Shown one piece after another: positions 1-64,000 of a stretch of 64,000 nt of DNA. Positions within the stretch are counted from its first letter, which is position 1, and each line of letters starts with the position of its first letter. The notes beneath the pieces were generated by a model. The model did no database searches and was not told the origin of the DNA. It worked only from the letters and a program-made list of their open reading frames with translations. This stretch comes from an uncultured bacterium (GTDB taxonomy: Bacteria; Myxococcota_A; Bradymonadia; Bradymonadales; Bradymonadaceae): contig CALJNB010000063.1 of assembly GCA_937981985.1 (NCBI GenBank), positions 1 through 64,000 of the forward strand, written 5' to 3'. The position numbers and the translations under genes were made by a program.

Positions 1-2
1 CC

Positions 3-251
3 CAAAGCGCCATAGAAGCATTAACTAAGGTTTCCCTCAGACATCCAGAGTTTGTGGGCACGTGGCTTATTTTGGGGCGTTCTTACAATAAACTCGAAGA
101 ATATTCCTTGGCCAAGGAGGATTTGCTTGAAGCGGCTAGAATCAACCCCTTTGACCCCGCCATTCATCGAGAACTTGTCCTAACCTTTGAAAAGCTCGGT
201 GAAGTCGAAAATGCAAAGAAAGAACAAGAGTTCTTACGGCTTTTACGTTGA
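3..251 (+). CDS. TPR-repeat protein, C-terminal fragment (5' end outside window)
   Basis: The frame is open from the first complete codon at base 3 to a TGA stop at 249-251, so the gene begins upstream of the window. The visible 82 residues contain tetratricopeptide-like helix pairs (for example the stretch LGRSYNKLEEYSLAKEDLL and then INPFDPAIHRELVL). TPRs are protein-protein interaction scaffolds. It ends 17 bases before a MoxR ATPase gene on the same strand, so it probably belongs to the same MoxR/DUF58/VWA operon, where TPR partners are common. A GTG at 54 could be read as a start, but the open frame and repeat phase before it make a longer gene more likely. Confidence 0.7.
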   Translation, partial: QSAIEALTKVSLRHPEFVGTWLILGRSYNKLEEYSLAKEDLLEAARINPFDPAIHRELVLTFEKLGEVENAKKEQEFLRLLR

Positions 252-268
252 TGTGGTAACTCTTTACT

Positions 269-1267
269 ATGTCAGAATTACAAAACACCAATTCGAATGA
301 TCTAGAAGCCATTGAACAAATGCAGCACGCAAAAGAAGCGATTCTGCAGGAGGTTCGTAAACGCATTTTTGGGCAAGACGAACTCGTCGAAAATCTACTT
401 ATTGCGCTATTTTCTCAAGGTCATTGTCTCATAATGGGGGTGCCAGGTTTGGCGAAAACCTCACTTATTCAGGCGCTTTCAGAAGTGCTTGACTTGGACT
501 TCAATCGGATACAATTCACTCCCGATTTGATGCCAGCCGATATAACCGGAACGGAGATTCTTGACGAAGATCCGGAAACGGGAAGGCGAGGATTTAAGTT
601 TATTCAGGGCCCGGTTTTTACAAACTTGCTGCTAGCCGATGAAATAAATCGAACGCCTCCAAAGACCCAGGCAGCACTACTACAATCCATGGCCGAATAT
701 TCGGTATCTACCGGAGGAAAAACCTATGTCCTTCAGCCGCCTTTTTTAGTTTTTGCAACGCAAAATCCGATTGAACAAGAGGGAACCTATCCCCTTCCGG
801 AAGCTCAACTCGACCGATTTATGTTTCTCCTAGAAGTCGGATATCCGTCGGCGGACGTGGAGAAGAAAATTGTTCAGAAAACGACAGCCGGCGAGAAAGA
901 AACCATCAACGCTGTGTTGAATGCCGACCAAATTGTTGCCCTTCAAAAACTTGTACGACGCGTCCCTGTTTCAGATGATGTGATTGAATACGCCGTTGAA
1001 CTGGTACGAAAAACGAGACCGTCGGATGAAAGCGCTCCGCAATTCGTAAAAGAGTTCGTTAGCTGGGGCGCTGGTCCGCGCGCGAGTCAGTATTTGATCC
1101 TCGCGGGAAAATCGCGCGCTATTTTGCAAGGCCGGCTAACGGTTAGCAAAGAAGATATTCAAGCGCTCGCTAAACCTATTCTACGCCACCGGTTACTACT
1201 AAATTTTCAGGCTGAATCTAAAGGTATGAATAGCGACCAAATCATCGAACGAATTTTGGTTGGTTAA
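269..1267 (+). CDS. MoxR-family AAA+ ATPase
   Basis: This 332-residue protein is a MoxR-type AAA+ ATPase, a family thought to act as a chaperone that remodels VWA-domain partners. Visible motifs are a Walker A region GVPGLAKTS near residues 57-65, Walker B LLLADEINR near 120-128, the following PPKTQAALLQSM helix, and the sensor stretch FATQNPIEQEGTYPLPEAQ, with an LDRF arginine-finger region after it. The length is normal for the family. The stop codon is followed immediately by the ATG of a DUF58 gene, the usual MoxR partner, so the two are almost certainly co-translated. Family assignment is secure; the substrate is not known from sequence. Confidence 0.95.
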   Translation: MSELQNTNSNDLEAIEQMQHAKEAILQEVRKRIFGQDELVENLLIALFSQGHCLIMGVPGLAKTSLIQALSEVLDLDFNRIQFTPDLMPADITGTEILDEDPETGRRGFKFIQGPVFTNLLLADEINRTPPKTQAALLQSMAEYSVSTGGKTYVLQPPFLVFATQNPIEQEGTYPLPEAQLDRFMFLLEVGYPSADVEKKIVQKTTAGEKETINAVLNADQIVALQKLVRRVPVSDDVIEYAVELVRKTRPSDESAPQFVKEFVSWGAGPRASQYLILAGKSRAILQGRLTVSKEDIQALAKPILRHRLLLNFQAESKGMNSDQIIERILVG

Positions 1268-2158
1268 ATGGGGCTCAAAGAAACATTTCTTGATCCGAAA
1301 GTTTTAGAAAAGCTTGGGAATATGAACGTCAGAGTCGATTCCTTGGTCGTTGGAATTCTCAACGGAATGCATCGGTCCCCTCATAAAGGCGGAGCCGTCG
1401 AATTTTCGGAATACAAGGAATACAGTCCAGGACATGAGATCCGTCACATCGATTGGAAAGTCTTTGCAAAATCGGACAAATTCTACGTGAAGCAGTTTCA
1501 AGATGAAACCAATTTACGCGTCTATCTTGTCGTCGATGCATCGGGTTCGATGGCTTATCACGGAGACGAAACGAATCTCTCCAAACTCCGTTATATAAGT
1601 TTTTTGGCTGCCACCATCTCCTATTTATTTATCTCTCAGGGGGATGCGGTCGGGTTATATTCGAGTCATGAAGACGAGAATATTTTCTTACCGGCAAGTT
1701 CAAGGAGTACGCACCTAGAGGATCTTTTTCAAGTTCTTGATGGCCTTCCCGGTACTGGCTTTTCGTCTCTTAATGATGCTTTAAAAGAAATTGCTGAACG
1801 AGCAAAGCCTCGCTCGAAAGTGTTAGTTTTCAGTGACATGTTAGAGGCCGACGAAGACGCGATGGCCTTGCTAGCTGTTCTACGCAAGCGAAAGTATGAC
1901 GTTTCGATGTTTCATGTACTAGATAAAACGGAATTAGAATTCCCCTTCGAAGGTATGACGAATTTTGTAGGACTAGAGGGCGAAGGAGAACTTCTAATCG
2001 ATCCTGATGATGTCCGCGGTGAATACAAAAAATTAATAAACGAGCATATTAAATTTATTGAAGATTGTTGTAATGCTCAACAGATTAGTTACTCGCAGTT
2101 TTTCACATCCGACCCAATTGAGGAAATTATTCTCGAATTTTTGGGAGGTAGTACGTGA
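1268..2158 (+). CDS. DUF58 domain protein with VWA-like fold
   Basis: A 296-residue soluble protein. It carries the DUF58 signature around residues 40-75 (EFSEYKEYSPGHEIRHIDW, then KQF) and a von Willebrand A-like core whose first metal-binding loop is VVDASGSM (D-x-S-x-S, near residue 89). The late motif VLVFSDMLE fits the second part of the VWA fold. DUF58 proteins are regularly encoded beside MoxR and are presumed ATPase substrates or effectors. The start abuts the moxR stop and the end overlaps the next start by four bases (GTGA), showing tight coupling. Confidence 0.93.
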   Translation: MGLKETFLDPKVLEKLGNMNVRVDSLVVGILNGMHRSPHKGGAVEFSEYKEYSPGHEIRHIDWKVFAKSDKFYVKQFQDETNLRVYLVVDASGSMAYHGDETNLSKLRYISFLAATISYLFISQGDAVGLYSSHEDENIFLPASSRSTHLEDLFQVLDGLPGTGFSSLNDALKEIAERAKPRSKVLVFSDMLEADEDAMALLAVLRKRKYDVSMFHVLDKTELEFPFEGMTNFVGLEGEGELLIDPDDVRGEYKKLINEHIKFIEDCCNAQQISYSQFFTSDPIEEIILEFLGGST

Positions 2159-4299
2159 GTTTTATTGAACCTCTTTTTCTCATCGGTTTAATAGCCGCAC
2201 TCCTACCGATTTTGATTCATCTTATAAATCGAAAAAAGGCGGTGAGGAGAGTGTTCGGACCGATGCGTTTTCTGCTTCAGAGTCAGAAGCGTAAGGCGCC
2301 GGGGTTTAAGGCGAGGCAGTTTGTCTTGATGTCGATTCGTGTAGTTTTGGTTGCTTTACTTGCGATGGCGTTGGCTAAACCTTTCTTTCTAAGTGATAGC
2401 GGATTGACAGCATCCGAACGTCTGCCTTCAGCGACGGTTATTGTAGTGGATAATAGTTTTTCGATGGAAGCGAGATGGTCGGAAGCACGGGACGCGCTTG
2501 AAAAAGAATTGTCCTCTCTACGAACTTGGGATCAAGTTGTTGTGATCACGACCAATCCAACCGTTCCGATTCAGAAAGAGAAAAAAATCGAAGAAAGTAA
2601 TAAGCTGAGCAACAATCACGATGTAGTTAGAGACTACGCGGAAACCATTCTCGTGTCTAAAGAGAAGGGGAATGTTGCCGCAGCTATAGAACGAGCGTCG
2701 AAGATCCTCACGGCCTCAGAATTACCTAATCATCGAATTGCCGTGATAAGTGATTTTTCGATGGGGGGATTTCCTACACACGTGAAGCCGAATCAGCCAA
2801 TCACAGATCCAGTCGACGAATATCGAATACGGCCGAAAACGACTGAAAATATTGCCTTAGTATCCGTTACTTATGAACAATCTGGCGACGCTAGAGATAA
2901 CCTCTGGCTTATCCGTGCGACCTTAAAGAACTTTGGAACGGTGCCTCGCAGTGAACAGATTGAATTAGAAATTGACGGAAAGTCGGTTGCCGGAGCGCAG
3001 ATAAGTATCCCACCGAATGGGATTGCGACCCATGTCTTTCGTCATGTTATTGAGGGAAAAGAACGGGTTCGCGGAAGGGTCCGTGTTTCTGAGGCTGATC
3101 AAATTTCTTTCGACAACGTGTCTCATTTTGTAATTTTATTACGCAAAAAGATTAACGTTCTTGTTGTTAACGGAGAACCCAATTCCATCTCGCATCGCGA
3201 TGAAGCCTTCTTTCTTGAGCGTGCTCTAAATCCGATGGGATCGATTAATGGGACTGAAAGTAATATTAACGTTAGCGTGACGACCCGGGAAGGATTGGAG
3301 ACAAGAATGCTCAACGATTATGATGTTGTTTCGTTAGCTAACGTTTCTAGAGTTTCTCCAGCTACCGGAAAACGTCTTCTCACCTTCGTCGAGGATGGTG
3401 GTGGTCTTTTCATCGCAATGGGAGACCAGGTAGATCCCACCGCCTACAACCAACATCTAGAGGCATTGCTTCCTAAACCCTTACGTGGATTAAAGCGTTT
3501 AGCAAATCGGGCTGACCCTGACGCACCCGTTAAAATCACTCGAATTGCGACGATGAAAACAAGCCACCCTATCTTTCGAGTTTTTGAATTACCTGGAGGG
3601 ACATCGATTCGCGATACAGAGGTTTTTAGCTATATGTTACTAGAGCCTTCGCCGCCCGGTCTGTCGGATACGATAATGTCTTATAAGGATAATGCGCCCG
3701 CACTTTTGGAACGACGTGTTGGACGAGGTAGCGTTATCATGTTGACCACCAGCGTCGATGATGAATGGACGGACTTTCCTTTTAGAACATCTTTTCTTCC
3801 GATGATGCGACGTATATCTCAACATCTCGCGAAACGCGTAAACTCTTTTGATAAAAAGGCCATACATATCGGTGATGAAGTCGAATTGGAAATCGGTTCG
3901 TTGGTGCGAGAGCGATTGATTATAAAAACACCAAGTGATGCAAGAATCGTTTTAGTACCGATGGACGGCAAGGTATCTTTTGGTGCACAAGAGGCTGGGG
4001 TTTACGAATTTTGGGCGGATGATGAGGACGATAAAAATCGATTAGACGCGCTAAGTTTTGCGGCGAATTTTGATCCCGAAGAATCCAATCTTGAACCTAT
4101 TGACGAGGCTATTTTATCGCAGTGGATTTCTGCGGAAAAAAGCGATGAAAAAAGTGGAGTCAAAACGAACGAAAGGCGAGTGAATCTTTGGCCTTGGCTG
4201 CTTTTTATTGTCACGATGATGTTACTACTTGAGACCATCGTGAGTACCCGCCAAAGCGTACTCGTGAAGCTTTGGAATTCGATATTAAATAGGAGCTAG
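2155..4299 (+). CDS. BatA-like membrane VWA protein (aerotolerance-regulator N-terminal type)
   Basis: This 714-residue protein starts with GTG at 2155 overlapping the previous stop. The N-terminus has a hydrophobic segment (residues about 5-25), then basic NRKKAVRR and a second membrane helix near 60-78, the layout of BatA/aerotolerance N-terminal domains. A VWA domain follows with MIDAS-like loop VIVVDNSFSM. A middle region, KINVLVVNGEPNS through a glutamine-amidotransferase-like beta/alpha segment, is common in the larger members. A C-terminal transmembrane helix lies near 692-708. Together with MoxR and DUF58 it forms a Bat-like envelope or stress complex; the exact role is unknown. The gene meets the RIO kinase gene tail to tail with a four-base overlap. 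Confidence 0.85.
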   Translation: MSFIEPLFLIGLIAALLPILIHLINRKKAVRRVFGPMRFLLQSQKRKAPGFKARQFVLMSIRVVLVALLAMALAKPFFLSDSGLTASERLPSATVIVVDNSFSMEARWSEARDALEKELSSLRTWDQVVVITTNPTVPIQKEKKIEESNKLSNNHDVVRDYAETILVSKEKGNVAAAIERASKILTASELPNHRIAVISDFSMGGFPTHVKPNQPITDPVDEYRIRPKTTENIALVSVTYEQSGDARDNLWLIRATLKNFGTVPRSEQIELEIDGKSVAGAQISIPPNGIATHVFRHVIEGKERVRGRVRVSEADQISFDNVSHFVILLRKKINVLVVNGEPNSISHRDEAFFLERALNPMGSINGTESNINVSVTTREGLETRMLNDYDVVSLANVSRVSPATGKRLLTFVEDGGGLFIAMGDQVDPTAYNQHLEALLPKPLRGLKRLANRADPDAPVKITRIATMKTSHPIFRVFELPGGTSIRDTEVFSYMLLEPSPPGLSDTIMSYKDNAPALLERRVGRGSVIMLTTSVDDEWTDFPFRTSFLPMMRRISQHLAKRVNSFDKKAIHIGDEVELEIGSLVRERLIIKTPSDARIVLVPMDGKVSFGAQEAGVYEFWADDEDDKNRLDALSFAANFDPEESNLEPIDEAILSQWISAEKSDEKSGVKTNERRVNLWPWLLFIVTMMLLLETIVSTRQSVLVKLWNSILNRS

Positions 4300-5216
4300 C
4301 GTCGCTTGCGACGTCCACGACGCGCCCCTTTTTTAGGTCGCGGACGTGGCCCACCACTAGATGGTCGGTCGTCGAAATCATCATCTTCATCTTGCTTACG
4401 TCGAATTTCTTCTTCTTCGATTTCATACATTTCGTCGAGTAATTTTTCAGCATCAATTTCTTTTTGCGGAAGTTTAAATTTACCCGTGAGGATGGTGTCG
4501 GGTTCTAATTCGCCGCGTTCATAGAGGTCCCACATTTCGTGGCCAAAACGTAGTTGATTCAGTTTTCGACCAAGCCTAAAGTGTGATGTGATATTGGCTA
4601 CGTCGCGTAACAATATTCGCTTTGCATGTCTGTTTTGCGATGCCCCGATCGATTGTGGAAAGTCGATCACAACGGGGCCTTCTTCTTCAAGTAAAACGTT
4701 GTAAACGGATAAATCAGCATGGACGACATCGGCGCATAACATTCGGACGACTTCTTGTATCAGTTGATCGAAAACGATTTGCGCTTCGTTATCTTCAAAA
4801 TCCCAATCTGATAAGCGGGGAGCTGGACCGCCATTGGGTCCTTCGATACACTCCATGAGCAGAACACCCTCCATAAATTCGAAGGGTTGCGGCACACGGA
4901 CTCCGGCGTTGTAAAGCTTGTAGATCATATCTGCTTCGGCTGAGTTCCAAGCTTCCTCTTCACGATCGCGACCGTAACGACTTCGCTTATTCATAGCGCG
5001 TTGGTCACGTGAGTTGCGTACCTTGCGTCCTTCTGTGTAAGAGGCTCGATTTTTAAACGAACGTTCTTTTAACGATTTATAAACTTTTGCGGCACGCAGT
5101 TCTCCCTCACTTTCGACGAGGTAAACTTGTGCTTCCTTTCCGCTTAATAAGGGACGGACGACTCGTTCGATAATTCCGCATTCAATTAAGGGTACCAACC
5201 GTTTTGGTATTCGCAT
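4296..5216 (-). CDS. RIO-family serine/threonine kinase with acidic and Arg/Lys-rich tail
   Basis: A 306-residue RIO-type atypical kinase. The phosphate-binding stretch LSGKEAQVYLV, the ATP-binding lysine in AAKVYK, the catalytic loop HADLSVYNVLL and the metal-binding IDFPQS motif are all present, so it should be active. The last 60 residues are unusual: a Glu/Asp-rich helix (EIEEEEIRR, then EDDDFDD) followed by a strongly basic Pro/Gly/Arg/Lys tail ending RRGRRKRR, which could bind RNA or ribosomes. In archaea and eukaryotes RIO kinases act in small-subunit maturation; bacterial roles are poorly defined. A good Shine-Dalgarno (GAGGAG) lies seven bases before the ATG at 5216. Confidence 0.88.
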   Translation of the reverse strand: MRIPKRLVPLIECGIIERVVRPLLSGKEAQVYLVESEGELRAAKVYKSLKERSFKNRASYTEGRKVRNSRDQRAMNKRSRYGRDREEEAWNSAEADMIYKLYNAGVRVPQPFEFMEGVLLMECIEGPNGGPAPRLSDWDFEDNEAQIVFDQLIQEVVRMLCADVVHADLSVYNVLLEEEGPVVIDFPQSIGASQNRHAKRILLRDVANITSHFRLGRKLNQLRFGHEMWDLYERGELEPDTILTGKFKLPQKEIDAEKLLDEMYEIEEEEIRRKQDEDDDFDDRPSSGGPRPRPKKGARRGRRKRR

Positions 5217-5321
5217 GGGCTAACTCCTCTTGCGTCGGCCGTTTTCTACACGAAGGCGCTTGGAATTTCCAGTGGTCCGTTGCGAGCCTGCTTAGTTCGT
5301 GATCGCGGTGGAAGAGTGAGT

Positions 5322-6845
5322 TCAACCGAATTTGATTCGCCACGTCGTTCCGTCAGAACCATCCATAATTTCGACACCAAGTGCATCGAGCTCGTCTCGG
5401 ATAGTATCGCCAAGTGCCCAATCTTTATTCGCGCGGGCAGCGTTCCTTTCAGCAATTTTTGACTCGATCATTTTTGGATCAAGATTCAAAATATTTACCC
5501 GGAGGTCGCGTAACTCAATCAGAGCCTGGTTCGGTTCACGCTCAAGAATTCCCAAGGAACGTCCAGCTTGTGCCATGCATTTTTTAACTTCGTACATGGT
5601 TCGCATCGCGTCGGGTTTGGGTTTCTTTTTGGATTGCGTAATTTCATTTCCGATCTTTGCTACTTCACCTAAAACAGCAATTGCCTTTGGCGTATTGAAA
5701 TCGTCCGAAAGCGCCATGATGAAGTTGTCGGAGAAATTAGAAATGGTATCGGAGAATTCGGGCATGAGTTCGCCGGCGTCAACGGTTTGGTTTTTGGCGA
5801 TACCACCGCGTTCCAAGGTCTCGTCGATTCGGGAAAGCGTTTCGTAAAAATATGCAGTTCTCAGGGTCGCTTCTTCTAGATTCTCCTCCGCATAAGTAAT
5901 CGGTTTCGAATATTGGGAGGTGTGCATGAAGAGGCGTATTGCGTCCGGATGATAGCCCTTTAGAACGTCGCGTGTTGTCCAGAAATTCCCAAGAGATTTT
6001 GACATCTTTCGTTCTATTTTATTTCCGTCGCTATCCAACTCAGCCGTGTTTACCATTCCTACGTGCATCCAATAGTTGGAAAAACTGCATTCGTGAGTCC
6101 CCTCGGATTGGGCGATTTCGTTTTCGTGGTGAGGGAAAATGAGATCGCGTCCTCCTCCGTGAATATCAAAATTATGTCCGAGATGTTCTCCCGCCATGGC
6201 CGAACATTCGATATGCCAACCCGGCCGTCCTTTGCCCCATGGCGAATCCCAACTGATCTCCCCTTCCTTAGCAGATTTCCACAGCGCAAAGTCGAACGGG
6301 TATTCTTTTTCCGTGGGTTCGTCTACTCGCCCCGAACGTCCTGCTTCCATATCGCTAAGTTTGCGACCGGACAGTTTTCCGTATCCTTCAAAAGAACGGA
6401 CGCGATAGTAAACATCTCCACCTTTTTCGTAAGCGAGTCCTTTTTCGATGAGTGTTTCGGTCATTGAAACGATTTGCGGGATGTGAGTTGACACCTTTGG
6501 TTCGACATCTGCGTTAGCAACGCCTAATCTGCCCATATCTGAGTCGAGTTCGTCTATAAATCGCTGTGATAAAGCGAGAGGGTCTTCTCCAAGCTCTGCT
6601 GCTCGACTGATAATCTTATCGTCAACATCGGTATGGTTTCGGACGTACTTCACGTCGTAGCCTACTTCTCTCAAAAAACGTTGGACCACATCAAAAAAGA
6701 TAAAAACGCGGGCGTGACCGATATGGGTGAGGTCGTAAACGGTAACCCCGCAGACATACATTTTGACTTTTCCAGGTTCAATCGGGACAAATGCTTTCTT
6801 TTCGTTGGATAAATTATCAAATATTTTAATTTCTGGCAGATCCAT
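5322..6845 (-). CDS. cysS: Cysteinyl-tRNA synthetase
   Basis: This class I aminoacyl-tRNA synthetase charges tRNA-Cys. The zinc/HIGH region reads YVCGVTVYDLTHIGHARV, the cysteine-binding zinc motif includes GWHIECSAM and HGGGRDLIFPHHENE, and the KMSKS loop is KMSKSLGNFW. The DALR-type helical region and a C-terminal RDEL-type segment (IRDELDALGVEI) follow. I place the start at the ATG at 6845 (507 aa, MDLPEIKIFD), which has a GAGAG-like ribosome site. The frame extends upstream to an ATG at 6911, but that 22-residue extension is non-conserved in character and lacks a ribosome site. It is separated from the RIO kinase gene by about 105 bases. Confidence 0.96.
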   Translation of the reverse strand: MDLPEIKIFDNLSNEKKAFVPIEPGKVKMYVCGVTVYDLTHIGHARVFIFFDVVQRFLREVGYDVKYVRNHTDVDDKIISRAAELGEDPLALSQRFIDELDSDMGRLGVANADVEPKVSTHIPQIVSMTETLIEKGLAYEKGGDVYYRVRSFEGYGKLSGRKLSDMEAGRSGRVDEPTEKEYPFDFALWKSAKEGEISWDSPWGKGRPGWHIECSAMAGEHLGHNFDIHGGGRDLIFPHHENEIAQSEGTHECSFSNYWMHVGMVNTAELDSDGNKIERKMSKSLGNFWTTRDVLKGYHPDAIRLFMHTSQYSKPITYAEENLEEATLRTAYFYETLSRIDETLERGGIAKNQTVDAGELMPEFSDTISNFSDNFIMALSDDFNTPKAIAVLGEVAKIGNEITQSKKKPKPDAMRTMYEVKKCMAQAGRSLGILEREPNQALIELRDLRVNILNLDPKMIESKIAERNAARANKDWALGDTIRDELDALGVEIMDGSDGTTWRIKFG

Positions 6846-7106
6846 TTCGTTCTCTCGTTTTATTCTTCTAGGTGGTGTAGTTGCGTGCTGCTTATCAGCA
6901 ACAGTGCCCATGAATAGTGGTATTGAGGGCGGTGTTAAATTTGTGTCCGCATGGACAAAATAGACTTAGATTTTGGTGAATCGTTATCATCACTTACTCA
7001 AAGTCAGTAATTATCATGGACCCAATGATGAAGCAAAGAACTTTTGGCTCCTGAAATCTTAGAAATAGGGCTGTTTTTCTTTTTGGTGCAAAAGCTTATG
7101 TGAGGC
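6846..7106. other. Divergent intergenic region upstream of cysS and the 7161 gene
   Basis: About 260 bases between the divergent cysS start and the promoter of the outer-membrane protein gene. I find no tRNA, no hairpin with a T-run and no convincing ORF. The minus-strand promoter of cysS must lie here, but I cannot pick it with confidence. Confidence 0.4.
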
Positions 7107-7135
7107 TTGATGCGTGTCCTGGCATGAAGTATTAG
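7107..7135 (+). promoter_or_regulatory. Sigma-70-like promoter for the outer-membrane protein gene
   Basis: TTGATG (7107-7112), a 17-base spacer and TATTAG (7130-7135), each matching the vegetative consensus at four of six positions. The next gene starts 25 bases downstream. Confidence 0.45.
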
Positions 7136-7160
7136 GGGGGCACTACTCGAAGGAACCCCA

Positions 7161-8144
7161 ATGCGTGCGTCGTACATATTAGTCTTTTTACTCGTTTTCG
7201 TTTTTTCATCACAAGGCGTTTTTGCGCAAGATTTTACGGAAGAAGAAGTCGCAGCAGATGAGGCCGCGGCGAAAGAAGCCGGTGAGGTGGTTGAACCCAT
7301 TGAGGAAGAAGAAGGCGAACTTGTTGAAGAGGGGGTTGAGCAAGCGGTGGACGAGAATGCACTTAGCGCAAATGACATCGTTGTTAATAAGGAAGAAGAG
7401 GAAGAAGACGAAGAAGACGAAGGATTTTTCCTCAACGTGGGTTTCGGAATTAAAGGCGGTCTCAACGGAAGCGTTGTCAACGGTGTAACAGAGGGAGATT
7501 CATTTACTTCTGAAGGAAGCCAATATGAAATTCCGCAAGGTCCCGATATTTATCCAAGTTTCGGATTGGGTGCGACGGTAGGAGGATTCCTCGAAGTACG
7601 TGCGTGGGATTTCATCGGTCTAGAAGTTGGGTTTTATCAATCATGGGATAACGCGGCTGGGTTCGAAGATAAAAACGCGGCGGGTTCGGGACAGACTGTC
7701 GGTCGTGTCGACCACAAGCAATGCACGAGCGCATTTCACATCCCTGCTTTAATAAAGCTTAGTCTTGATGGCGATTTAGTCCGTCCCACTTTCGGCCTCG
7801 GTGCTGAATTTGTAAAACAAAATACCAGTACTCTTGAATATTCGTCTGATAATTTTTCGGTTATCGATCGCGAAGTAGGGTATGAATTTCAAAACATCCT
7901 TTATAAAATTGAACCCACTTCGTACGTGAACATCGTCGCTTCGATTGCACTCGAATTCGATTTCGACCCTATTCGTGTTCCAATTGAGCTTAGGGCGAAT
8001 ATTAACCCGACTTTCGAATCAGCGTTAGATCCTCGTGTCACTGCAACGGGTACGCCCAACAATAATCTTGAACTCGTCTATGACGGTGTTTTCCAGGCTC
8101 AGTTCGCGTTGCTTCTGGGTGTTGCGTACGACTTCGATCTTTAA
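7161..8144 (+). CDS. Outer-membrane beta-barrel protein with long acidic N-terminal linker
   Basis: A 327-residue exported protein. A classic signal peptide (basic start, hydrophobic LVFLLVFVF-like core, cleavage after GVFA) is followed by about 75 residues dominated by Glu and Asp, including a run of EEEEEDEEDE. After that comes a Gly/aromatic-rich region with alternating hydrophobic residues typical of porin-like or OmpA-like beta-barrels (GFGIKGGLNGS, FGLGATVGG, LRANINPTF and terminal LLGVAYDFDL). The acidic stretch probably lies in the periplasm as a flexible linker and may bind cations. No enzymatic motif is visible, and no family can be named. It has its own promoter and is separated from the next gene by 77 bases. 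Confidence 0.75.
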   Translation: MRASYILVFLLVFVFSSQGVFAQDFTEEEVAADEAAAKEAGEVVEPIEEEEGELVEEGVEQAVDENALSANDIVVNKEEEEEDEEDEGFFLNVGFGIKGGLNGSVVNGVTEGDSFTSEGSQYEIPQGPDIYPSFGLGATVGGFLEVRAWDFIGLEVGFYQSWDNAAGFEDKNAAGSGQTVGRVDHKQCTSAFHIPALIKLSLDGDLVRPTFGLGAEFVKQNTSTLEYSSDNFSVIDREVGYEFQNILYKIEPTSYVNIVASIALEFDFDPIRVPIELRANINPTFESALDPRVTATGTPNNNLELVYDGVFQAQFALLLGVAYDFDL

Positions 8145-8196
8145 AGTCCGAAGTTGACGGTATTACGCGCGACCCATTATCAAAAAATTCGCGAGT

Positions 8197-8213
8197 CCCG
8201 ATTTTCGGTCGGG
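8197..8213 (+). promoter_or_regulatory. Small inverted repeat covering the ribosome site of the FAD/Fe-S gene
   Basis: CCCGA (8197-8201) and TCGGG (8209-8213) can pair across a seven-base loop, and an alternative inner pairing CCGA/TCGG shares the 5' arm. The 3' arm contains the GGGAAG that is the likely Shine-Dalgarno for the ATG at 8222, so the structure could limit initiation. Confidence 0.3.
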
Positions 8214-8221
8214 AAGATCCA

Positions 8222-11131
8222 ATGATTTCATTAAACAATAGATTAGAAGACGAGTTAAAATCGAGATTTGACGTGCTCTCTTCAACCCTTGAGGGAGAAC
8301 TTGAATACGACTATTTAACGAATGTCCTCTACGCTCAAGATGCGTCGGTCTATACCTTGCGCCCGAAAGCAGTGGCGTTCCCCAAAACGACAGACGACGT
8401 CTCAAAAATTTTGGCATTCGCAAATCAACACGAAATCCCGCTTGTCCCGCGTGGCGCCGGTACGAGCTTGGCTGGTCAAACTATTTGTGAGGGGATCGTC
8501 CTGGATATCGGTCGCTACATGAATAAAATTCTGGAAGTGAATGCCGCTGAAAAGTGGGTGCGGGTTCAACCCGGTGTTGTTCTCGATGAACTCAATCGTG
8601 CATTGGAGCCCACTGGGTTATGGTTTGGGCCTGATACGTCGACGGCGAGTCGATGCATGATCGGCGGAATGATCGGTAATAACTCTTGTGGGACTCATTC
8701 CATTTTATATGGGAACACGATGCAACATGTCTTTGATATGGAAATCGTTCTTGATGACGGAAGTGTATTCGACATAAAGCCTTGGAACACCGAAGCGCTT
8801 AACGAACTTCTCCAAACCCAATCTCGTCTCTCTGAAATTGTTCGTTTTTTAATCGAGATCACCACGCAAAATTCGGAGCTTATTAGGGAGAAGTTTCCGG
8901 ACGCCTCGGTCATCCGAAGGAATACCGGGTATCCCTTAGACGAAATCGCCAACCAGATCTCATCAAGTGAGCGTGACTTCTCGCTGGGACGATTTTTATG
9001 CGGGACTGAAGGAACGCTTGTTATCACGACGGAAGTAAAACTCAACTTGGTTCCCCGGCCAAAAGCCAGAGGCGTAGTGTGCGTTCATTTTGACGATATC
9101 ATGGATGCGCTTCGAGCGACCGTCATTGCCGTAGAACACGGCCCTTCAGCGGTTGAACTTATTGATCGCAGGATTCTTGAGCAAACCAAATCCAACATCG
9201 AGCAGTCAAGAAACAGATCCTTTGTTGAAGGTGATCCCGACGCGATTTTAGTGGTCGAATTTTACGGAGCGACCGAAGCGGAAATCGATTCGTCGCTAGA
9301 AAAATTGGTAAGTGTTTTTACGAAAAATGGCCTTGGATTTGCGCATCCCATCATAAAGGCCCCTGAAGATAAAAAAGTATGGGCGTTACGTAAAGCCGGT
9401 CTGGGGCTGTTGATGGGAATACCAGGGGACAAAAAAGCGGTTAGCGTCGTTGAGGACACTGCGGTACCTGTAGTCGACTTGCCGGAATACGTCGCTGAGG
9501 TTATGGAGATTATGAAACGGGAGAAGACGCAGTCCGTTTACCACGCTCACGCTTCAGTTGGAGAATTACATATTCGGCCAGAGCTGGATCTTAAGGACCC
9601 CGACGACATCGATAAATTCATACGCATCGCCGAGGATGTCGCTGATCTCGTGGCGAAGTATCGCGGTTCTCTATCGGGGGAGCATGGTGATGGAAAGGTA
9701 AGATCTCCTCTTATTGAACGTGTTATGGGAGAAGAGGTTGTCGAACTTTTCCGGAGAACCAAAACGGTATTTGATCCTAAGGGGATTTTGAACCCGAATA
9801 ATATTGTAAATCCGAATCCTATGACCGAGGATTTTCGCTATCCTGTTGGTTTGGAAACACCGGAGGTGGAAACCTTCTTTGATTGGTCTGCAGATCAAGG
9901 GTTTTTTCGCGCCGTTGAAAAGTGCAATGGCGCGGGTTTATGTCGAAGGAAGTCTGAAGCAGGCGGCACGATGTGTCCTAGTTATATGGCCACTTTGGAT
10001 GAAAAGGATAGTACTCGAGGCCGCGCAAACGTTTTGCGCAATCTCCTCCTATCAGAGGGTGAACTGGCACTAGAAAGTAGGATTGTATACGAATCCTTAG
10101 ATCTTTGTGTCTCTTGCAAAGGGTGCAAAAGCGAATGTCCAGCAAACGTTGATATGGGAAGGATGAAAGCGGAATTCCTTCAGAAGTATCATGACCGAAA
10201 CGGCCTTCCGCGGTCTGCATGGTTTTTTGGAAACTACGTTAAGAATGCAGGTCTTGCATCGTTTTTACCAGGTCTGTCAAATTGGGGGTCTAATCTTGGG
10301 TTAACGAAATACGTGATGAAGAAATTCGCTGGTGTTTCGGATAAACGCATACTTCCGAAGGTTCAAAGAGGTTTGACAAAAACCTTTGCACCTTTTGAGG
10401 GAGAAAAGGAGTCCGTTTGGTTATACGTTGATCCCTTTATTAATTTTACTGAGCCAAAAATTGGAAGCGCCGTAATTGAAGTTCTTCGAGAACTCGGTTT
10501 TGGGGTAGAGCTATTACCGATCAACGACGATGGCCGATCTTTTCTTTCGAAGGGTTTGGTGCGAAAAGCGAAAGCGATCATGAACGAAAATGTAGAGACC
10601 TTAACTCCCTTATTGCAAGAGTATCCAGATCGAAAGATTGTCGGAATTGAGCCAAGTGCATTGCTCACTTTTTGTGACGAGCAGGTCGATTTAGTAAGTT
10701 CTGAGAATAAATCTTCGGCTCGGGATATTGCCTCGCGCTCGCTTTTGTTCGATGACTTTATTGCGTCAAGACTTGAAGATCTTGCTTACGCGTTCCAAGG
10801 CGATCGCGAGCCTTTAGTATTGCACGGGCATTGTCATCAAAAAGCATTGGTAGGTACAACAGGGACCGAAAAAGCCTTGGTGTTTTTCGGATACGAGATT
10901 GAAACTTTAGCTACCGGATGTTGCGGGATGGCCGGATCTTTCGGGTACGAGGAAGAACACTACGAAGTATCGATGAAAATCGGTGAGCTTGTTCTCTTTC
11001 CAGCGCTTCGTAAAACAAAAAAGCGAGTCGTCGCGCCGGGCACTTCTTGTCGTCATCAGATCAAAGACGGGGTTTCGAAAATTGCCCTTCATCCCGCTCA
11101 GCTTATTCTGGAAGCGCTTCATAAAAATTAG
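8222..11131 (+). CDS. FAD-linked and 4Fe-4S oxidoreductase (YdiJ/D-2-hydroxyacid dehydrogenase type)
   Basis: A 969-residue single-chain oxidoreductase. Domain order is an FAD-binding PCMH region (about residues 48-190, with PRGAGTSLAGQ and GGMIGNNSCGTHS), a FAD-linked oxidase C-terminal domain (about 215-545, with HAHASVGELHIRP and GSLSGEHGDG), a ferredoxin-like 4Fe-4S segment (Cys motifs near 567-585 and CVSCKGCKSEC near 628), and CCG cysteine-rich domains (HGHCHQKAL near 868, GCCGMAGSFGYE near 900). This architecture matches the YdiJ group, which oxidises D-2-hydroxyacids such as D-lactate or D-2-hydroxyglutarate and passes electrons to the respiratory chain. Exact substrate cannot be read from sequence. 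It appears monocistronic. Confidence 0.92.
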   Translation: MISLNNRLEDELKSRFDVLSSTLEGELEYDYLTNVLYAQDASVYTLRPKAVAFPKTTDDVSKILAFANQHEIPLVPRGAGTSLAGQTICEGIVLDIGRYMNKILEVNAAEKWVRVQPGVVLDELNRALEPTGLWFGPDTSTASRCMIGGMIGNNSCGTHSILYGNTMQHVFDMEIVLDDGSVFDIKPWNTEALNELLQTQSRLSEIVRFLIEITTQNSELIREKFPDASVIRRNTGYPLDEIANQISSSERDFSLGRFLCGTEGTLVITTEVKLNLVPRPKARGVVCVHFDDIMDALRATVIAVEHGPSAVELIDRRILEQTKSNIEQSRNRSFVEGDPDAILVVEFYGATEAEIDSSLEKLVSVFTKNGLGFAHPIIKAPEDKKVWALRKAGLGLLMGIPGDKKAVSVVEDTAVPVVDLPEYVAEVMEIMKREKTQSVYHAHASVGELHIRPELDLKDPDDIDKFIRIAEDVADLVAKYRGSLSGEHGDGKVRSPLIERVMGEEVVELFRRTKTVFDPKGILNPNNIVNPNPMTEDFRYPVGLETPEVETFFDWSADQGFFRAVEKCNGAGLCRRKSEAGGTMCPSYMATLDEKDSTRGRANVLRNLLLSEGELALESRIVYESLDLCVSCKGCKSECPANVDMGRMKAEFLQKYHDRNGLPRSAWFFGNYVKNAGLASFLPGLSNWGSNLGLTKYVMKKFAGVSDKRILPKVQRGLTKTFAPFEGEKESVWLYVDPFINFTEPKIGSAVIEVLRELGFGVELLPINDDGRSFLSKGLVRKAKAIMNENVETLTPLLQEYPDRKIVGIEPSALLTFCDEQVDLVSSENKSSARDIASRSLLFDDFIASRLEDLAYAFQGDREPLVLHGHCHQKALVGTTGTEKALVFFGYEIETLATGCCGMAGSFGYEEEHYEVSMKIGELVLFPALRKTKKRVVAPGTSCRHQIKDGVSKIALHPAQLILEALHKN

Positions 11132-11173
11132 AATATGGAAATCGCTCGCCAAACTTTGTCCATAAGAGCAGTC

Positions 11174-12116
11174 TTAGGTTTTAGAATTGCGTATTTTCCA
11201 GGCAGGTTCGACGCTACCTTCCTTGGGTTCTGGCCATCCCTCGCGCTGGAGTCCGGGTTGACCGTCCCGGTCTTCGGTTTGATCGTGCATTAATTGGATA
11301 TAGGTTTCATAAGGCATATCGATTCGCGATTCGTCTAATGCTTTTTTGATCGCTTTAATTACTGCGCCTTTTACGTGCACGACATCGACACGGGTACTCT
11401 CGGTCCACCATCGCACACGAATCGTTACCCAGCTCGCGGCTAGGTCCCAAGGTATTGCTTCTGGCGCTGGATCGTTTTCCACATCAACTACGTCACCGAC
11501 AGCCTTTTTAAGTACTTCACAGGCCTCATCTATATCGTCGCCGTATCCAATTCCAATGTCGTATTCACTGCGGCGTAACTTGTACGCCGTCTTTACTAAT
11601 ACGGCGTTAGTGTAAATTTCGCTATTTGGAATAACCGCGCGTTCGCCGTTGTAGGTTTTAATGATCGTTGCTCGGGTTTCAATTCGCTCCAACTTCCAAA
11701 GGTTGACGTAATAAAATTAGCAATCCCGCTAACCAGTTCTGTAAAATATCCTTGAATGCAAAACCGATTGCTACCGAACTTACCCCCAAGCCAGAAATTA
11801 AATCACCTGGATTGAGCGTGGGAACAACGATTGTTGCGGCCAATAAAAATCCCAATACCAATACGGCCCAACGAACGAACCCGGCGAGCATATTTCCCAG
11901 ATTCTCTCGATCTATGTTGTCAAAATAGCGATTTACTAAGCGTTGCGCTAAACGGCTCAAACCATAGAATATGGCCAATAAGATGAATGCGCTTACAATA
12001 TTGGGTAAGGAAGTAATGAAGCTATCAACCCAGGAATCTAGACGATCGACCGCCATTCCTAAATCCATATCTACCTGTTGCGCCGAATTTTCTTTTGGTT
12101 GAGTTGTCTCGTCCAT
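11174..12116 (-). pseudogene. Small-conductance mechanosensitive channel (MscS), disrupted by an internal out-of-frame deletion
   Basis: Two adjacent minus-strand frames together make one MscS protein. The 5' part (12116-11679) has an N-terminal helix region and the pore helix/beta-domain entry: GLGVSSVAIGFAFKDILQNW, then LLRQPLEVG, then two junk residues and TGA. The 3' part continues out of frame from about 11692 with ERIETRATI, NGERAVIPNSE and the C-terminal beta/alpha domain. In normal MscS proteins about 12 residues of the form D-x-I-x-V...G-T-V lie between these parts. Here they are missing and the frame shifts, consistent with a deletion of 3n+2 bases near 11690-11694. The ORF beginning with TTG at 11692 lacks the membrane domain and should not form a channel. 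An assembly error is the main alternative. Confidence 0.75.
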
Positions 12117-12266
12117 TTCTTTCTCTTATGGGAGCGTCCCGATGGCCCCTTAGAAGGAGGTCGAAAACTACGTTGATTTCATCTGCTTGTTTATTCACAA
12201 AGAAGCAGTACGGCAATTGAAACCCGAAAGAAACAACGACCTAAATTTAGGGAACTGCTGTCATTA

Positions 12267-13610
12267 TTAAGAGATGACGCCCTTGTCCTCCCATTTAGAG
12301 GATACGAAGCGGCGATGTAGGATTGTGCTGATTACAAGGACTTCAATAAGCGACGCGACCCACACACCTTGCACGCCCAAATCGAGGGTTATTCCAAGTA
12401 AGTAGGCCAATGGAACAAGTACAAACCAGGAACCCAAGATCGACGCGTACATGGTAAATTTCGTATCGCCGGTACCGTTCAACGAGCCCGATGCGGTCAT
12501 TAAGAATGCATCAAAAATCTGGAAGAACGAGGCTATAATCAAAAGCTGCGTTCCAATTCTGACCACTTCAGGATCTTCTTGAAAGATGTGAATAAGTGGT
12601 TCGGAAAACAGCCAGAAGATGACTCCGAAACTCGTCATGACAACCAACGAGATCTTCAAAGCGCTTTTGTGCGATCGACGCGCTGATGGAACATCTTTGG
12701 CTCCGACGTATCTTCCCGTTAGCACACCAGCTGCCTCAGCGATTCCATGTCCGGGCAAAAAACCAATACTAGCGATCTTAATCGCGATTTGGTTTGCCGC
12801 CATTTCGGCCGTACCCATCCGAGATACGATCGCGGTAAAAAACGCGAATGCACCAATCTCAAGCAGGTAGCGCATACCGATTGGAAAACCCAATTTCACA
12901 AGGGTTTTGAGTTCCTCTACTCGGAGTCGTCCTACCCAACCGTACTGTCTTAGAAATTTAACTAAGATCAGTATGGTACCAACAAGGATAGCTAAAACGG
13001 TTGCCCATGCTGCACCGGCGATTCCCAATCCGGGGATACTTCCGATACCAAAGATCAAAACCAAGTCGAAAATTACATTTAACCCGTTCACCAGAAGGCT
13101 GATTTTCATCGGCGTCTTGGTATCTCCAGTTCCTTGATAGAAGTCAGATATTGAAAGATAAACGTAAAAGATCGGCGCGCCTAAAACACGTATCGAAAAG
13201 TACAAGCGCCCGAAACTTTGAACTTGTTCGCTTCCACCCATGATACCGAAGATGAATGCGTCGAATCCTCCTCCGGCAATGACGATTAACCCGAGTGGAA
13301 CGGCCAACAAAATCCCTAACCATGCTATACGAATGGCCTTCGTGTGTAGCTCGGCGCCAGTCGCTTGAGAAACGTAAATTTTGATACCATGTATAGCACC
13401 GAAGAAAAACGCATTGATTGTGAAGATTACCGTCGTTGCTACTCCAACCGCGGCGAGGTGCGAAACACCCAACCATCCGACAAAAAGCGTATCGGCAACC
13501 CCCATTGCAGTGTAGGACAACATGCTGATTACGAGAGGCCAAGCGATGTGTGCAACTTCTTTTAGAGAGCCTTTGCTTAATCCATTTTCATTTTTATTTA
13601 ATTGTGTCAT
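12267..13610 (-). CDS. MATE-family multidrug/cation efflux protein
   Basis: A 447-residue integral membrane protein with about 12 hydrophobic helices, the MATE length. Family features are the N-terminal LPLVISMLSYTAMGVADTLFVGWLG-type region (helices 1-2), the duplicated arrangement with IPGLGIAGAAWATV, and the GHGIAEAAGVLTGRYVGA segment of the second half. MATE transporters export cationic drugs or organic compounds using Na+ or H+ gradients. The start has a strong ribosome site (AAAGGAG, five bases before ATG at 13610). Upstream lie a hairpin and a small ORF on the same strand, which might be co-transcribed. The substrate is not predictable. Confidence 0.93.
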   Translation of the reverse strand: MTQLNKNENGLSKGSLKEVAHIAWPLVISMLSYTAMGVADTLFVGWLGVSHLAAVGVATTVIFTINAFFFGAIHGIKIYVSQATGAELHTKAIRIAWLGILLAVPLGLIVIAGGGFDAFIFGIMGGSEQVQSFGRLYFSIRVLGAPIFYVYLSISDFYQGTGDTKTPMKISLLVNGLNVIFDLVLIFGIGSIPGLGIAGAAWATVLAILVGTILILVKFLRQYGWVGRLRVEELKTLVKLGFPIGMRYLLEIGAFAFFTAIVSRMGTAEMAANQIAIKIASIGFLPGHGIAEAAGVLTGRYVGAKDVPSARRSHKSALKISLVVMTSFGVIFWLFSEPLIHIFQEDPEVVRIGTQLLIIASFFQIFDAFLMTASGSLNGTGDTKFTMYASILGSWFVLVPLAYLLGITLDLGVQGVWVASLIEVLVISTILHRRFVSSKWEDKGVIS

Positions 13611-13653
13611 TTTTACTCCTTTATTCCTAAACAGGCGCGATGACCTATTTTAA

Positions 13654-13682
13654 ATACTGCGGGTAAAAATAAACCGCAGTAT
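13654..13682 (-). terminator. Perfect 9-bp inverted repeat between the small ORF and the MATE gene
   Basis: ATACTGCGG (13654-13662) and CCGCAGTAT (13674-13682) form a 9-bp stem with an 11-base A/T-rich loop. Read on the minus strand it lies 41 bases after the stop of the 56-residue ORF and is followed by TTTAAAAT, so it could be a weak terminator or an attenuator in the MATE leader. No long T-run follows, so the function is uncertain. Confidence 0.45.
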
Positions 13683-13723
13683 CGAGACGAACTGCGGTCA
13701 AAAACGCTAAGCGATTAACTTAA

Positions 13724-13894
13724 TCAGTTTCGTCGAGGCAGACCTCTATTGACGGGAAACATTGCCAAACGCGAAAACGCGTTTGAAAAATGGGCCAGTG
13801 TGTCGACACCGTGGGTGTACATATCGGCGCCAATAATCGGATTATTGATTAGACATACAATGGCCACTGAGAGGGCTTGGCGTTTGATTTTCAT
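13724..13894 (-). CDS. Small putative exported protein (56 aa)
   Basis: ATG at 13894, preceded at a suitable distance by AAGGTGA, opens a 56-codon frame ending in TGA at 13724-13726. The N-terminus MKIKRQALSVAIVCLINN is a short basic segment followed by a hydrophobic stretch, resembling a weak signal peptide with possible cleavage after IIGA. The remaining 33 residues include an amphipathic stretch (DTLAHFSNAFSRLAMF) and end in RGLPRRN. I recognise no family. Support comes from the ribosome site, a perfect 16-bp palindrome 32 bases upstream and a hairpin downstream. Coding potential cannot be proved from one sequence. Confidence 0.5.
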   Translation of the reverse strand: MKIKRQALSVAIVCLINNPIIGADMYTHGVDTLAHFSNAFSRLAMFPVNRGLPRRN

Positions 13895-13925
13895 TGTCTG
13901 TCACCTTCTAAAAGGATAAAATAAT

Positions 13926-13959
13926 CGGGATAATTATCCCGTCTCTTCAATATTGCTAA
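13926..13959 (-). promoter_or_regulatory. Perfect 16-bp palindrome overlapping a candidate promoter for the small ORF
   Basis: CGGGATAATTATCCCG at 13926-13941 is its own reverse complement. On the minus strand it contains GATAAT (13938-13933), a good -10 hexamer, with TTAGCA (13959-13954) 15 bases upstream as a possible -35. A dimeric repressor bound to the palindrome would block this promoter. The small ORF starts 32 bases downstream. Confidence 0.5.
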
Positions 13960-14117
13960 CGCGGCGAAAAATAATAGTCAACGATTTATTCGGATTTTTT
14001 AAAAAATTGAATTAGTTTTTGGATAGGAATAGAAAGGAAAGTAATTTCATTTACTAAATGATGTAAATGTCGGTTACTATATCGGCAACGATCTTTGACT
14101 GGAGCCTAGGAAGAGAA

Positions 14118-14597
14118 ATGCACTATGTGATACGCAAGTCCAAAATGGACGATTTAGACGAAGTGATTGAGGCTCATAAGCGGTCCATTCTTGAACTTTG
14201 TTCTCGAGACTATACCGAGGAACAAGTGAATAGATGGTCCGACGTAAATTATAGTTTGCAAGTTTGGGCCCGGTCCGTGCTTCACGAATTTCACTGGGTT
14301 GTGGAGGTGGAAGGGAAAGTTGAGGGGTTTTGTCACGCTCAGATTCATGAGGATGGTAGGGGGGAAATCGCGGGTTTGTACTTTACCCGAAAAATAGCTG
14401 GGCACGGAATCGGCCGAGAAATTCTTGAACGGGCGATGGATTATATCAAGTCCTCAGGTGCTTTGGAGATTTCCATAACCGCAACGATAAGTGCGAAAGG
14501 ATTTTATGAAAAAATGGGTTTTGTAGAAATAGAGGAAAAGAACGTAGATGTGAGAGGTGTAAGTTTGGTTTGCTTTACTATGGTGATGAGTGTCTAG
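14118..14597 (+). CDS. GNAT-family N-acetyltransferase
   Basis: A 159-residue GCN5-related acetyltransferase, transferring acetyl from acetyl-CoA to an unknown amine. Family features are the beta1-alpha1 start YVIRKSKMDDLDEVIEAH, the central strand GEIAGLYFTRKIAGHGIGREIL (the Q/R-x-x-G-x-G/A acetyl-CoA loop appears as AGHGIG), and the late stretch ATISAKGFYEKMGFVE, a typical FYxKxGF motif. I chose the ATG at 14118, which has AGGAAGAGA just before it. The frame also has an ATG at 14067, but the additional 17 residues do not look like part of the fold and lack a ribosome site. It converges on the kinase gene. Confidence 0.88.
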   Translation: MHYVIRKSKMDDLDEVIEAHKRSILELCSRDYTEEQVNRWSDVNYSLQVWARSVLHEFHWVVEVEGKVEGFCHAQIHEDGRGEIAGLYFTRKIAGHGIGREILERAMDYIKSSGALEISITATISAKGFYEKMGFVEIEEKNVDVRGVSLVCFTMVMSV

Positions 14598-14653
14598 TTT
14601 GATTCAGATGGGGCTGCGTCTGGCTAATCTCATAAACTTTAGTCCCACAGATA

Positions 14654-17600
14654 TCAGGTCACATTTTTCGCCAATGCTGAAAGGATCTTTTTTGTCTCCT
14701 CTACCTCTTTAGAAAGTTTTAGGAGTTGATAAGATTTTATCTTGATCCGATAAAGCTCGATCAATTCTTCGTTCTTGTTATTTTCGTGACAGATTTTGGT
14801 TCCGTAATTTAAAAGCGTGATAATTTCGTGTTCTATGCTTTCAGCGTTGGATATCCGTCGGCGAGCCTCCGATAAGTAGGAGTTAAACTCTGACCAAGCG
14901 CCTAAACCGGCGTGGGCCACGGCCTTTCCTAAACGGTTTCGGAGTTGGAGACGGTCGTTGAACACGTCCTTTACTTTAGAATTATTCATCTCTTCGAACT
15001 CAGTCAGGGCTAGCTTGTATTCGCCTTGCAGTAAATATATTTGAGCAAGACCTATTTGAGCATAACAAACGCGCCAAGCTCCAATAGCCTTCAGAAGAAA
15101 TATTGACTTTTTGCTGGCATCAATTGCGGCCTCAACCTTACCCATTGACATCGCAATACTGGCTATTTGAGTCCAACTTCGACCCTCTGCGTATTTACTC
15201 CCCAGTGCAACGGAGAGTTCGATAGCACGTCTTCCGTATTTTTCCGCGAGAGCCAATTTATTCATTTTGATTAAGGGAAAGGTAATCATCGTGGCTAATC
15301 TGCGTTCAAATTTCAGATTTTCCTCTATCTTCGGTAGTAAATCTTCTGCATCTTTCAAGTAGTTCACACTCTGTTCTAACTGGTTTAGATAGAATGCAGG
15401 TACTGACAACGCAGCAAAACAATCGAATCGATCTTTAGGCGTTAGATCCATCGTTAGAACGTCTCTAATTTCTGCCATAGCGGTTTCGAACTGACCTCGA
15501 CGTGTTAGATCCCCTGCATATCGAAGGATTAACTGGGGTAATACCTCCTCCCAACCAGGTTGACGGGCTTGGGTAACGCAATCGGCGAGATCGTGTTCTA
15601 TGGGATCGGATAACTCGTATCGAGCCCAGATTTTTTGTGATAATAATTTTCCCCATAGTGGGTCTGTTTTGGGCGTGTCCAATCGTCGAAGAATGTCTTC
15701 ATACTTGTCGATAGTATTGAGAGCGTCGCGATATTCCCCTTGCACAATAAACTCCAGTGCAGCGGACGTGTAGGCTGGTAGAGATTTTTCGAGTACATTC
15801 GCTTCGATAAAATGGTGGGCGATTCGAAGTTTATGGTTGGGTGAGTCGTTTTTGAGCTCATTTAAAAATGTTGCGACAGTGAGATTCACTTCGTTTGCAG
15901 TTTGGGTAGGGCTTCCGTTTTCAAGTATGGCTTCACGTAACATCGCGTGAGTGAACGTCCATCCTCTATCTGAGACGGAAACCAAACGACTTGAGGTCAA
16001 GTAAGCGAGCAGCCCGTCGGCAATCTCAAATCCTAATCGTTTACAGATTGAGGTCCATTCGCTTTGATCGACTTCAAGGCCCAGAATGGCTCCCACAAAA
16101 AGTAATGATGTAGCGCTAGGAAAAATCTGACTTAGTTTTTCAAAACGTGCGGTCCAAACTTGGTGGATCGATTCGGGCAGTCTAAGTTCGGAACCGGACT
16201 GAAGGATAAAGCCGTCGTTGGAGAACTCAAAGATCCCTCGTTGGACCCAATCTTCGATGAGTTGTACCGCAAATAAAGGATTGCCGGCTGTTCGTTTTGC
16301 GATCGCGCTGACAAGATTCGCTTCCAAAGGAAGCAGCTCTTCTACTAATCGGTGGTGTTCAGCCGCGTTCAAAACTGAGAGCTGTATTTCGTCGTCGATT
16401 AATCCTTCTAATTCGGGTTTATTCGCTTTTTCCTCTTCACGAATTGTCGCAAGCACCATGATTGGAATATCACCTTCTTCTTTTAGATATTCTGCGAAAC
16501 CGAGAGCTTCATCCGCCCATTGCGCATCGTCGATGATGACGATGAGTGGACGCCAAAGGGTCATTCGACTCATAACGCGTTTGAGGGTTACAAATAATTC
16601 ACGTCGGCTTTGAAACTGAATTTTTTCTTCGGATTCTTCGTCGAGTCCTCGATCCGCGGAAGCCAGCGCGCTCGCGAGAGCGCGACAATCGAAGAGGTCT
16701 TGTTCGTTCAGACCTCCGGTACGCTTAAACAGACCTTCGATTCGGCCACGTATCTTTCGCTCGCTCAAGTTATCGCATCGCAGATGCGTCTTTATAGCGG
16801 CAACCAAACCGTCATTGGGACCAGGTGGATAGTTGTGTTTAATCAGTAGAGACCTTGCGCTTCCTGTTTCGTCTGCGCGACGTGCGAACCATGTACCAAG
16901 AGATGATTTGCCTGCGCCTTTAGCTGCGACAATACTTTGGGAACGATAGGTCTGGGTTCGATGGACTTCTTCCAGGGTCTGCCATAATCGGTCTCGCTCT
17001 TTTTCACGTCCGACGAAGGGAATATCTCTAACACCAAAAAGGGCGAGACCAGTGCCGATAATCTTTGCGGAAAGTCGTTCATTTTGGGTCGATGCCCAGT
17101 GTTTGGGAAAGGTTGCGATTGTGCCAGCGAGGGCGTTAACCACGGGGCTCCATTCGCCGGTAGGAACATCGTCGTTTGTGATGGGCATCACGATAGTACT
17201 GGTATCTAAAATTGTAGGTTCATCCCAATTATTCTGGTCTTCGGTAGATAATGGAAACGAAATCTTTGATGCCGTACGTTCGGAAAAAAGATTGAAGGTA
17301 TACATAGCATCGGCTGCACAACGAAAGCGTTTGCTCCAGTCTTTAGCCATCAAAGTTCTCATCCAATCCATAAACCATGCTGGAAGCTCGAAGTCAGATT
17401 TAAGGTCTGGAAGATCGTCAAAGACGTGTGCCTTTAAAACGTATTCAACTTCACCGGAATAGGGCGGCTGACCAGAGATGATTCGATACAGTACACATCC
17501 TAGAGCGTACAAATCGGTCCAAGGTCCGAAGTCACGAGGTCGGCCCTTGGCTTGTTCCGGTGACATATAGCGGGGGGTTCCCGATGTCGTGAGGACCTTT

Positions 17601-18118
17601 GAACTATCGATAGCCCTATTCAACGCGTAGGCGAGGCCGAAGTCTGCAAGTTTGATTTGCGTCCTATTATCGTGTTTTGTAACTAATATATTGCCGGGTT
17701 TGAGATCACTATGGAGTAGCTTTCTTGCGTGAGCGTGTGAAAGAGAATCTAGAATTGAATGAATTACGAATTGTAAACCTTCCCAATCTAGCTCTCTTTT
17801 TAACGAATGCAGCGTCCCATGTTCGGCAAACTCCATCATAACGCAAGGCGCTCCAGCTTTTAGAACACCGTTAGATTGTTTTTCTGCTTCTTTGCTAACG
17901 ATATTGGAATCAAAAATTCTTACGATACCAGGATGATTGAGGCGGGCCATCGTTTGAACTTCGTGTTGAAAAGCGGCGGTTCCTTGCTGCTTGATCCAAG
18001 CCTCGTTCATGACCTTGATAGCGACGGGGGTTTTCTGAATGACATGCTCGCCGCGCCAGACGCGACTCGTGCCACCGTGACCAATCTTTTCAATCAAAGT
18101 AAACTGCCCAATTTGCAT
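14654..18118 (-). CDS. Ser/Thr protein kinase fused to AAA ATPase and TPR-like repeats
   Basis: A 1154-residue multidomain regulator. Residues about 5-275 are a eukaryotic-type kinase: glycine loop GHGGTSRV, lysine in VAIKVM, catalytic loop HSDLKPGN, DFG as ADFGLA, and GTPRYMSPEQ. The loop has Ser instead of the usual Arg before the catalytic Asp, so it is a non-RD kinase. A linker leads to an AAA/STAND ATPase (VGREKERDRLW near 368, Walker A KGAGKSS near 400, Walker B LIVIIDDAQWAD near 525). The C-terminal 350 residues are alpha-helical TPR-like repeats. This layout is frequent in myxobacteria-like genomes, where it couples ligand or partner sensing to phosphorylation. No membrane segment is seen. 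Confidence 0.93.
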   Translation of the reverse strand: MQIGQFTLIEKIGHGGTSRVWRGEHVIQKTPVAIKVMNEAWIKQQGTAAFQHEVQTMARLNHPGIVRIFDSNIVSKEAEKQSNGVLKAGAPCVMMEFAEHGTLHSLKRELDWEGLQFVIHSILDSLSHAHARKLLHSDLKPGNILVTKHDNRTQIKLADFGLAYALNRAIDSSKVLTTSGTPRYMSPEQAKGRPRDFGPWTDLYALGCVLYRIISGQPPYSGEVEYVLKAHVFDDLPDLKSDFELPAWFMDWMRTLMAKDWSKRFRCAADAMYTFNLFSERTASKISFPLSTEDQNNWDEPTILDTSTIVMPITNDDVPTGEWSPVVNALAGTIATFPKHWASTQNERLSAKIIGTGLALFGVRDIPFVGREKERDRLWQTLEEVHRTQTYRSQSIVAAKGAGKSSLGTWFARRADETGSARSLLIKHNYPPGPNDGLVAAIKTHLRCDNLSERKIRGRIEGLFKRTGGLNEQDLFDCRALASALASADRGLDEESEEKIQFQSRRELFVTLKRVMSRMTLWRPLIVIIDDAQWADEALGFAEYLKEEGDIPIMVLATIREEEKANKPELEGLIDDEIQLSVLNAAEHHRLVEELLPLEANLVSAIAKRTAGNPLFAVQLIEDWVQRGIFEFSNDGFILQSGSELRLPESIHQVWTARFEKLSQIFPSATSLLFVGAILGLEVDQSEWTSICKRLGFEIADGLLAYLTSSRLVSVSDRGWTFTHAMLREAILENGSPTQTANEVNLTVATFLNELKNDSPNHKLRIAHHFIEANVLEKSLPAYTSAALEFIVQGEYRDALNTIDKYEDILRRLDTPKTDPLWGKLLSQKIWARYELSDPIEHDLADCVTQARQPGWEEVLPQLILRYAGDLTRRGQFETAMAEIRDVLTMDLTPKDRFDCFAALSVPAFYLNQLEQSVNYLKDAEDLLPKIEENLKFERRLATMITFPLIKMNKLALAEKYGRRAIELSVALGSKYAEGRSWTQIASIAMSMGKVEAAIDASKKSIFLLKAIGAWRVCYAQIGLAQIYLLQGEYKLALTEFEEMNNSKVKDVFNDRLQLRNRLGKAVAHAGLGAWSEFNSYLSEARRRISNAESIEHEIITLLNYGTKICHENNKNEELIELYRIKIKSYQLLKLSKEVEETKKILSALAKNVT

Positions 18119-18186
18119 GTCTATTTTCCTGATTTTAGAAGCTGATTGGCGAGTTTAGTCGAACTTGTTTCGGATGACAATTGTAT

Positions 18187-19077
18187 CTATACCCAGTCTC
18201 GCGGAGCCATCAGAACTTTTCTTAATTCCGCTTCTCGAGACCCCGCTTCGGGTACGTGAGAATATTCCCATCGAGACGTAAGCGGTAATGACATTAGGAT
18301 CGATTCGATTCGTCCTGCAGTATTTAGTCCGAACTTAGTTCCGCGATCGTAAACTAGGTTAAATTCAACATACCGTCCGCGCCGAATTTGTTGCCATTTT
18401 TTTTCTTCTTTAGTAAACTCGCTTCCTAATCGTCTTTCTAAGATTGGGAGATAAGACGGGAGAAATGCCTCCGCGCAATCCTTTGTAAATTCGAAGGCAC
18501 CTTCTTGATTTGGAGCTTTATGGTTATCAAAAAAGATGCCGCCGATTCCTCGCGATTCTTTTCGGTGCTTTATATAAAAATATTCATCGCACCATTTTTT
18601 GTATTTGGGAAAATAGGTCGGATCATGTTTATCGCATGCGGTTTTAAAGGTTTGGTGAAAATGTATTGCGTCTTCTTCGAAAAGGTAGCTTGGCGTGAGG
18701 TCGGCCCCACCTCCAAACCACCAGCTTGAACCATCACCGCGTTCAAAATATCTAAAGTTCGCATGTACCGTTGGAACAAAGGGGTTGTGTGGATGCATCA
18801 CCAAACTTATTCCAGTCGCGAAAAAAGTTAGATCGTCCGAATCGTGGCCGCCTCCCATTTCTTTTGCTGCCTGTGGTGATAGTGTTCCATAGACCTCGCT
18901 GAAATTTACTCCTGCTTTTTCGAACACGGAACCATTTTGGATGACACGAGTACGGCCACCTCCGCCCCCCTCGCGTTCCCAAATATCTTCTCGAAACTTT
19001 CCGTCTTCCCGTTCTTCAATCGCGGAGCAGATTTCGTCTTGAATCCGTTTCACCATCGATATCATTTTCGTTCTCAT
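18187..19077 (-). CDS. hemF: Oxygen-dependent coproporphyrinogen III oxidase
   Basis: A 296-residue HemF, which converts coproporphyrinogen III to protoporphyrinogen IX with O2 in haem synthesis. Signature regions are HPHNPFVPTVHANFRYFE, WWFGGGADLTPSYLFEED, GGIFFDNH, and RRGRYVEFNLVYDRGTKFGL near the C-terminus. Length is normal. The start ATG overlaps the stop of the upstream 372-residue gene by one base, so it is the last gene of a four-gene operon with tatD. Presence of HemF implies an aerobic or microaerobic lifestyle. Confidence 0.97.
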   Translation of the reverse strand: MRTKMISMVKRIQDEICSAIEEREDGKFREDIWEREGGGGGRTRVIQNGSVFEKAGVNFSEVYGTLSPQAAKEMGGGHDSDDLTFFATGISLVMHPHNPFVPTVHANFRYFERGDGSSWWFGGGADLTPSYLFEEDAIHFHQTFKTACDKHDPTYFPKYKKWCDEYFYIKHRKESRGIGGIFFDNHKAPNQEGAFEFTKDCAEAFLPSYLPILERRLGSEFTKEEKKWQQIRRGRYVEFNLVYDRGTKFGLNTAGRIESILMSLPLTSRWEYSHVPEAGSREAELRKVLMAPRDWV

Positions 19078-20195
19078 TAGATAACTCCCTTACTTTTCAA
19101 AGACATGATTTCTTGTTGAACATGATAAGCCGCGGCCTCAATTTTGCGTACGCCTTCACCGTATCCCTCGGATCGTCCGGCGAAGAAAGCATGGTGATTT
19201 AGATAAACCAAATATCCCGCAAGCGAACGATTTCCAGTACCCGCCGTAGAGGATATTTTCGCAAGCGTCGTGTCCACGTTCATTTTAGCTTTATGTTGTA
19301 GGCTGTTTGCTTCATCGATAGATCTATCAACAAGGAGATCGGCAACTCTTGACCAGGGTTTTGCTGCCCAAGGTCGTTTGATTCTCAGCGCCTCGATTCG
19401 ATTTTTTTCGCGCTTCCATCGTTTGGAGACATCGTATATGTGGTCTACGAAATGGGGCACACACTTCATCTGATTAACGAAGTATTGATGGAATCCAACA
19501 AGTTCTCTATCGAGATTTGATTTCAGTTGCCTTAGTTGTCGCAATTTGAACCATTTATCGAGTTTATTCCCGAACGATCCGTAAAATAGGCCTTCCAGAA
19601 AATCCAAAGCGTTGACCACTCCTACCTGGTCGATATCGATGACATCCCCATCACTCCCAAACCCTAACATAGGAATATCTCCGCTCCGAGCGGCAACTCT
19701 ACCATCGATATCATGGTCCAAGTTTAAAGTAGGATCGTGGTAGGGGACGAGCGCATTAGATTCGGCTACCGCGGAGATTTTGATCGACTTCCGATCTGCA
19801 CTTTGTAGTGCAGGGACTTGTCGTCGAGGGCCAACATCTTTGTGTAGATCGTAAAACTCTTGAATGGCTTCCAGCATGTCTTGAGAGAACGCGCCGTATG
19901 TTTCGTAATTTTGTACGAGGTATTCAAGTTGAACCAAGCAAGATGGTACGTCGTCCAAGTCGTGCGGGAGAATTTTTTGGGCCGCCATAATTTCGAGGGC
20001 GTAATCGCTAACGCCAAGGTCCCAAAAAAGTGCGAAGATCGAAAGGTCTTGGTTCAGTACTCGTATACGGTTTTGAGATAGCGCTGAATAAAAGGCCTTC
20101 CTCTTCCTCTTCTTGAGCGTTTTCATCGCACCGGCGCCGATGGCTCCACTCGAAATCAGCGAAACGATGATGATAAAGAAAGTAAAAGGTTCCAC
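19077..20195 (-). CDS. Hypothetical membrane-anchored protein in the tatD-hemF operon
   Basis: A 372-residue protein of no family I recognise. The N-terminus is a hydrophobic helix (FTFFIIIVSLISSGAIGAGA) followed by a basic KTLKKRKRKAF, predicting an N-out/C-in single-span anchor with a cytoplasmic body. The body is mostly charged alpha-helix with many Leu/Arg/Gln residues (for example KWFKLRQLRQLKSNLDREL) and a conserved-looking end YLVYLNHHAFFAGRSEGYG. It starts with GTG at 20195, one base into the tatD stop, and its stop overlaps the hemF start. The tight coupling suggests joint expression with TatD and HemF, but function is unknown. Confidence 0.75.
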   Translation of the reverse strand: MEPFTFFIIIVSLISSGAIGAGAMKTLKKRKRKAFYSALSQNRIRVLNQDLSIFALFWDLGVSDYALEIMAAQKILPHDLDDVPSCLVQLEYLVQNYETYGAFSQDMLEAIQEFYDLHKDVGPRRQVPALQSADRKSIKISAVAESNALVPYHDPTLNLDHDIDGRVAARSGDIPMLGFGSDGDVIDIDQVGVVNALDFLEGLFYGSFGNKLDKWFKLRQLRQLKSNLDRELVGFHQYFVNQMKCVPHFVDHIYDVSKRWKREKNRIEALRIKRPWAAKPWSRVADLLVDRSIDEANSLQHKAKMNVDTTLAKISSTAGTGNRSLAGYLVYLNHHAFFAGRSEGYGEGVRKIEAAAYHVQQEIMSLKSKGVI

Positions 20196-20980
20196 TATAG
20201 TTCTAGGTTAAACACACGATGAGCATTTTCATATGTGTGCTTACTAAATTCTTCGAAGGTGAGTTCCATTGATTCGGCAATCATGGAGGCGGTATGATAA
20301 ACAAAAGCCGGTTCGTTCTTCTTTCCTCTATGTGGAGTCGGCGCAAGATAGGGTGAATCTGTTTCAACAAGAATGCGGTCGATTGGAACGATATTTGATG
20401 CGATATCGAGGAGTTCTTTACCGTTTTTAAAGGTGACGATCCCTGAGAAAGACAAATAGAAATCGAGTTCGGGTTTGACGAGTTCTTCAGCCATCCATTG
20501 TGACCCCGTAAAGCAATGTAGAATGCCTCGCTTGACTCCTTCCTCTTTCAGGATTTCAATCGTATCTTCGTCTGCATCGCGCGCGTGTATGATGATGGGC
20601 TTATTTAGCTTTTTTGAAAGTTGAAGCTGTTTGCGGAAAAATATTTTTTGTTCGTCGCGCGGCGCTCTGTCATAAAAATAGTCTAATCCGGTCTCTCCTA
20701 CAGCGACGACTTTCTCGTGTGTTGAAAAGCGGGCGACAATGTCCTCATACACATCAACGTCAGATTTGCCGACGTCGAGTGGATGTAGACCAATAGAGCA
20801 CCAAATATTTTCGAACTCTTCTGCGATCGCGACGGCGTCTATGTTGGATTGCAACCCGCGACTCGCTCCGATGGTAACGATTTTTTTTACACCGACTTCT
20901 TCAGCGCGAGAGAGCACTTCCGTTAATTGATTGCGCAAAAAAGGAAAATCTAAATGGGCATGAGTGTCAAATAAACTCAT
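20195..20980 (-). CDS. tatD: TatD-family metal-dependent hydrolase (DNase)
   Basis: A 261-residue TIM-barrel hydrolase. Metal ligands are visible in FDTHAHLDF at the N-terminus, in the Glu of VGETGLDYFYD, in IIHARDAD, in LHCFTGS and in the final LVETDSPYLAPTPHRGK. TatD proteins are 3'-5' exonucleases or D-aminoacyl-tRNA-deacylase-like enzymes active in DNA repair and quality control. Length and motif order are standard, so it should be active. It overlaps the upstream gene by four bases and the downstream gene by one. Confidence 0.95.
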   Translation of the reverse strand: MSLFDTHAHLDFPFLRNQLTEVLSRAEEVGVKKIVTIGASRGLQSNIDAVAIAEEFENIWCSIGLHPLDVGKSDVDVYEDIVARFSTHEKVVAVGETGLDYFYDRAPRDEQKIFFRKQLQLSKKLNKPIIIHARDADEDTIEILKEEGVKRGILHCFTGSQWMAEELVKPELDFYLSFSGIVTFKNGKELLDIASNIVPIDRILVETDSPYLAPTPHRGKKNEPAFVYHTASMIAESMELTFEEFSKHTYENAHRVFNLEL

Positions 20981-21396
20981 GCTTTTCCGTCTTGTTTATT
21001 CGCGATTGACATCTTTCCTTTAGTGGTAAGTTCTGCCCAGAGGGTATTCCCTGCAAACTCCTCAGGTAAGATGCTTGGGAAAGCATCCTCGTCACAATAA
21101 ATCAGTTCGACACCCTGTAAATCGATAAAATTTAAAAGAGGCTGTTTTTTGAGTTCATCGCCACTGGACATGTATACTTTTTTCATCATGGGTGTGCATT
21201 TATGTATCCAGATAATTTTTTTGCTTAATGAGTTATCGTTGGTCGTATCAGAGTCGAGGCGCATTTCTCCTTGGGCACGTTCCACATCGCTAAGGATTTT
21301 TTGATACATTTCAATGACGAACTCGTCTTTGCCTTCAAGTTCGATTTCTACACCAGCGAAATTAAATTGGAATCGTGTCGATTTATTTTCGGACAT
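20977..21396 (-). CDS. Hypothetical protein, first gene of the tatD-hemF operon
   Basis: A 139-residue soluble protein that I do not recognise. The N-terminal half begins RFQFNFAGVEIELEGKDEFVIEMYQKI, a beta-hairpin-then-helix pattern that might be a small adaptor fold. The second half has hydrophobic strands (LLNFIDLQGVELIYCDEDAFPSIL). There is no signal peptide or membrane helix. Start ATG at 21396 follows a weak ribosome site (TTTAGG). It overlaps tatD by four bases (ATGA), so translation is likely coupled. Confidence 0.65.
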   Translation of the reverse strand: MSENKSTRFQFNFAGVEIELEGKDEFVIEMYQKILSDVERAQGEMRLDSDTTNDNSLSKKIIWIHKCTPMMKKVYMSSGDELKKQPLLNFIDLQGVELIYCDEDAFPSILPEEFAGNTLWAELTTKGKMSIANKQDGKA

Positions 21397-21460
21397 ACCT
21401 AAAGGCTCATTCTATATTCTAACGTCATTTTTATTTTTCATGTTCGTGACGAGAGATTTG

Positions 21461-21490
21461 GTTATACTGCATCCAAAGCATGTGAATCAA
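21461..21490. promoter_or_regulatory. Divergent promoter pair between the tatD operon and the transglutaminase gene
   Basis: On the minus strand TTGATT (21490-21485), 18 bases and TATAAC (21466-21461) face the 20977-21396 gene. On the plus strand the overlapping TATACT (21463-21468) is a good -10 for the gene at 21503, although its -35 is weak. The two -10 hexamers share bases, so transcription in the two directions may be mutually exclusive. Confidence 0.4.
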
Positions 21491-21502
21491 TAGGAGATAT
21501 AT

Positions 21503-23002
21503 TTGAAGGTCTTTGATGTCATTGGTGGCCTGGTCGTGTTGGGCTGGTTGGCACTCGTAATCAACGTCGGTTGGAAGGCCTACGCGCCTGAGAGTACTAT
21601 TAGCGTAAAAGCACAGGAAGTACAGTTGGTGGAGGGGGAGTCATGGATGATCTTACGTCGCGCCGACGAAGAGATTGGATTCGTCCATGAGACACGGACC
21701 AGCTTGGGGGCCGATTGGCTTTTCGAATATGAATTATTTGTGAGCGTTAAACCGTTAGGAGCGGTTCGAAGTACGATCAAAAGTACCATGGGGCCAGACG
21801 GTACTATACGTAAGGTTAACGCATCCACACATGTCGCTAAAAAGAAAATTTCATTGGATGCCAAAGTAGAAGGGAATAAGGTAGTGCTCACAAGTAATTT
21901 GGATCAAATGAATCGGACGTTGAATCTAAAAAAAGCTCCTAAACTGTCTACTCACGTTTATAGAGCATTGGCGATGGCAGATGAGTTTGAACCCGGAGAT
22001 GTGTATAAAGAGGACTTTTTCGATGCTACGTCTCTCGGGATGAACCAACTTGTCTTTGAGTTCATTGGAACTACCACCGTCCAAGTTTACGGGGAAAAAA
22101 TTCAAGCGAGACATTTTCGTCAGCGAGTTTCTGGTAACGAGTTGGATGTCTACATCGACAACGAGGGACAGGTTGTCATCCAGGAGTTTCCTTTCGAAAT
22201 TATTGCTACACGGGTGACACCGACTCTCGGAAAAGCTCGGGCCTGGGCGATGAGAAATGTAAAAAAAGAAGACCGAAAGGGAATTGACTTAGAACTTGGG
22301 AGCGCCTTTTTTAACCAGACAACGCCGTCACGATTTCTTATTTCTGGAATTAGTGAGAACGATGACTTGAGTTTAGCGAGTCACTCGCAAACCTTAATTG
22401 AATGGACAAAAGAAGGCGCAGTTATTGATACTGCGTCGATGAACTCCCTCACAACTCTTAGCCCCGAAGAAGAGGCGCTCGCTTTAGCTGCGACAACTAG
22501 AATAGACTTTAACGACAAGGCGTTCACTTTGGGTAAAAACGCGTCTGGGACGAAGCAGTCAGCGTCCGGTATGGCAGTCGTTCCTATTGCTCGTAGTATT
22601 GTTCGCAAGGTTTACGACAAGATGAAGGTGTCTTCGGTAGTTGCACCCCTACCCGCTAGCGTCATTTGGTCGTCCGGCGAGGGGGATTGCACTGAGTTTT
22701 CACTGGTTTCAGTCGCGGCTCTGCGTAGGTCAGGGTTACCTGCAAGATTTGTTTATGGGGTGAAAGCTGATGGTGCTGGAAAGTTTGTATCTCATCAATG
22801 GATTGAATTTTGGGACGGAAAACGTTTCATGGAATTAGATCCCACGGAAAAATCGGGTGAGGTTCAACCGAATACGATTCGATTCTTTTCCTCCCTGCTT
22901 CCCGAATCTCCTAGAATTCTCAATCTCCTAGGACGCGTAAAAGTAAATCCATATAAGCCGGACTTACAAAACTCAAAGGGGCAGAGTGCTGATTTTAATT
23001 AA
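21503..23002 (+). CDS. Membrane-anchored transglutaminase-like protein
   Basis: A 499-residue protein starting with TTG at 21503, with AGGAG placed well ahead of it. The N-terminus VIGGLVVLGWLALVINVGW is a signal anchor, so most of the chain is periplasmic. The C-terminal part is a transglutaminase-like (papain-fold) domain with an intact triad: Cys396 in GEGDCTEFS, His431 in SHQWIEFW and Asp446 in ELDPTEK. Such domains act as proteases, amidases or cross-linkers. The middle 250 residues are beta-rich and unassigned. It precedes an ABC transporter and a metalloprotease gene on the same strand, suggesting a joint envelope export/processing function. Confidence 0.85.
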   Translation: MKVFDVIGGLVVLGWLALVINVGWKAYAPESTISVKAQEVQLVEGESWMILRRADEEIGFVHETRTSLGADWLFEYELFVSVKPLGAVRSTIKSTMGPDGTIRKVNASTHVAKKKISLDAKVEGNKVVLTSNLDQMNRTLNLKKAPKLSTHVYRALAMADEFEPGDVYKEDFFDATSLGMNQLVFEFIGTTTVQVYGEKIQARHFRQRVSGNELDVYIDNEGQVVIQEFPFEIIATRVTPTLGKARAWAMRNVKKEDRKGIDLELGSAFFNQTTPSRFLISGISENDDLSLASHSQTLIEWTKEGAVIDTASMNSLTTLSPEEEALALAATTRIDFNDKAFTLGKNASGTKQSASGMAVVPIARSIVRKVYDKMKVSSVVAPLPASVIWSSGEGDCTEFSLVSVAALRRSGLPARFVYGVKADGAGKFVSHQWIEFWDGKRFMELDPTEKSGEVQPNTIRFFSSLLPESPRILNLLGRVKVNPYKPDLQNSKGQSADFN

Positions 23003-23017
23003 TTTTTTGGAAATCAA

Positions 23018-23827
23018 ATGACAGAACAAAATAGTGAACATATCGTTTCTCTAAGAAAGCTACGGAAGCAATACGGAAGTTTTACTGCTGTCGACGGACT
23101 CAATTTGGAAGTACCGATTGGCAAAGTTTTTGGTGTGCTTGGTCCAAATGGGGCGGGGAAGACTACATCTTTAAAAATGATCACCGGTTTGTTAGAGCCG
23201 ACATCCGGAACTATTATTATTGATGGCGTCGACACTTCAGTTGATCCCACTTATACCAAATCGGTTACTGGATTTATTCCAGACCGGCCTTATGTTTATG
23301 ATAAATTAACGGCTTTCGAATATCTTCGTTTTATTGGAGGTCTTTATCATATGTCCGGCGAGCATGCGGCACGACGTATTAAGGAACTATTGGAGTTATT
23401 CGAAATTTCTGAATGGGCTGATGGTCTGATCGAGAGTTTTTCTCATGGGATGAAGCAACGTGTGGTCTTTGCGGGTGCGCTCTTGCCAGAACCAAAGCTT
23501 CTTGTCGTTGATGAACCTATGGTTGGTCTGGATCCGAAGGGCCATCGTTTGGTCAAAAAGCTATTTAAGTCGCTCACTGAAGAAGACGGAATGACGATTT
23601 TGTTATCCACTCATACTTTGGAAGTTGCCGAAGAAGTGTGTGATGAGATTGCAATCGTTAATCACGGAAAGATCGTTGCTCAAGGAAGTTTGAGTGAGCT
23701 TCGAGAAAAATCAGGTGAGGACGACGGATCGTTGGAACAAGTTTTTTTGAAAATCACAGAAGAGTCCAAACAAGAAAGAGATAACGCTGTATCACAACGG
23801 TTTGGAAACACCGAACCTGAGGTATAG
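23018..23827 (+). CDS. ABC transporter ATP-binding protein
   Basis: A 269-residue ABC ATPase. Motifs are Walker A GPNGAGKTT, the signature FSHGMKQRV (a variant of LSGGQ), Walker B LLVVDEPMVGLD and the H-loop STHTLE. The sequence resembles ABC-2 export subfamilies of the CcmA/NatA type. It is 15 bases after the transglutaminase gene and two bases before the permease gene, so it should form a complex with the 572-residue permease. Export substrate is unknown. Confidence 0.95.
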   Translation: MTEQNSEHIVSLRKLRKQYGSFTAVDGLNLEVPIGKVFGVLGPNGAGKTTSLKMITGLLEPTSGTIIIDGVDTSVDPTYTKSVTGFIPDRPYVYDKLTAFEYLRFIGGLYHMSGEHAARRIKELLELFEISEWADGLIESFSHGMKQRVVFAGALLPEPKLLVVDEPMVGLDPKGHRLVKKLFKSLTEEDGMTILLSTHTLEVAEEVCDEIAIVNHGKIVAQGSLSELREKSGEDDGSLEQVFLKITEESKQERDNAVSQRFGNTEPEV

Positions 23828-23829
23828 CC

Positions 23830-25548
23830 ATGATTTGGAAACTTTTGTTCGTAAAAATTCAAGCGCTTCGGGGAGGTTTTCGGAAAGGGCAAGGAGGTCG
23901 GCATCGGATACCCGCCTTTTTGATTCTGAGTATCTTCTTTTGGTTTATGCTATTTCGAGGTGCAAACTGGTTGGCATTTCAGGCATTGGGCGTTCAGCTC
24001 GTCGGCGCTCTTTTGGTTCAGAAGCTGGTTTCAATAACTTTTTTGGTGTTTTTAGGTCTGCTTTCTTTTTCAAATGTGGTTACGACCTTCAGCACTTTCT
24101 ACCTGGCCGACGAGCTTGAATTTTTACGTGCTCAACCGATTCCAAAAGATCAGCTTTTTACGGCACGTTTTCTAGAGGCTCTCGGTCAGAGTTCTTGGGT
24201 GCTCTTTGTCTTTGGGCTTCCGATCTTTTTCGGGATTGGTATGGCCGTTAAATCACCGTGGTACTACTACGTTTCACTCGTTGGAATTCTTATTCCTTTT
24301 GTCGCAATTCCAACGGCAATAGCATCGATGCTTTCGTTGGGGCTTACGAATATTCTTGCCGCTGACCGGGCAAAAAACGCGTTTATGTTTATGGGAATTG
24401 CAACTTTTGCTGTTCTGTTCATTGTTATTCGAGCGATGCGTCCCGAACAACTTTTGAACCCCGATAGTTTTGAATCTATCGGCGAAATCATTTCTCTGTT
24501 GAGCGCGCCAAGCAGTATTTGGTTGCCCAGCGATTGGTGCGTTAAAGTCGTAATGCCTCTTATGAACGGAGACCTAAATGTTGACTTGAATGCTCTCGGG
24601 ATGTTGGTGTTGACGCCCTCAGTATTATTTTTTACGGCCCTTTGGCTTCATCGCCCTTATTACGCGCGTGGCTATTCTAAAGCTCAGGAGGGGAGACATG
24701 GAATGAGCGCGGTTACCAAAGCGCGGGACTGGTTTTTGAAGCGAAAGACAAGTCGACAAGCATCCCTGGAACAGCGTCTACATGCCTTAGCTAAAGACGT
24801 GAAAGTGGTTTCAAACTTAAAACAGCTTATTCGAAAAGATCGAACTATTTTTGTTCGAGATCCGAGTCAATGGTCCCAGCTGATCATTGTTATTGCTATC
24901 TTGGTTATTTATTTGGTGAATTACAAATATTTCCAGATAGCTGCCGATGAAAAACTATTTGGTGACGCCGGTTTATACTTTTTCAACTTGGTTGCGTGTG
25001 GTTTCGTAATCGTTGCGCTGGGGGGACGATTTCTATTTCCCGCCGTGAGTTTGGAGGGGAGGTCGTTTTGGTTAATTATGCAGGCGCCAGTCACCTTAAA
25101 CGATTTTTTAAAAGGTAAACTCATCGGAGGAATCTTACCCACCGTTGTCGTAGGTCAGTTACTCATTTGGGCATCCAATCTGTTGGTGTATCAAAATATG
25201 TTATTTTGTATCCTAGCCAGTTTGATTATTTTTATCATAGCGATAGGAACAGGTGCGATGGCGGTCGGCATTGGTGCGATCTATCCACAATTTCATAATG
25301 CAAATTCGGCGAAAATCGCGTCCAGCTTTGGCGCGGTAATATATATGATACTGGGGATGATAGTAATTTTAGTTATGATTGTATTAACGTTTCGCTTTAC
25401 TTTGAATCTAGGAAATGGATTCGAAAGCGGAGATTATACTCTCAGCCTGACTCAAATTATCGCTGGGGTAATCGGACTTATCACTCCACTAATTGCCGGT
25501 TATCTATTTCTTTTTTTCGGAGAGAAATCCTTGAGAAAACGGTTTTGA
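23830..25548 (+). CDS. ABC-2-type permease
   Basis: A 572-residue membrane protein with about 11-12 hydrophobic helices and a central cytoplasmic loop (residues about 290-345, rich in basic residues such as KAQEGRHGMSAVTKARDW). It has no ATPase motif and no periplasmic binding domain. The late region VSLEGRSFWLIMQAPV-like stretch followed by NDFLKGKL is typical of large ABC-2 permeases. As a single gene paired with one ATPase it probably homodimerises. Its last codons overlap the TTG start of the following metalloprotease gene by four bases. Confidence 0.88.
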   Translation: MIWKLLFVKIQALRGGFRKGQGGRHRIPAFLILSIFFWFMLFRGANWLAFQALGVQLVGALLVQKLVSITFLVFLGLLSFSNVVTTFSTFYLADELEFLRAQPIPKDQLFTARFLEALGQSSWVLFVFGLPIFFGIGMAVKSPWYYYVSLVGILIPFVAIPTAIASMLSLGLTNILAADRAKNAFMFMGIATFAVLFIVIRAMRPEQLLNPDSFESIGEIISLLSAPSSIWLPSDWCVKVVMPLMNGDLNVDLNALGMLVLTPSVLFFTALWLHRPYYARGYSKAQEGRHGMSAVTKARDWFLKRKTSRQASLEQRLHALAKDVKVVSNLKQLIRKDRTIFVRDPSQWSQLIIVIAILVIYLVNYKYFQIAADEKLFGDAGLYFFNLVACGFVIVALGGRFLFPAVSLEGRSFWLIMQAPVTLNDFLKGKLIGGILPTVVVGQLLIWASNLLVYQNMLFCILASLIIFIIAIGTGAMAVGIGAIYPQFHNANSAKIASSFGAVIYMILGMIVILVMIVLTFRFTLNLGNGFESGDYTLSLTQIIAGVIGLITPLIAGYLFLFFGEKSLRKRF

Positions 25549-28475
25549 ACAAGCAATTTTATCGAATATTGTTCGTTCCCTTCGTATTCCTATTTACCTT
25601 TTCCTATTCAAGTTCTGTCTGTGCCCGTGATGATGCTTCCTTAGAATATCGAACGATTACTACTCCACATTTTTTTGTACATTATTACACCGGAGTGGAA
25701 GACCTCGCTTATAAAGTAGCTATTGTTGCGGAAGAAGCCCATATTATTTTGGCTCCTGTTTTAGATTGGGAGCCTGTATCGCGAACCCATATTGTAATTA
25801 ACGATAAGGGAGATTCAGCGAATGGTTCAGCAACGGTTTTTGGTCGTTCCCACATCAATATTTACGGGATGGCGCCGGAGTCCGAATCTGTCCTCGGTTT
25901 TTATGACGATTGGTTGCGGATTCTGGTCTTTCACGAATATGTTCATGTCTTGCATTTGGATACGATTGTAGGTGCGCCGGCTGAGGTAAATCGCGTAATC
26001 GGTAAGCAGTGGTCGCCGAACCAATTTTTGCCTCGTTGGTATACCGAAGGGTTAGCGACTTATCATGAGTCACGTCGCACCAAAGGTGGGCGCGTGGATA
26101 GTTCTATTTTCCAGATGTATCTTAGGGCCGCAGCCTTAGAGAACTCTCTATTTGATCTGGGAGCGACCTCCAATGCGCCTATAGCTTGGCCCAGTGGGGG
26201 AGTTGCCTATCTTTATGGAAGTTCTTTTTTAGATTACGTTTTTAAAAAACACGGAGAGGATTTTGCCGCACGTTTTCATCGTGCTTTTGGTCGGCGAATT
26301 ATTCCTTGGTCAATGAACACCGTTTCTAAAGAGTTGATCGATGATACCTTTACCGAGATGTGGGAAGAATGGAACGCTTCTCTTCTCGCTGAGGCTCAAG
26401 CAAAAAGGCTAAGAGTTATCGCGAGCGGAAGGAGTGCCACCACACCAATAACAACCGAAGGCGGTAATTCTCGCAGCTTAAAACGCCGCGGTAATAAACT
26501 CACTTTTCAGAAATACGATTTTGAATCGAATCCGGAAATCGTCGAGATTCAAGATGATGGTTCTCTAAAGAGCTTGTTTGAACTTTCCCAGGCCAGCCCA
26601 GGCTATAGTTGGGATCCAACAGGTCGATATCTTTATTTCACACAATCGGTGGTCTTCAAAAGCATCTATAGCTATCGGGATATTTTTAGATGGGATTCCA
26701 AAAATGATTCCGTACATCAGTTGACCAAAGGCGAGCGTGCGCGCGAACCAGCGATTTCGCCTGATGGTAAGCAGATCGTTTACGTTAGGAATCGAAATGG
26801 AACGATGGAGTTGGTAAGCCGAGATATTAAACGCATGTCAGGAAAAGCGAAAATTCTTATCTCGGGCTTGGCTGAATTCGATGGAAAAGAAGAGGGAAGA
26901 TGGCAACAGATCGCTTCGCCGGCATTTTCTCCTGACGGAAAGAGGCTCGTATTTAGCTGGTGGCGTTTAGATAAACGTCAACGCGATTTGTGGGTCTTGG
27001 ATTTGGAAAATGGTAAGCGCGATCGATTAACTAATGATTTTGCCCTAGATTTAGATCCTTATTGGCATACTGACAATCGAGTTTATTTCTCAACGGACCG
27101 AACTAAAGTGTTCAACATTTACAGCGTAGATGTAGATACCAAGAAAGTTTCGCGAGAATCGAATGTGGTCTCGGGAATGTTCACGCCCATCGTGTCATCG
27201 GACAACTCAAAGATTTATGGGGCTCTTTTTCAGGCAAAGGGTTATGATGTAGCGAGCTTGCCAAAGAGTAAGAATGCTCCCCCCGCTAGCTTTTCAGAAA
27301 AAGAAGACTTAGCGATGCGTTATCCTGAAGTCGATGATTCTCTTTTCACTGATGAACCCTATTCCCCATCGCACTATTTGCTGCCGCTATTGTTCAATCC
27401 TCAAGCCGGTTTTGTGACTGGGGGATCTGGATTTGGCGGTACGATTAGCGGGTACGATCCAGTTCGTAAGCACATTTACGAGATTTCCGGTGGATTTACC
27501 TTGGGGCAAACGCCAGAAGACAAAAGTTCTAACTTAGGTTTTCTATATTCATATGGTGGATTACCGGTTTCGGCATCTCTGTCTGGTTCTTTTCGGGAAC
27601 GTTTATCGAGCCGTTCGCTTTTCGCCGAGTCGAAGTACATCCCATTTACTCTTGAAGAATACACGGCAACGGGTCGCCTTTCTTATCCATTTTCCTCGCT
27701 GGACGATAACCTAACCCTAGCTTTGAATTTTCGTGTTGAATATAACGACTACGCAGATGAGGTTGTTGTGAATCATGAACCGGGTGATTTAGAACCCTCT
27801 AAACCCAACCTCGGCTTTTTTAATACCGCGTCAATTTCCTTATCGTATTCGAACGCCGGAGCTCATCCTCTTTCGGTAACGGCGAGTGAGGGGGTATCTG
27901 CATCGTTGTCATTAAATATAATGGATCCATTGCTAGGATCTGACTATCAAACGAATTCCTTTTCCTTTAGTTTCGACGGGTATCTTTCAAATCCTTGGTG
28001 GAAACGACACGCATTTAATTTTAGTTTTGATAGTGCGATTTCTTTGGGGATCGATCTTTCGCCGCGTGGGTATTCATTGGGCGGTTATTCACCGCAAGAT
28101 ATTCTGACAAGTTTAGTTTTTCAACAGCAGCGACGTCAATATGTCGTTAGGGGGTTTGAACCTAGTGTGCGCAAAGGGTCTCAGTTTGCTTTGGCTGGGT
28201 TGGAATATCGATTCCCCATTTATGATTTCACCTCGGGTTTTGAGTTGGTGCCCCTTTATTTAAGACAAATTAAAGGTTCGTTATTTCTTGAGAGTGGGAC
28301 AGCCTACGATGGTTTTTTGGCCGATGCAGATGTGTTAACGGGTTTTGGAGTCGAGGTCTCCTTGAATTTGGAATTCGCTTATTATTTGTTTGGGAATCTG
28401 CGCTTGGGTTATGCCCGTGGGTTGGGCGCCGCCGGTATTAATGAAGTTTATTTCATTTTCGGTGGCGGATTTTAG
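25545..28475 (+). CDS. Outer-membrane protein with gluzincin-like protease, TolB-type propeller and beta-barrel
   Basis: A 976-residue exported protein starting at TTG 25545. After a signal peptide (cleavage near VCARDD) an M1-like/peptidase_MA-type region carries His130-Glu131-x-x-His134 (HEYVH) and a downstream TEGLATYHE Glu near 168, giving a zinc site. Residues about 300-600 contain WD40/TolB-like repeats such as SPDGKQIVYVR and SPDGKRLVFSW. The last 350 residues look like a 16-strand surface-antigen barrel ending in an aromatic FGGGF. This protease-propeller-barrel order is found in Bacteroidota, Myxococcota and related groups. It ends the operon with the ABC transporter. Confidence 0.85.
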   Translation: MNKQFYRILFVPFVFLFTFSYSSSVCARDDASLEYRTITTPHFFVHYYTGVEDLAYKVAIVAEEAHIILAPVLDWEPVSRTHIVINDKGDSANGSATVFGRSHINIYGMAPESESVLGFYDDWLRILVFHEYVHVLHLDTIVGAPAEVNRVIGKQWSPNQFLPRWYTEGLATYHESRRTKGGRVDSSIFQMYLRAAALENSLFDLGATSNAPIAWPSGGVAYLYGSSFLDYVFKKHGEDFAARFHRAFGRRIIPWSMNTVSKELIDDTFTEMWEEWNASLLAEAQAKRLRVIASGRSATTPITTEGGNSRSLKRRGNKLTFQKYDFESNPEIVEIQDDGSLKSLFELSQASPGYSWDPTGRYLYFTQSVVFKSIYSYRDIFRWDSKNDSVHQLTKGERAREPAISPDGKQIVYVRNRNGTMELVSRDIKRMSGKAKILISGLAEFDGKEEGRWQQIASPAFSPDGKRLVFSWWRLDKRQRDLWVLDLENGKRDRLTNDFALDLDPYWHTDNRVYFSTDRTKVFNIYSVDVDTKKVSRESNVVSGMFTPIVSSDNSKIYGALFQAKGYDVASLPKSKNAPPASFSEKEDLAMRYPEVDDSLFTDEPYSPSHYLLPLLFNPQAGFVTGGSGFGGTISGYDPVRKHIYEISGGFTLGQTPEDKSSNLGFLYSYGGLPVSASLSGSFRERLSSRSLFAESKYIPFTLEEYTATGRLSYPFSSLDDNLTLALNFRVEYNDYADEVVVNHEPGDLEPSKPNLGFFNTASISLSYSNAGAHPLSVTASEGVSASLSLNIMDPLLGSDYQTNSFSFSFDGYLSNPWWKRHAFNFSFDSAISLGIDLSPRGYSLGGYSPQDILTSLVFQQQRRQYVVRGFEPSVRKGSQFALAGLEYRFPIYDFTSGFELVPLYLRQIKGSLFLESGTAYDGFLADADVLTGFGVEVSLNLEFAYYLFGNLRLGYARGLGAAGINEVYFIFGGGF

Positions 28476-28582
28476 CTAGCCAGTCCTCCAAGTTTTTTTC
28501 TACTTTTCGTATCGTTCATCTATTCGCGACATCTTCGCTTATGTATATTGAGTGAGATTAATGCTAAAAATTGGAGGGTGAG

Positions 28583-29008
28583 TTGGTAGAAATAAGACAT
28601 GTATCGGTATCGGTGAGCAATCCAGAGCGGGCGGCAAGTATTTTAGCAGAGATTACAGGAGGTCAGGTTCGGCGCTTTCGATCTCCTCGAATGAACGGAG
28701 CGTGTTGGGACGAGAACTTGAATCATCTTATAGAATTTCTGCCTAATAGTTATCTGATGTTCCCAACTGAATACGGGGCAGACTTCAAAGAAATGGATAC
28801 AGTTCAGAATTTCAATTCTACTCATTTTCTTTTGGAAGTTGATTTGCCGATGAGTAAGATCAAAGAGGTTGCGGATCGTTATGGTTGTGAGAATAGATTT
28901 CGACCCAAATGCGGCGGACCACTTTATGATGTCTGGATCGAAGAACAGTTTCTGGTCGAATTTAGCTCGGACGAAATTCGACAATATGAAAAGGTGGATA
29001 CGAACTAA
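28583..29008 (+). CDS. VOC/glyoxalase-fold protein
   Basis: A 141-residue protein of the vicinal-oxygen-chelate type. It starts EIRHVSVSVSNPERAASILAEITGG, the first beta-alpha-beta module, and repeats the pattern with THFLLEVDLPMSKIKEVADRYG, ending in VWIEEQFLVEF. Candidate metal ligands are the early His and a late Glu, but the set is incomplete compared with glyoxalase I. The TTG at 28583 is the best start because GGAGGG lies just before it; a TTG 12 bases upstream lacks a ribosome site. Substrate unknown. Confidence 0.7.
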   Translation: MVEIRHVSVSVSNPERAASILAEITGGQVRRFRSPRMNGACWDENLNHLIEFLPNSYLMFPTEYGADFKEMDTVQNFNSTHFLLEVDLPMSKIKEVADRYGCENRFRPKCGGPLYDVWIEEQFLVEFSSDEIRQYEKVDTN

Positions 29009-29071
29009 AATTCGTCAAAGTATCCTTTCTTAAGGTTGAAATATCCTACCTAAACGCCTCTTCATGTGGGC

Positions 29072-29142
29072 AAGAATACAATTCTTCCAAATAGGTTGAT
29101 ATAGGTGTGGTCTTGACAAGAGGGGGCATTAGCGAATACTTT
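29072..29142 (+). promoter_or_regulatory. Promoter region of the sigma-4-like gene with an upstream inverted repeat
   Basis: A perfect TTGACA at 29113-29118 is followed after 18 bases by a weak -10 TACTTT (29137-29142). An inverted repeat AAGAAT-ACA-ATTCTT (29072-29086) lies 26 bases before the -35 and could be an activator site. Confidence 0.35.
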
Positions 29143-29178
29143 CGATAAACTGACCTACTATTAAGTGAGTTCGCAATT

Positions 29179-29616
29179 ATGAGCGAATCTGAACAACGTG
29201 AAACCTCGAATAAACGTGGAGCTCGAAAGGGGATCCGCCGAAGCGTGACTATAGCTTTGAAGCGTTTAACCGACGAAGAACAAGATGAGGCCTCTCAGGT
29301 ACTGGAAGACCTCAAGCACTTACGTCCTAAAGAACGCGACGATTGCAGACTCGGCGACCGACCTTGTCCTTTTGTCTCTTGTAAATATCACCTCTATTTA
29401 GACGTAAATCCAAATACGGGTTCTATTAAACTTAATTTTCCAGACTTAGCGGTTTGGGAACTTTCTGAGACGTGTTCTCTGGATGTTGCCGAACGTGGTG
29501 GAATCACGCTTGAAGAAGTCGGCGAGCTCCTCAACCTTACTCGCGAACGCATTCGCCAAGTTGAAGCTACCGGTCTTGAAAAACTCCGCTTTGGTTATGA
29601 CGGCGACGAAACCTAA
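29179..29616 (+). CDS. Sigma-factor region-4-like DNA-binding protein
   Basis: A 145-residue protein. The C-terminal half is a sigma-70 region 4 helix-turn-helix: [29 protein letters not shown], matching the -35-recognition helix of RpoD-type factors. It lacks the region 2 needed to bind core polymerase in the usual way. The centre has a Cys-containing motif [16 protein letters not shown], preceded by a Cys in [10 protein letters not shown], suggesting a metal site. Short proteins of this form are known in myxobacteria-like genomes as sigma-4-like regulators. It lies 14 bases before two ABC permease genes and could be co-transcribed with them. Confidence 0.8.
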
Positions 29617-29630
29617 GGCCTATACTTCCC

Positions 29631-30560
29631 ATGGGTCCTTTTCTACTCAGACGATTTCTTTCATCCCTACTCGTCATTTTCGGCGTTGTGACGCTTGTGT
29701 TCTTCGTAATTCGAGCGGTGCCTGGTGATCCTGTAGCATCTATTTTGGGAGAACAAGCGTTAGAAGTTGATAAGCAAGCCTTTCGTGATTGTCTTCATTT
29801 AGATGATTCGCTTTTTACTCAATATAAATTATTTTGGTCCGACGTTGGAAACGGAACCTTAGGCGAATTATGCGACGATCGTGGTGTGACGGTTAAAGAT
29901 AAATTGGTCGCTAATTTGCCGTCTACGGCTGAGTTGGCACTGGCATCTTTATTGGTAGCCATGCTTATCGCTTTTCCTTTAGGGATTTTAGCCTCTTTGC
30001 GTCCTTACTCGTGGATTGATAACAGTTCCGCCGTCATTGCCTTGTTGGGGATCTCGATACCTAACTTTTGGTTGGGACCGATGCTGCTCATTCTTTTCAG
30101 TATCACGCTACAGGCCTTACCGAATCCCGGCGGGGGGGTAACCGGACTAAGTGCCTTAGTCCTTCCCGCCATAACCTTAGGGTCAGGTTTAGCAGCGAAG
30201 CTAGCCAGAATGACGCGCTCAAGCATGTTAGAGGTTTTGAATTTAGATTACGTTCGTACCGCAAAAGCGAAGGGACTCTCGCGTTTTGTTGTAGTCATGA
30301 AACACGCGTTTCGAAACGCTATGGTACCTGTCGTGACGGTCTTAGGCCTACAGTTTGGAGCCATTCTCACTGGTGCAATCATCGTCGAGAAGATTTTTGC
30401 GCGTCCGGGGCTCGGAACCTTATTGTTGGACGGTATCGAGCAACGTAATTATATGATCGTTCAGGGGGCCGTCATCTTCATAGCCCTGTCCTACGTTATA
30501 GTAAACTTTATTACCGACGTAGTTTATAGTTTAGTTGATCCCAGGATTCGTTTTGATTAA
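29631..30560 (+). CDS. Peptide/nickel-type ABC transporter permease (DppB-like)
   Basis: A 309-residue permease with six predicted helices. It has the DppB/OppB N-terminus LLRRFLSSLLVIFGVVTLVF followed by VIRAVPGDPV, and the EAA loop LDYVRTAKAKGLSRFVVVMKHA which contacts the ATPase. Such permeases import peptides, nickel or similar compounds. It is followed at once by the DppC-like gene, with a slight overlap. No ATPase (DppD/F) or solute-binding protein (DppA) is encoded near it in this window. Confidence 0.94.
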   Translation: MGPFLLRRFLSSLLVIFGVVTLVFFVIRAVPGDPVASILGEQALEVDKQAFRDCLHLDDSLFTQYKLFWSDVGNGTLGELCDDRGVTVKDKLVANLPSTAELALASLLVAMLIAFPLGILASLRPYSWIDNSSAVIALLGISIPNFWLGPMLLILFSITLQALPNPGGGVTGLSALVLPAITLGSGLAAKLARMTRSSMLEVLNLDYVRTAKAKGLSRFVVVMKHAFRNAMVPVVTVLGLQFGAILTGAIIVEKIFARPGLGTLLLDGIEQRNYMIVQGAVIFIALSYVIVNFITDVVYSLVDPRIRFD

Positions 30561-31389
30561 CGCCAGCCCTGGAAAAAGACTACGGGGTTTACCCATCTTC
30601 GGTGCAGTTCTTCTTGGTTGCGTTCTTTTTATCGCTATCTTTGCTGATTTGCTTGCACCTTTTTCAATCACTCAAATTGATGTCGCAAGACAGCTAGAGG
30701 GTCCAACCTCGCTTCACTGGTTGGGAACCGACGAAAATGGAAAAGATGTACTTTCTCTTTTACTTCATGGCGCTCGAGTCGCGTGTTTAGTGGGATTATC
30801 TACCGTCGCATTTTGTTCGATCTTAGGGACGACGATTGGTTGTATATCGGGATATTTTGGAGGTTGGGTAGACGAAGTGATCATGCGAGCCACCGAAACG
30901 CTCATGGCTTTCCCAGGAATTTTACTCGCCATTTTGGTGATTTTCGTCACACAGCAGCCCAGTATTCTCGCTGTTATCGGCGCTTTATCTATCACAGGTT
31001 GGGCTGGTTACGCGCGACTTGTTCGCGCTCAGGTTTTAGCTGAAAGAGAACGAGAATATGTCGAAGCCGCAAAGTCCTTAGGTTTCGGAAACGCGCGGAT
31101 CATGTATCGTGAAATTATTCCGAACATTTTGGGTCCGGTTATTGTCCAAGCCACATTCGGAGTCGCCGGAGCAATCTTAGCCGAAGCCTCTTTGAGTTTT
31201 CTAGGACTCGGACCGCAGGACGCACCCAGTTGGGGGGCTCTATTAGATCAAGGGGCGAGCTATTTTTTACTCACGCCACATCTTGCTATTTTCCCCGGCT
31301 TGGCAATTATGTTTACTGTTTTGGGAATCAATTTTTTGGGCGACGGATTACGAGATTGGCTTGATCCTAGACAAATACGTTCAAATTAG
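30553..31389 (+). CDS. Peptide/nickel-type ABC transporter permease (DppC-like)
   Basis: A 278-residue partner permease. Features are the DppC N-terminal helix, the LGTDENGKDVLSLLLHGARV segment (canonical LGTDxxGRDxxSRLxxGAR), the EAA loop YVEAAKSLGFGNARIMYREIIPN and the end SFLGLGPQDAPSWGALL with GDGLRDWLDPR. I chose the TTG at 30553, which overlaps the DppB stop and has AGGA upstream; a TTG at 30535 is possible. Together the two permeases form the membrane channel of an importer whose ATPases must be encoded elsewhere. Confidence 0.93.
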   Translation: MINASPGKRLRGLPIFGAVLLGCVLFIAIFADLLAPFSITQIDVARQLEGPTSLHWLGTDENGKDVLSLLLHGARVACLVGLSTVAFCSILGTTIGCISGYFGGWVDEVIMRATETLMAFPGILLAILVIFVTQQPSILAVIGALSITGWAGYARLVRAQVLAEREREYVEAAKSLGFGNARIMYREIIPNILGPVIVQATFGVAGAILAEASLSFLGLGPQDAPSWGALLDQGASYFLLTPHLAIFPGLAIMFTVLGINFLGDGLRDWLDPRQIRSN

Positions 31390-31450
31390 AAAATTCAGAA
31401 TCTTTTCTTAGGTTGGAGGCATCCAAATAAATCATAGGGCAGAGGAAGCG

Positions 31451-32356
31451 ATGAAAATAATTGATAATATAATTCTAGTCATGATTATACTGCTAGCGCC
31501 GAGTACTGTCTTTGCGGGCGGGTTTGTGTCTAATCCCGGGAGCGTCTTTGTGAAGACTGCTTTCCAGTCTTGGACTGCCGACGCTGTTTTTGCGGGCCAG
31601 TTACAAACAGATTCTGATAAGGGAGTCGAGCTCGGTGATACGGCACCTTTTGACGAGGTTAATGGCGGCGAGTTCAAGAGCCAACATCTTTCAATTAGCG
31701 CTAGTTTTGTACCGTTGGAGCGATTACAGCTTGATCTATTTTTACCAGTACTTCAATTTTCGACATTCAAAGATCGTTCGTTTCAATCCGATTCTGTCGG
31801 AGTAGGCGACTTATACCTCGGGGGGGGTTACCAAGTGTTGAAATTTGATAAAGTGGGAACCACCATCAACTTGAAATCGAAAATACCTTTAGCATCGCCG
31901 AATGAGGATCAACTCTCGATTCCATTGAGCACGGGTCAATTCGACTTTACCGCCGAACAACAAACATCGTGGGCCGCAAAACCGGCGCTGCAGTTTACCG
32001 CAAGAACGCTTTATCGCTATCGGCTTTCGGCTTCCGGTGAGACAACCGATTACGATTATCGCGACGAGCTCGAGTTTGGTTTTGAAATGGCAGGCTCGCC
32101 GGTCGACGCAGTTTGGCTAAAACTTGGAGTAAGTTCGTTGTGGTCTTTGGGAAGTGATGACCCCGGGACGACGGAGAGAACCGAAAACAACGGAGATCAA
32201 ATTCATGATCTTTACCTTGGTGCATATTGGGGAATTGGTAAGTATTTGCCGGTAGCAAAAGGCCTAGCACTCGATGCAACGTTCACTGTTCCTTATGCCG
32301 GACAAGATTATCCCCGCGGTATTACCTGGAACGCTGGATTTGCCTACTCATTTTAG
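31451..32356 (+). CDS. Putative outer-membrane beta-barrel protein
   Basis: A 301-residue exported protein with a clear signal peptide (MKIIDNIILVMIILLAPSTVFA, then G). The mature part has alternating hydrophobic/polar strands (ISASFVPLERLQLDLFLPVLQF, GDLYLGGGYQVL, LDATFTVPYAG) and ends in a C-terminal Phe (AGFAYSF), the usual signal for BAM-dependent insertion. A FadL- or transporter-like barrel is likely but no family can be assigned. It follows the permeases by 61 bases with an AGAGGAAG ribosome site, so it may be the outer-membrane partner of the importer. Confidence 0.75.
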   Translation: MKIIDNIILVMIILLAPSTVFAGGFVSNPGSVFVKTAFQSWTADAVFAGQLQTDSDKGVELGDTAPFDEVNGGEFKSQHLSISASFVPLERLQLDLFLPVLQFSTFKDRSFQSDSVGVGDLYLGGGYQVLKFDKVGTTINLKSKIPLASPNEDQLSIPLSTGQFDFTAEQQTSWAAKPALQFTARTLYRYRLSASGETTDYDYRDELEFGFEMAGSPVDAVWLKLGVSSLWSLGSDDPGTTERTENNGDQIHDLYLGAYWGIGKYLPVAKGLALDATFTVPYAGQDYPRGITWNAGFAYSF

Positions 32357-32375
32357 GGGAAGGTAAAGATAGACT

Positions 32376-33374
32376 CTACGCCGCAAACCCGCGCTTTTTT
32401 AAGTCTTCAATCATATCTTCAAATGCGGCGTTTTGATCGATCACCGGTTGGTAGCCAAAATCTCTTTTTGCGGGCTCCATATCGTACCAATGGCTTGTCG
32501 ACATCTGGTCGGCAACGAATCGAGTGATTCTTGGTTCTACGTTGGGACGAAATATTTTATGAAAGGTTTCTAATACACCAGCAGCTCGAAATGCGGTTTT
32601 ATGAGATACTTGGCCGCTTATCTTTTCGTATCCGAGTGCGGTCACGCTTCTGTCTAGGAAATTCCATAATTTAACTGGAGCGTCATCGCTTATGAAGTAG
32701 GCTTTTCCGACCGGTTCAACGACCCCACTAACTAAGCTATCCAGTGCTTGAAGGTGCGCGATAGCAGCATTTTTTACATGAGTAATATCCACCTTATTGT
32801 TTCCATCGCCGATGATTTTAATTTTTCCCCCACGATGGCTGTTAACCATACGAGGAAGAAGATTCGGATCCCCGGCGCCGTAGATCAGATGAGGGCGTAA
32901 GGCGATCACTTTTATGCCTTTCGCATTGAGAGCGATCTGTTCTGCTTTGCTTTTCGTTTCGGCATATGAGGTTAAAAATGAATCGGCATGAGGCATGTTT
33001 TGTTTGCCGTTTTCTACATTTTTTCCATTGAACGTGACGCTCGGTGTGCTGGTATGGATCAGATAATTCACGTTGTGTTGGATACATGCATCTACAATAT
33101 TCTGAGTCGCGATAACATTAGCACTGTAGTAGTCCGCATGTCCGCCCCATATGCCGGCCTTAGCAGCAACATGGATCACGGCATCGCATCCCGCGACGGC
33201 TTTATTTGCGATTGCTGGATCGGCGAGGTCGCCTCGTATTTGGGTGGCACCTAGCGCTCTGATTTCTGGATAATCCCCTCGGGCAGCAAACTGGCATTCA
33301 TCACCACGATCGATAAGCATTCGGAGAATTTCAGAACCTAGAAATCCCCCACCTCCTGTAATTAATATTTTCAT
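32376..33374 (-). CDS. NAD(P)-dependent epimerase/3-beta-hydroxysteroid-dehydrogenase-type SDR
   Basis: A 332-residue extended short-chain dehydrogenase. The Rossmann loop is TGGGGFLGSE at the N-terminus, followed by RGDLADPA and VIHVAAKAGIWG. The catalytic pair is Tyr and Lys in SYAETKSKAE, and VIALRPHLIYGAGD matches the substrate-binding region of 3-beta-HSD/isomerase-type and sterol C4-decarboxylase-type SDRs. I place the start at 33374 (MKILITGGGGF). Two ATGs are adjacent and an upstream ATG at 33455 would overlap the divergent PAS gene, which is unlikely. Real substrate could be a sterol, sugar nucleotide or isoprenoid. Confidence 0.9.
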   Translation of the reverse strand: MKILITGGGGFLGSEILRMLIDRGDECQFAARGDYPEIRALGATQIRGDLADPAIANKAVAGCDAVIHVAAKAGIWGGHADYYSANVIATQNIVDACIQHNVNYLIHTSTPSVTFNGKNVENGKQNMPHADSFLTSYAETKSKAEQIALNAKGIKVIALRPHLIYGAGDPNLLPRMVNSHRGGKIKIIGDGNNKVDITHVKNAAIAHLQALDSLVSGVVEPVGKAYFISDDAPVKLWNFLDRSVTALGYEKISGQVSHKTAFRAAGVLETFHKIFRPNVEPRITRFVADQMSTSHWYDMEPAKRDFGYQPVIDQNAAFEDMIEDLKKRGFAA

Positions 33375-33430
33375 CATTTGTTTCTTTTTTTGCATTATGT
33401 AAAATGGCGTTAAATCAAACCAAGGTATTA

Positions 33431-34801
33431 ATGAGCGATCCGCGTGAGAAGTCAAGTCGGACGGTTTTAGGACGTATGTCTAAGTCGCCCGCTCTCGACA
33501 TCGGTGTCCCGCAAAGCGGTCACATCAATCTGGAGGAAACCCATATTGGAGACTCGAGATTTTTTGAGCTCTTCGAGTTCTCTCCGATACCTTTTGTGAT
33601 TATTTCAGAAGATAAGATCAAAGAAGTTAATATATCGGCATGCCAACTTTTTGGTCTCGGAATTGGGAAGATTGAAAAGCGTTCACTTGGAAGCTTCTTT
33701 TTGTCGCCTGAAAAAATCGAAGCCTTTTTGGAAAAAGTTGAAAAGAGTTCCAATCCACTTCAGGCAGTCTTCTCTTTGATCTCTGGGGAACGCGTCAAAC
33801 TCCACGCAAAATTTCTTCAAAAAGGAAAATCCATTCAAGTGGGTTTAACGACCGAAGTTCCTAATGCGCTTGCTGTTTCAAGATTGAAACATGTGATGTT
33901 AGCCGCAGGTGATGCAATCTGCATTTACGGATCGGAAAAACAACTTTCTTCAAACAAGGCAGCTAGAATTTTACTGAGAGGACATGATTCGGGATGCTTG
34001 GCGGATCTACTTTTCTCGCTCCAGTTGGACGTCTCTGTGAATCAGATAGACGCGTCGTTGGAAGTGAGCAATCTTTGGCGTCGACCGGTATCTCTGGATG
34101 GCGCATCTTACCAAGTGGCTATATCCCATATCTGTTCAGAGTTCTCAGCAACATTTGAGTACCTAGTCAAATTAAGTCCCTTAAAAACCCCAACCCAGAC
34201 TTCTTTATCTCAACCAACGAGTACCGCGGAAACAATTCCTGATATAGCGCTCACGCCGCTCACGGTGATCGCGAGCGCTGCGAGTCTCCTAAAAGTTATC
34301 GATCCAAAAAGTGAGTCTTTTTCTAAAGTACTTTCACTACTCGAGAATAATGTCGACGTTTTGAGTTCGATGGTGGGCGGGTTCGATGCCGTCCCACAAC
34401 GTAGTATCGTCTTCGATAATATTCCAATCGTTGCCGTTTTGAGCGATGCAGTTGCACGTGTGCGAAAGATAACCGAAATGAATATCGAGATTGATGTTCA
34501 TGATCCCCGGCTATTAATTTCAGCTGAGCGAGAAATTGCTGTTAACGTTCTTTTTGAGTTACTGTTAAAATGTACCCGGAAGTCTTCGAGTAGAACGTTG
34601 AAAATCGTTTTAGATGAAAGCGCCTCGTACTTGGCGTTCAACATTCACGTTATCGACGAAGAACGGGACGAACCTGAAATTTACTTGAAGAAAACGCGCG
34701 AAATCCTTACGCGCATGGGTGCCGACGTCTACCAACTCCCAGCCAAACGTAACGAAAATTTCCGAATTAGTGTTATTTTCCGTAGGGGAAAAGAAGTTTA
34801 A
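33431..34801 (+). CDS. PAS-domain protein with degenerate histidine-kinase-like C-terminus
   Basis: A 456-residue soluble protein. Residues about 45-145 form a PAS-like domain ([16 protein letters not shown], followed by [12 protein letters not shown]). The C-terminal 190 residues resemble the dimerisation and ATPase parts of a histidine kinase, but the phospho-acceptor His is not visible ([16 protein letters not shown] stands where H-E-x-x-x-P-L would be) and no D-x-G-x-G ATP-lid motif is seen. It is probably a pseudokinase or sensor scaffold. I use the ATG at 33431, which has AAGG before it, rather than 33404. The gene converges on csrA with a four-base overlap. Confidence 0.65.
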
Positions 34802-35013
34802 CCTTCTTTTTCTGTTGATTTTTTATCCAATGAGTCTTTTTCTTCGGCATCTTCAGCTTGAATCGTGTCATAAACTTCTTCTCGATAGATAGCGACTTCA
34901 CGTGGCGCTACAATACCGATTCTAACTTGATTCCGACGGATTTCTTTCACGATGATTTCTATATCATCGCCGATGCGTATCGACTCACCTACCTTCCTGG
35001 TTAGCGTTAACAT
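34798..35013 (-). CDS. csrA: Carbon storage regulator CsrA
   Basis: A 71-residue CsrA. The RNA-binding dimer is conserved: [37 protein letters not shown], including the key basic residue in the PREV loop. After residue 51 comes an acidic/basic tail ([12 protein letters not shown]) of about 18 residues, longer than in E. coli. CsrA binds GGA motifs in mRNA leaders and represses translation. The start ATG has a strong GAGGAG ribosome site, itself GGA-containing, so autoregulation is possible. No flagellar gene or fliW is nearby. Confidence 0.96.
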
Positions 35014-35033
35014 TACGCTGGCTCCTCTATGAG

Positions 35034-35051
35034 AGTGAAATTTCTTTCACT
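35034..35051 (-). promoter_or_regulatory. csrA: Seven-bp hairpin with GAAA tetraloop in the csrA leader
   Basis: AGTGAAA (35034-35040) and TTTCACT (35045-35051) pair; in the csrA mRNA this gives a 7-bp stem closed by GAAA, a stable GNRA loop, about 20 bases before the start codon and just upstream of the GAGGAG ribosome site. It may shape CsrA autoregulation. Confidence 0.45.
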
Positions 35052-35233
35052 TTGTTGAACTTCTTCGTCACTTTTCATAAGCATTTTGTTCGAATCAGTC
35101 TTTTTTATAGTTTTTGAAACACGTTCAAAAGCTAATAATACACGCTAAGGGTAACACAATTGCTGATTTTGTTAAATATTTAGTGCTTTTCACGAAGATT
35201 AGTTAAACAAAAACTTTAGGCTTTGTCCGTTCT

Positions 35234-35917
35234 TTAGGATTTGCTCAATTTTTTCAGTATCTTAGGTAAGAGTAGGCTTAGTCCGAATAATGCCAATGCG
35301 ATAACACTTTTCCAACTAAATAGAGCAGTTGGATCTGATTTGACCCATGCTTCGGTGAGCGTATTACCTAAAAAGACGAAAACAAAGGAGCCGGGTAGAA
35401 TGCCTATCAATGTCCCTAGGAAGAAGTCTCGGAACTTTATTCCAGTAAGTGGGGCCAAGTAGTTCAAAATTGAAAAAGGAACGTACGCGATCCTCAGATA
35501 CGCTACCGACATAAGTCCATTTTTTTCGAAGCGTTCAATCCAAACTGATAGTCCGGCTATCCACGGTGAGTCTTTGCCTAGAAATGATTCTATAGCTTCT
35601 CGCCCTAACAATCGCCCAATCCCAAAACTCAGCGAAGAGCCCAACATAGCGCCGGCTAGGACTAACGCGAATGCTTCAAAAAGGGGAAAAAAGGTGGCCC
35701 CTGCCACTGTCACCAATGTTCCAGGTAGGGTGAGGACGATAAATAAGGCGTAGCCCAAAACGTAGACCAACGGTGCGGTCGACCCCGATTCGTCGAGGAA
35801 TTCTTTGATATTTTCGTGAGTTAAAACATTTCTGACATCGGGAGTTAGAACAAGCGTGATCGCAGTGACGAGAAATAGCCCGAAAAGAAGGAGTTTTATT
35901 TTCGCTTTTTTAGGCAC
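35234..35917 (-). CDS. TVP38/TMEM64-family (VTT domain) membrane protein
   Basis: A 227-residue integral membrane protein. The VTT/SNARE-associated domain is recognisable from LPGTLVTVAGATFFPLFEAFA, GSSLSFGIGRLLGREAIE, and the C-terminal AYLRIAYVPFSILNYLAPLTGI through GTLIGILPGSFVFVFLG. This family is related to DedA proteins, some of which are proton-coupled lipid or undecaprenyl-phosphate transporters. Start is GTG at 35917, overlapping the lipoprotein stop by one base. Role here is inferred only from family. Confidence 0.9.
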   Translation of the reverse strand: MPKKAKIKLLLFGLFLVTAITLVLTPDVRNVLTHENIKEFLDESGSTAPLVYVLGYALFIVLTLPGTLVTVAGATFFPLFEAFALVLAGAMLGSSLSFGIGRLLGREAIESFLGKDSPWIAGLSVWIERFEKNGLMSVAYLRIAYVPFSILNYLAPLTGIKFRDFFLGTLIGILPGSFVFVFLGNTLTEAWVKSDPTALFSWKSVIALALFGLSLLLPKILKKLSKS

Positions 35918-36684
35918 TACTGCTCACCGAGTTTGGCGATGTCTTTATAGAGTACATCAATTTCACTGCCCAATTTTTGGAACCAGATATTTTTATTTAG
36001 AAGGACCGTCTTTACTTCCCGCTTAAGCTCGTTGAGCTGGCTCTGAAATTCTTTGATAGCGTTGTTTGCGTTATCCCATTCGTTGGACGAGTAGTCATTT
36101 CGTTTGGTTTGTAAGTAGGCCTTTTTACGCCGAAGTTCACCGTTTTGGATATTGATTTCCTTCCGGATTTCAAAAACATCATCCGGGATTTCGCGTATTA
36201 TTTTCTGAATCTGGCTGCGATGTCGACGAACTTTTTCTAAAGCTTGCATCCCTTTTTGCGCTAACAGTAGATTTTCGGGTTCGTCTAAAGCCTTCAATAA
36301 TGACTTCAATGGAAGGACATTACATGTGATTCCAAACGCAACAGCTTCTTTTCCCAACTCCTCGCTTTCCTCAACGTTGTGAGCGTTGTCGTTCAGGCAT
36401 GCCATGAGCGCGTGTTTGAATATATTTTTGGGAAAAGAATCAGAATACTCGATCGTATTTAGTAAACTTACATCGTTCATTGCGTTGTTGAGACCGATTA
36501 GTTCTTCAGTGAGAGTATTGGAAATGCTTTTCAACCTAGCATTAAAGGCGGAAAGACGATTTTGCGAGACGGAAAAATCCGGTGCCGGTTTAACGGCTTT
36601 CTGCCCACAGCTTGAAGCGAGCATTATTGAAAGTAGAATATATACTGCGACTTTTTGTATAAGAATTTTAGAAAGCGAGCGCAC
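35917..36684 (-). CDS. Putative coiled-coil lipoprotein
   Basis: A 255-residue exported protein starting with GTG at 36684. The N-terminus has an extended signal peptide with lipobox-like LASSCGQ (Cys28 as lipidation site). The mature protein is helical and charged with long heptad-like stretches (NAIKEFQSQLNELKREVKTVLL), suggesting coiled coil, and carries two further Cys residues (ALMACLND, AFGITCNV). I recognise no family. It is translationally coupled to the TVP38 gene, which may indicate a shared envelope function. Confidence 0.7.
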   Translation of the reverse strand: MRSLSKILIQKVAVYILLSIMLASSCGQKAVKPAPDFSVSQNRLSAFNARLKSISNTLTEELIGLNNAMNDVSLLNTIEYSDSFPKNIFKHALMACLNDNAHNVEESEELGKEAVAFGITCNVLPLKSLLKALDEPENLLLAQKGMQALEKVRRHRSQIQKIIREIPDDVFEIRKEINIQNGELRRKKAYLQTKRNDYSSNEWDNANNAIKEFQSQLNELKREVKTVLLNKNIWFQKLGSEIDVLYKDIAKLGEQ

Positions 36685-36759
36685 TATTGTTCCGAAAGTT
36701 GGATTAGGAGAGCAAGAAATATATTTAAAGAAAACGTATAAGCTTGGCGTCAGCTGGCG

Positions 36760-37626
36760 TCAATCCTGTGGCTCAACATGAATCAATACATCTAGTACTT
36801 CTGGCATTTTTTTTCGGATCGCACGCTTTAATTCATGAGCAATATCGTGACCTGCGCGAACGCTTATATTGCCATCCACGATCAAGTGAAGATCAACGTG
36901 GTATCGCATTCCTGTTTTTCGCATGAAACACTTTTCTGTACCCATCACTCCATCGACACGTTTTGCAATTTCTCGTATTTCGATAATACGGTCGTCGTAT
37001 AAATGTTCGTCCATTAACTCTTGCATGGCGGGTCGGAAGATGATTGCAGCATTAAAAACGATTAAAACAGATGCGAAGAGTGCTGCCCAATCGTCTGCGG
37101 CTTCAAAGCCTTCACCCATATAGATTGCAACGCTAATTCCCACGAAGGCGATAAGAGAGGTCATTGCATCTGCCCTATGATGCCAGGCGTCCGCCAGAAG
37201 GGCCGTGCTTCCAATTTCGTCGCTTCGCTTTTTAACGAAGCGAAAGATACTTTCTTTGATGATGATGACGGCCACAAGAACCCATAAGGTATACACTTCT
37301 GGAATTTCTTGAGGTGAGGAAATATTGAGTACGGCTTGGTATGCTATGCCTGCGGCTACGAGGATCAGAAAGATGACAATCGCAAATGATATGAGCGGTT
37401 CGGCTTTCCCGTGCCCATAGGGATGATTCTCATCAGGTGGTAACGACGCGTATTTGATTCCGAACAGAACGATGATTGAAGAGAAAACATCCGCAGTAGA
37501 TTCCACGGCGTCCGCAATGAGTGCGTGTGAATTTCCTAGGTAGCCGACGACCCCCTTAATTATCGCAAGACATAGGTTTACGACAATACTGATTCTGGAC
37601 GTCTCCTGTGCTTTTTCTGAGTCCAC
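36760..37626 (-). CDS. Cation diffusion facilitator (CDF) transporter
   Basis: A 288-residue CDF transporter that exports divalent metals (Zn, Co, Fe or Mn) by H+ antiport. Six helices precede a C-terminal cytoplasmic domain. Metal-site residues are in helix 2 (ALIADAVESTAD, consistent with the D-x-x-x-D site) and helix 5 (AWHHRADAMTS, the H-x-x-x-D site), with PPDENHPYGHGK between. The C-terminal domain ends in IHVEPQD, the typical family end. Start is GTG at 37626 with GGAGAG before it, partly inside a small hairpin. The metal cannot be told from sequence with confidence. Confidence 0.93.
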   Translation of the reverse strand: MDSEKAQETSRISIVVNLCLAIIKGVVGYLGNSHALIADAVESTADVFSSIIVLFGIKYASLPPDENHPYGHGKAEPLISFAIVIFLILVAAGIAYQAVLNISSPQEIPEVYTLWVLVAVIIIKESIFRFVKKRSDEIGSTALLADAWHHRADAMTSLIAFVGISVAIYMGEGFEAADDWAALFASVLIVFNAAIIFRPAMQELMDEHLYDDRIIEIREIAKRVDGVMGTEKCFMRKTGMRYHVDLHLIVDGNISVRAGHDIAHELKRAIRKKMPEVLDVLIHVEPQD

Positions 37627-37635
37627 GCTTTCTCT

Positions 37636-37650
37636 CCGACTTTAGGTCGG
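37636..37650 (-). promoter_or_regulatory. Hairpin overlapping the ribosome site of the CDF gene
   Basis: CCGAC (37636-37640) and GTCGG (37646-37650) pair around five bases. In the mRNA the 3' arm contributes the first bases of the GGAGAG ribosome site for the GTG at 37626, so stem formation would hide it. Confidence 0.35.
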
Positions 37651-37898
37651 TCCTTTGGTTAATCTTATTCGATCTTATGTCGTCTAAATTTGTTTCGAAT
37701 ACTATAAGCTTTTTTCCTTTCTTCGCCAATTGGTCAAAACTAAATACCAGGACGCTCTATACTTATTTCAAATTTTCGAAGAAAGGACGTACCATATATC
37801 TCCGTGGTGTCGTTGTCCGGTGCGGTTGGGAAGCTTAGTTCCACACGTTGCTCTCGTTTATGAGTTGAAATAAAAGCCGAACAAGTCAATTAAGTTTA
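37651..37898. other. Intergenic region downstream of the first MopuM gene
   Basis: About 250 bases between the CDF gene and the end of the MopuM gene that terminates at 37899. It is A/T-rich, and I see no ORF of convincing quality, no tRNA and no clear terminator hairpin. The CDF promoter is probably here. Confidence 0.35.
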
Positions 37899-39236
37899 CT
37901 AAGGTGAGAAGTTTTCACATAGATCGAGGACCATGGATCTGGCCTTTAATGTGGTACCCGGGTCGTACCACATACAAATATTACGATTCATATTTGGAGT
38001 TAGGTCCTGACGCCATTCTATATCTTGTAGATCGAATACTCCTTTCCCCCATATGTCGTCCAAAGCTTCAATTTCTTCTGCGTCGAAGAAAGGTTCGTAG
38101 TCGCCATCGTTCCAAGCTCTATAAGCCATGAGTTCAGTGATTTTGTTGGTCGAGTTATCGGAACTATAAATCCAACAGATTTCTTTATTGTCACCTGTTT
38201 CCAGCCAACATAACGCCAGATCAATATTTATCGTCCGCAGATCATCCCAATCTGAAAAAGGTAACTCCGATTCTTCGCCGCACCAGCCTCCGTTAGAACA
38301 AATGTCGCCCGCGCATTGCGTATCCCCATTTAGTCGATTGGTGTAGTCGCATTGCACACAGGCAGAGGAAATATCGTCACAAATATTATAAATTCCAGAG
38401 CACGTGTTAGCATCGCAAAAATTACCGGCGCACTTCTTATTAGCATCACACGTAAGTCCTTCAAGGCAACTTTCATTGTCGGTACATGTTCCGCCCTCGG
38501 TGGCGCGACACTCTTTTGGGCTCTGAGCCGGGTCGCATCGTACATTGGAACCCGCACAATCATCTTTATTTTGACATTGTGATCCCACTCCTCCCACACA
38601 ACGATCGTTTACACACGTCTGGCCTTCTCCGGGGCATTCATCGATTCCGGTGTCGCCATTTTTCGCGTTGCAGTTATCATCTTTTCCGTTACAAATTTCT
38701 TTCGCACCGGGAAAAACATTTTCATCGTTATCATCGCAATCGATTTCGGGTTTTCCACAATCTGTTGAACCTTGCGCACCGTATCCATCTTTATCAAGAT
38801 CGATGCAATTGGCAGCACAGGGAAGGTCTTCCGTACAATTTTCTTTGATCGAGTTTCCGCAAATATCTTTCGCTCGAGGATTGATGTCGGAGTTATTGTC
38901 GTCACAATCTTCGCCGAAACAACCTTCGCCAATACCAAAGCGATCGCCGTCTGAATCGATGCAGTTGTTGGACGGATCGCAGTCTTCGTCTATGCGTCCG
39001 TCACAGTTATTATCCTGTTTGTCACCGCACACTTCTTTCGCGGACGGATTAGTTTCGGCCGACGCGTCATTGCAATCAGTGCCGACGAGGCAGTTCGAAG
39101 ATTTTTGGTCAAATCCATCATTATCCTGATCCACACATGAAGCCTGCGTTTGTCCGCCTTCCTCTTCTGGAAGTTTGGACTCGGCACATCCTAAAAATGA
39201 TAGGGTGACGATAATGAGTAAGTTTAGTTTGTACAT
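37899..39236 (-). CDS. MopuM-repeat lipoprotein with unrecognised C-terminal domain (paralogue 1)
   Basis: A 445-residue exported protein. I place the start at ATG 39236, which has AAGGAGAG upstream; the frame also extends to 39326 without a ribosome site. The signal peptide ends in LSFLGCAES, a likely lipobox. Three Asp/Cys-rich repeats follow, of the form C-x-D-x-D-x-D-G-(Y/F)-G ... DCDD ... P-x-A-x-E-I-C-x-G-x-x-D-N-x-C, the putative metal-binding (MopuM) type expected to bind calcium. Then comes a Cys-rich region and a C-terminal domain of about 110 residues shared with the next two genes (CWL, CWIYSSDNS, ALDDIWGKGVFDL, NMNRNICMWYDPGT). Function unknown; cell-surface display is likely. 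Confidence 0.82.
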   Translation of the reverse strand: MYKLNLLIIVTLSFLGCAESKLPEEEGGQTQASCVDQDNDGFDQKSSNCLVGTDCNDASAETNPSAKEVCGDKQDNNCDGRIDEDCDPSNNCIDSDGDRFGIGEGCFGEDCDDNNSDINPRAKDICGNSIKENCTEDLPCAANCIDLDKDGYGAQGSTDCGKPEIDCDDNDENVFPGAKEICNGKDDNCNAKNGDTGIDECPGEGQTCVNDRCVGGVGSQCQNKDDCAGSNVRCDPAQSPKECRATEGGTCTDNESCLEGLTCDANKKCAGNFCDANTCSGIYNICDDISSACVQCDYTNRLNGDTQCAGDICSNGGWCGEESELPFSDWDDLRTINIDLALCWLETGDNKEICWIYSSDNSTNKITELMAYRAWNDGDYEPFFDAEEIEALDDIWGKGVFDLQDIEWRQDLTPNMNRNICMWYDPGTTLKARSMVLDLCENFSP

Positions 39237-39365
39237 AACCGGCTCTCCTTCAACTACTTGGGGGTCGACGCTATAGAAACGACGATTCACGCGCAATTCA
39301 TCCCGTGTAATTAAGTTGCTCTTCAAACTTGGATTTTGTTCGTCGTTTAGATTTTGGAGGTCTTA

Positions 39366-40865
39366 CTAGGGCGAGTAGTTACTGCAAAGATCAAGTACGA
39401 GCACGTCGTCGATTCCAGGTTGGAACCATAGACAGATTTCTCGGTCCATATTGGGGATCAAGTTCTGTTTCCATTCGACATCTTCAAGGTCAAATATACC
39501 GGCTCCCCAAATTTCATCGAGTGCGCTAATCTGATTCGGCGAATATTCGGATTCATAAGTTCCATTCGACCAGGCTAGACGCGCACGGGCTTTTGTAATC
39601 GTGATCAGCGTATTGTCGGAGGTATAAACCCAGCAAAGTCGTTTTTTACCTTGTCCTATCGAGGTGTTCCAACATACCGCCAGGTCAACGTTAACCGTAC
39701 GTAAATCGGGCCAATTAGAATAAGGAAATGCAGATTCGCCCCCGCACCAGCCACCGGGTGCACATACATTGGAACCACATTGAGCATCGCCAACCGAGCG
39801 GTCTTGAGCATCGCATTGTACACATGCCGACTGGCTTCGATCGCAAAAGCCATTTATCCCGCTACAGGTGTTGGTATCACAAAAACTTCCCACACATTTA
39901 TTACTCAAGGCGCACGTAAGGCCAGTGACGCATTCATGATCGTAGATGCAATACCCATCTTTTTTCGTTCGACATTGTTTCGGTGTGGTGGTGGAATCAC
40001 ATTGATCCTCTGGATCAGAACATTGGTCGTTGTTCTCGCATTCAGATCCGGTAGGCCCTTTACATTCTCCGGAGACACACTCTTGTCCATCACCGAAGCA
40101 TTCGTCGATGCCCTTTCCGTTGCCGGTCTCGTTGCAATTGTCGTCTTTATTGTTGCAGATTTCTTTGGCTCCCGGATGGACCTCGTAATCGGCATCATTG
40201 CAATCTAATTCCGGCTTTGGGCAATCGGCAGCGCCGTTGACTCCGTAACCGTCTCCGTCGGCATCCGCGCAATTTAAAGGGCATGGGAAATCTTGCACGC
40301 AATTTTCTTTAATTCCGTTGCCGCAGATATCTTTAGCTCGCGGATTAATTCTAGGTTCAGTATCATCACAATCGTTTGCAAAACAGCCAGGTCCGACGCC
40401 GAAACGATCGCCATCGTTATCTATACATTCCTTAGAGCAGGGGAGATCCTTTTTGCAATTTTCAGCGATTTTGTTGCCACAAGTATCATCAGCACTTGGG
40501 TTGATCGCTGAATTTGTGTCATCACAATCGGGACCAAGACATTCGGTGCCAATACCGTAACCATCTTCATCGGCGTCAACACATCCGTCAGGAGTGCTGC
40601 AGTCTTCGTCGATCATATTGTTGCAGTTATTATCGACTAGATCGCCGCAGATTTCCTTCGCGATTGGACTAATTGTCGATGATGTATCGTCACAATCATC
40701 GCCGAGTAAGCAATCCGATGATTGGCCATCATACCCATCTTTGTCCTTATCTAAGCAACCACTAGTGATCGGAGTGTTTTTATTGTTATCTTCGGTTGAG
40801 GTTTCACCACAACTCAATAACGGGGTCATCAATAATAGTAATAATGCTAAACTGGATTTGAACAA
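39366..40865 (-). CDS. MopuM-repeat lipoprotein with unrecognised C-terminal domain (paralogue 2)
   Basis: A 499-residue paralogue of its neighbours. The TTG at 40865 is chosen because its leader, AAGGACCCATTTTG, matches base for base most of that of paralogue 3 (AAGGACCGATTTTG); an ATG at 40910 would put the -10 promoter element inside the gene. The signal peptide ends in a good lipobox, PLLSCGE. Four MopuM-type Asp/Cys repeats follow, then the Cys-rich linker (FCDTNTCSG, CVQCDAQDRS) and the common C-terminal domain (CWVYTSDNTLITITK, ALDEIWGAGIFDLEDVEW, NMDREICLWF). Calcium-stabilised surface rods are the expected structure. It has its own strong promoter. Confidence 0.83.
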   Translation of the reverse strand: MFKSSLALLLLLMTPLLSCGETSTEDNNKNTPITSGCLDKDKDGYDGQSSDCLLGDDCDDTSSTISPIAKEICGDLVDNNCNNMIDEDCSTPDGCVDADEDGYGIGTECLGPDCDDTNSAINPSADDTCGNKIAENCKKDLPCSKECIDNDGDRFGVGPGCFANDCDDTEPRINPRAKDICGNGIKENCVQDFPCPLNCADADGDGYGVNGAADCPKPELDCNDADYEVHPGAKEICNNKDDNCNETGNGKGIDECFGDGQECVSGECKGPTGSECENNDQCSDPEDQCDSTTTPKQCRTKKDGYCIYDHECVTGLTCALSNKCVGSFCDTNTCSGINGFCDRSQSACVQCDAQDRSVGDAQCGSNVCAPGGWCGGESAFPYSNWPDLRTVNVDLAVCWNTSIGQGKKRLCWVYTSDNTLITITKARARLAWSNGTYESEYSPNQISALDEIWGAGIFDLEDVEWKQNLIPNMDREICLWFQPGIDDVLVLDLCSNYSP

Positions 40866-40891
40866 AATGGGTCCTTCATACTTTCTCGTAG

Positions 40892-40920
40892 ATTTTATCG
40901 GGTCATCCATTATTTTTCAA
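40892..40920 (-). promoter_or_regulatory. Strong sigma-70-like promoter for MopuM paralogue 2
   Basis: On the minus strand TTGAAA (40920-40915), 17 bases and TAAAAT (40897-40892), each five of six matches to consensus. The start codon at 40865 is 26 bases after the -10. Confidence 0.6.
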
Positions 40921-40961
40921 TTTATCTACGTGGGTCGTTATGTAGAACGGCAGGTGTGAAT

Positions 40962-42455
40962 TTAGGGTGTGAAGTTTTCGCATAAATCTACAACTATCTC
41001 GTCTAGGAAGGTGCCGGGCGAGTACCACATGCACATATTTCGATCCATGTTTGGAGTTAGGTTCTCTCTCCAATCCATATTCTCTACGTCGAAGATGCCT
41101 TTTCCCCAAACGTCGTCCAGTGCGCCGATCTGATTCACGCTGAAATTAGCGTCATAGATTCCCGAATCCCAAGCGTTATAGACCTGGGTTTCAGTGATTG
41201 AGTTAATGGTGTTGTCTGACGTATAGGTCCAACACACACGTTTTACACCGCCAAGTGAGTCAAGCCAGCATTTCGCGATGTCGATATTGATCGTGTAAAC
41301 ATCAGCCCAAGTGAGAAAGGGAAGTGGTGATTCTTTCCCGCAAAATCCGCCTGTTGCACACACTTCGTTTCCACCTCCGGTCATGCATTGCGCATCGCCT
41401 TCGGTTCGATTCGTCCATTCGCATTCAACACAGGCGGATAAGGTTCTGTCGCAAATATTTGTGGCACCGGTACACGTATTCGAATCACAGAAGTTCCCGG
41501 AACACGTGTCACCAGTGCATGCTAATCCCGAGACACATTGATCAACATCGGTACAGCTTCCACCCTCGCCAGAACGACATTCTTTTGGCGACTGAGTGGT
41601 ATCGCAAGTGACGTTGACGCCCACACAATCTCCGGGATCCTCACAAGGAGAGCCTACACCGCCGACACAGCGACCGCTTGCGCAGGCTTGTCCTTCGCCT
41701 GGGCATTCGTCGGTTTCGCCATCGCAGTTATCGTCTTCGCCATTACACGTTTCTTGGGCACCTGGGAAAATTTTCGCATCGGTATCGTCGCAATCGAGCG
41801 CGCTCTCTCGACATCCTGTTGATCCTTCACGGCCGTAACCATCCTTATCGGCGTCGAGACAATCGACCGAGCAGGGGAGATCGGCTTTACAATCTTCGGC
41901 CACATCATTGCCACAGATATCATCCGCGCGGGGATTAATGTTGGGATCTGTATCGTCGCAATCTGGCCCATGACATCCGTCGCCTACACCGTGCTGATCC
42001 CCATCTTCATCTAGACATTCGCCCGTGCATTCGAGGTCTTCTTTGCAATTTTCTGCAATGTTATTGCCGCAAATATCTTGAGCGCCCGGATTAATTGCCG
42101 AATTCGTATCATCGCAATCGGTGCCAAGACATTTTTCTCCAACCCCGTAGCCGTCATCATCAACATCGAGGCAACCGCTTTCATCACCGCAATTTTCATC
42201 AATGATATTATCACAGTCATTATCGATTTTATCTCCGCAGACTTCCTTAACGAACGGGCTGACTGCGGCTGAGTTGTCATTGCAATCATCTCCCGTCAAA
42301 CAGTTCGACGACTTAGCATCATAACCATCGTTATCTTCGTCTACACACCCAGGTGCGATGGGAGTATTATTATCGTCATTATTGCCGTCAGTCGCGCTAT
42401 CGGCGCAGGCGAAAAGCGAAGTTGCAAAGATAAAAAGTAGACTATATCTGATCAA
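40962..42455 (-). CDS. MopuM-repeat lipoprotein with unrecognised C-terminal domain (paralogue 3)
   Basis: A 497-residue paralogue starting with TTG at 42455 behind AAGGA. Lipobox SLFACADS gives an acylated N-terminal Cys. Four MopuM-like repeats (CVDEDNDGYD, CLDVDDDGYGVG, CLDEDGDQHGVG, CLDADKDGYG, each followed by DCDD/DCND and an xCG/CNG-x-x-D-N/E-x-C end) precede a Cys-rich region with PGEGQACASGRCVGGVGSPC, a motif common in surface proteins of this bacterial group. The C-terminal 110 residues (CWTYTSDNTINSITETQ, ALDDVWGKGIFDVENMDW, NMDRNMCMWYSPGT) are shared with paralogues 1 and 2. Function is unknown. Confidence 0.83.
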   Translation of the reverse strand: MIRYSLLFIFATSLFACADSATDGNNDDNNTPIAPGCVDEDNDGYDAKSSNCLTGDDCNDNSAAVSPFVKEVCGDKIDNDCDNIIDENCGDESGCLDVDDDGYGVGEKCLGTDCDDTNSAINPGAQDICGNNIAENCKEDLECTGECLDEDGDQHGVGDGCHGPDCDDTDPNINPRADDICGNDVAEDCKADLPCSVDCLDADKDGYGREGSTGCRESALDCDDTDAKIFPGAQETCNGEDDNCDGETDECPGEGQACASGRCVGGVGSPCEDPGDCVGVNVTCDTTQSPKECRSGEGGSCTDVDQCVSGLACTGDTCSGNFCDSNTCTGATNICDRTLSACVECEWTNRTEGDAQCMTGGGNEVCATGGFCGKESPLPFLTWADVYTINIDIAKCWLDSLGGVKRVCWTYTSDNTINSITETQVYNAWDSGIYDANFSVNQIGALDDVWGKGIFDVENMDWRENLTPNMDRNMCMWYSPGTFLDEIVVDLCENFTP

Positions 42456-42498
42456 AATCGGTCCTTGAGTTTGGAAGTTAGACTCTATCGCGTCCTCT

Positions 42499-42504
42499 AT
42501 TATA
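42499..42504 (-). promoter_or_regulatory. Perfect TATAAT -10 element upstream of MopuM paralogue 3
   Basis: TATAAT on the minus strand (42504-42499) lies 43 bases before the TTG start. No good -35 is found at 16-18 bases, so an activator may be needed. Confidence 0.45.
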
Positions 42505-42617
42505 TTACAATTTTGTCTTCAAGTTTATCCGCGCCGACCTCTATGATTTTGGACGTGTTTTACAAACAATCCATTTTTCTTCTCCTTTTGGCGAACTTCT
42601 GACAGTGTTGTTTTGCG

Positions 42618-43064
42618 ATGGCTGGCCATCCTGAGAACGAAATCGAGATGTTAATGAACAAATTTGAGACTATTTCTTTTCGATTGATCAATGCGTCTTG
42701 GGGGATAAATATTTCCATGAGCGGCGTATTGAAGCTCGATTGCCTCGATGATGCTAAAGGTTACAAAAAAATCTCCGAAAAGTTCTCGTTCTTATTCGGC
42801 GTCGAGCTAACGCTTACTGATAGCCAAACAACAATGATTATTTCTGGAATCGAATCGATTTACGATGATGCCTACTTTTCAAGTAAGACCGTACTCCAGA
42901 TCGAGAGTGTTGTTTTCAACTATTGCGATTTTCAAGAGGACGCTCTTTATTGGTCTTCTAGAATGCTGTTTTCGAAACTTCTGAACGAAGACTTTGAAAT
43001 GCCAAAAATAGAATTCGACAAAAAGAAAAATAGATATCTATTCACAGCTCCGAATGATCTTTAA
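42618..43064 (+). CDS. Hypothetical protein
   Basis: A 148-residue soluble protein that I do not recognise. It is rich in short beta strands and helices: FETISFRLINASWGINISMSG, VELTLTDSQTTMIISGIESIYDDAYFSS, VVFNYCDFQEDALYWSSRMLF. The Ile/Phe/Tyr-rich composition and the beta-strand pattern would fit a small alpha+beta fold. There is no signal sequence. The ATG at 42618 has no ribosome site; internal ATGs at 42648 and 42654 have a GAG nearby, so the real start may be later. It stops exactly where the minus-strand NUDIX-MBL gene ends. Confidence 0.5.
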   Translation: MAGHPENEIEMLMNKFETISFRLINASWGINISMSGVLKLDCLDDAKGYKKISEKFSFLFGVELTLTDSQTTMIISGIESIYDDAYFSSKTVLQIESVVFNYCDFQEDALYWSSRMLFSKLLNEDFEMPKIEFDKKKNRYLFTAPNDL

Positions 43065-44453
43065 TCACGAAACAAAAAAAACGTCATCTTTGAAAGATAT
43101 ATCGCCCACCTCTAGCATCCAAAGTAAATGAGATTCTACACTTAATGCAGCGAGAGGGTACAAGTCGGGTAGAAGTTCTGCGTAAATCTGAGGTACGAGG
43201 TCGATCGCAGTGCCATGTCCTTTTTCGTGAATAAGTGCGTATATGTCGGCGTGGCGTTTTTTTCGGTGTGAAATGTAATCACCAAAGTATTTTGAGGGTT
43301 GAACCAGTATCGATCCGTGAGACGGTATCGCGCTTTGAGCGTTCAGCTTGATAAGGCGTTCTAGACTTTCCAGATAGTCACCAACATGTCCGTGGTCCGG
43401 AGCGATAAGAATCGAACCTTTGGACGCGACCATATCTCCGGCAACAATCGTCTTGGTCCGTTCGATATAGAACGCTAAATGATCATCGCTATGACCTGGA
43501 GTTTCAAGGGTACGAAGTCCGCCGAATACGATATTGGAAATTGGATTAATTTTGTATTCAGTTCTCTGTGATAATTTCGGATGGCCATAAACTGGACAAT
43601 TTAAGGTCTTAAGTAAAAGAGGTAGAGCGCCATGATGATCGTTATGATGGTGTGTGAGTAAAACTCCGATGAACTCGAGCCCATCCGTTGTCAGTTCTCC
43701 AATAAACCGCAAAAGTCTTTCTTGCTCGTGTTGATCGGTTCCCCCAGGGTCTACGACTAGAAATTTCTTGTTATCGTCATCTGCAATGATAACGCAATTG
43801 GTTGTCGTCGACGGCGGCAATGTTTGGCTCTTCATCGGTAAAGAAAAGATTCCTTTGTGTAATTTATAGGTGGATAATTCCTCGAGAACCTGGCTTTGTT
43901 CGAAGGATCGGATGGATTTCGAAAAATGTATCAAAAGGGTACGTACCAAGGCGCTTGCTACTGCCTTTCCACTATCTAAAAGTTCAATGCCCTTTTCAAA
44001 TGTGGACCATTCTGCAAACGTCGCTTCTTCGTCGATAAACTTTTTCGGCCGATCTAGAAGTTCTTCGTCCACACTCAATTCAAAAACGCGAACGTATGCT
44101 TTTTGATTATATTGATCGCCGCTTCGCCAATCTGTTATCGGTCGAAATGCAGCATGATCGACTTCTAGCTCTAGTGAGTCCAGAAATTGAATGAAATTTC
44201 TCTCTTTTTTTATTTTTTCGCGGTCGTCAAGATTCGTCCACTGTACAATACCGCTGGTGCTAACAAGAATACCTAACTCCTCAAACAACTCGCGGGCCAT
44301 TGCAATCGTCAAATTTTCGTCATTCTCGATTCCTCCTCCGACGAAAGCGTAGTAGCCGCCCATAAAATTGTGTTCCATACGACGTTTGACCCACAAGAAT
44401 TCGCTTCCGTTTTTTCGCGTCAAAACGCAAACAACGCCGTTGAGATTATTCAT
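43065..44453 (-). CDS. NUDIX hydrolase-metallo-beta-lactamase-fold fusion
   Basis: A 462-residue two-domain protein. The N-terminal 180 residues are a NUDIX hydrolase with an intact box: G-x5-E-x7-REL-x-EE-x-GI within GGGIENDENLTIAMARELFEE-type sequence, so nucleoside diphosphate-X hydrolysis is likely. The C-terminal 270 residues are a metallo-beta-lactamase-fold hydrolase with the zinc motif THHHNDHHG (H-x-H-x-D-H), a later GHSDDH and VAGDMV, resembling LACTB2-like and glyoxalase-II-like proteins. I place the start at ATG 44453, which has GGAG six bases ahead; an ATG at 44486 lacks one. The fusion implies the two reactions act on one substrate, perhaps an acyl-CoA or nucleotide conjugate. 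Confidence 0.88.
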   Translation of the reverse strand: MNNLNGVVCVLTRKNGSEFLWVKRRMEHNFMGGYYAFVGGGIENDENLTIAMARELFEELGILVSTSGIVQWTNLDDREKIKKERNFIQFLDSLELEVDHAAFRPITDWRSGDQYNQKAYVRVFELSVDEELLDRPKKFIDEEATFAEWSTFEKGIELLDSGKAVASALVRTLLIHFSKSIRSFEQSQVLEELSTYKLHKGIFSLPMKSQTLPPSTTTNCVIIADDDNKKFLVVDPGGTDQHEQERLLRFIGELTTDGLEFIGVLLTHHHNDHHGALPLLLKTLNCPVYGHPKLSQRTEYKINPISNIVFGGLRTLETPGHSDDHLAFYIERTKTIVAGDMVASKGSILIAPDHGHVGDYLESLERLIKLNAQSAIPSHGSILVQPSKYFGDYISHRKKRHADIYALIHEKGHGTAIDLVPQIYAELLPDLYPLAALSVESHLLWMLEVGDISFKDDVFFVS

Positions 44454-44559
44454 GTTCAACTCCGAAAAGTACGGCATTGTAGCCAACGCCTAATAGAAAA
44501 TTCCAATCCGTATTATGGATGCCATTTTGACACATGTTTGGGCTATGTACACCTCACTC

Positions 44560-44575
44560 GGGGTCTTTAGACCCC
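44560..44575. promoter_or_regulatory. Near-perfect palindrome in the divergent NUDIX-MBL/cupredoxin-like intergenic region
   Basis: GGGGTCTTTAGACCCC: 7-bp arms GGGGTCT and AGACCCC around two T bases. It lies 107 bases before the NUDIX-MBL start and 90 bases before the 44666 gene, a plausible operator for either. Confidence 0.35.
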
Positions 44576-44665
44576 CTCACCACGATATCTTTTGCGGATT
44601 TAGAACGAACTTAAGGTTCGGAACGCAGATATTGGAATGGATCGATTCTTGTATCGCAACGGGTT

Positions 44666-45235
44666 ATGGAAAGTACTACAAGCGTTCTCGGCATATTTCT
44701 TATTTTCATTTCTTTCGGTTGCGAAGGTTCATTTGAACAATCCAACGTTGATAAAGCGCCCTTAGATCCCAAGATCGAATCTAGTCAACTCGAAAACAAA
44801 AACGATACATTAGCTGTGGCTGGCGAACCTGACCAAGAAGAAGTGATTGAGGACGAAGTCGACGAAGAGGTCGAGGAAGAGATGGACGCAGAAATAGTTG
44901 ACGACCCCGTCCCTACACCGGAAACAAGGCCTGAGGTGGGCTCGGTTGTCATGTTCGAAATTCCTCCCGGTACTGGCGATGGGGAGTGGAATAGTTCAGC
45001 TGCACCTCTCGTAGCTTATGTTGGTCAGATCTTACTTATCGTTAACAAGGATAGTGAAACACATCAGTTACACGTTTCGGGAGGCGGACCGACGAATCAC
45101 GGGGAGCCGATGGCTGCAAATGGTGGCGCTCAAGAGTTTGAACTCACGGCGGTATCACCCATTGGCGACACCACACCTTTCTATGATCACATTGATGGTA
45201 GTAGTGCGGGATTTTGGCTAGAGATTCGACCCTGA
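44666..45235 (+). CDS. Exported cupredoxin-like protein with acidic linker
   Basis: A 189-residue protein. The hydrophobic start TSVLGIFLIFISFGCEGS is a signal peptide with a weak lipobox around the Cys. A Glu/Asp-rich linker (EEVIEDEVDEEVEEE) follows. The last 100 residues form a beta-rich domain (VGSVVMFEIPPGTGDGEW, VGQILLIVNKDSETHQLHVSGGG, PIGDTTPFYDHIDG, GFWLEIRP) similar to plastocyanin/cupredoxin folds. Two His lie in THQLH and a third in YDHID, but the Cys-x-x-x-Met loop of blue copper proteins is absent, so it is probably not a type-1 copper electron carrier. It converges on mnmE. Confidence 0.6.
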   Translation: MESTTSVLGIFLIFISFGCEGSFEQSNVDKAPLDPKIESSQLENKNDTLAVAGEPDQEEVIEDEVDEEVEEEMDAEIVDDPVPTPETRPEVGSVVMFEIPPGTGDGEWNSSAAPLVAYVGQILLIVNKDSETHQLHVSGGGPTNHGEPMAANGGAQEFELTAVSPIGDTTPFYDHIDGSSAGFWLEIRP

Positions 45236-45265
45236 AAGATCGCTAGATTTAGTAAGGGATTTATT

Positions 45266-46621
45266 TTATTTGCCCACACAAAAGTCCGAAAAAATTCGAT
45301 TGAGAATATCATCGGCACTGACTTCTCCGACGATTTTCCCTAGAGCATCTAAGGCTTCTCTAAGATCTAGCGCGATGATTTCGTTATCTCGTTTTTCCAA
45401 AACAGAATTTCTGGCGAGTTCGCACGACCTGATCGACTGGATCACCGATTCGAGATGGCGAGCTCTACTAATGAGGATACCTTCGCGTTCTGTGAGTTCT
45501 GTGGCGAACTTTTTCAGTAACGCTTCTACTGATTTTAAACCGTTGTTTGAAATTAAGTTCGTTCTCAATACTCTAAATTCTGATTCGAATTCAAAATTGG
45601 GAACAAGATCAATTTTATTAATAATGATGGCAACGCGTTCTGCGTTCTTAAAAAGCGTTCGCATCTCTTCGGAGTTGTTCTTCGGTTCAGACGCGTCGAC
45701 CATCCAAAGAATCACATCCGCCTTCGCAGAAACTTCCTTGCTGCGTTCTACACCTATAGCCTCTACCTTATCACTGGTTTGCCGCAAACCCGCGGTATCG
45801 ATGATATTAATCAACACGCCATCTAGCACGAGACTCTCGCTTAGATAATCTCGAGTCGTTCCGGCAATATCAGTAACGATCGCGCGGTCTTGACTTAATA
45901 AGGCGTTAAATAGCGTGGATTTGCCTGCATTTGGAGGACCGAGAATCGCAACGGAGATACCTTCTCTTTTTCGACGTCCGTGATCAAATCCATCTCTCAA
46001 CGGAACGAGAACATCGAGTACATCAACGATACGTTTCTGAACTTCATCTCGTTCGATCTGATAGACATGTTCTTCGTGGCTGAAGTCGATCGCTGCTTCA
46101 ACCAACATCATCGCTTGCGCTATTTTTTCGCGGCAATTAAGAATCGTTTTTCCAAGTTCACCGTCTAGATGCGATAAAGCCATTTGGTAGGCTTTTTTGC
46201 TATTCGCGTTGATGAGATCAGAGATGGCTTCAGCTTGGGTAAGGTCTAATTTTCCGTTCAAAAACGCGCGTTGGGTGAATTCCCCAGGCGTGGCAATACG
46301 TGCACCATGATTTAAGACGGCATCTAGAACGGACCTTAGTACGATCGTTCCACCGTGGCATTGGAATTCAACAACATCCTCGCCTGTATAACTATTGGGC
46401 CCTTCCATCCAAACAACCAGTGCTTCGTCGAGTAATTCATTCTCGATATTATATATCTTTTGAAGCTGGAGCTTGTGGGAGAAAAAAGAAATGCCGCCGC
46501 GATTGCGGGGCACCATTTTTTCCAAAATCGATTTTGATTTCTTGCCACTCAGGCGAATGATACCGACGCCGCCCCGACCCTCAGCGGTTGCGATTGCGGC
46601 GATGGTATCGAAGGAACTCAT
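45266..46621 (-). CDS. mnmE: tRNA modification GTPase MnmE
   Basis: A 451-residue GTPase which, with MnmG, makes the 5-carboxymethylaminomethyl modification of wobble uridine in certain tRNAs. The N-terminal formyl-THF-binding domain has IAAIATAEGRGGVGIIRLSG, then YTGEDVVEFQCHGG and ATPGEFTQRAFLNGKLDLTQAEA. The G domain has Walker A GPPNAGKSTLFN, DIAGTTRDY, DTAGLRQ and NKID. It ends FCVGK (the usual is FCIGK), whose Cys is functional. It overlaps jag by four bases, the last gene of the rpmH operon. Confidence 0.97.
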   Translation of the reverse strand: MSSFDTIAAIATAEGRGGVGIIRLSGKKSKSILEKMVPRNRGGISFFSHKLQLQKIYNIENELLDEALVVWMEGPNSYTGEDVVEFQCHGGTIVLRSVLDAVLNHGARIATPGEFTQRAFLNGKLDLTQAEAISDLINANSKKAYQMALSHLDGELGKTILNCREKIAQAMMLVEAAIDFSHEEHVYQIERDEVQKRIVDVLDVLVPLRDGFDHGRRKREGISVAILGPPNAGKSTLFNALLSQDRAIVTDIAGTTRDYLSESLVLDGVLINIIDTAGLRQTSDKVEAIGVERSKEVSAKADVILWMVDASEPKNNSEEMRTLFKNAERVAIIINKIDLVPNFEFESEFRVLRTNLISNNGLKSVEALLKKFATELTEREGILISRARHLESVIQSIRSCELARNSVLEKRDNEIIALDLREALDALGKIVGEVSADDILNRIFSDFCVGK

Positions 46622-47556
46622 TTTTCTTTGCGTTGGGTCTCAATTCGAAGTTTACGAAATGCGCCCATTCCATCACTTTCGGTTTTGATACGCTTATCGG
46701 CTTCAAGAACCTGATGAATAGCCTTTCTTTCTGTTGATGAAAATCCGGCGACTGAAAGCGAATCTTTTGCAGCAACGGCAAAGGCAGCGAGTTGTTCAGC
46801 GACTTTTGAGAAGAGTCCACTCTGCTGCTCTCGTCTTCCTTTTTTGTCAATTTCAATTCTAATCGGACTATGGCGGTCGAGTAGGGCAGATTTCATAATT
46901 GTAGTAATGGAATCCAGGGTTCGTGAACCTCTCGAGGTCAACGTTTCCGCGCCATCTCCTGTGATTTCATAGGAGAGGGTATTTCCTTTTATAGAGCCTT
47001 TGGTTTTAACCTCTAGTTCCATTTTCTTGAACACTGTATCGAGCCACTTTCCGCCGTCTTTTAGCATCTTCGGAGTCGGTGTTTCGACTTGTTTAGGATC
47101 TTCTGTTGTTGCCGCTTTTTTCGTTTTTGTCGCGGTTTCTTTCGTAGCAGACTTTGCGCTTACTTTCTTAGAAGCTTTCTTAACGACGGGCTTCTTATCG
47201 GTAGATTTTTTCTTCACGACTTTTTTAACGACTGGCTTCTTTTCGGCTGTAGCTTTCTTTACAACTTTCTTTTTCGTTGCAGCTTTTTTTGGGGCTGCTT
47301 TTTTAGCAGCAGCTTTCTTTGGAGCGGCTTTTTTAGTTGTCTTTTTGACAGCTACCTTTTTTTTGGGAGCAGCTTTCTTCTTTGGTGCAGCTTTTTTTGT
47401 TGCAGCTTTCTTGGGGGCTGCTTTCTTTTTCGCGGCAGCCTTTTTAACGGTGGTTTTCTTAACCGTTTTCTTTACTGCTGGTTTTTTCGCGGCGGCTTTT
47501 TTAGGAGCTGCTTTTTTTGTGGTCGTCTTTTTCTTCGCTGGTTTTTTTGTTGCCAT
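46618..47556 (-). CDS. jag: Jag/KhpB-like RNA-binding protein with long histone-H1-like Lys/Ala/Pro N-terminal tail
   Basis: A 312-residue protein. The first 155-160 residues are a Lys/Ala/Pro/Thr-rich low-complexity tail of KKAAPKKA-type units, very like the C-terminal tail of histone H1 or the AlgP/HctB proteins. The C-terminal 150 residues are Jag (KhpB/EloR): a KH-like region (SRGSRTLDSITTIMKS, where the usual G-x-x-G is reduced to SRG) and an R3H-type end (GFSSTERKAIHQVLE, with R-x-x-x-H, then FRKLRIE). It sits exactly where jag normally is, between yidC and mnmE, and overlaps mnmE by four bases. The tail is expected to bind nucleic acid non-specifically. KH function may be weakened. Confidence 0.85.
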   Translation of the reverse strand: MATKKPAKKKTTTKKAAPKKAAAKKPAVKKTVKKTTVKKAAAKKKAAPKKAATKKAAPKKKAAPKKKVAVKKTTKKAAPKKAAAKKAAPKKAATKKKVVKKATAEKKPVVKKVVKKKSTDKKPVVKKASKKVSAKSATKETATKTKKAATTEDPKQVETPTPKMLKDGGKWLDTVFKKMELEVKTKGSIKGNTLSYEITGDGAETLTSRGSRTLDSITTIMKSALLDRHSPIRIEIDKKGRREQQSGLFSKVAEQLAAFAVAAKDSLSVAGFSSTERKAIHQVLEADKRIKTESDGMGAFRKLRIETQRKEK

Positions 47557-47567
47557 GATTTTTTGTC

Positions 47568-49253
47568 TCAGGTTGTTTTGGCTTCGGCCTTTTTGGCGAA
47601 ACTCTTTTTAATTAAATATTGTTGAATTACACCAATCAGTAAGCTTAGGAAGTAATAAAGGTTCACTCCCGCCGGGAGGAATAACATGAACGCGGTCATA
47701 GTGATAGGCATGATTTTCATCATGGTTTTCATCATTTGCGCATTGGCTCCATCCGGTGCTGATGGTGTTGGCATCATTTGTTGCTGTAGGAACATTGTTC
47801 CACCCATTAGAACGGGAAGGATGTAATAAGGGTCTGCCGCTGAAAGATCTGTGTACCAAAGTGCCCATTCTGCGTGAAAGAGTTCGGCACTATAGAGGAT
47901 CGTCCAATAGAATGAGAGAAGAATCGGCATTTGAATAAGCATTGGCGCGCATCCGAACATACTGACGCCGTTGGCGCGGAATAGCTTCATTGTTTCTTCG
48001 CTGAGCCGTTTCTGATCGTTCTTATACTTCTCTTTTAAGGCCGCAAGCTGGGGTTGAATCTCTTTCATACCCTCACTATTTGTATAGACCTTTTTATTAA
48101 CGGGCCATAAGACGAGACGAATTAAGAAGGTCAACAAGATGATCGCCCATCCCCAGTTTTGGGTTAATTTATGACATTGAACAAGTGCCCAACGCAGCGG
48201 ACGACAAATAAAGGTCAAAATTCCGTAGTCGACAGCTTGTTCAAGTTCGGAACCGGTGTCTTCAAGCGCGTCAAAATCCTTTGGCCCGATAAAGGCGGTA
48301 TACGAAAAGCTCGCATCTGTTTTGGGCACTATCTGTATTCTACTGTTTGTAATTTTGGAGACGGCTAGTGTTTTGTCCTCCACACTCATGACACATTCTG
48401 CGGCACCTTCTTTTGGAACAGCCAATAGCGCTACGTAACGTCGGTCAATCCCGCCCCATGTTATCGGACCTTTTAATGTTATCGGTTCCTCCTCTAGTGC
48501 ACTTGGGAGTGCACGTTCGATCTCGTCTTTGTTTTTACAAAGTGTTTCCGTTTCATCGGGACGAAAATCTAGAAAGCTTGTCTCTAAATCTGGATCATTA
48601 TACCCAACCATACTGAGTGACACGCGATCCTGAATTTTGGTATCGCTTCTATTTTCAATCGTTACGTCGATGTCGATAACGTAGGGTTTCTCTGTGGCGG
48701 TGAACGTTTTAAGAATGGAAACTTTTTGAGTATCAAAACGGTAGGTGACCGTAGTATAGGCTTCCCCGCTTTTGACCGACTTATCGGAGACGAATTGCCA
48801 ATTGACCCCAGTCGGGACGTCGATATTCTCGTTTTCAAATTTGAGTGAAAAGGGTTTGATCTTGGTGAGCTCGTCCAGCCCTTGCAGTAAATTTTTTGCT
48901 TTCTGGTATTGCGCTGGTGTGATGATATTTGCGCTTAGAACCGATGCGTCCATCGAACTTGTCTCGATCGTGACGCTATTGGCGGCGAGTGTATGTTTAG
49001 TCGCCTCGTGTTTTTTTATCGCGATAACAGGTTCGTTCAATGCTTCAGCATCTTTAGGTGCGATTTTTTCTATTTTATCATCAGAGCTTTTTAGCTTCTC
49101 ATCGACGTTTTGTTCAACAACCTTTTCTGTTGTCTCAACCGGGGTTGGAGGCGCAACGGGAAAAAAGTATTGCCATCCCAGTAAGACCGCTCCACTAAGA
49201 ACCATTGCGATGATGAATCGCTTTTGGTCAAAATCTTCGTTTTTTTCTTCCAT
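47568..49253 (-). CDS. yidC: Membrane protein insertase YidC
   Basis: A 561-residue Gram-negative-type YidC. It has an N-terminal membrane helix (FIIAMVLSGAVLLGWQYFF), a large periplasmic beta domain (residues about 60-355) and five further helices at the C-terminus. Conserved insertase regions are GWAIILLTFLIRLVLWPVN, EIQPQLAALKEKYKND, FRANGVSMFGCAPMLIQMPILLSFYWTI, and the conserved Arg in the hydrophilic groove is seen in FLIRLVLW. It inserts and folds inner-membrane proteins with or without Sec. It lies between yidD and jag in standard order, five bases after yidD. Confidence 0.97.
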   Translation of the reverse strand: MEEKNEDFDQKRFIIAMVLSGAVLLGWQYFFPVAPPTPVETTEKVVEQNVDEKLKSSDDKIEKIAPKDAEALNEPVIAIKKHEATKHTLAANSVTIETSSMDASVLSANIITPAQYQKAKNLLQGLDELTKIKPFSLKFENENIDVPTGVNWQFVSDKSVKSGEAYTTVTYRFDTQKVSILKTFTATEKPYVIDIDVTIENRSDTKIQDRVSLSMVGYNDPDLETSFLDFRPDETETLCKNKDEIERALPSALEEEPITLKGPITWGGIDRRYVALLAVPKEGAAECVMSVEDKTLAVSKITNSRIQIVPKTDASFSYTAFIGPKDFDALEDTGSELEQAVDYGILTFICRPLRWALVQCHKLTQNWGWAIILLTFLIRLVLWPVNKKVYTNSEGMKEIQPQLAALKEKYKNDQKRLSEETMKLFRANGVSMFGCAPMLIQMPILLSFYWTILYSAELFHAEWALWYTDLSAADPYYILPVLMGGTMFLQQQMMPTPSAPDGANAQMMKTMMKIMPITMTAFMLFLPAGVNLYYFLSLLIGVIQQYLIKKSFAKKAEAKTT

Positions 49254-49258
49254 TTACT

Positions 49259-49525
49259 TCATTCCTTTGGGACCGGATCATAGCCACCTTCATGAAAAGG
49301 ATGACAGCGACCGATTCTTTTGATGCCTAAAAAGCAACCTTTAAAAAATCCAAACCTTTTGACAGCAACAAGTGTGTATTGCGAACAAGAGGGGGTAAAT
49401 CTGCAGGCGGCTGGAAGTAACGGGGAAAGCGCTACTTGATACATGCGAATCATTTTTACACCCACTTTGGCGGCAAGCGATTGTGGCTCGTCGATTAGTA
49501 TGGCCGCGTTGTGTTCTTTACACAT
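49259..49525 (-). CDS. yidD: Membrane protein insertion efficiency factor YidD
   Basis: An 88-residue YidD. The signature is MIRMYQVALSPLLPAACRFTPSCSQYTLVAVKRFGFFKGCFLG, given here in part as RFTPSCSQY, with the end GRCHPFHEGGYDPVP. YidD assists YidC-dependent insertion at the membrane. The first 24 residues extend beyond the usual start at VKMIRMYQ. It overlaps rnpA by eight bases. Confidence 0.95.
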   Translation of the reverse strand: MCKEHNAAILIDEPQSLAAKVGVKMIRMYQVALSPLLPAACRFTPSCSQYTLVAVKRFGFFKGCFLGIKRIGRCHPFHEGGYDPVPKE

Positions 49526-49892
49526 GATCCGAAAACTCGTTCAAAGCGGTTAACAAGGTCGTTTGTATCACCGCAAAATCTGGCTTCACCTGTTTTGATT
49601 TTCCTTTGGAAGATCTAACGATCACAACGAAATCAAACCCTTGGGGAATCTCAGATTTATTATTTCTATACACTTCTCTTAATCGCCTCTTCCACCAGTT
49701 TCGTACCGGTGAATTTCCAACCTTCCGCGAAACAGTAAGACCGAGTCGTGAATAGTCCAGCTCATTTTTTTGCGCATAAACAATAAATAAGCGGCAAATC
49801 TTACGAATGCCGCTCCGTTCAACTTTTTTGAATTCAGGACGACGACGTAACCTTTCGTTTTTTGAAAAACCGCGTTTTGTCGTACCGTGCAA
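49518..49892 (-). CDS. rnpA: Ribonuclease P protein component
   Basis: A 124-residue RNase P protein that supports the catalytic RNA in tRNA 5' processing. RnpA features are LRRRPEFKKV near the start, RLGLTVSRKVGNSPVRNWWKRRLRE (the RNR region, with Trp-Trp replacing the usual residues) and FVVIVR. The start is a TTG at 49892, four bases after the rpmH stop, so translation is probably coupled to rpmH. There is no good ribosome site. Confidence 0.93.
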   Translation of the reverse strand: MHGTTKRGFSKNERLRRRPEFKKVERSGIRKICRLFIVYAQKNELDYSRLGLTVSRKVGNSPVRNWWKRRLREVYRNNKSEIPQGFDFVVIVRSSKGKSKQVKPDFAVIQTTLLTALNEFSDHV

Positions 49893-49895
49893 ATT

Positions 49896-50048
49896 CTATT
49901 TTTTATGAAGTTGTACAGCAAGACGATTACGCCCTTTAGCACGTCTTCTTTTAAGAATAAGTTTTCCGCCCGTTGAGGCTTTTCGCGAACGGAAACCGTG
50001 TGATCTGGCACGTTTTACATTACTTGGTTGATAGGTACGTTTTGACAT
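49896..50048 (-). CDS. rpmH: 50S ribosomal protein L34
   Basis: A 50-residue frame from ATG 50048 to TAG at 49898-49896. The sequence begins [19 protein letters not shown] and continues with [18 protein letters not shown] and GRNRLAV, the highly conserved L34 pattern. Slightly longer than the usual 44-47 residues because of the end VQLHKK. It heads the rpmH-rnpA-yidD-yidC-jag-mnmE operon and has a strong promoter upstream. Confidence 0.97.
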
Positions 50049-50384
50049 AATATTTACTCGTCATCAAAGTCTAGACGCCCAATTTTTAGGGCATCAAAAG
50101 CTCGGCAAATAAACATAAAAGAGACCTCCACGTCAAGGATTTACTGATCTTTCTCGAAGTGTACCCGATTGCGAACGATTTATTTTCATCTCAGACCTTC
50201 ATCTCGATCGGTTTTCTCTGTTCCGTGAGTCGAGGGGCTCCAAAAACGATCGAAATTGGGATTCTCTTTTTTGAGAATTCCATAGATAGAGAATAATTAT
50301 AGTTTGATAAAAATATCGGAGTTTTTAATCCCCGATAAAATTTGATAATAATAGCAGTGGATAAAATTGTTTAAGGTTCTTTGG
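50049..50384. other. Divergent intergenic region between rpmH and the STAND regulator
   Basis: This 336-base gene-free stretch holds the rpmH promoter (separate entry), a short stem GCCC/GGGC (50077-50092) in the rpmH leader, a 9-bp stem with one wobble around TTTTTT (50258-50281), and a regulator-proximal A/T-rich part with four GATAA motifs at 50306, 50334, 50344 and 50360, two of them within identical TTTGATAA octamers. TATCGG and CCGATA form a further 6-bp inverted repeat. A single near-match to a DnaA box (AGTGGATAA) is present but there is no cluster, so I do not call an origin. Confidence 0.5.
50108..50136 (-). promoter_or_regulatory. rpmH: Sigma-70-like promoter of the rpmH operon
   Basis: On the minus strand TTGACG (50136-50131), 17 bases and TTTATT (50113-50108). 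It lies about 60 bases ahead of the rpmH start and is the best candidate for driving the whole operon. Confidence 0.55.
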
Positions 50385-53192
50385 ATGAGACTGGATTCCA
50401 AAACTTATATCGCGCTTCGCCCAGGAGAGCATGTTTCTCGATCAGAACGATCCCAGCTCGTGAGATGGTTTTCTGAATTTTCTGATCAACAGACAGAAAA
50501 GGAATATGTCTTTAGAATGAACCACGACATTGATATTTGGGATCTCATTGACCGTTTTTGCCGGGAATTTCCCAAAACATTGAAAAAGGTTTCAATAGGT
50601 ATCTGTAGGGTATTAGAAAGCAGCGAAATAAACGCCGGTGAACAGGTTCACTTCTCTGACGGGTTATCCAAATCTCGACTTTTTTCGAGATTAGTTGACT
50701 TGGGAGGAGTGTATCTAACCAATAATATCCCTGCCAAAGGTCACAAGTATCGGATTTTAACGCATCGGGGAGAGATTCTCTTAGAGTACCAAATGGCAGC
50801 GCTACGCAGTATTTCGAATGCAAAGAGCGTGAATGTATTGCCACTAAGATTCGAAGAAGAAATGCCTGAACTTTTCCAGCATCTGGTTAACGAAAAAGGA
50901 AGGATTCTAACCGGAGAAGGCGGATTCGGAAAATCATTGAGAGCCGCCAGCCTTGCCGAAGTTTGGCGTGTTCATTTCCAGGGGCGCGTCATAAGGGTTG
51001 ATGGGCGGCGCCATCAAGGATTACGGGGCGTCGTATCTGAGATTGGGAGGTCTCTCGGCGTTGCTGTTTCATCCACCCATCTTCCGAGTTTGAAGTTTTA
51101 CGATAAAGTTCTCATCATTATCCTTCATTGCAGCGAAACGGAGGACGTTATTCGGTGGTTAGAGGGGCAGGATAATGAAGGTGCACGCTATTTTGTGACA
51201 ACGCAGGAGTTGATCGAACACCCCAACGCCACCGAAGTTGGGGCAATTGACGATTATCGGATCCGACTCCTGATTCAATATTATAACTTTGATTTAACTC
51301 AAGACGATCTAGACATCCTTGTCCCTCGCGCGCACGGCAATTTGAGACTCGCGCGGTGGCTTGGCCTACAGAGTAAAAATCTAGGAGTAGAAAACACATT
51401 GAAGCTGGAAGTCGGCTCCTCGATCACGGCCTCAGAAAATATCCACCTTGAGACCATTTGGGCGACTTATTCAGACGAGACAAAGAATATCCTCAAACTC
51501 ATGGATATCTGTACTGGCGGAATGCCGATCGAGATTGCCAAACGTTTGTTTTCTAATGAAGATTGGGTGGATATCGCTGGCGTTAAAGAAGGCCGTTTTC
51601 GCGGGGATTTCTTCCTCCGACTCCATTCCGAATCTCGCGTTCAGCTATTGCCCCACGCTTCAAGATTCTTGAATGAGTTAGAACACTTCTCGCATCGACC
51701 CTATTTTGAGGAATATTGTCGAATTTTTACTCAATGGATCATCGACCATTTAGCTAACATTGATTCGTCCACTGATACGCCCTCTCTCATCGCATTAAGA
51801 GGTGAAGTTCTTAATTTCGGGCCGATAATCGAACATGGCACTGAAGACGAGGTCGTCGTGGTTTCTCGCGCTTTAGAGATTATTTCTCGTCGATTGGGTG
51901 CGTTTGAAAACCGAAGCGCGATGATATCTCGTATCTTGGACCGCTCGCAGAACGAAGCCGCACGACTCTTATACATAGACGAACAAATACATGCTCAAAA
52001 TTTTAATGTTGCGTTAGAACATCTCTACAATGGACCTTTCCTTGAATTTGAAGCCGAGATAGAACGCGTTAAATCCTTAATCTTTCAAAAAAAGAACGAA
52101 TTCGCACTTTCTCTTAGACATGCCGACAAAAGCATCGCGCTGGCATCCAAACAACGCATCGATGAGTGTCGCCTTCGTAAGGCCGAAGTACTCCTTCGAT
52201 TTAAAAAGCTTGATGAAGCCCGAAATTTACTTCTGAGTCTGTTCGAAACGGCGAAAACAGAAAATGTGATAGCGAAGGTTCTTCGCTATCTAGGTGAGTT
52301 GTTAATTGAACGAGACGAATCAGAAAAGGCTAGACCTTACCTCATTAAATCGATTGATTATTATAAAAAAGTTGGAAGCGATCGCGACAGGGTTGAGCCT
52401 CTTTTTGTCTTAGCGTGTTCTGCATTTCATCGAGGAAATATCGAAGAAGGCGAAAGTTGGTTTGAAGACGCAGAAATATCGGCTCATTCGTCGGGTGTGA
52501 ACGCATTTATCGAAATGATTCAGACCGAAAAAGCCTATCATTACGCCGTTATCGGAGAAACTATTAAGGCCCGGGAGCAATTAGCAGCAATTCAGGGTGA
52601 GAAATCTTTGATGAACGAACTTACACGCGTGATCATCGCTTGCGATGATATGAACACCCAGCTTGCTCATTCGATTATTAAAGGCTGGGACTTTGAAACC
52701 TTTGACGCCAACGCGTCCGAATGGGTACTAGCGAGTATTTTGAAAGTTTACGTAGAGGACAAAGTTAGCGGGAATACTCCGCCTCCGGGCTCGATCCATG
52801 TTCAGCAATTTTTCAAAGGCCGGTCGCAATTTTTAGAGAATCACCTTCGGCGCCGACAAAAAAACAACGCACAAAAGAAACTTATCCTATCATCCGACGC
52901 CGCCACGATTGATATTGATGGCCAAAAGATTGATCTCGGCAAACGATTGGCGTTGCGTCGAATTGTTCTGGCCTTGGGCGAACGGGCCGTAGATGGCGGT
53001 CCGCCGGTTTCAGTCGATGAGACATTTGCGGTAGGGTGGATCGGTGAAATCGCTACCGAGAAATCTCGGAATCGAAGGGTCTATTCGGCGATTCATCGTC
53101 TTAAAAAGCTCGGTATTCCGGTCACAAGGGTAAGTGAGGGATATGTTCTGGAGGGCTATCGTGTTGTTTTTACTACGTTTTTGAAATTGTGA
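50385..53192 (+). CDS. STAND-type ATPase/TPR/winged-helix transcriptional regulator
   Basis: A 935-residue regulator. I place the start at ATG 50385 (AAGG eight bases ahead) instead of TTG 50367. Residues 1-150 may be a degenerate cyclase-homology domain (VSIGICRVL, LVDLGGVYLTN) without catalytic residues. An NTPase follows: Walker A GEGGFGKS near 176-183 and a Walker B-like strand KVLIIILHCSE near 240 in which the usual Asp is His. About 490-760 is TPR-like. The last 85 residues (IDIDGQKIDLGKRLALRRI, AVGWIGE, RRVYSAIHRLKKLG, VSEGYVLEGY) look like an OmpR/SARP-type winged helix. Two exported serine protease genes follow directly, so it is a likely regulator of them. Confidence 0.78.
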   Translation: MRLDSKTYIALRPGEHVSRSERSQLVRWFSEFSDQQTEKEYVFRMNHDIDIWDLIDRFCREFPKTLKKVSIGICRVLESSEINAGEQVHFSDGLSKSRLFSRLVDLGGVYLTNNIPAKGHKYRILTHRGEILLEYQMAALRSISNAKSVNVLPLRFEEEMPELFQHLVNEKGRILTGEGGFGKSLRAASLAEVWRVHFQGRVIRVDGRRHQGLRGVVSEIGRSLGVAVSSTHLPSLKFYDKVLIIILHCSETEDVIRWLEGQDNEGARYFVTTQELIEHPNATEVGAIDDYRIRLLIQYYNFDLTQDDLDILVPRAHGNLRLARWLGLQSKNLGVENTLKLEVGSSITASENIHLETIWATYSDETKNILKLMDICTGGMPIEIAKRLFSNEDWVDIAGVKEGRFRGDFFLRLHSESRVQLLPHASRFLNELEHFSHRPYFEEYCRIFTQWIIDHLANIDSSTDTPSLIALRGEVLNFGPIIEHGTEDEVVVVSRALEIISRRLGAFENRSAMISRILDRSQNEAARLLYIDEQIHAQNFNVALEHLYNGPFLEFEAEIERVKSLIFQKKNEFALSLRHADKSIALASKQRIDECRLRKAEVLLRFKKLDEARNLLLSLFETAKTENVIAKVLRYLGELLIERDESEKARPYLIKSIDYYKKVGSDRDRVEPLFVLACSAFHRGNIEEGESWFEDAEISAHSSGVNAFIEMIQTEKAYHYAVIGETIKAREQLAAIQGEKSLMNELTRVIIACDDMNTQLAHSIIKGWDFETFDANASEWVLASILKVYVEDKVSGNTPPPGSIHVQQFFKGRSQFLENHLRRRQKNNAQKKLILSSDAATIDIDGQKIDLGKRLALRRIVLALGERAVDGGPPVSVDETFAVGWIGEIATEKSRNRRVYSAIHRLKKLGIPVTRVSEGYVLEGYRVVFTTFLKL

Positions 53193-53231
53193 CATTCTGT
53201 GACTTGGGAAGTTTGCAAACCTTTACATAAT
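53188..53231 (+). promoter_or_regulatory. Protease-1 promoter with two TGTGAC direct repeats one helical turn apart
   Basis: TGTGAC occurs at 53188-53193 and 53198-53203, exactly 10 bp apart. The second abuts a -35 TTGGGA (53204-53209), followed after 16 bases by -10 CATAAT (53226-53231). The spacer contains a perfect 10-bp palindrome GTTTGCAAAC (53211-53220). The first repeat overlaps the regulator's stop codon. Tandem direct repeats next to the -35 are the usual site of winged-helix OmpR/SARP-type activators. Confidence 0.5.
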
Positions 53232-53260
53232 GCTTAGGTAACTGTTTAAAAGGAGCAAAC

Positions 53261-54175
53261 ATGAGAAACCTATTATTAGTTTTAGGCCTACTTACTACTT
53301 TGAATTGTGTTGGAGAGGCGGGTATTGAAACTCAGCGCACGCAATCCAGTGAAATCGTCGGTGGACAGTCGTTCACTGGCCTTCCAGCAGTGGGTGCTCT
53401 ATTAGTTAACGGTTCTCCGATCTGTACAGGGACGCTCATTGAAAAAAGAAAAGTGCTCATCGCAGCACATTGTTTAGAAGATCTTCGCGGAAACGTAGCC
53501 TTTGGCTTCGGCCCCGACGGGTTCAATCCAACAGAAACAATACCGGTTTCTTCGGCCCGAATGCATCCGGAATACGACACCAATACGATTCAAAACGATA
53601 TCGGCTATGTAACCCTTTCTAGGGATGCTTCGGCTCAGCCGATGGAAGTGTTAACCCAATCGATGGACCAGAGCTGGTCCGGACGAACGATGTTATTTGT
53701 TGGGTACGGCCTTTCTGATGGTGTGAATCGTACCGGAGGCGGATATAAGCGCGCGGTTACAATGACAGTGAACCAGGTCGGAGCTACGCAATTTTCCATC
53801 AACGATCCGGGAAAAAGTCTTTGTAGCGGCGATTCCGGTGGACCCGCATTTTGGCAAGATCCAGTGACTCAAAAACTTAAAGTCGCAGGCGTGACCTCGT
53901 ATGGTGATAGACAATGCCTTGCTTATTCTGTCGATACCCGTGTCGATGCGTACATTTCTTTCTTAGATTTGCAACCTGCCACCTCTGCGCCTGCTGATAA
54001 TAACAGTCCAGATCCTGTAGCTGTTCCTACTGACCCGTGTCAGGGCGAGTCTTACGAAGGAAGATGTTCTGGAAACACCGTTATTTGGTGCGAAGATAAC
54101 GAGGTTAAATCCATTGACTGTCGGAGCTTAACCTGTGGATTTCAGTCATCATGGGGAATCAGTAACTGTCTCTAG
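53261..54175 (+). CDS. Exported trypsin-fold (S1) serine protease with C-terminal Cys-rich domain
   Basis: A 304-residue secreted protease with AAAAGGAG eight bases before the ATG. The signal peptide ends in LTTLNC, possibly a lipobox. A pro-region leads to EIVGG, the S1 zymogen activation site, so cleavage after Glu would release an Ile-Val-Gly-Gly end. The triad is His in IAAHC, Asp in NDIGYVTL and Ser in CSGDSGGP. The residue six before the catalytic Ser (trypsin Asp189) is Ser, so specificity is not tryptic. A Pro-rich linker and a Cys-rich domain of about 48 residues (DPCQGESYEGRC, WCEDNE, SNCL) close the chain. It is paralogous to the next gene. Confidence 0.88.
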   Translation: MRNLLLVLGLLTTLNCVGEAGIETQRTQSSEIVGGQSFTGLPAVGALLVNGSPICTGTLIEKRKVLIAAHCLEDLRGNVAFGFGPDGFNPTETIPVSSARMHPEYDTNTIQNDIGYVTLSRDASAQPMEVLTQSMDQSWSGRTMLFVGYGLSDGVNRTGGGYKRAVTMTVNQVGATQFSINDPGKSLCSGDSGGPAFWQDPVTQKLKVAGVTSYGDRQCLAYSVDTRVDAYISFLDLQPATSAPADNNSPDPVAVPTDPCQGESYEGRCSGNTVIWCEDNEVKSIDCRSLTCGFQSSWGISNCL

Positions 54176-54346
54176 AAAGTAATTAATCCGTTGCGATTAA
54201 TCGTACTCGCCTAATTCGGTCCTCGTTTTAGAGCTAAACCCTACTCGTTATTTATTTCGAACCACATAAAGGGAAAAACTTTGTAGTGTCTTGTTACAGC
54301 CATGACCTTCTTGTTTTTACTCGTTTTTTCTCAAAATTTGTATTTT

Positions 54347-54374
54347 TTGCTTTTGGAAAAGGTAAATCTATATA
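54347..54374 (+). promoter_or_regulatory. Weak promoter candidate for protease 2
   Basis: TTGCTT (54347-54352), 16 bases, TATATA (54369-54374) upstream of the second protease gene. A TTGT pair exactly 10 bp apart (54281 and 54291) lies further upstream and faintly resembles the protease-1 repeats. This 232-base region shows nothing else clear. Confidence 0.3.
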
Positions 54375-54407
54375 TGATGTCGCCAAACAATAAAAAAAGG
54401 AACAAGT

Positions 54408-55286
54408 ATGAAAAATCGATTATTGGTTTTGGCCGTGCTCTTTGCTATGGGCTGCGTTGCCGAGGACGATGTCCAAACTCAGGCTAGTGAAATTGTCGGC
54501 GGACAAGTCTTTACAGGTATTCCCGCAGTTGGTGCCATTATGGTAGACGGCGAGATGGGGTGCACTGGAACTCTGATCGAAAAGCGCAAAGTGCTGACCG
54601 CTGGGCATTGTTTAGATCCAATGATCGGAAAATCGGTACGATTTAATATCGGTCCAATCGCCGCCAGTCCTATCCACAGTATACCCGTTTCAGGGGGAGA
54701 TAAACATGACAGCGAGGATATCGCGTACTTAATACTTGCTAGTGATGCGCCTGTAGCTCCGATGGATGTTTTGAGACGCCCAATGGACGCAAGTTGGGTC
54801 GGACGTACATTATTTTTCGTGGGCTATGGCGATAACGACGGTTGGTTTGGAACCGGTAGTGGTATCAAACGATCGGTGGGGATTGCGATTGATGAAATTA
54901 ACTCAACGCAATTTTCACACACCGTCGGATACAGAAATACGTGTTTCGGCGACTCTGGAGGACCAGCGTTTTGGAAAGACCCGGCTACTAATACGCTTAA
55001 AGTGGTCGGCGTGACCGCTTTTGGAGATGGTACTTGCTCAGAATACGGTGTTGATGCGCGCGTCGATCCCTTTCTTTCTTTCTTAGGATTAACAGGTGCT
55101 CAAGCAGCACCTGCTCCGGCGGCACCGGTTGCTGCTGCACCGGCCGATCCGTGTAACGGAGAGACGTACGTCGGCCGATGTGCCGGTAACACCTTGATTT
55201 GGTGCGAAGCCCAAAAAGTCGAGACGCTCGCATGTACGACTGGTTGTGGCTTTCAAGCCGCCCAAGGTTATAATAACTGTCTTTAG
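54408..55286 (+). CDS. Exported trypsin-fold (S1) serine protease with C-terminal Cys-rich domain (paralogue)
   Basis: A 292-residue paralogue of the upstream protease, with an AAGGA ribosome site. It has a signal peptide ending FAMGCVAE, a short pro-region, EIVGG at the mature N-terminus and a triad of His in LTAGHC, Asp in SEDIAYLIL and Ser in CFGDSGGP. The residue at the S1 pocket base (trypsin 189) is Asn, again not Asp. An Ala/Pro linker (QAAPAPAAPVAAAPA) replaces the Asp/Pro linker of its sister. The C-terminal domain of about 45 residues keeps six Cys and the WCE motif. Preserved triad and pro-region suggest two active enzymes with different specificities. Confidence 0.88.
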   Translation: MKNRLLVLAVLFAMGCVAEDDVQTQASEIVGGQVFTGIPAVGAIMVDGEMGCTGTLIEKRKVLTAGHCLDPMIGKSVRFNIGPIAASPIHSIPVSGGDKHDSEDIAYLILASDAPVAPMDVLRRPMDASWVGRTLFFVGYGDNDGWFGTGSGIKRSVGIAIDEINSTQFSHTVGYRNTCFGDSGGPAFWKDPATNTLKVVGVTAFGDGTCSEYGVDARVDPFLSFLGLTGAQAAPAPAAPVAAAPADPCNGETYVGRCAGNTLIWCEAQKVETLACTTGCGFQAAQGYNNCL

Positions 55287-55383
55287 GAACTAGAAGGTTC
55301 GATAATTCTTATCAAAGCCTAATCCACCTATCCGAATAAATACGAAAATGGTAACCAATGGGTACATCATTTTGGTATGAATC

Positions 55384-55803
55384 ATGCGCTATTTACATTC
55401 TATGGTTAGGGTCAAAGATCTCGAAGCATCTTTGTTTTTTTATTGCGAGCTCCTTGGGCTCAAAGAGTTTCGCCGATCCGAATCGGAAAAAGGGAGATTT
55501 ACCCTAATTTTTTTAGGGCCTGAAGGTAGTGATGATCCACCCATAGAACTTACCTACAATTGGGATGCTGAGGACTACGGTAACGCTCGAAATTTTGGGC
55601 ACTTGGCCTTTGGCGTCGAAAATATATATGAGATTTGCGAAAAGCTTCAGAAAGCCGGCGTTACTATCAATAGGCCTCCAAGAGATGGCCGAATGGCTTT
55701 TGTATTGTCGCCCGATAATATTTCAATTGAGTTATTGCAAAATGGGAAATCGCTTGAACCGATGGAACCCTGGCAATCAATGCCTAACGTAGGGAGCTGG
55801 TGA
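55384..55803 (+). CDS. gloA: Lactoylglutathione lyase (glyoxalase I)
   Basis: A 139-residue glyoxalase I, which isomerises the hemithioacetal of methylglyoxal and glutathione. The four metal ligands are at expected places: His5 (RYLHSMVRV), Glu in PPIELTYNW, His in NFGHLAFGV and Glu in ISIELLQ. The fold repeats the VOC unit twice. Length is as in E. coli GloA. Its stop overlaps the start of the next hypothetical gene (TGATG). Confidence 0.93.
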
Positions 55804-56390
55804 TGACCGATTCATGGCACGAAATTGCTAAACTCGCAGAACAATCCAATCGTCCTTTTTCAGATCAACGTTCCGAGCTTGTCGAAGCGGCAGAATTATT
55901 CGAGGCGAATATCGAATTGCTACACTCCTCGTATCCCGCTGATTATTTGGATGTCTATGGGTATCGCCTCTTTCCACCTGCCGAGGAAATAATGGGGTGG
56001 ACCCGTAAAATAAAGGGATGGCCAAAAACGTGGTTTCCTCTCTCATCTAGCTTTCATCTTTTCGTCTTTTTTTTGGACCGTAAAACCGGTGAAGTAAAAC
56101 GCGTCTTTTTAGACAACGAACGAGATTTAGACGGTATTATCACTGGAGAAGAAAGAGTCTACCCAGATTTAAAGACTTTCTTGGAGGTCGTGCTTATCAA
56201 TTATCGATGGATAACAAAGACATCGTTTTCGATTTCCGTCGAGGGATTTTTTAAAGAAGAGGTCGCTACACTTTTACCTACGATTGTCCGCCGTATTAAA
56301 TCTGAGGGAGAAGGTCTCGATGGGCCCATTATATTGCCTTTCTTTCAAGGTACTCTCGGAGAGCACAACCATCTCGCAACGATCAAGTAA
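55803..56390 (+). CDS. Hypothetical protein coupled to gloA
   Basis: A 195-residue soluble protein of no recognised family. The start is the ATG at 55803 inside TGATG (a GTG one codon earlier is possible). The chain is mixed alpha/beta with aromatic-rich segments: YPADYLDVYGYRLFPPAEEIMGW, SSFHLFVFFLDRKTGEVKRVFLD, and a late ILPFFQGTLGEHNH. The RKTGEVKRVF hairpin suggests a small beta-sheet domain similar in flavour to SMI1/KNR4-like folds, but I would not assign it. Coupling to gloA hints at detoxification or stress context. Confidence 0.6.
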   Translation: MTDSWHEIAKLAEQSNRPFSDQRSELVEAAELFEANIELLHSSYPADYLDVYGYRLFPPAEEIMGWTRKIKGWPKTWFPLSSSFHLFVFFLDRKTGEVKRVFLDNERDLDGIITGEERVYPDLKTFLEVVLINYRWITKTSFSISVEGFFKEEVATLLPTIVRRIKSEGEGLDGPIILPFFQGTLGEHNHLATIK

Positions 56391-56437
56391 ATAGCGATGA
56401 TATTAATATCCCTCTTAATTAAGTTTGTATTGAAGCT

Positions 56438-56752
56438 TTAGGCGCTAGAGCTATCCTGGCTTCGAATCATGTCAGTTGTTGCGAATCTGACATTTTCTGA
56501 GACCGACCGAATCGCGGCATTAAGATTTATAGATCGAATTTCCGAAGCAACGGAAGCACCATCCGAAAGTTCGACGTTGATTCGGTAATAGTACTCGCCG
56601 AGACTCCCCACGACGTTCTCGATCGTGATATTAACACTTTCTATGTCATCCCAGTGTCTCAACAAGAGTGGACGAATCCTTTCTTCAATCATCGTTTTGA
56701 GGTTCGCTTTTACGACCATACGAATGGCCGTTATTTTTAATTTTCTGTACAT
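56438..56752 (-). CDS. HPF/S30AE-like ribosome-hibernation-type protein
   Basis: A 104-residue protein with a perfect ribosome site (GGAGG, seven bases before ATG 56752). The core VNITIENVVGSLGEYYYRINVEL, followed by SINLNAAIRSVSENVRF, resembles the beta-strand/long-helix pattern of the short HPF or YfiA family that binds the 30S decoding centre. Helix residues that contact rRNA are less basic than in HPF, and the N-terminal strand is replaced by KLKITAIRMVV. It is therefore either a divergent hibernation factor or a relative with another function. It lies downstream of nhaA on the same strand. Confidence 0.5.
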   Translation of the reverse strand: MYRKLKITAIRMVVKANLKTMIEERIRPLLLRHWDDIESVNITIENVVGSLGEYYYRINVELSDGASVASEIRSINLNAAIRSVSENVRFATTDMIRSQDSSSA

Positions 56753-56945
56753 AGCTTCCTCCGCATTAGGTGTGACTTTTTGTGGCCGAAGTTGTCTGAT
56801 TTGTGAAACGTTGCCTGTTTTTGCTCTATTTTCGGGTTCAATTTGAACGTACGGGTTGTGACTTTTACCAAGGTGTCACGCATAGTACCGAACTGGGCCC
56901 CGAGTAAAACGAACAACCTATTGAATATATAGAGTTGCATCGTTT

Positions 56946-58244
56946 TTATCCGTTTGGGTTAGAGAATGAGGTGTTTTGATCGGTGCGAGTGACTCTGACT
57001 AAGACGATAGCGCCAATAACACCGGCAATAACTGATCCGATCAAGAGTCCGAGTTTCGCAGCTGAGGCGGCGTCGCCGGTGAGTGACAAATTCGCTATAA
57101 ATAGTGACATTGTGAACCCAATCCCTCCAAGCCATGCTGCACCGTGTAGGTGGCCCCATGATAATGATTTGGGTAGATCACACAATCCAAGTTTAACACC
57201 GATGAATGCACCCAACATGATACCGATAGGTTTACCCAGCAATAATCCGAACATGACGCCAAAACCTACTGGACCGAGACCTGTTGAAGACCCAACGACT
57301 GATACTCCAGCGTTCGCAAAAGCGAATATCGGCATGATACCCAGCAATACATAGGGGGTCAGTGCGTGCTCCCATCGAAGCATTGGCGATTCTACGTCGT
57401 CGCAAATTTCTCGAACATTGTGCACGTAACTTTCCGGCGCAATATTTCCCGTTCCTTCGTCGTCATCTTTCGGGACGAGGCCGCGTAGACGAATCAAAAA
57501 TGCGTCTGGCGTTAATCGCTGACCGGCTGGAATTGCCATGGCGAGTAGAACGCCTGCTACGGTTGCATGAATACCCGATTTAAGGACAGCGACCCAGAGA
57601 ATTGCGCCTACGATAAGGTATGGAATCGGCTTCTGAACATCAGAACGATTGAGTCCGGTAAGTAATACCATCGCGCCCGCCGCGACGCCTATCGCTCCCC
57701 AAGAAATAGATTCGGTGAAAAAAGCTGCGATGATGAGAATAGCTCCTAGATCATCCACAACGGCTACCGCTGTGAGGAATATTTTTAATTCTACCGGGAC
57801 GCGTTTACCGAGAAGCGCAAGTATACCGAGTGCAAATGCGATGTCGGTCGCAGCAGGAATGGCCCAACCACTTTGCTCGCCGCCAAAATTAACACCAGAA
57901 TAAATTAACGCGGGCACCACAATTCCGCCGACGGCCGCTAATATCGGTAGCATTGCCTTTCGCCGGTCCGATAATGCTCCGGAGATGACTTCTCGCTTTA
58001 TCTCCAGTCCAACGAGTAAAAAGAAGACGGCCATCAATGCGTCATTTATCCAAAGAATGATGGGCTTAGAGAGCGCGAATTCTCCAATGCCTATTGTGAA
58101 AAGGTTCGTCCAAATAGCATGGTAAGATTCAGCGAAGGGAGAATTCGCCCAGGTAAAAGCGATGACCGCTGCAATGACCAATAACACTCCGGCAATTGCG
58201 GAGATTCCGAGAGATTTAATTTTTTGTATTAACGACACGCTCAT
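56946..58244 (-). CDS. nhaA: Na+/H+ antiporter NhaA
   Basis: A 432-residue antiporter with 12 predicted helices. It carries the NhaA signature ALMAVFFLLVGLEIKREV near residue 70, the paired Asp residues of the transport site (GWAIPAATDIAFALGIL and AVVDDLGAILII) and a C-terminal GLLLGKPIGIMLG. It exchanges Na+ or Li+ for H+, which suits a marine or saline habitat. The ATG at 58244 has AAGGA directly adjacent, so the GTG two codons later (58238), six bases from AAGGA, may be the real start. It is transcribed away from nhaR. Confidence 0.95.
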   Translation of the reverse strand: MSVSLIQKIKSLGISAIAGVLLVIAAVIAFTWANSPFAESYHAIWTNLFTIGIGEFALSKPIILWINDALMAVFFLLVGLEIKREVISGALSDRRKAMLPILAAVGGIVVPALIYSGVNFGGEQSGWAIPAATDIAFALGILALLGKRVPVELKIFLTAVAVVDDLGAILIIAAFFTESISWGAIGVAAGAMVLLTGLNRSDVQKPIPYLIVGAILWVAVLKSGIHATVAGVLLAMAIPAGQRLTPDAFLIRLRGLVPKDDDEGTGNIAPESYVHNVREICDDVESPMLRWEHALTPYVLLGIMPIFAFANAGVSVVGSSTGLGPVGFGVMFGLLLGKPIGIMLGAFIGVKLGLCDLPKSLSWGHLHGAAWLGGIGFTMSLFIANLSLTGDAASAAKLGLLIGSVIAGVIGAIVLVRVTRTDQNTSFSNPNG

Positions 58245-58272
58245 TCCTTAGTTTTAAGCTACATCCCCTATA

Positions 58273-58301
58273 TTGACCAAAATTAACACTTTGACTATGT
58301 T
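58273..58301 (+). promoter_or_regulatory. nhaR: Promoter of nhaR in the divergent nhaA-nhaR intergenic region
   Basis: TTGACC (58273-58278), 17 bases and TATGTT (58296-58301). The -35 matches consensus at five of six positions. It lies 35 bases before the chosen nhaR start. A minus-strand TTGACA at 58333-58328 could be part of the nhaA promoter but has a poor -10. Confidence 0.5.
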
Positions 58302-58336
58302 TAAATTTCTAAATGTTAGTTTGGTTTTGTCAAGCA

Positions 58337-59230
58337 ATGCTTAATCTTAATTTACAACACTTACTTTACTTTTGGGTGGTCGCACGCGAAGGAAGTATTA
58401 CCCGGGCTTCGGAGGTCCTATTCGTGACTCCGTCTACAATCAGTATCCAAATTAAGAAGCTAGAAGGGTCGACTCAACAATCCTTATTTAATCGTGTCGG
58501 AAGAGGTTTGGAATTAACCGAAATCGGTAGGATCGCGTTCCAATATGCAGATGCGATGTTTGCTACCGGGCAAGAGTTGCAGAATTTTTTAGAAGGCAGA
58601 ACAGAGTCCGGACCGCAACGTTTGGAGATCGGCGTTACGACCATTTTTCCAAAGCTTGTGACTTGGGAGTTGATGGAGCCTGCAATTGGTTTTGATTGTC
58701 ACGTGGTTTGTCGAGAGGCGTCGGCACCGAAATTGGTTGAGCTTTTAGCCCTCCATCAACTTGATGTTGTGTTTTGTGATAGTCCCCTACGCGGCTCGTC
58801 TGCGGTGAAAATGTTTAATCGTCTTCTTGGCGAAAGCAAAGTATCTATCTTCGCGTCAACCCAGTTGGTGAAAGAATATCAAAGTAATTTCCCGGAATGT
58901 TTGAATAACGTCCCGATGTTATTACCTGCCATTGGAACTGAGATGCGTAGATCGATCGATGCTTGGTTGGTTTCATCAGGAATTGTTCCCAAAATTGCGG
59001 GCGAATTTGAGGATCTAGCATTGTTGAAAATCGCCGGCGAACACGGGCTTGGTGTATTTCCTGTTCCGGATATCATCGCGGGCGAAGCCATGAAACATTA
59101 TAACATCGAACGAGTAGGTCCTATGGAGAATGTCGTGGAACGTTTCTATGTTGCTACTGCCGAACGTCGCATTGCCCATCCGATTGTTCAACGTATCGTC
59201 GAGAGAGCAACGGGCTTTTTAGAGGCATAA
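58337..59230 (+). CDS. nhaR: LysR-family transcriptional regulator NhaR
   Basis: A 297-residue LysR-type regulator. The N-terminal winged helix reads NLQHLLYFWVVAREGSITRASE, the NhaR-specific form, and continues TPSTISIQIKKLE. The effector domain follows with EIGVTTIFPKLVTWELMEPA. NhaR activates nhaA in response to Na+ in E. coli, where both are in one operon; here they are divergent and would share a control region. I use the ATG at 58337, where NhaR homology begins; the frame extends eight codons upstream. Confidence 0.9.
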   Translation: MLNLNLQHLLYFWVVAREGSITRASEVLFVTPSTISIQIKKLEGSTQQSLFNRVGRGLELTEIGRIAFQYADAMFATGQELQNFLEGRTESGPQRLEIGVTTIFPKLVTWELMEPAIGFDCHVVCREASAPKLVELLALHQLDVVFCDSPLRGSSAVKMFNRLLGESKVSIFASTQLVKEYQSNFPECLNNVPMLLPAIGTEMRRSIDAWLVSSGIVPKIAGEFEDLALLKIAGEHGLGVFPVPDIIAGEAMKHYNIERVGPMENVVERFYVATAERRIAHPIVQRIVERATGFLEA

Positions 59231-59296
59231 ACTCACTAAAAAATATTGTCGTTCCAACTCTTTGACGATTGGCACTCTGTCAATTAGGGTCCCGGC

Positions 59297-60163
59297 ATGA
59301 ATAATTTTATTAAAATCACCTTTTCGCTGATTCTTGGTTTTTCTTTTAGTTGCGGCGCCGACGCGGAGCCCGATACTAAACAAGACCCTACGATCGTTAT
59401 TCAAGATTCGGTCCTAGATGATGATATGAGCATGTCATCTCCTGATGCTTCGGAGCTTCCTATAGAAGACGAACCCAACCTTTGCCCCCGAGATGGCGAA
59501 CTTCTCTGCGACGGTAAATGTGTCAACGCACAGATCTCACTCCAACATTGCGGCGCTTGTTTTAATACATGCATTGCCGGAAGAATGACCTGTGATGGGA
59601 CCGCGTGCGTTTGTCTAGAAGGCAAAGGATTATGCGATAACGATTGCTGGGATCTTCAGATCACTCGCCAGCATTGCGGTGCCTGCGGGAATGTTTGCCA
59701 AGATAGCGAGGCGTGTGTCGAAGGCGGTTGCGTCGAAATTTCAAGTCGACCCGAAGTTGTCGGCGTACTTGCCGAGACCAACATCGGACGAAGTGTTCAA
59801 CAAGATTGCGGTGAACACGGTATTAAACGCCGCGTAGGAGCGGTTCAGTTGAACGACAAGTTGATGTTAGCAGCTCAAAAACATTCTGAAGACATGGCGT
59901 TGAACGACTTCATGGAACATACTGGAAGTGATGGCTCCATGCCTCGCGATCGCGCAACGGCACAGGGTTACGTCGGTAATTCTGTCGGTGAGAATATCGC
60001 AATGGGCTATAAAACACCTAAGCTGGCAATTGAGGCTTGGATTGATTCAGATGGGCATTGCAAAAATATGATGGACCCCGAATATACAGAGCTCGGTGTG
60101 GGTTTTGCGGCGAGTCCGACAACTGGACGATTTTATTGGACCCAATTATTTGGAAGCCTCTAA
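59297..60163 (+). CDS. CAP/SCP-family lipoprotein with HCGACGN-type Cys-rich repeats
   Basis: A 288-residue exported protein. The signal peptide ends in SFSCGADAE (lipobox-like Cys). A Cys-rich region follows with two copies of a repeat ending HCGACFNTC and HCGACGNVC, a motif common in myxobacteria-like surface proteins. The last 130 residues are a CAP/SCP/PR-1 domain (KHSEDMALNDFMEHTG, GENIAMGYKTP, GHCKNMMDPEYTELGVGF). CAP domains bind lipids or act as extracellular adaptors; the Ca-binding His/Glu set is largely kept. The start has AGGG upstream. Confidence 0.85.
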   Translation: MNNFIKITFSLILGFSFSCGADAEPDTKQDPTIVIQDSVLDDDMSMSSPDASELPIEDEPNLCPRDGELLCDGKCVNAQISLQHCGACFNTCIAGRMTCDGTACVCLEGKGLCDNDCWDLQITRQHCGACGNVCQDSEACVEGGCVEISSRPEVVGVLAETNIGRSVQQDCGEHGIKRRVGAVQLNDKLMLAAQKHSEDMALNDFMEHTGSDGSMPRDRATAQGYVGNSVGENIAMGYKTPKLAIEAWIDSDGHCKNMMDPEYTELGVGFAASPTTGRFYWTQLFGSL

Positions 60164-60264
60164 GTAACATTGTCAACTCTCAGAAATAACGGCATGGTCG
60201 CGATCATTAAACATGCGAAATTACCCATTACTGAAATATAAATGAAACAAAGTTTGGAGATATC

Positions 60265-60858
60265 ATGAAATTAGTTAACGTTATCGTAGCTTGTCTGTTG
60301 GTCACAAGTGCGGCTTGCAAAAGCAAAGAAGTCGAACAAAAAGTTGAAAAGAAGATTGAGAAGACCGAAGTCAAGGTCGAAAAGAAGATTGAATCCCCTG
60401 AGAGTAAGCCTGTCGAAAAAGTTGATGACTTGGGTCAGTGGGTAGCAATGGATAACTACGGCGTTCGTTTTCGCGTGCCCACGGACTGGAAGGTTCAAAA
60501 GTCGAAAGAATCTGCGACGGTAAATTCTAATGATGGAACGATAACCGTTATTCTTATCGGCACCGATTCGGAAAACATGATCCAAAATGCACTCGAAAAA
60601 TTTAAAAAAGAAGTCAATTTTGAAGAAATTAAGACCAAATCTAGCGGTGCAACTTCGATCAATGGAATGCCTGGGTACTCGGCTAAAGGATCAGCCGTTC
60701 AGGTCGTCGGTGATGATAAAAACGAGATCCAATTTTTAATGAACGCCGTTAAGGTTGAAGGAAAGGCAGCCGCCCTTTTGATCTTCGCTGACGCGACGAT
60801 GTATGAAGCTAAGAAAGAAGAGATCGACGGTCTAGCGAAGACACTCAAAAAACGTTGA
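60265..60858 (+). CDS. Charged coiled lipoprotein
   Basis: A 197-residue exported protein with a GGAG ribosome site. The signal peptide ends in TSAACKSK, a reasonable lipobox. The first 55 mature residues are a heptad-like Lys/Glu helix (EVEQKVEKKIEKTEVKVEKK), and the rest is a compact alpha/beta domain (YGVRFRVPTDWKVQKS, ITVILIGTDSENMIQNALEKF). I recognise no family; the domain could be a lipid- or partner-binding unit. It overlaps the FGE-like gene by four bases. Confidence 0.7.
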   Translation: MKLVNVIVACLLVTSAACKSKEVEQKVEKKIEKTEVKVEKKIESPESKPVEKVDDLGQWVAMDNYGVRFRVPTDWKVQKSKESATVNSNDGTITVILIGTDSENMIQNALEKFKKEVNFEEIKTKSSGATSINGMPGYSAKGSAVQVVGDDKNEIQFLMNAVKVEGKAAALLIFADATMYEAKKEEIDGLAKTLKKR

Positions 60859-62021
60859 TTCCTTGTCCTGATTGCAATTCAGAAAACGAACGAAACGCTC
60901 CGTTCTGTTTGTCTTGCGGCCACCGTTTTCACTCGCCGCAGCGGTCTCGATCACCCGGCCGTGGGGATACCGTCCCTGAAGGCCAAAATGCGGTGCATCC
61001 AAACGCGCGAAGTTCCAACTACTCAGCAACTGAAAAACGACACGCGATCAAAATGGATCGTGAAGAAAGCTTTCCCCGTTCGGATGAACCTACACAAGAA
61101 AGTTCTCAACGTGTCCCGAGCTTAGATGTTGAAAATAAGGATAGAGCTGCTATCCCGATTATTTTGATTGCTCTGCTACTTATCACTACTCTTGCGACGC
61201 TTTTTATAATTGGTGCCTTTGACGAGAACGAAAAAGTTATCAATCCGGTTGTTGTAAACGATGTCATTCTCATTCCCGAAGGAACAGTACAAGAGGGGCT
61301 ATCCGGAGAGGCACGCGCGCTTCTGCTCCTTGCCTGCGAACGCTCAAAGAAAAATGGCGAGTCTTGTGAGGAATCAAAATTTCTTGAGGGGGAAATCGCC
61401 GACGACACGCATCATGTCCCAGCCTTTAATATTGATAAATACGAAGTCTCAAATTTTGAATTTCAGAAATGCGTTAAATCTGGCCAATGCCAGGAAAGTA
61501 AAAGATGCGAAATATACACCCCTGAAGGCAAGCAATTTGGAAGTCGGCCACCCAAGATCTTATTGCAACCCTCTCATCCAGTCGTGTGTGTCTCTCAAAA
61601 GATGGCAAACGATTACTGTGTTGCTAAAGGCGGCGTTTTGCCGACGAAGGTTCAATTTCTTCGCGCGGCAAGACGCAGCGACCGACGTGTTTTCGCGTGG
61701 GGAAATCATTGGGATCCCGAACTAGCCAACTGGGCCGAACGCGACCTTGTCGGGACGCCTATTCTTGGAAAAGTTGACGGTTATGGGTTCAGCGCTCCCG
61801 TTGGAACCTTTGATGAAGGGTGCTCACCTTTCGGCGTTTGTGGGCTTTCTGGAAACGTTGGAGAGTGGTCAAAAATGTCGCGCGACACTTCGTTTTATCG
61901 TTCAGGTGGCTGGACGGACTCACCGTTCGATCTTCGTATTACTCGTGAAAGGGAAGCTAAAAACGCTCGAACCGATGTCGGTTTTCGATGCGTTTATGAA
62001 ACGATACGACCCGCTATTTGA
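60855..62021 (+). CDS. Zinc-ribbon, single-span membrane protein with FGE/SUMF-like domain
   Basis: A 388-residue protein starting with TTG at 60855, inside the previous stop. Residues 3-25 form a zinc ribbon (CPDCNSENERNAPFCLSCG). A Ser/Pro/Arg linker leads to one membrane helix (AIPIILIALLLITTLATLF). The periplasmic C-terminal part is a formylglycine-generating-enzyme-like (SUMF1/EgtB/PvdO) C-type lectin fold: VPAFNIDKYEVSNFEFQKC, PVVCVSQKMANDYC, GVLPTKVQFLRAAR, CGLSGNVGEWSK, GFRCVY. Extra Cys residues may make disulfides. Zinc-ribbon-FGE proteins occur in this bacterial group with unknown substrates. Confidence 0.82.
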   Translation: MIPCPDCNSENERNAPFCLSCGHRFHSPQRSRSPGRGDTVPEGQNAVHPNARSSNYSATEKRHAIKMDREESFPRSDEPTQESSQRVPSLDVENKDRAAIPIILIALLLITTLATLFIIGAFDENEKVINPVVVNDVILIPEGTVQEGLSGEARALLLLACERSKKNGESCEESKFLEGEIADDTHHVPAFNIDKYEVSNFEFQKCVKSGQCQESKRCEIYTPEGKQFGSRPPKILLQPSHPVVCVSQKMANDYCVAKGGVLPTKVQFLRAARRSDRRVFAWGNHWDPELANWAERDLVGTPILGKVDGYGFSAPVGTFDEGCSPFGVCGLSGNVGEWSKMSRDTSFYRSGGWTDSPFDLRITREREAKNARTDVGFRCVYETIRPAI

Positions 62022-63999
62022 TGCCTTTGGACTTGATATTTAAGTTTCCGTTCAGATCCATTTCCAAGCGTATCGAGCCAAGTGTTTGTGTATTAAAAAT
62101 TTTGATGCCACGGCGTTTCAATCGTTCGACAACGCTGAAATGCGGGTGTCCGAAATGGTTGTTCCGGCCGGCAGAAATGATAGCGAATCTAGGTTGGAGT
62201 TGGTCGAGAAAATCGGCTGTGGTGGATGTTTTGGACCCATGATGTCCCAGTTTGAGAACACTACATCTTGTAATTGCCTTTCCCAGAGCCTGTTCTGCTT
62301 CTTCTTCGATATCACCACTAAGTAAAATACAGCTTCTCCCGTGTTGGTATTTTAAAACAAGACTTCGATTATTTTTTGAAACATGCTCATCGTTATGTTG
62401 AAAGACCTGGAAACCCCTCTTTTGAAGATAACCCGAGTTCTCAAGATTTAGAATCACGCGGTCGGTATTAATAGTGCGGAGAATGGCAGGAAGTCCTCCA
62501 TTATGATCCTTATCATCGTGGGTGATAACGATGGCATCGAGTTTGTGAATTCCTAATCGTTTTAGATAGGGCGCGACGATGTATTGACCGGGGTCTGATC
62601 CAAACATAGCGCCACCAGTATCGACAAGGATATTTTCCCCGGTAGGAGTTTGGATGAAAATCGAGTCTCCCTGACCCACATCAATGAAATGAACCAAAAG
62701 ATTCTGAGTCTTGTCCGGTCTGGATATGGACACGAGCCCGAGCAAACCCAATACAACAATGAATATCGTGAAAATTCGAAGTTTATCCAATTGATATAAG
62801 CAACTAAAAATTGCGACCAGCATGACGACGGCCGTAGTCGCGGGGATTTCCCCCGGGAAACTTCTCGCCGCTGGCAAAAGGGGGAGGAAAGAAAAGAACT
62901 CGATGAGTGTTAACATCGAAGAAGTAATCAGGTTCAAGAAGAATTCACCTATTGGCGAAGTGGGGCCACCGAACCTGAAAACGAATGCGGAGACTAATAA
63001 TGCGGGAAAAATAACGATTGAGAAAAAGGGCACAACGAAAAAGTTCAGCGGAAATGCGATCCACGATATTTGCCCGGTATGATGTAAGAGGACAGGGAGG
63101 GTCGAAAGACCGGCGGCAACTGTTACAAGCAGGAGAGAAGCTAAACGTTGTTTCAGAGGGTTCTCTAACGAAATGGAATTCTTTAGTTTATTGTTTTTCA
63201 AAACACATAAAATACCGACGACGGCACAAAAGCTGAGTTGGAACCCGAGGTCGGTAATATGGCTGGGGTCGTAGACCAAAAGCGCGCAAAGTGCATAAAG
63301 AACGGCAATACAAGGTCGAACGTATCGCGAGAGAACCAAACCGGTCAAATACGCGGCCACCATTAAAAAAGCCCGTGTCGCAGAAATTGGAACGCCGACA
63401 AAGATGAGAAATATATATAACCCAAAGATTACAGCCGGCGCGAGGATTTTCTTTTTTCCGAAGCGAAGAATAAGCGACGGGAATAAGCCGATCAGTGCAC
63501 CAAAAACGTACCATAGGAACGCGGCGATGATGCCGAAATGTAGTCCCGAAATTGCTAAAAGGTGCGATAGACCTAAATCTCGAAATAAGTCGACAGTTTT
63601 TGGTTCAAGGAATGCCTTGTTGCCTGTAGTTAGCGCGACGCTGAGCCCACGGTGATCTAATGCTTCAGTTTTATTTATCCACTCGGTACGAAATCTTGCC
63701 ACTTCGCGACGAAGTGAGAATGAGGGTTTGGGATGAACATAAAGATCGAGGGCCCGACCTGAATTAAGAGATTTTTTGGATGGGCGCATGAAAGCTTCAA
63801 TCTCGTCGTTCGGAAGCGCAGTACATTCGGTGGTGAAAATATTTAAGATTCTTTGTTCGGAAGACGATATTGCGTATCGGCAGCCGTTTGATTTAAAGGT
63901 TGGCCCGCCAACGACAGTCCCGATTAATTCAAAATCGGATTGGATTGGGTTAGGGGGGACGCCTTCGGGGATAAAAGAGAATACGGCTAGGATTACAGC
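62014..63999 (-). CDS. comEC: ComEC/Rec2-family DNA-uptake channel (5' end outside window)
   Basis: At least 662 residues; the frame is open past the window edge, so the N-terminal start is missing. A region before residue 70 of the visible part is the N-terminal DUF4131-like domain (for example IGTVVGGPTFKSNGC). The Competence domain has LAISGLHFGIIAAFLWY and about ten helices. The C-terminal metallo-beta-lactamase-like domain has HFIDVGQGDSIFIQTP, VITHDDKDHNGGLP, LSGDIEEEAE and LKLGHHGS. ComEC forms the inner-membrane channel for transforming DNA, implying possible natural competence. It converges on the FGE-like gene with an eight-base overlap. Confidence 0.94.
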   Translation of the reverse strand, partial: AVILAVFSFIPEGVPPNPIQSDFELIGTVVGGPTFKSNGCRYAISSSEQRILNIFTTECTALPNDEIEAFMRPSKKSLNSGRALDLYVHPKPSFSLRREVARFRTEWINKTEALDHRGLSVALTTGNKAFLEPKTVDLFRDLGLSHLLAISGLHFGIIAAFLWYVFGALIGLFPSLILRFGKKKILAPAVIFGLYIFLIFVGVPISATRAFLMVAAYLTGLVLSRYVRPCIAVLYALCALLVYDPSHITDLGFQLSFCAVVGILCVLKNNKLKNSISLENPLKQRLASLLLVTVAAGLSTLPVLLHHTGQISWIAFPLNFFVVPFFSIVIFPALLVSAFVFRFGGPTSPIGEFFLNLITSSMLTLIEFFSFLPLLPAARSFPGEIPATTAVVMLVAIFSCLYQLDKLRIFTIFIVVLGLLGLVSISRPDKTQNLLVHFIDVGQGDSIFIQTPTGENILVDTGGAMFGSDPGQYIVAPYLKRLGIHKLDAIVITHDDKDHNGGLPAILRTINTDRVILNLENSGYLQKRGFQVFQHNDEHVSKNNRSLVLKYQHGRSCILLSGDIEEEAEQALGKAITRCSVLKLGHHGSKTSTTADFLDQLQPRFAIISAGRNNHFGHPHFSVVERLKRRGIKIFNTQTLGSIRLEMDLNGNLNIKSKGIK

Positions 64000-64000
64000 G

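Follow-up and report, generated by a model that had tools for sequence, protein, structure and literature searches.

A probable divergent member of a Myxococcota STAND/TPR regulator family with a C-terminal OmpR-type winged helix, beside a tandem pair of S1 peptidases

A long regulator gene that directly precedes two protease genes raises the question of whether the three act together as a regulated protease module or adjoin by local arrangement. Such a module was proposed in a sequence-only reading of the window, the 64,000-nucleotide stretch of an uncultured Bradymonadaceae contig analysed here. The gene calls and coordinates of that reading, a regulator followed by two tandem S1 proteases, all on the plus strand, are borne out, and the features of the locus are as follows.

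50385..53192, plus strand: regulator P0001, 935 aa, with an N-terminus to which no domain is assigned, a degenerate STAND-type P-loop core, TPR and a C-terminal OmpR-type winged helix
50913..50936, plus strand: Walker A motif GEGGFGKS, residues 183-190 in 941-aa numbering
51123..51131, plus strand: Walker B position, Leu-His-Cys (253-255), Asp in 78/78 relatives
52266..52616, plus strand: TPR / MalT-like TPR region, residues 634-750
52860..53168, plus strand: C-terminal winged helix, residues 832-934, recurrent in Myxococcota regulators
53204..53231, plus strand: promoter-like TTGGGA-16-CATAAT in the regulator-S1a gap, weak, with the regional count of such sites at shuffle expectation
53261..54175, plus strand: S1a (P0002), 304 aa, probable lipoprotein with a trypsin domain and a C-terminal Cys-rich module
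54408..55286, plus strand: S1b (P0003), 292 aa, paralogue of S1a, probable lipoprotein with a trypsin domain and a C-terminal Cys-rich module

The regulator starts at ATG 50385, with AAGG 8 nt upstream, and stops at 53192; an alternative in-frame TTG at 50367 would add six residues, giving the 941-aa numbering used for Walker A as against 935 aa from the ATG, and has no AAGG-like site upstream. The gap between regulator and S1a is 68 bp, and that between S1a and S1b is 232 bp.

The earlier guess that the regulator ends in a Trans_reg_C-type domain is confirmed by structure prediction and by matches to solved OmpR-type structures. An AlphaFold (AF2) model of the winged helix, computed from an alignment of 80 copies, has a mean pLDDT of 90.4 and OmpR-type topology, and its top PDB matches are almost all DNA-binding domains of the OmpR/PhoB type (CadC, BaeR, ArlR, AfsR, CovR, AdeR, ToxR and PhoP); the beta strands, three helices and C-terminal hairpin of this fold are found in the model and the structure matches. 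PF00486 (Trans_reg_C) has no sequence match in the regulator, no Pfam model searched names its C-terminal domain, and the literature search returned papers on AfsR, MalT and conflict systems, none of which describes the C-terminal family. On the basis of the model, a DNA-binding output role is predicted for the domain.

When 96 relatives were searched with P0001, nearly all matches ended at the last ~100 residues, the best match to these residues reaching 38% identity (E 1.7e-13). Of these 96, 24 have significant matches to the domain, which closes long proteins with variable N-terminal parts (STAND NTPase with TPR, kinase with NTPase, or cyclase-like by eye). The matches of the search with P0001 are independent of the winged-helix profile of the neighbourhood and species scans, which includes the window protein. 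About 110 Myxococcota proteins, STAND-TPR regulators for the most part, end in this domain, and a domain-profile scan of 84,980 species yielded 131 confirmed relatives. The best 80 of these 131, which are the loci named here, come from Polyangium, Sorangium, Minicystis, Labilithrix, Sandaracinaceae, Kofleriaceae and many MAGs; the domain is C-terminal in practically all of these best 80, and a GxxxxGK[ST] P-loop stands in the same frame in about 70% of them, some of the others being cut by contig ends. A full-length relative of the regulator was found neither in the class (57 genomes) nor in the 84,980 species, the contig scan with P0001 gave 39 pattern matches and 0 relatives, and an alignment of 32 divergent domains held no stretch conserved enough for scanning. 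Most likely, the regulator belongs, as a divergent orphan, to a Myxococcota STAND/TPR family with a C-terminal OmpR-type winged helix, and the best reading is that it kept the family domain order. Within this family, single chains at L062:6240-9755 and L139:6299-10327 carry a protein kinase domain together with a STAND NTPase and the winged helix at the C-terminus, and in L051, L056 and L057 (family f4) two adjacent same-strand genes each end in the winged-helix domain.

The core of the protein is degenerate. The Walker A motif first noticed in the sequence is indeed present; for the reported change of the Walker B Asp to His, the absence of the Asp holds, and the replacing residue is His254 or Leu253 according to gap placement. 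In an alignment with 78 relatives, chosen by the Walker A pattern GxxxxGK[ST], the Arg of the TSR motif (92% of relatives) is Gln280 in the regulator, the Pro of the GxP motif (97%) is absent, and the Arg of the N-terminal GR motif (96%) is Phe162. A profile of the 78 relatives' NTPase domains, with P0001 left out, gives P0001 19.5 bits, compared with 3.6 for the best of 200 shuffles and 77 for the lowest-scoring profile member, and the match is weak and limited to residues 164-237 around Walker A. No Pfam NTPase family exceeds its cut-off in the regulator, which has only a hint of AAA_22. Because a Walker B acidic residue and GxP were not found, we describe the protein as 'STAND-derived' and not as canonical STAND; as such, the original picture of a TPR-containing regulator with OmpR/Trans_reg_C-type output is supported by profile, TPR and structure matches.

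The sequence-only reading also held that the core may bind nucleotide without hydrolysing it. Judged from the sequence, NTP hydrolysis has probably been lost with the Walker B Asp, and this part of the claim gains support, whereas even binding is uncertain because GxP is lost, the motif that, in the crystallised STAND protein PH0952, contacts the nucleotide (PMC6468293). With Asp of Walker B, Arg of TSR and Pro of GxP all gone, nucleotide binding at most, or a passive core, is probable. Loss of hydrolysis need not destroy the switch, since AfsR is activated by ATP binding, not hydrolysis (PMC10936776), and a passage of the same paper cites MalT as activated in this way too.

The TPR-like region likewise stands as first described, with matches to the MalT-like TPR profile (PF17874, E 7.4e-7) and to TPR_12 (E 8e-6), both below their Pfam cut-offs. 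A cyclase-homology fold suggested for the first 150 residues finds no support: Pfam has no match there, and hhalign of the N-terminus against the presumed cyclase-like N-termini of relatives gives a probability of 0.2%. The single-sequence AlphaFold model of the whole regulator (pLDDT 36.9) gives no structural basis for the N-terminus or the core, which counts against the explanation that we favour below. The loss of several otherwise near-invariant NTPase residues and the lack of any orthologue found could also suit a decaying gene, heading for loss with a broken NTPase and no present function. This is very improbable, given that the frame stays open over 935 codons, that GC overall and at third positions resembles that of the surrounding genes (GC3 0.44 vs 0.45-0.46) and that the winged helix is well preserved.

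Several known systems share parts of this architecture. AfsR, a large SARP of Streptomyces, has a STAND core, TPR and an OmpR-type winged helix as the regulator does, its structure 8hvr_I ranks near the top of the solved structures that match the C-terminal domain, and it is the only DNA-binding regulator matched by the A1 profile, weakly (E 0.47). However, the winged helix of AfsR is N-terminal and followed by a BTA domain, whereas that of the regulator is C-terminal, no BTAD match was found in the regulator and the Walker B Asp is missing. MalT, a STAND-TPR activator of E. coli, has the same order of core, TPR and C-terminal DNA-binding domain, and the MalT-like TPR profile is the regulator's best Pfam match. 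MalT ends in a LuxR/GerE-type HTH, whereas the regulator has no GerE match and an OmpR-type winged helix in its place, and lacks GxP and Walker B. The iSTAND NTPases of MoxR-vWA conflict systems are inactive STAND proteins, as the regulator is predicted to be, and operate with MoxR and vWA partners (PMC7159879), none of which was found among the scanned neighbours of the regulator; the regulator also differs from them in carrying a predicted DNA-binding output domain. The anti-phage Avs (AVAST) system was rejected, as PADLOC gave no match to the regulator, and the weak Avs1b matches fall on the trypsin domain only.

The two proteases are less unusual. PF00089 trypsin domains score far above the cut-off (E 1e-22 and 1.5e-17), His, Asp and Ser are all present in both, and the IVGG start is preceded in both by Glu, not by a basic residue. 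The trypsin fold of the first description is thus retained, and 'exported' is refined: because the Cys closing each signal peptide does not vary among six homologues, S1a and S1b are probably lipoproteins, the lipobox -1 residue of S1a being an unusual Asn. Both end in a Cys-rich module, of which most of the six homologues have one or two copies. In trypsins, the position six before the catalytic Ser governs primary specificity; S1a has Ser there and S1b has Asn, so a trypsin-like Arg/Lys preference would not be expected. The two copies are only about 50% identical, which makes their tandem duplication old. In the host's family, one other genome has a protease match at E 1e-10 or better, and sequence comparison places the close relatives of the pair mostly in another family of the class (f3). 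The S1 lipoproteins there reach 47% identity and share the invariant signal-peptide Cys, the IVGG start, the triad and mostly the C-terminal Cys-rich module; several have two such modules, whereas S1a and S1b have one each. One relative of the same class carries about eight S1 protease genes in tandem across 25 kb (G052:C15:94280-119550).

Whether regulator and proteases travel together was assessed against a base rate of 1.49 trypsin-profile genes per Mb in 55 genomes of the class; this rate puts expected counts on the high side because it includes HtrA-type Pfam trypsin matches, whereas the S1 profile of the neighbourhood search was narrower. Around 33 regulators of relatives (474 kb), no S1 protease was found (0.71 expected), and the neighbourhoods of the 80 named loci, the best of the 131 confirmed relatives, held two in 1.21 Mb (1.8 expected), both counts lying near the chance rate. 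The second expectation uses the rate of the window's class; other Myxococcota may have a higher one, and two finds would then be even less surprising. Contig ends truncate several of the neighbourhoods, and the two sets share some loci and include some near-copies. Both proteases found are trypsins with a different C-terminal part: at L140, the gene lies about 3 kb upstream of the regulator, and at L171:3-2399 (Myxococcaceae MAG), a same-strand trypsin gene of another subtype comes directly after a gene of the regulator family. Conversely, the regulator domain was found near protease homologues at 0 of about 32 distinct loci, 11 of them with wide flanks. No other genome has matches to the regulator and protease queries close together on one contig, the triplet was found in no other genome examined, and in one other, incomplete genome of the genus neither full-length gene was found. 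Because the gene types occur together nowhere else examined, the locus most likely reflects a local neighbourhood rather than a new protease module; regulators regularly without proteases nearby were what the sequence-only reading had named as refuting its module, which thus is not borne out.

A lineage-specific circuit, in which a signal read by the TPR region would set two surface proteases to work, for example in predation or nutrient scavenging, deserves separate weighing. Bacterial regulators commonly control neighbouring genes. The regulator and S1a lie on the same strand, 68 bp apart, and these counts are compatible with a private circuit in the window's lineage, the other genome of the genus being incomplete. 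Moreover, the next gene is a same-strand S1 protease in 1 of ~107 regulators with downstream sequence (L171), compared with 0.08 expected; this pairing, the co-orientation of the three genes and the short first gap all count against a chance neighbourhood. Predation is described for some Myxococcota such as Bradymonadales (PMC7460792). However, the adjacency is conserved nowhere examined, S1b has its own AT-rich upstream region of 232 bp, and promoter-like sites are at shuffle level. No 9-mer is common to the stretches upstream of all three genes, that upstream of S1a sharing none with either of the other two, and an operator shared by the three was rejected. We consider local control of the protease pair unlikely, and the earlier idea that the regulator controls their export is not supported, as any effect would be on transcription.

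The genomic setting is that of a fragmented draft (4.09 Mb, 146 contigs, 85% complete). An rpmH-rnpA-yidD-yidC-jag-mnmE operon to the left of the regulator is syntenic in 9 relatives, whereas nothing to the right of rpmH recurs in these 9 except one short partial LysR match, which places the regulator and proteases in a variable region. An origin-of-replication setting, with the regulator where dnaA often adjoins rpmH, was rejected, as dnaA lies on a different contig; the window has about as many DnaA-box-like sites as chance would give (18 vs 12.3 expected, reached by 7/100 shuffles), and GC skew takes no clear turn near the regulator and rpmH. Elsewhere on the minus strand, the gene at the jag position (46618-47556) fuses a Lys/Ala-rich histone H1-like (HC2) tail of ~150 residues to an R3H domain, 43065-44486 joins a NUDIX domain and a metallo-beta-lactamase domain with a winged-helix tail in one frame, and 37899-42455 encodes three tandem secreted proteins of 475-514 aa, both scanned ones with repeated MopE-type metal-binding motifs.

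Taken together, we find it probable that the regulator is a divergent, orphan MalT/AfsR-like protein that has probably lost hydrolysis, and that the proteases adjoin it by chance or local history with no conserved module; the two, S1 peptidases of lipoprotein type that arose by tandem duplication, lie beside the regulator by local arrangement. With the domain identity established, we infer a switch in which the TPR region would sense a ligand or partner, the P-loop core, binding nucleotide at most or serving as a passive scaffold, would keep the protein inhibited, and lifting this inhibition would free the C-terminal domain to bind DNA and act on RNA polymerase. That this hydrolysis-free, STAND-derived regulator is a dedicated local switch for the surface lipoprotein pair, within an uncatalogued Myxococcota family with OmpR-type output, seems to us quite improbable. 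The gene triplet by itself matters little, and the regulator family is the more useful outcome. As a family member that naturally lacks Walker B, GxP and the TSR Arg, the regulator also offers a way to test which steps the STAND switch can do without. Because no current Pfam model covers the C-terminal domain, many family members probably carry no annotation beyond that of a TPR protein or an ATPase, and recognising the domain would mark many long Myxococcota proteins as likely transcription regulators.
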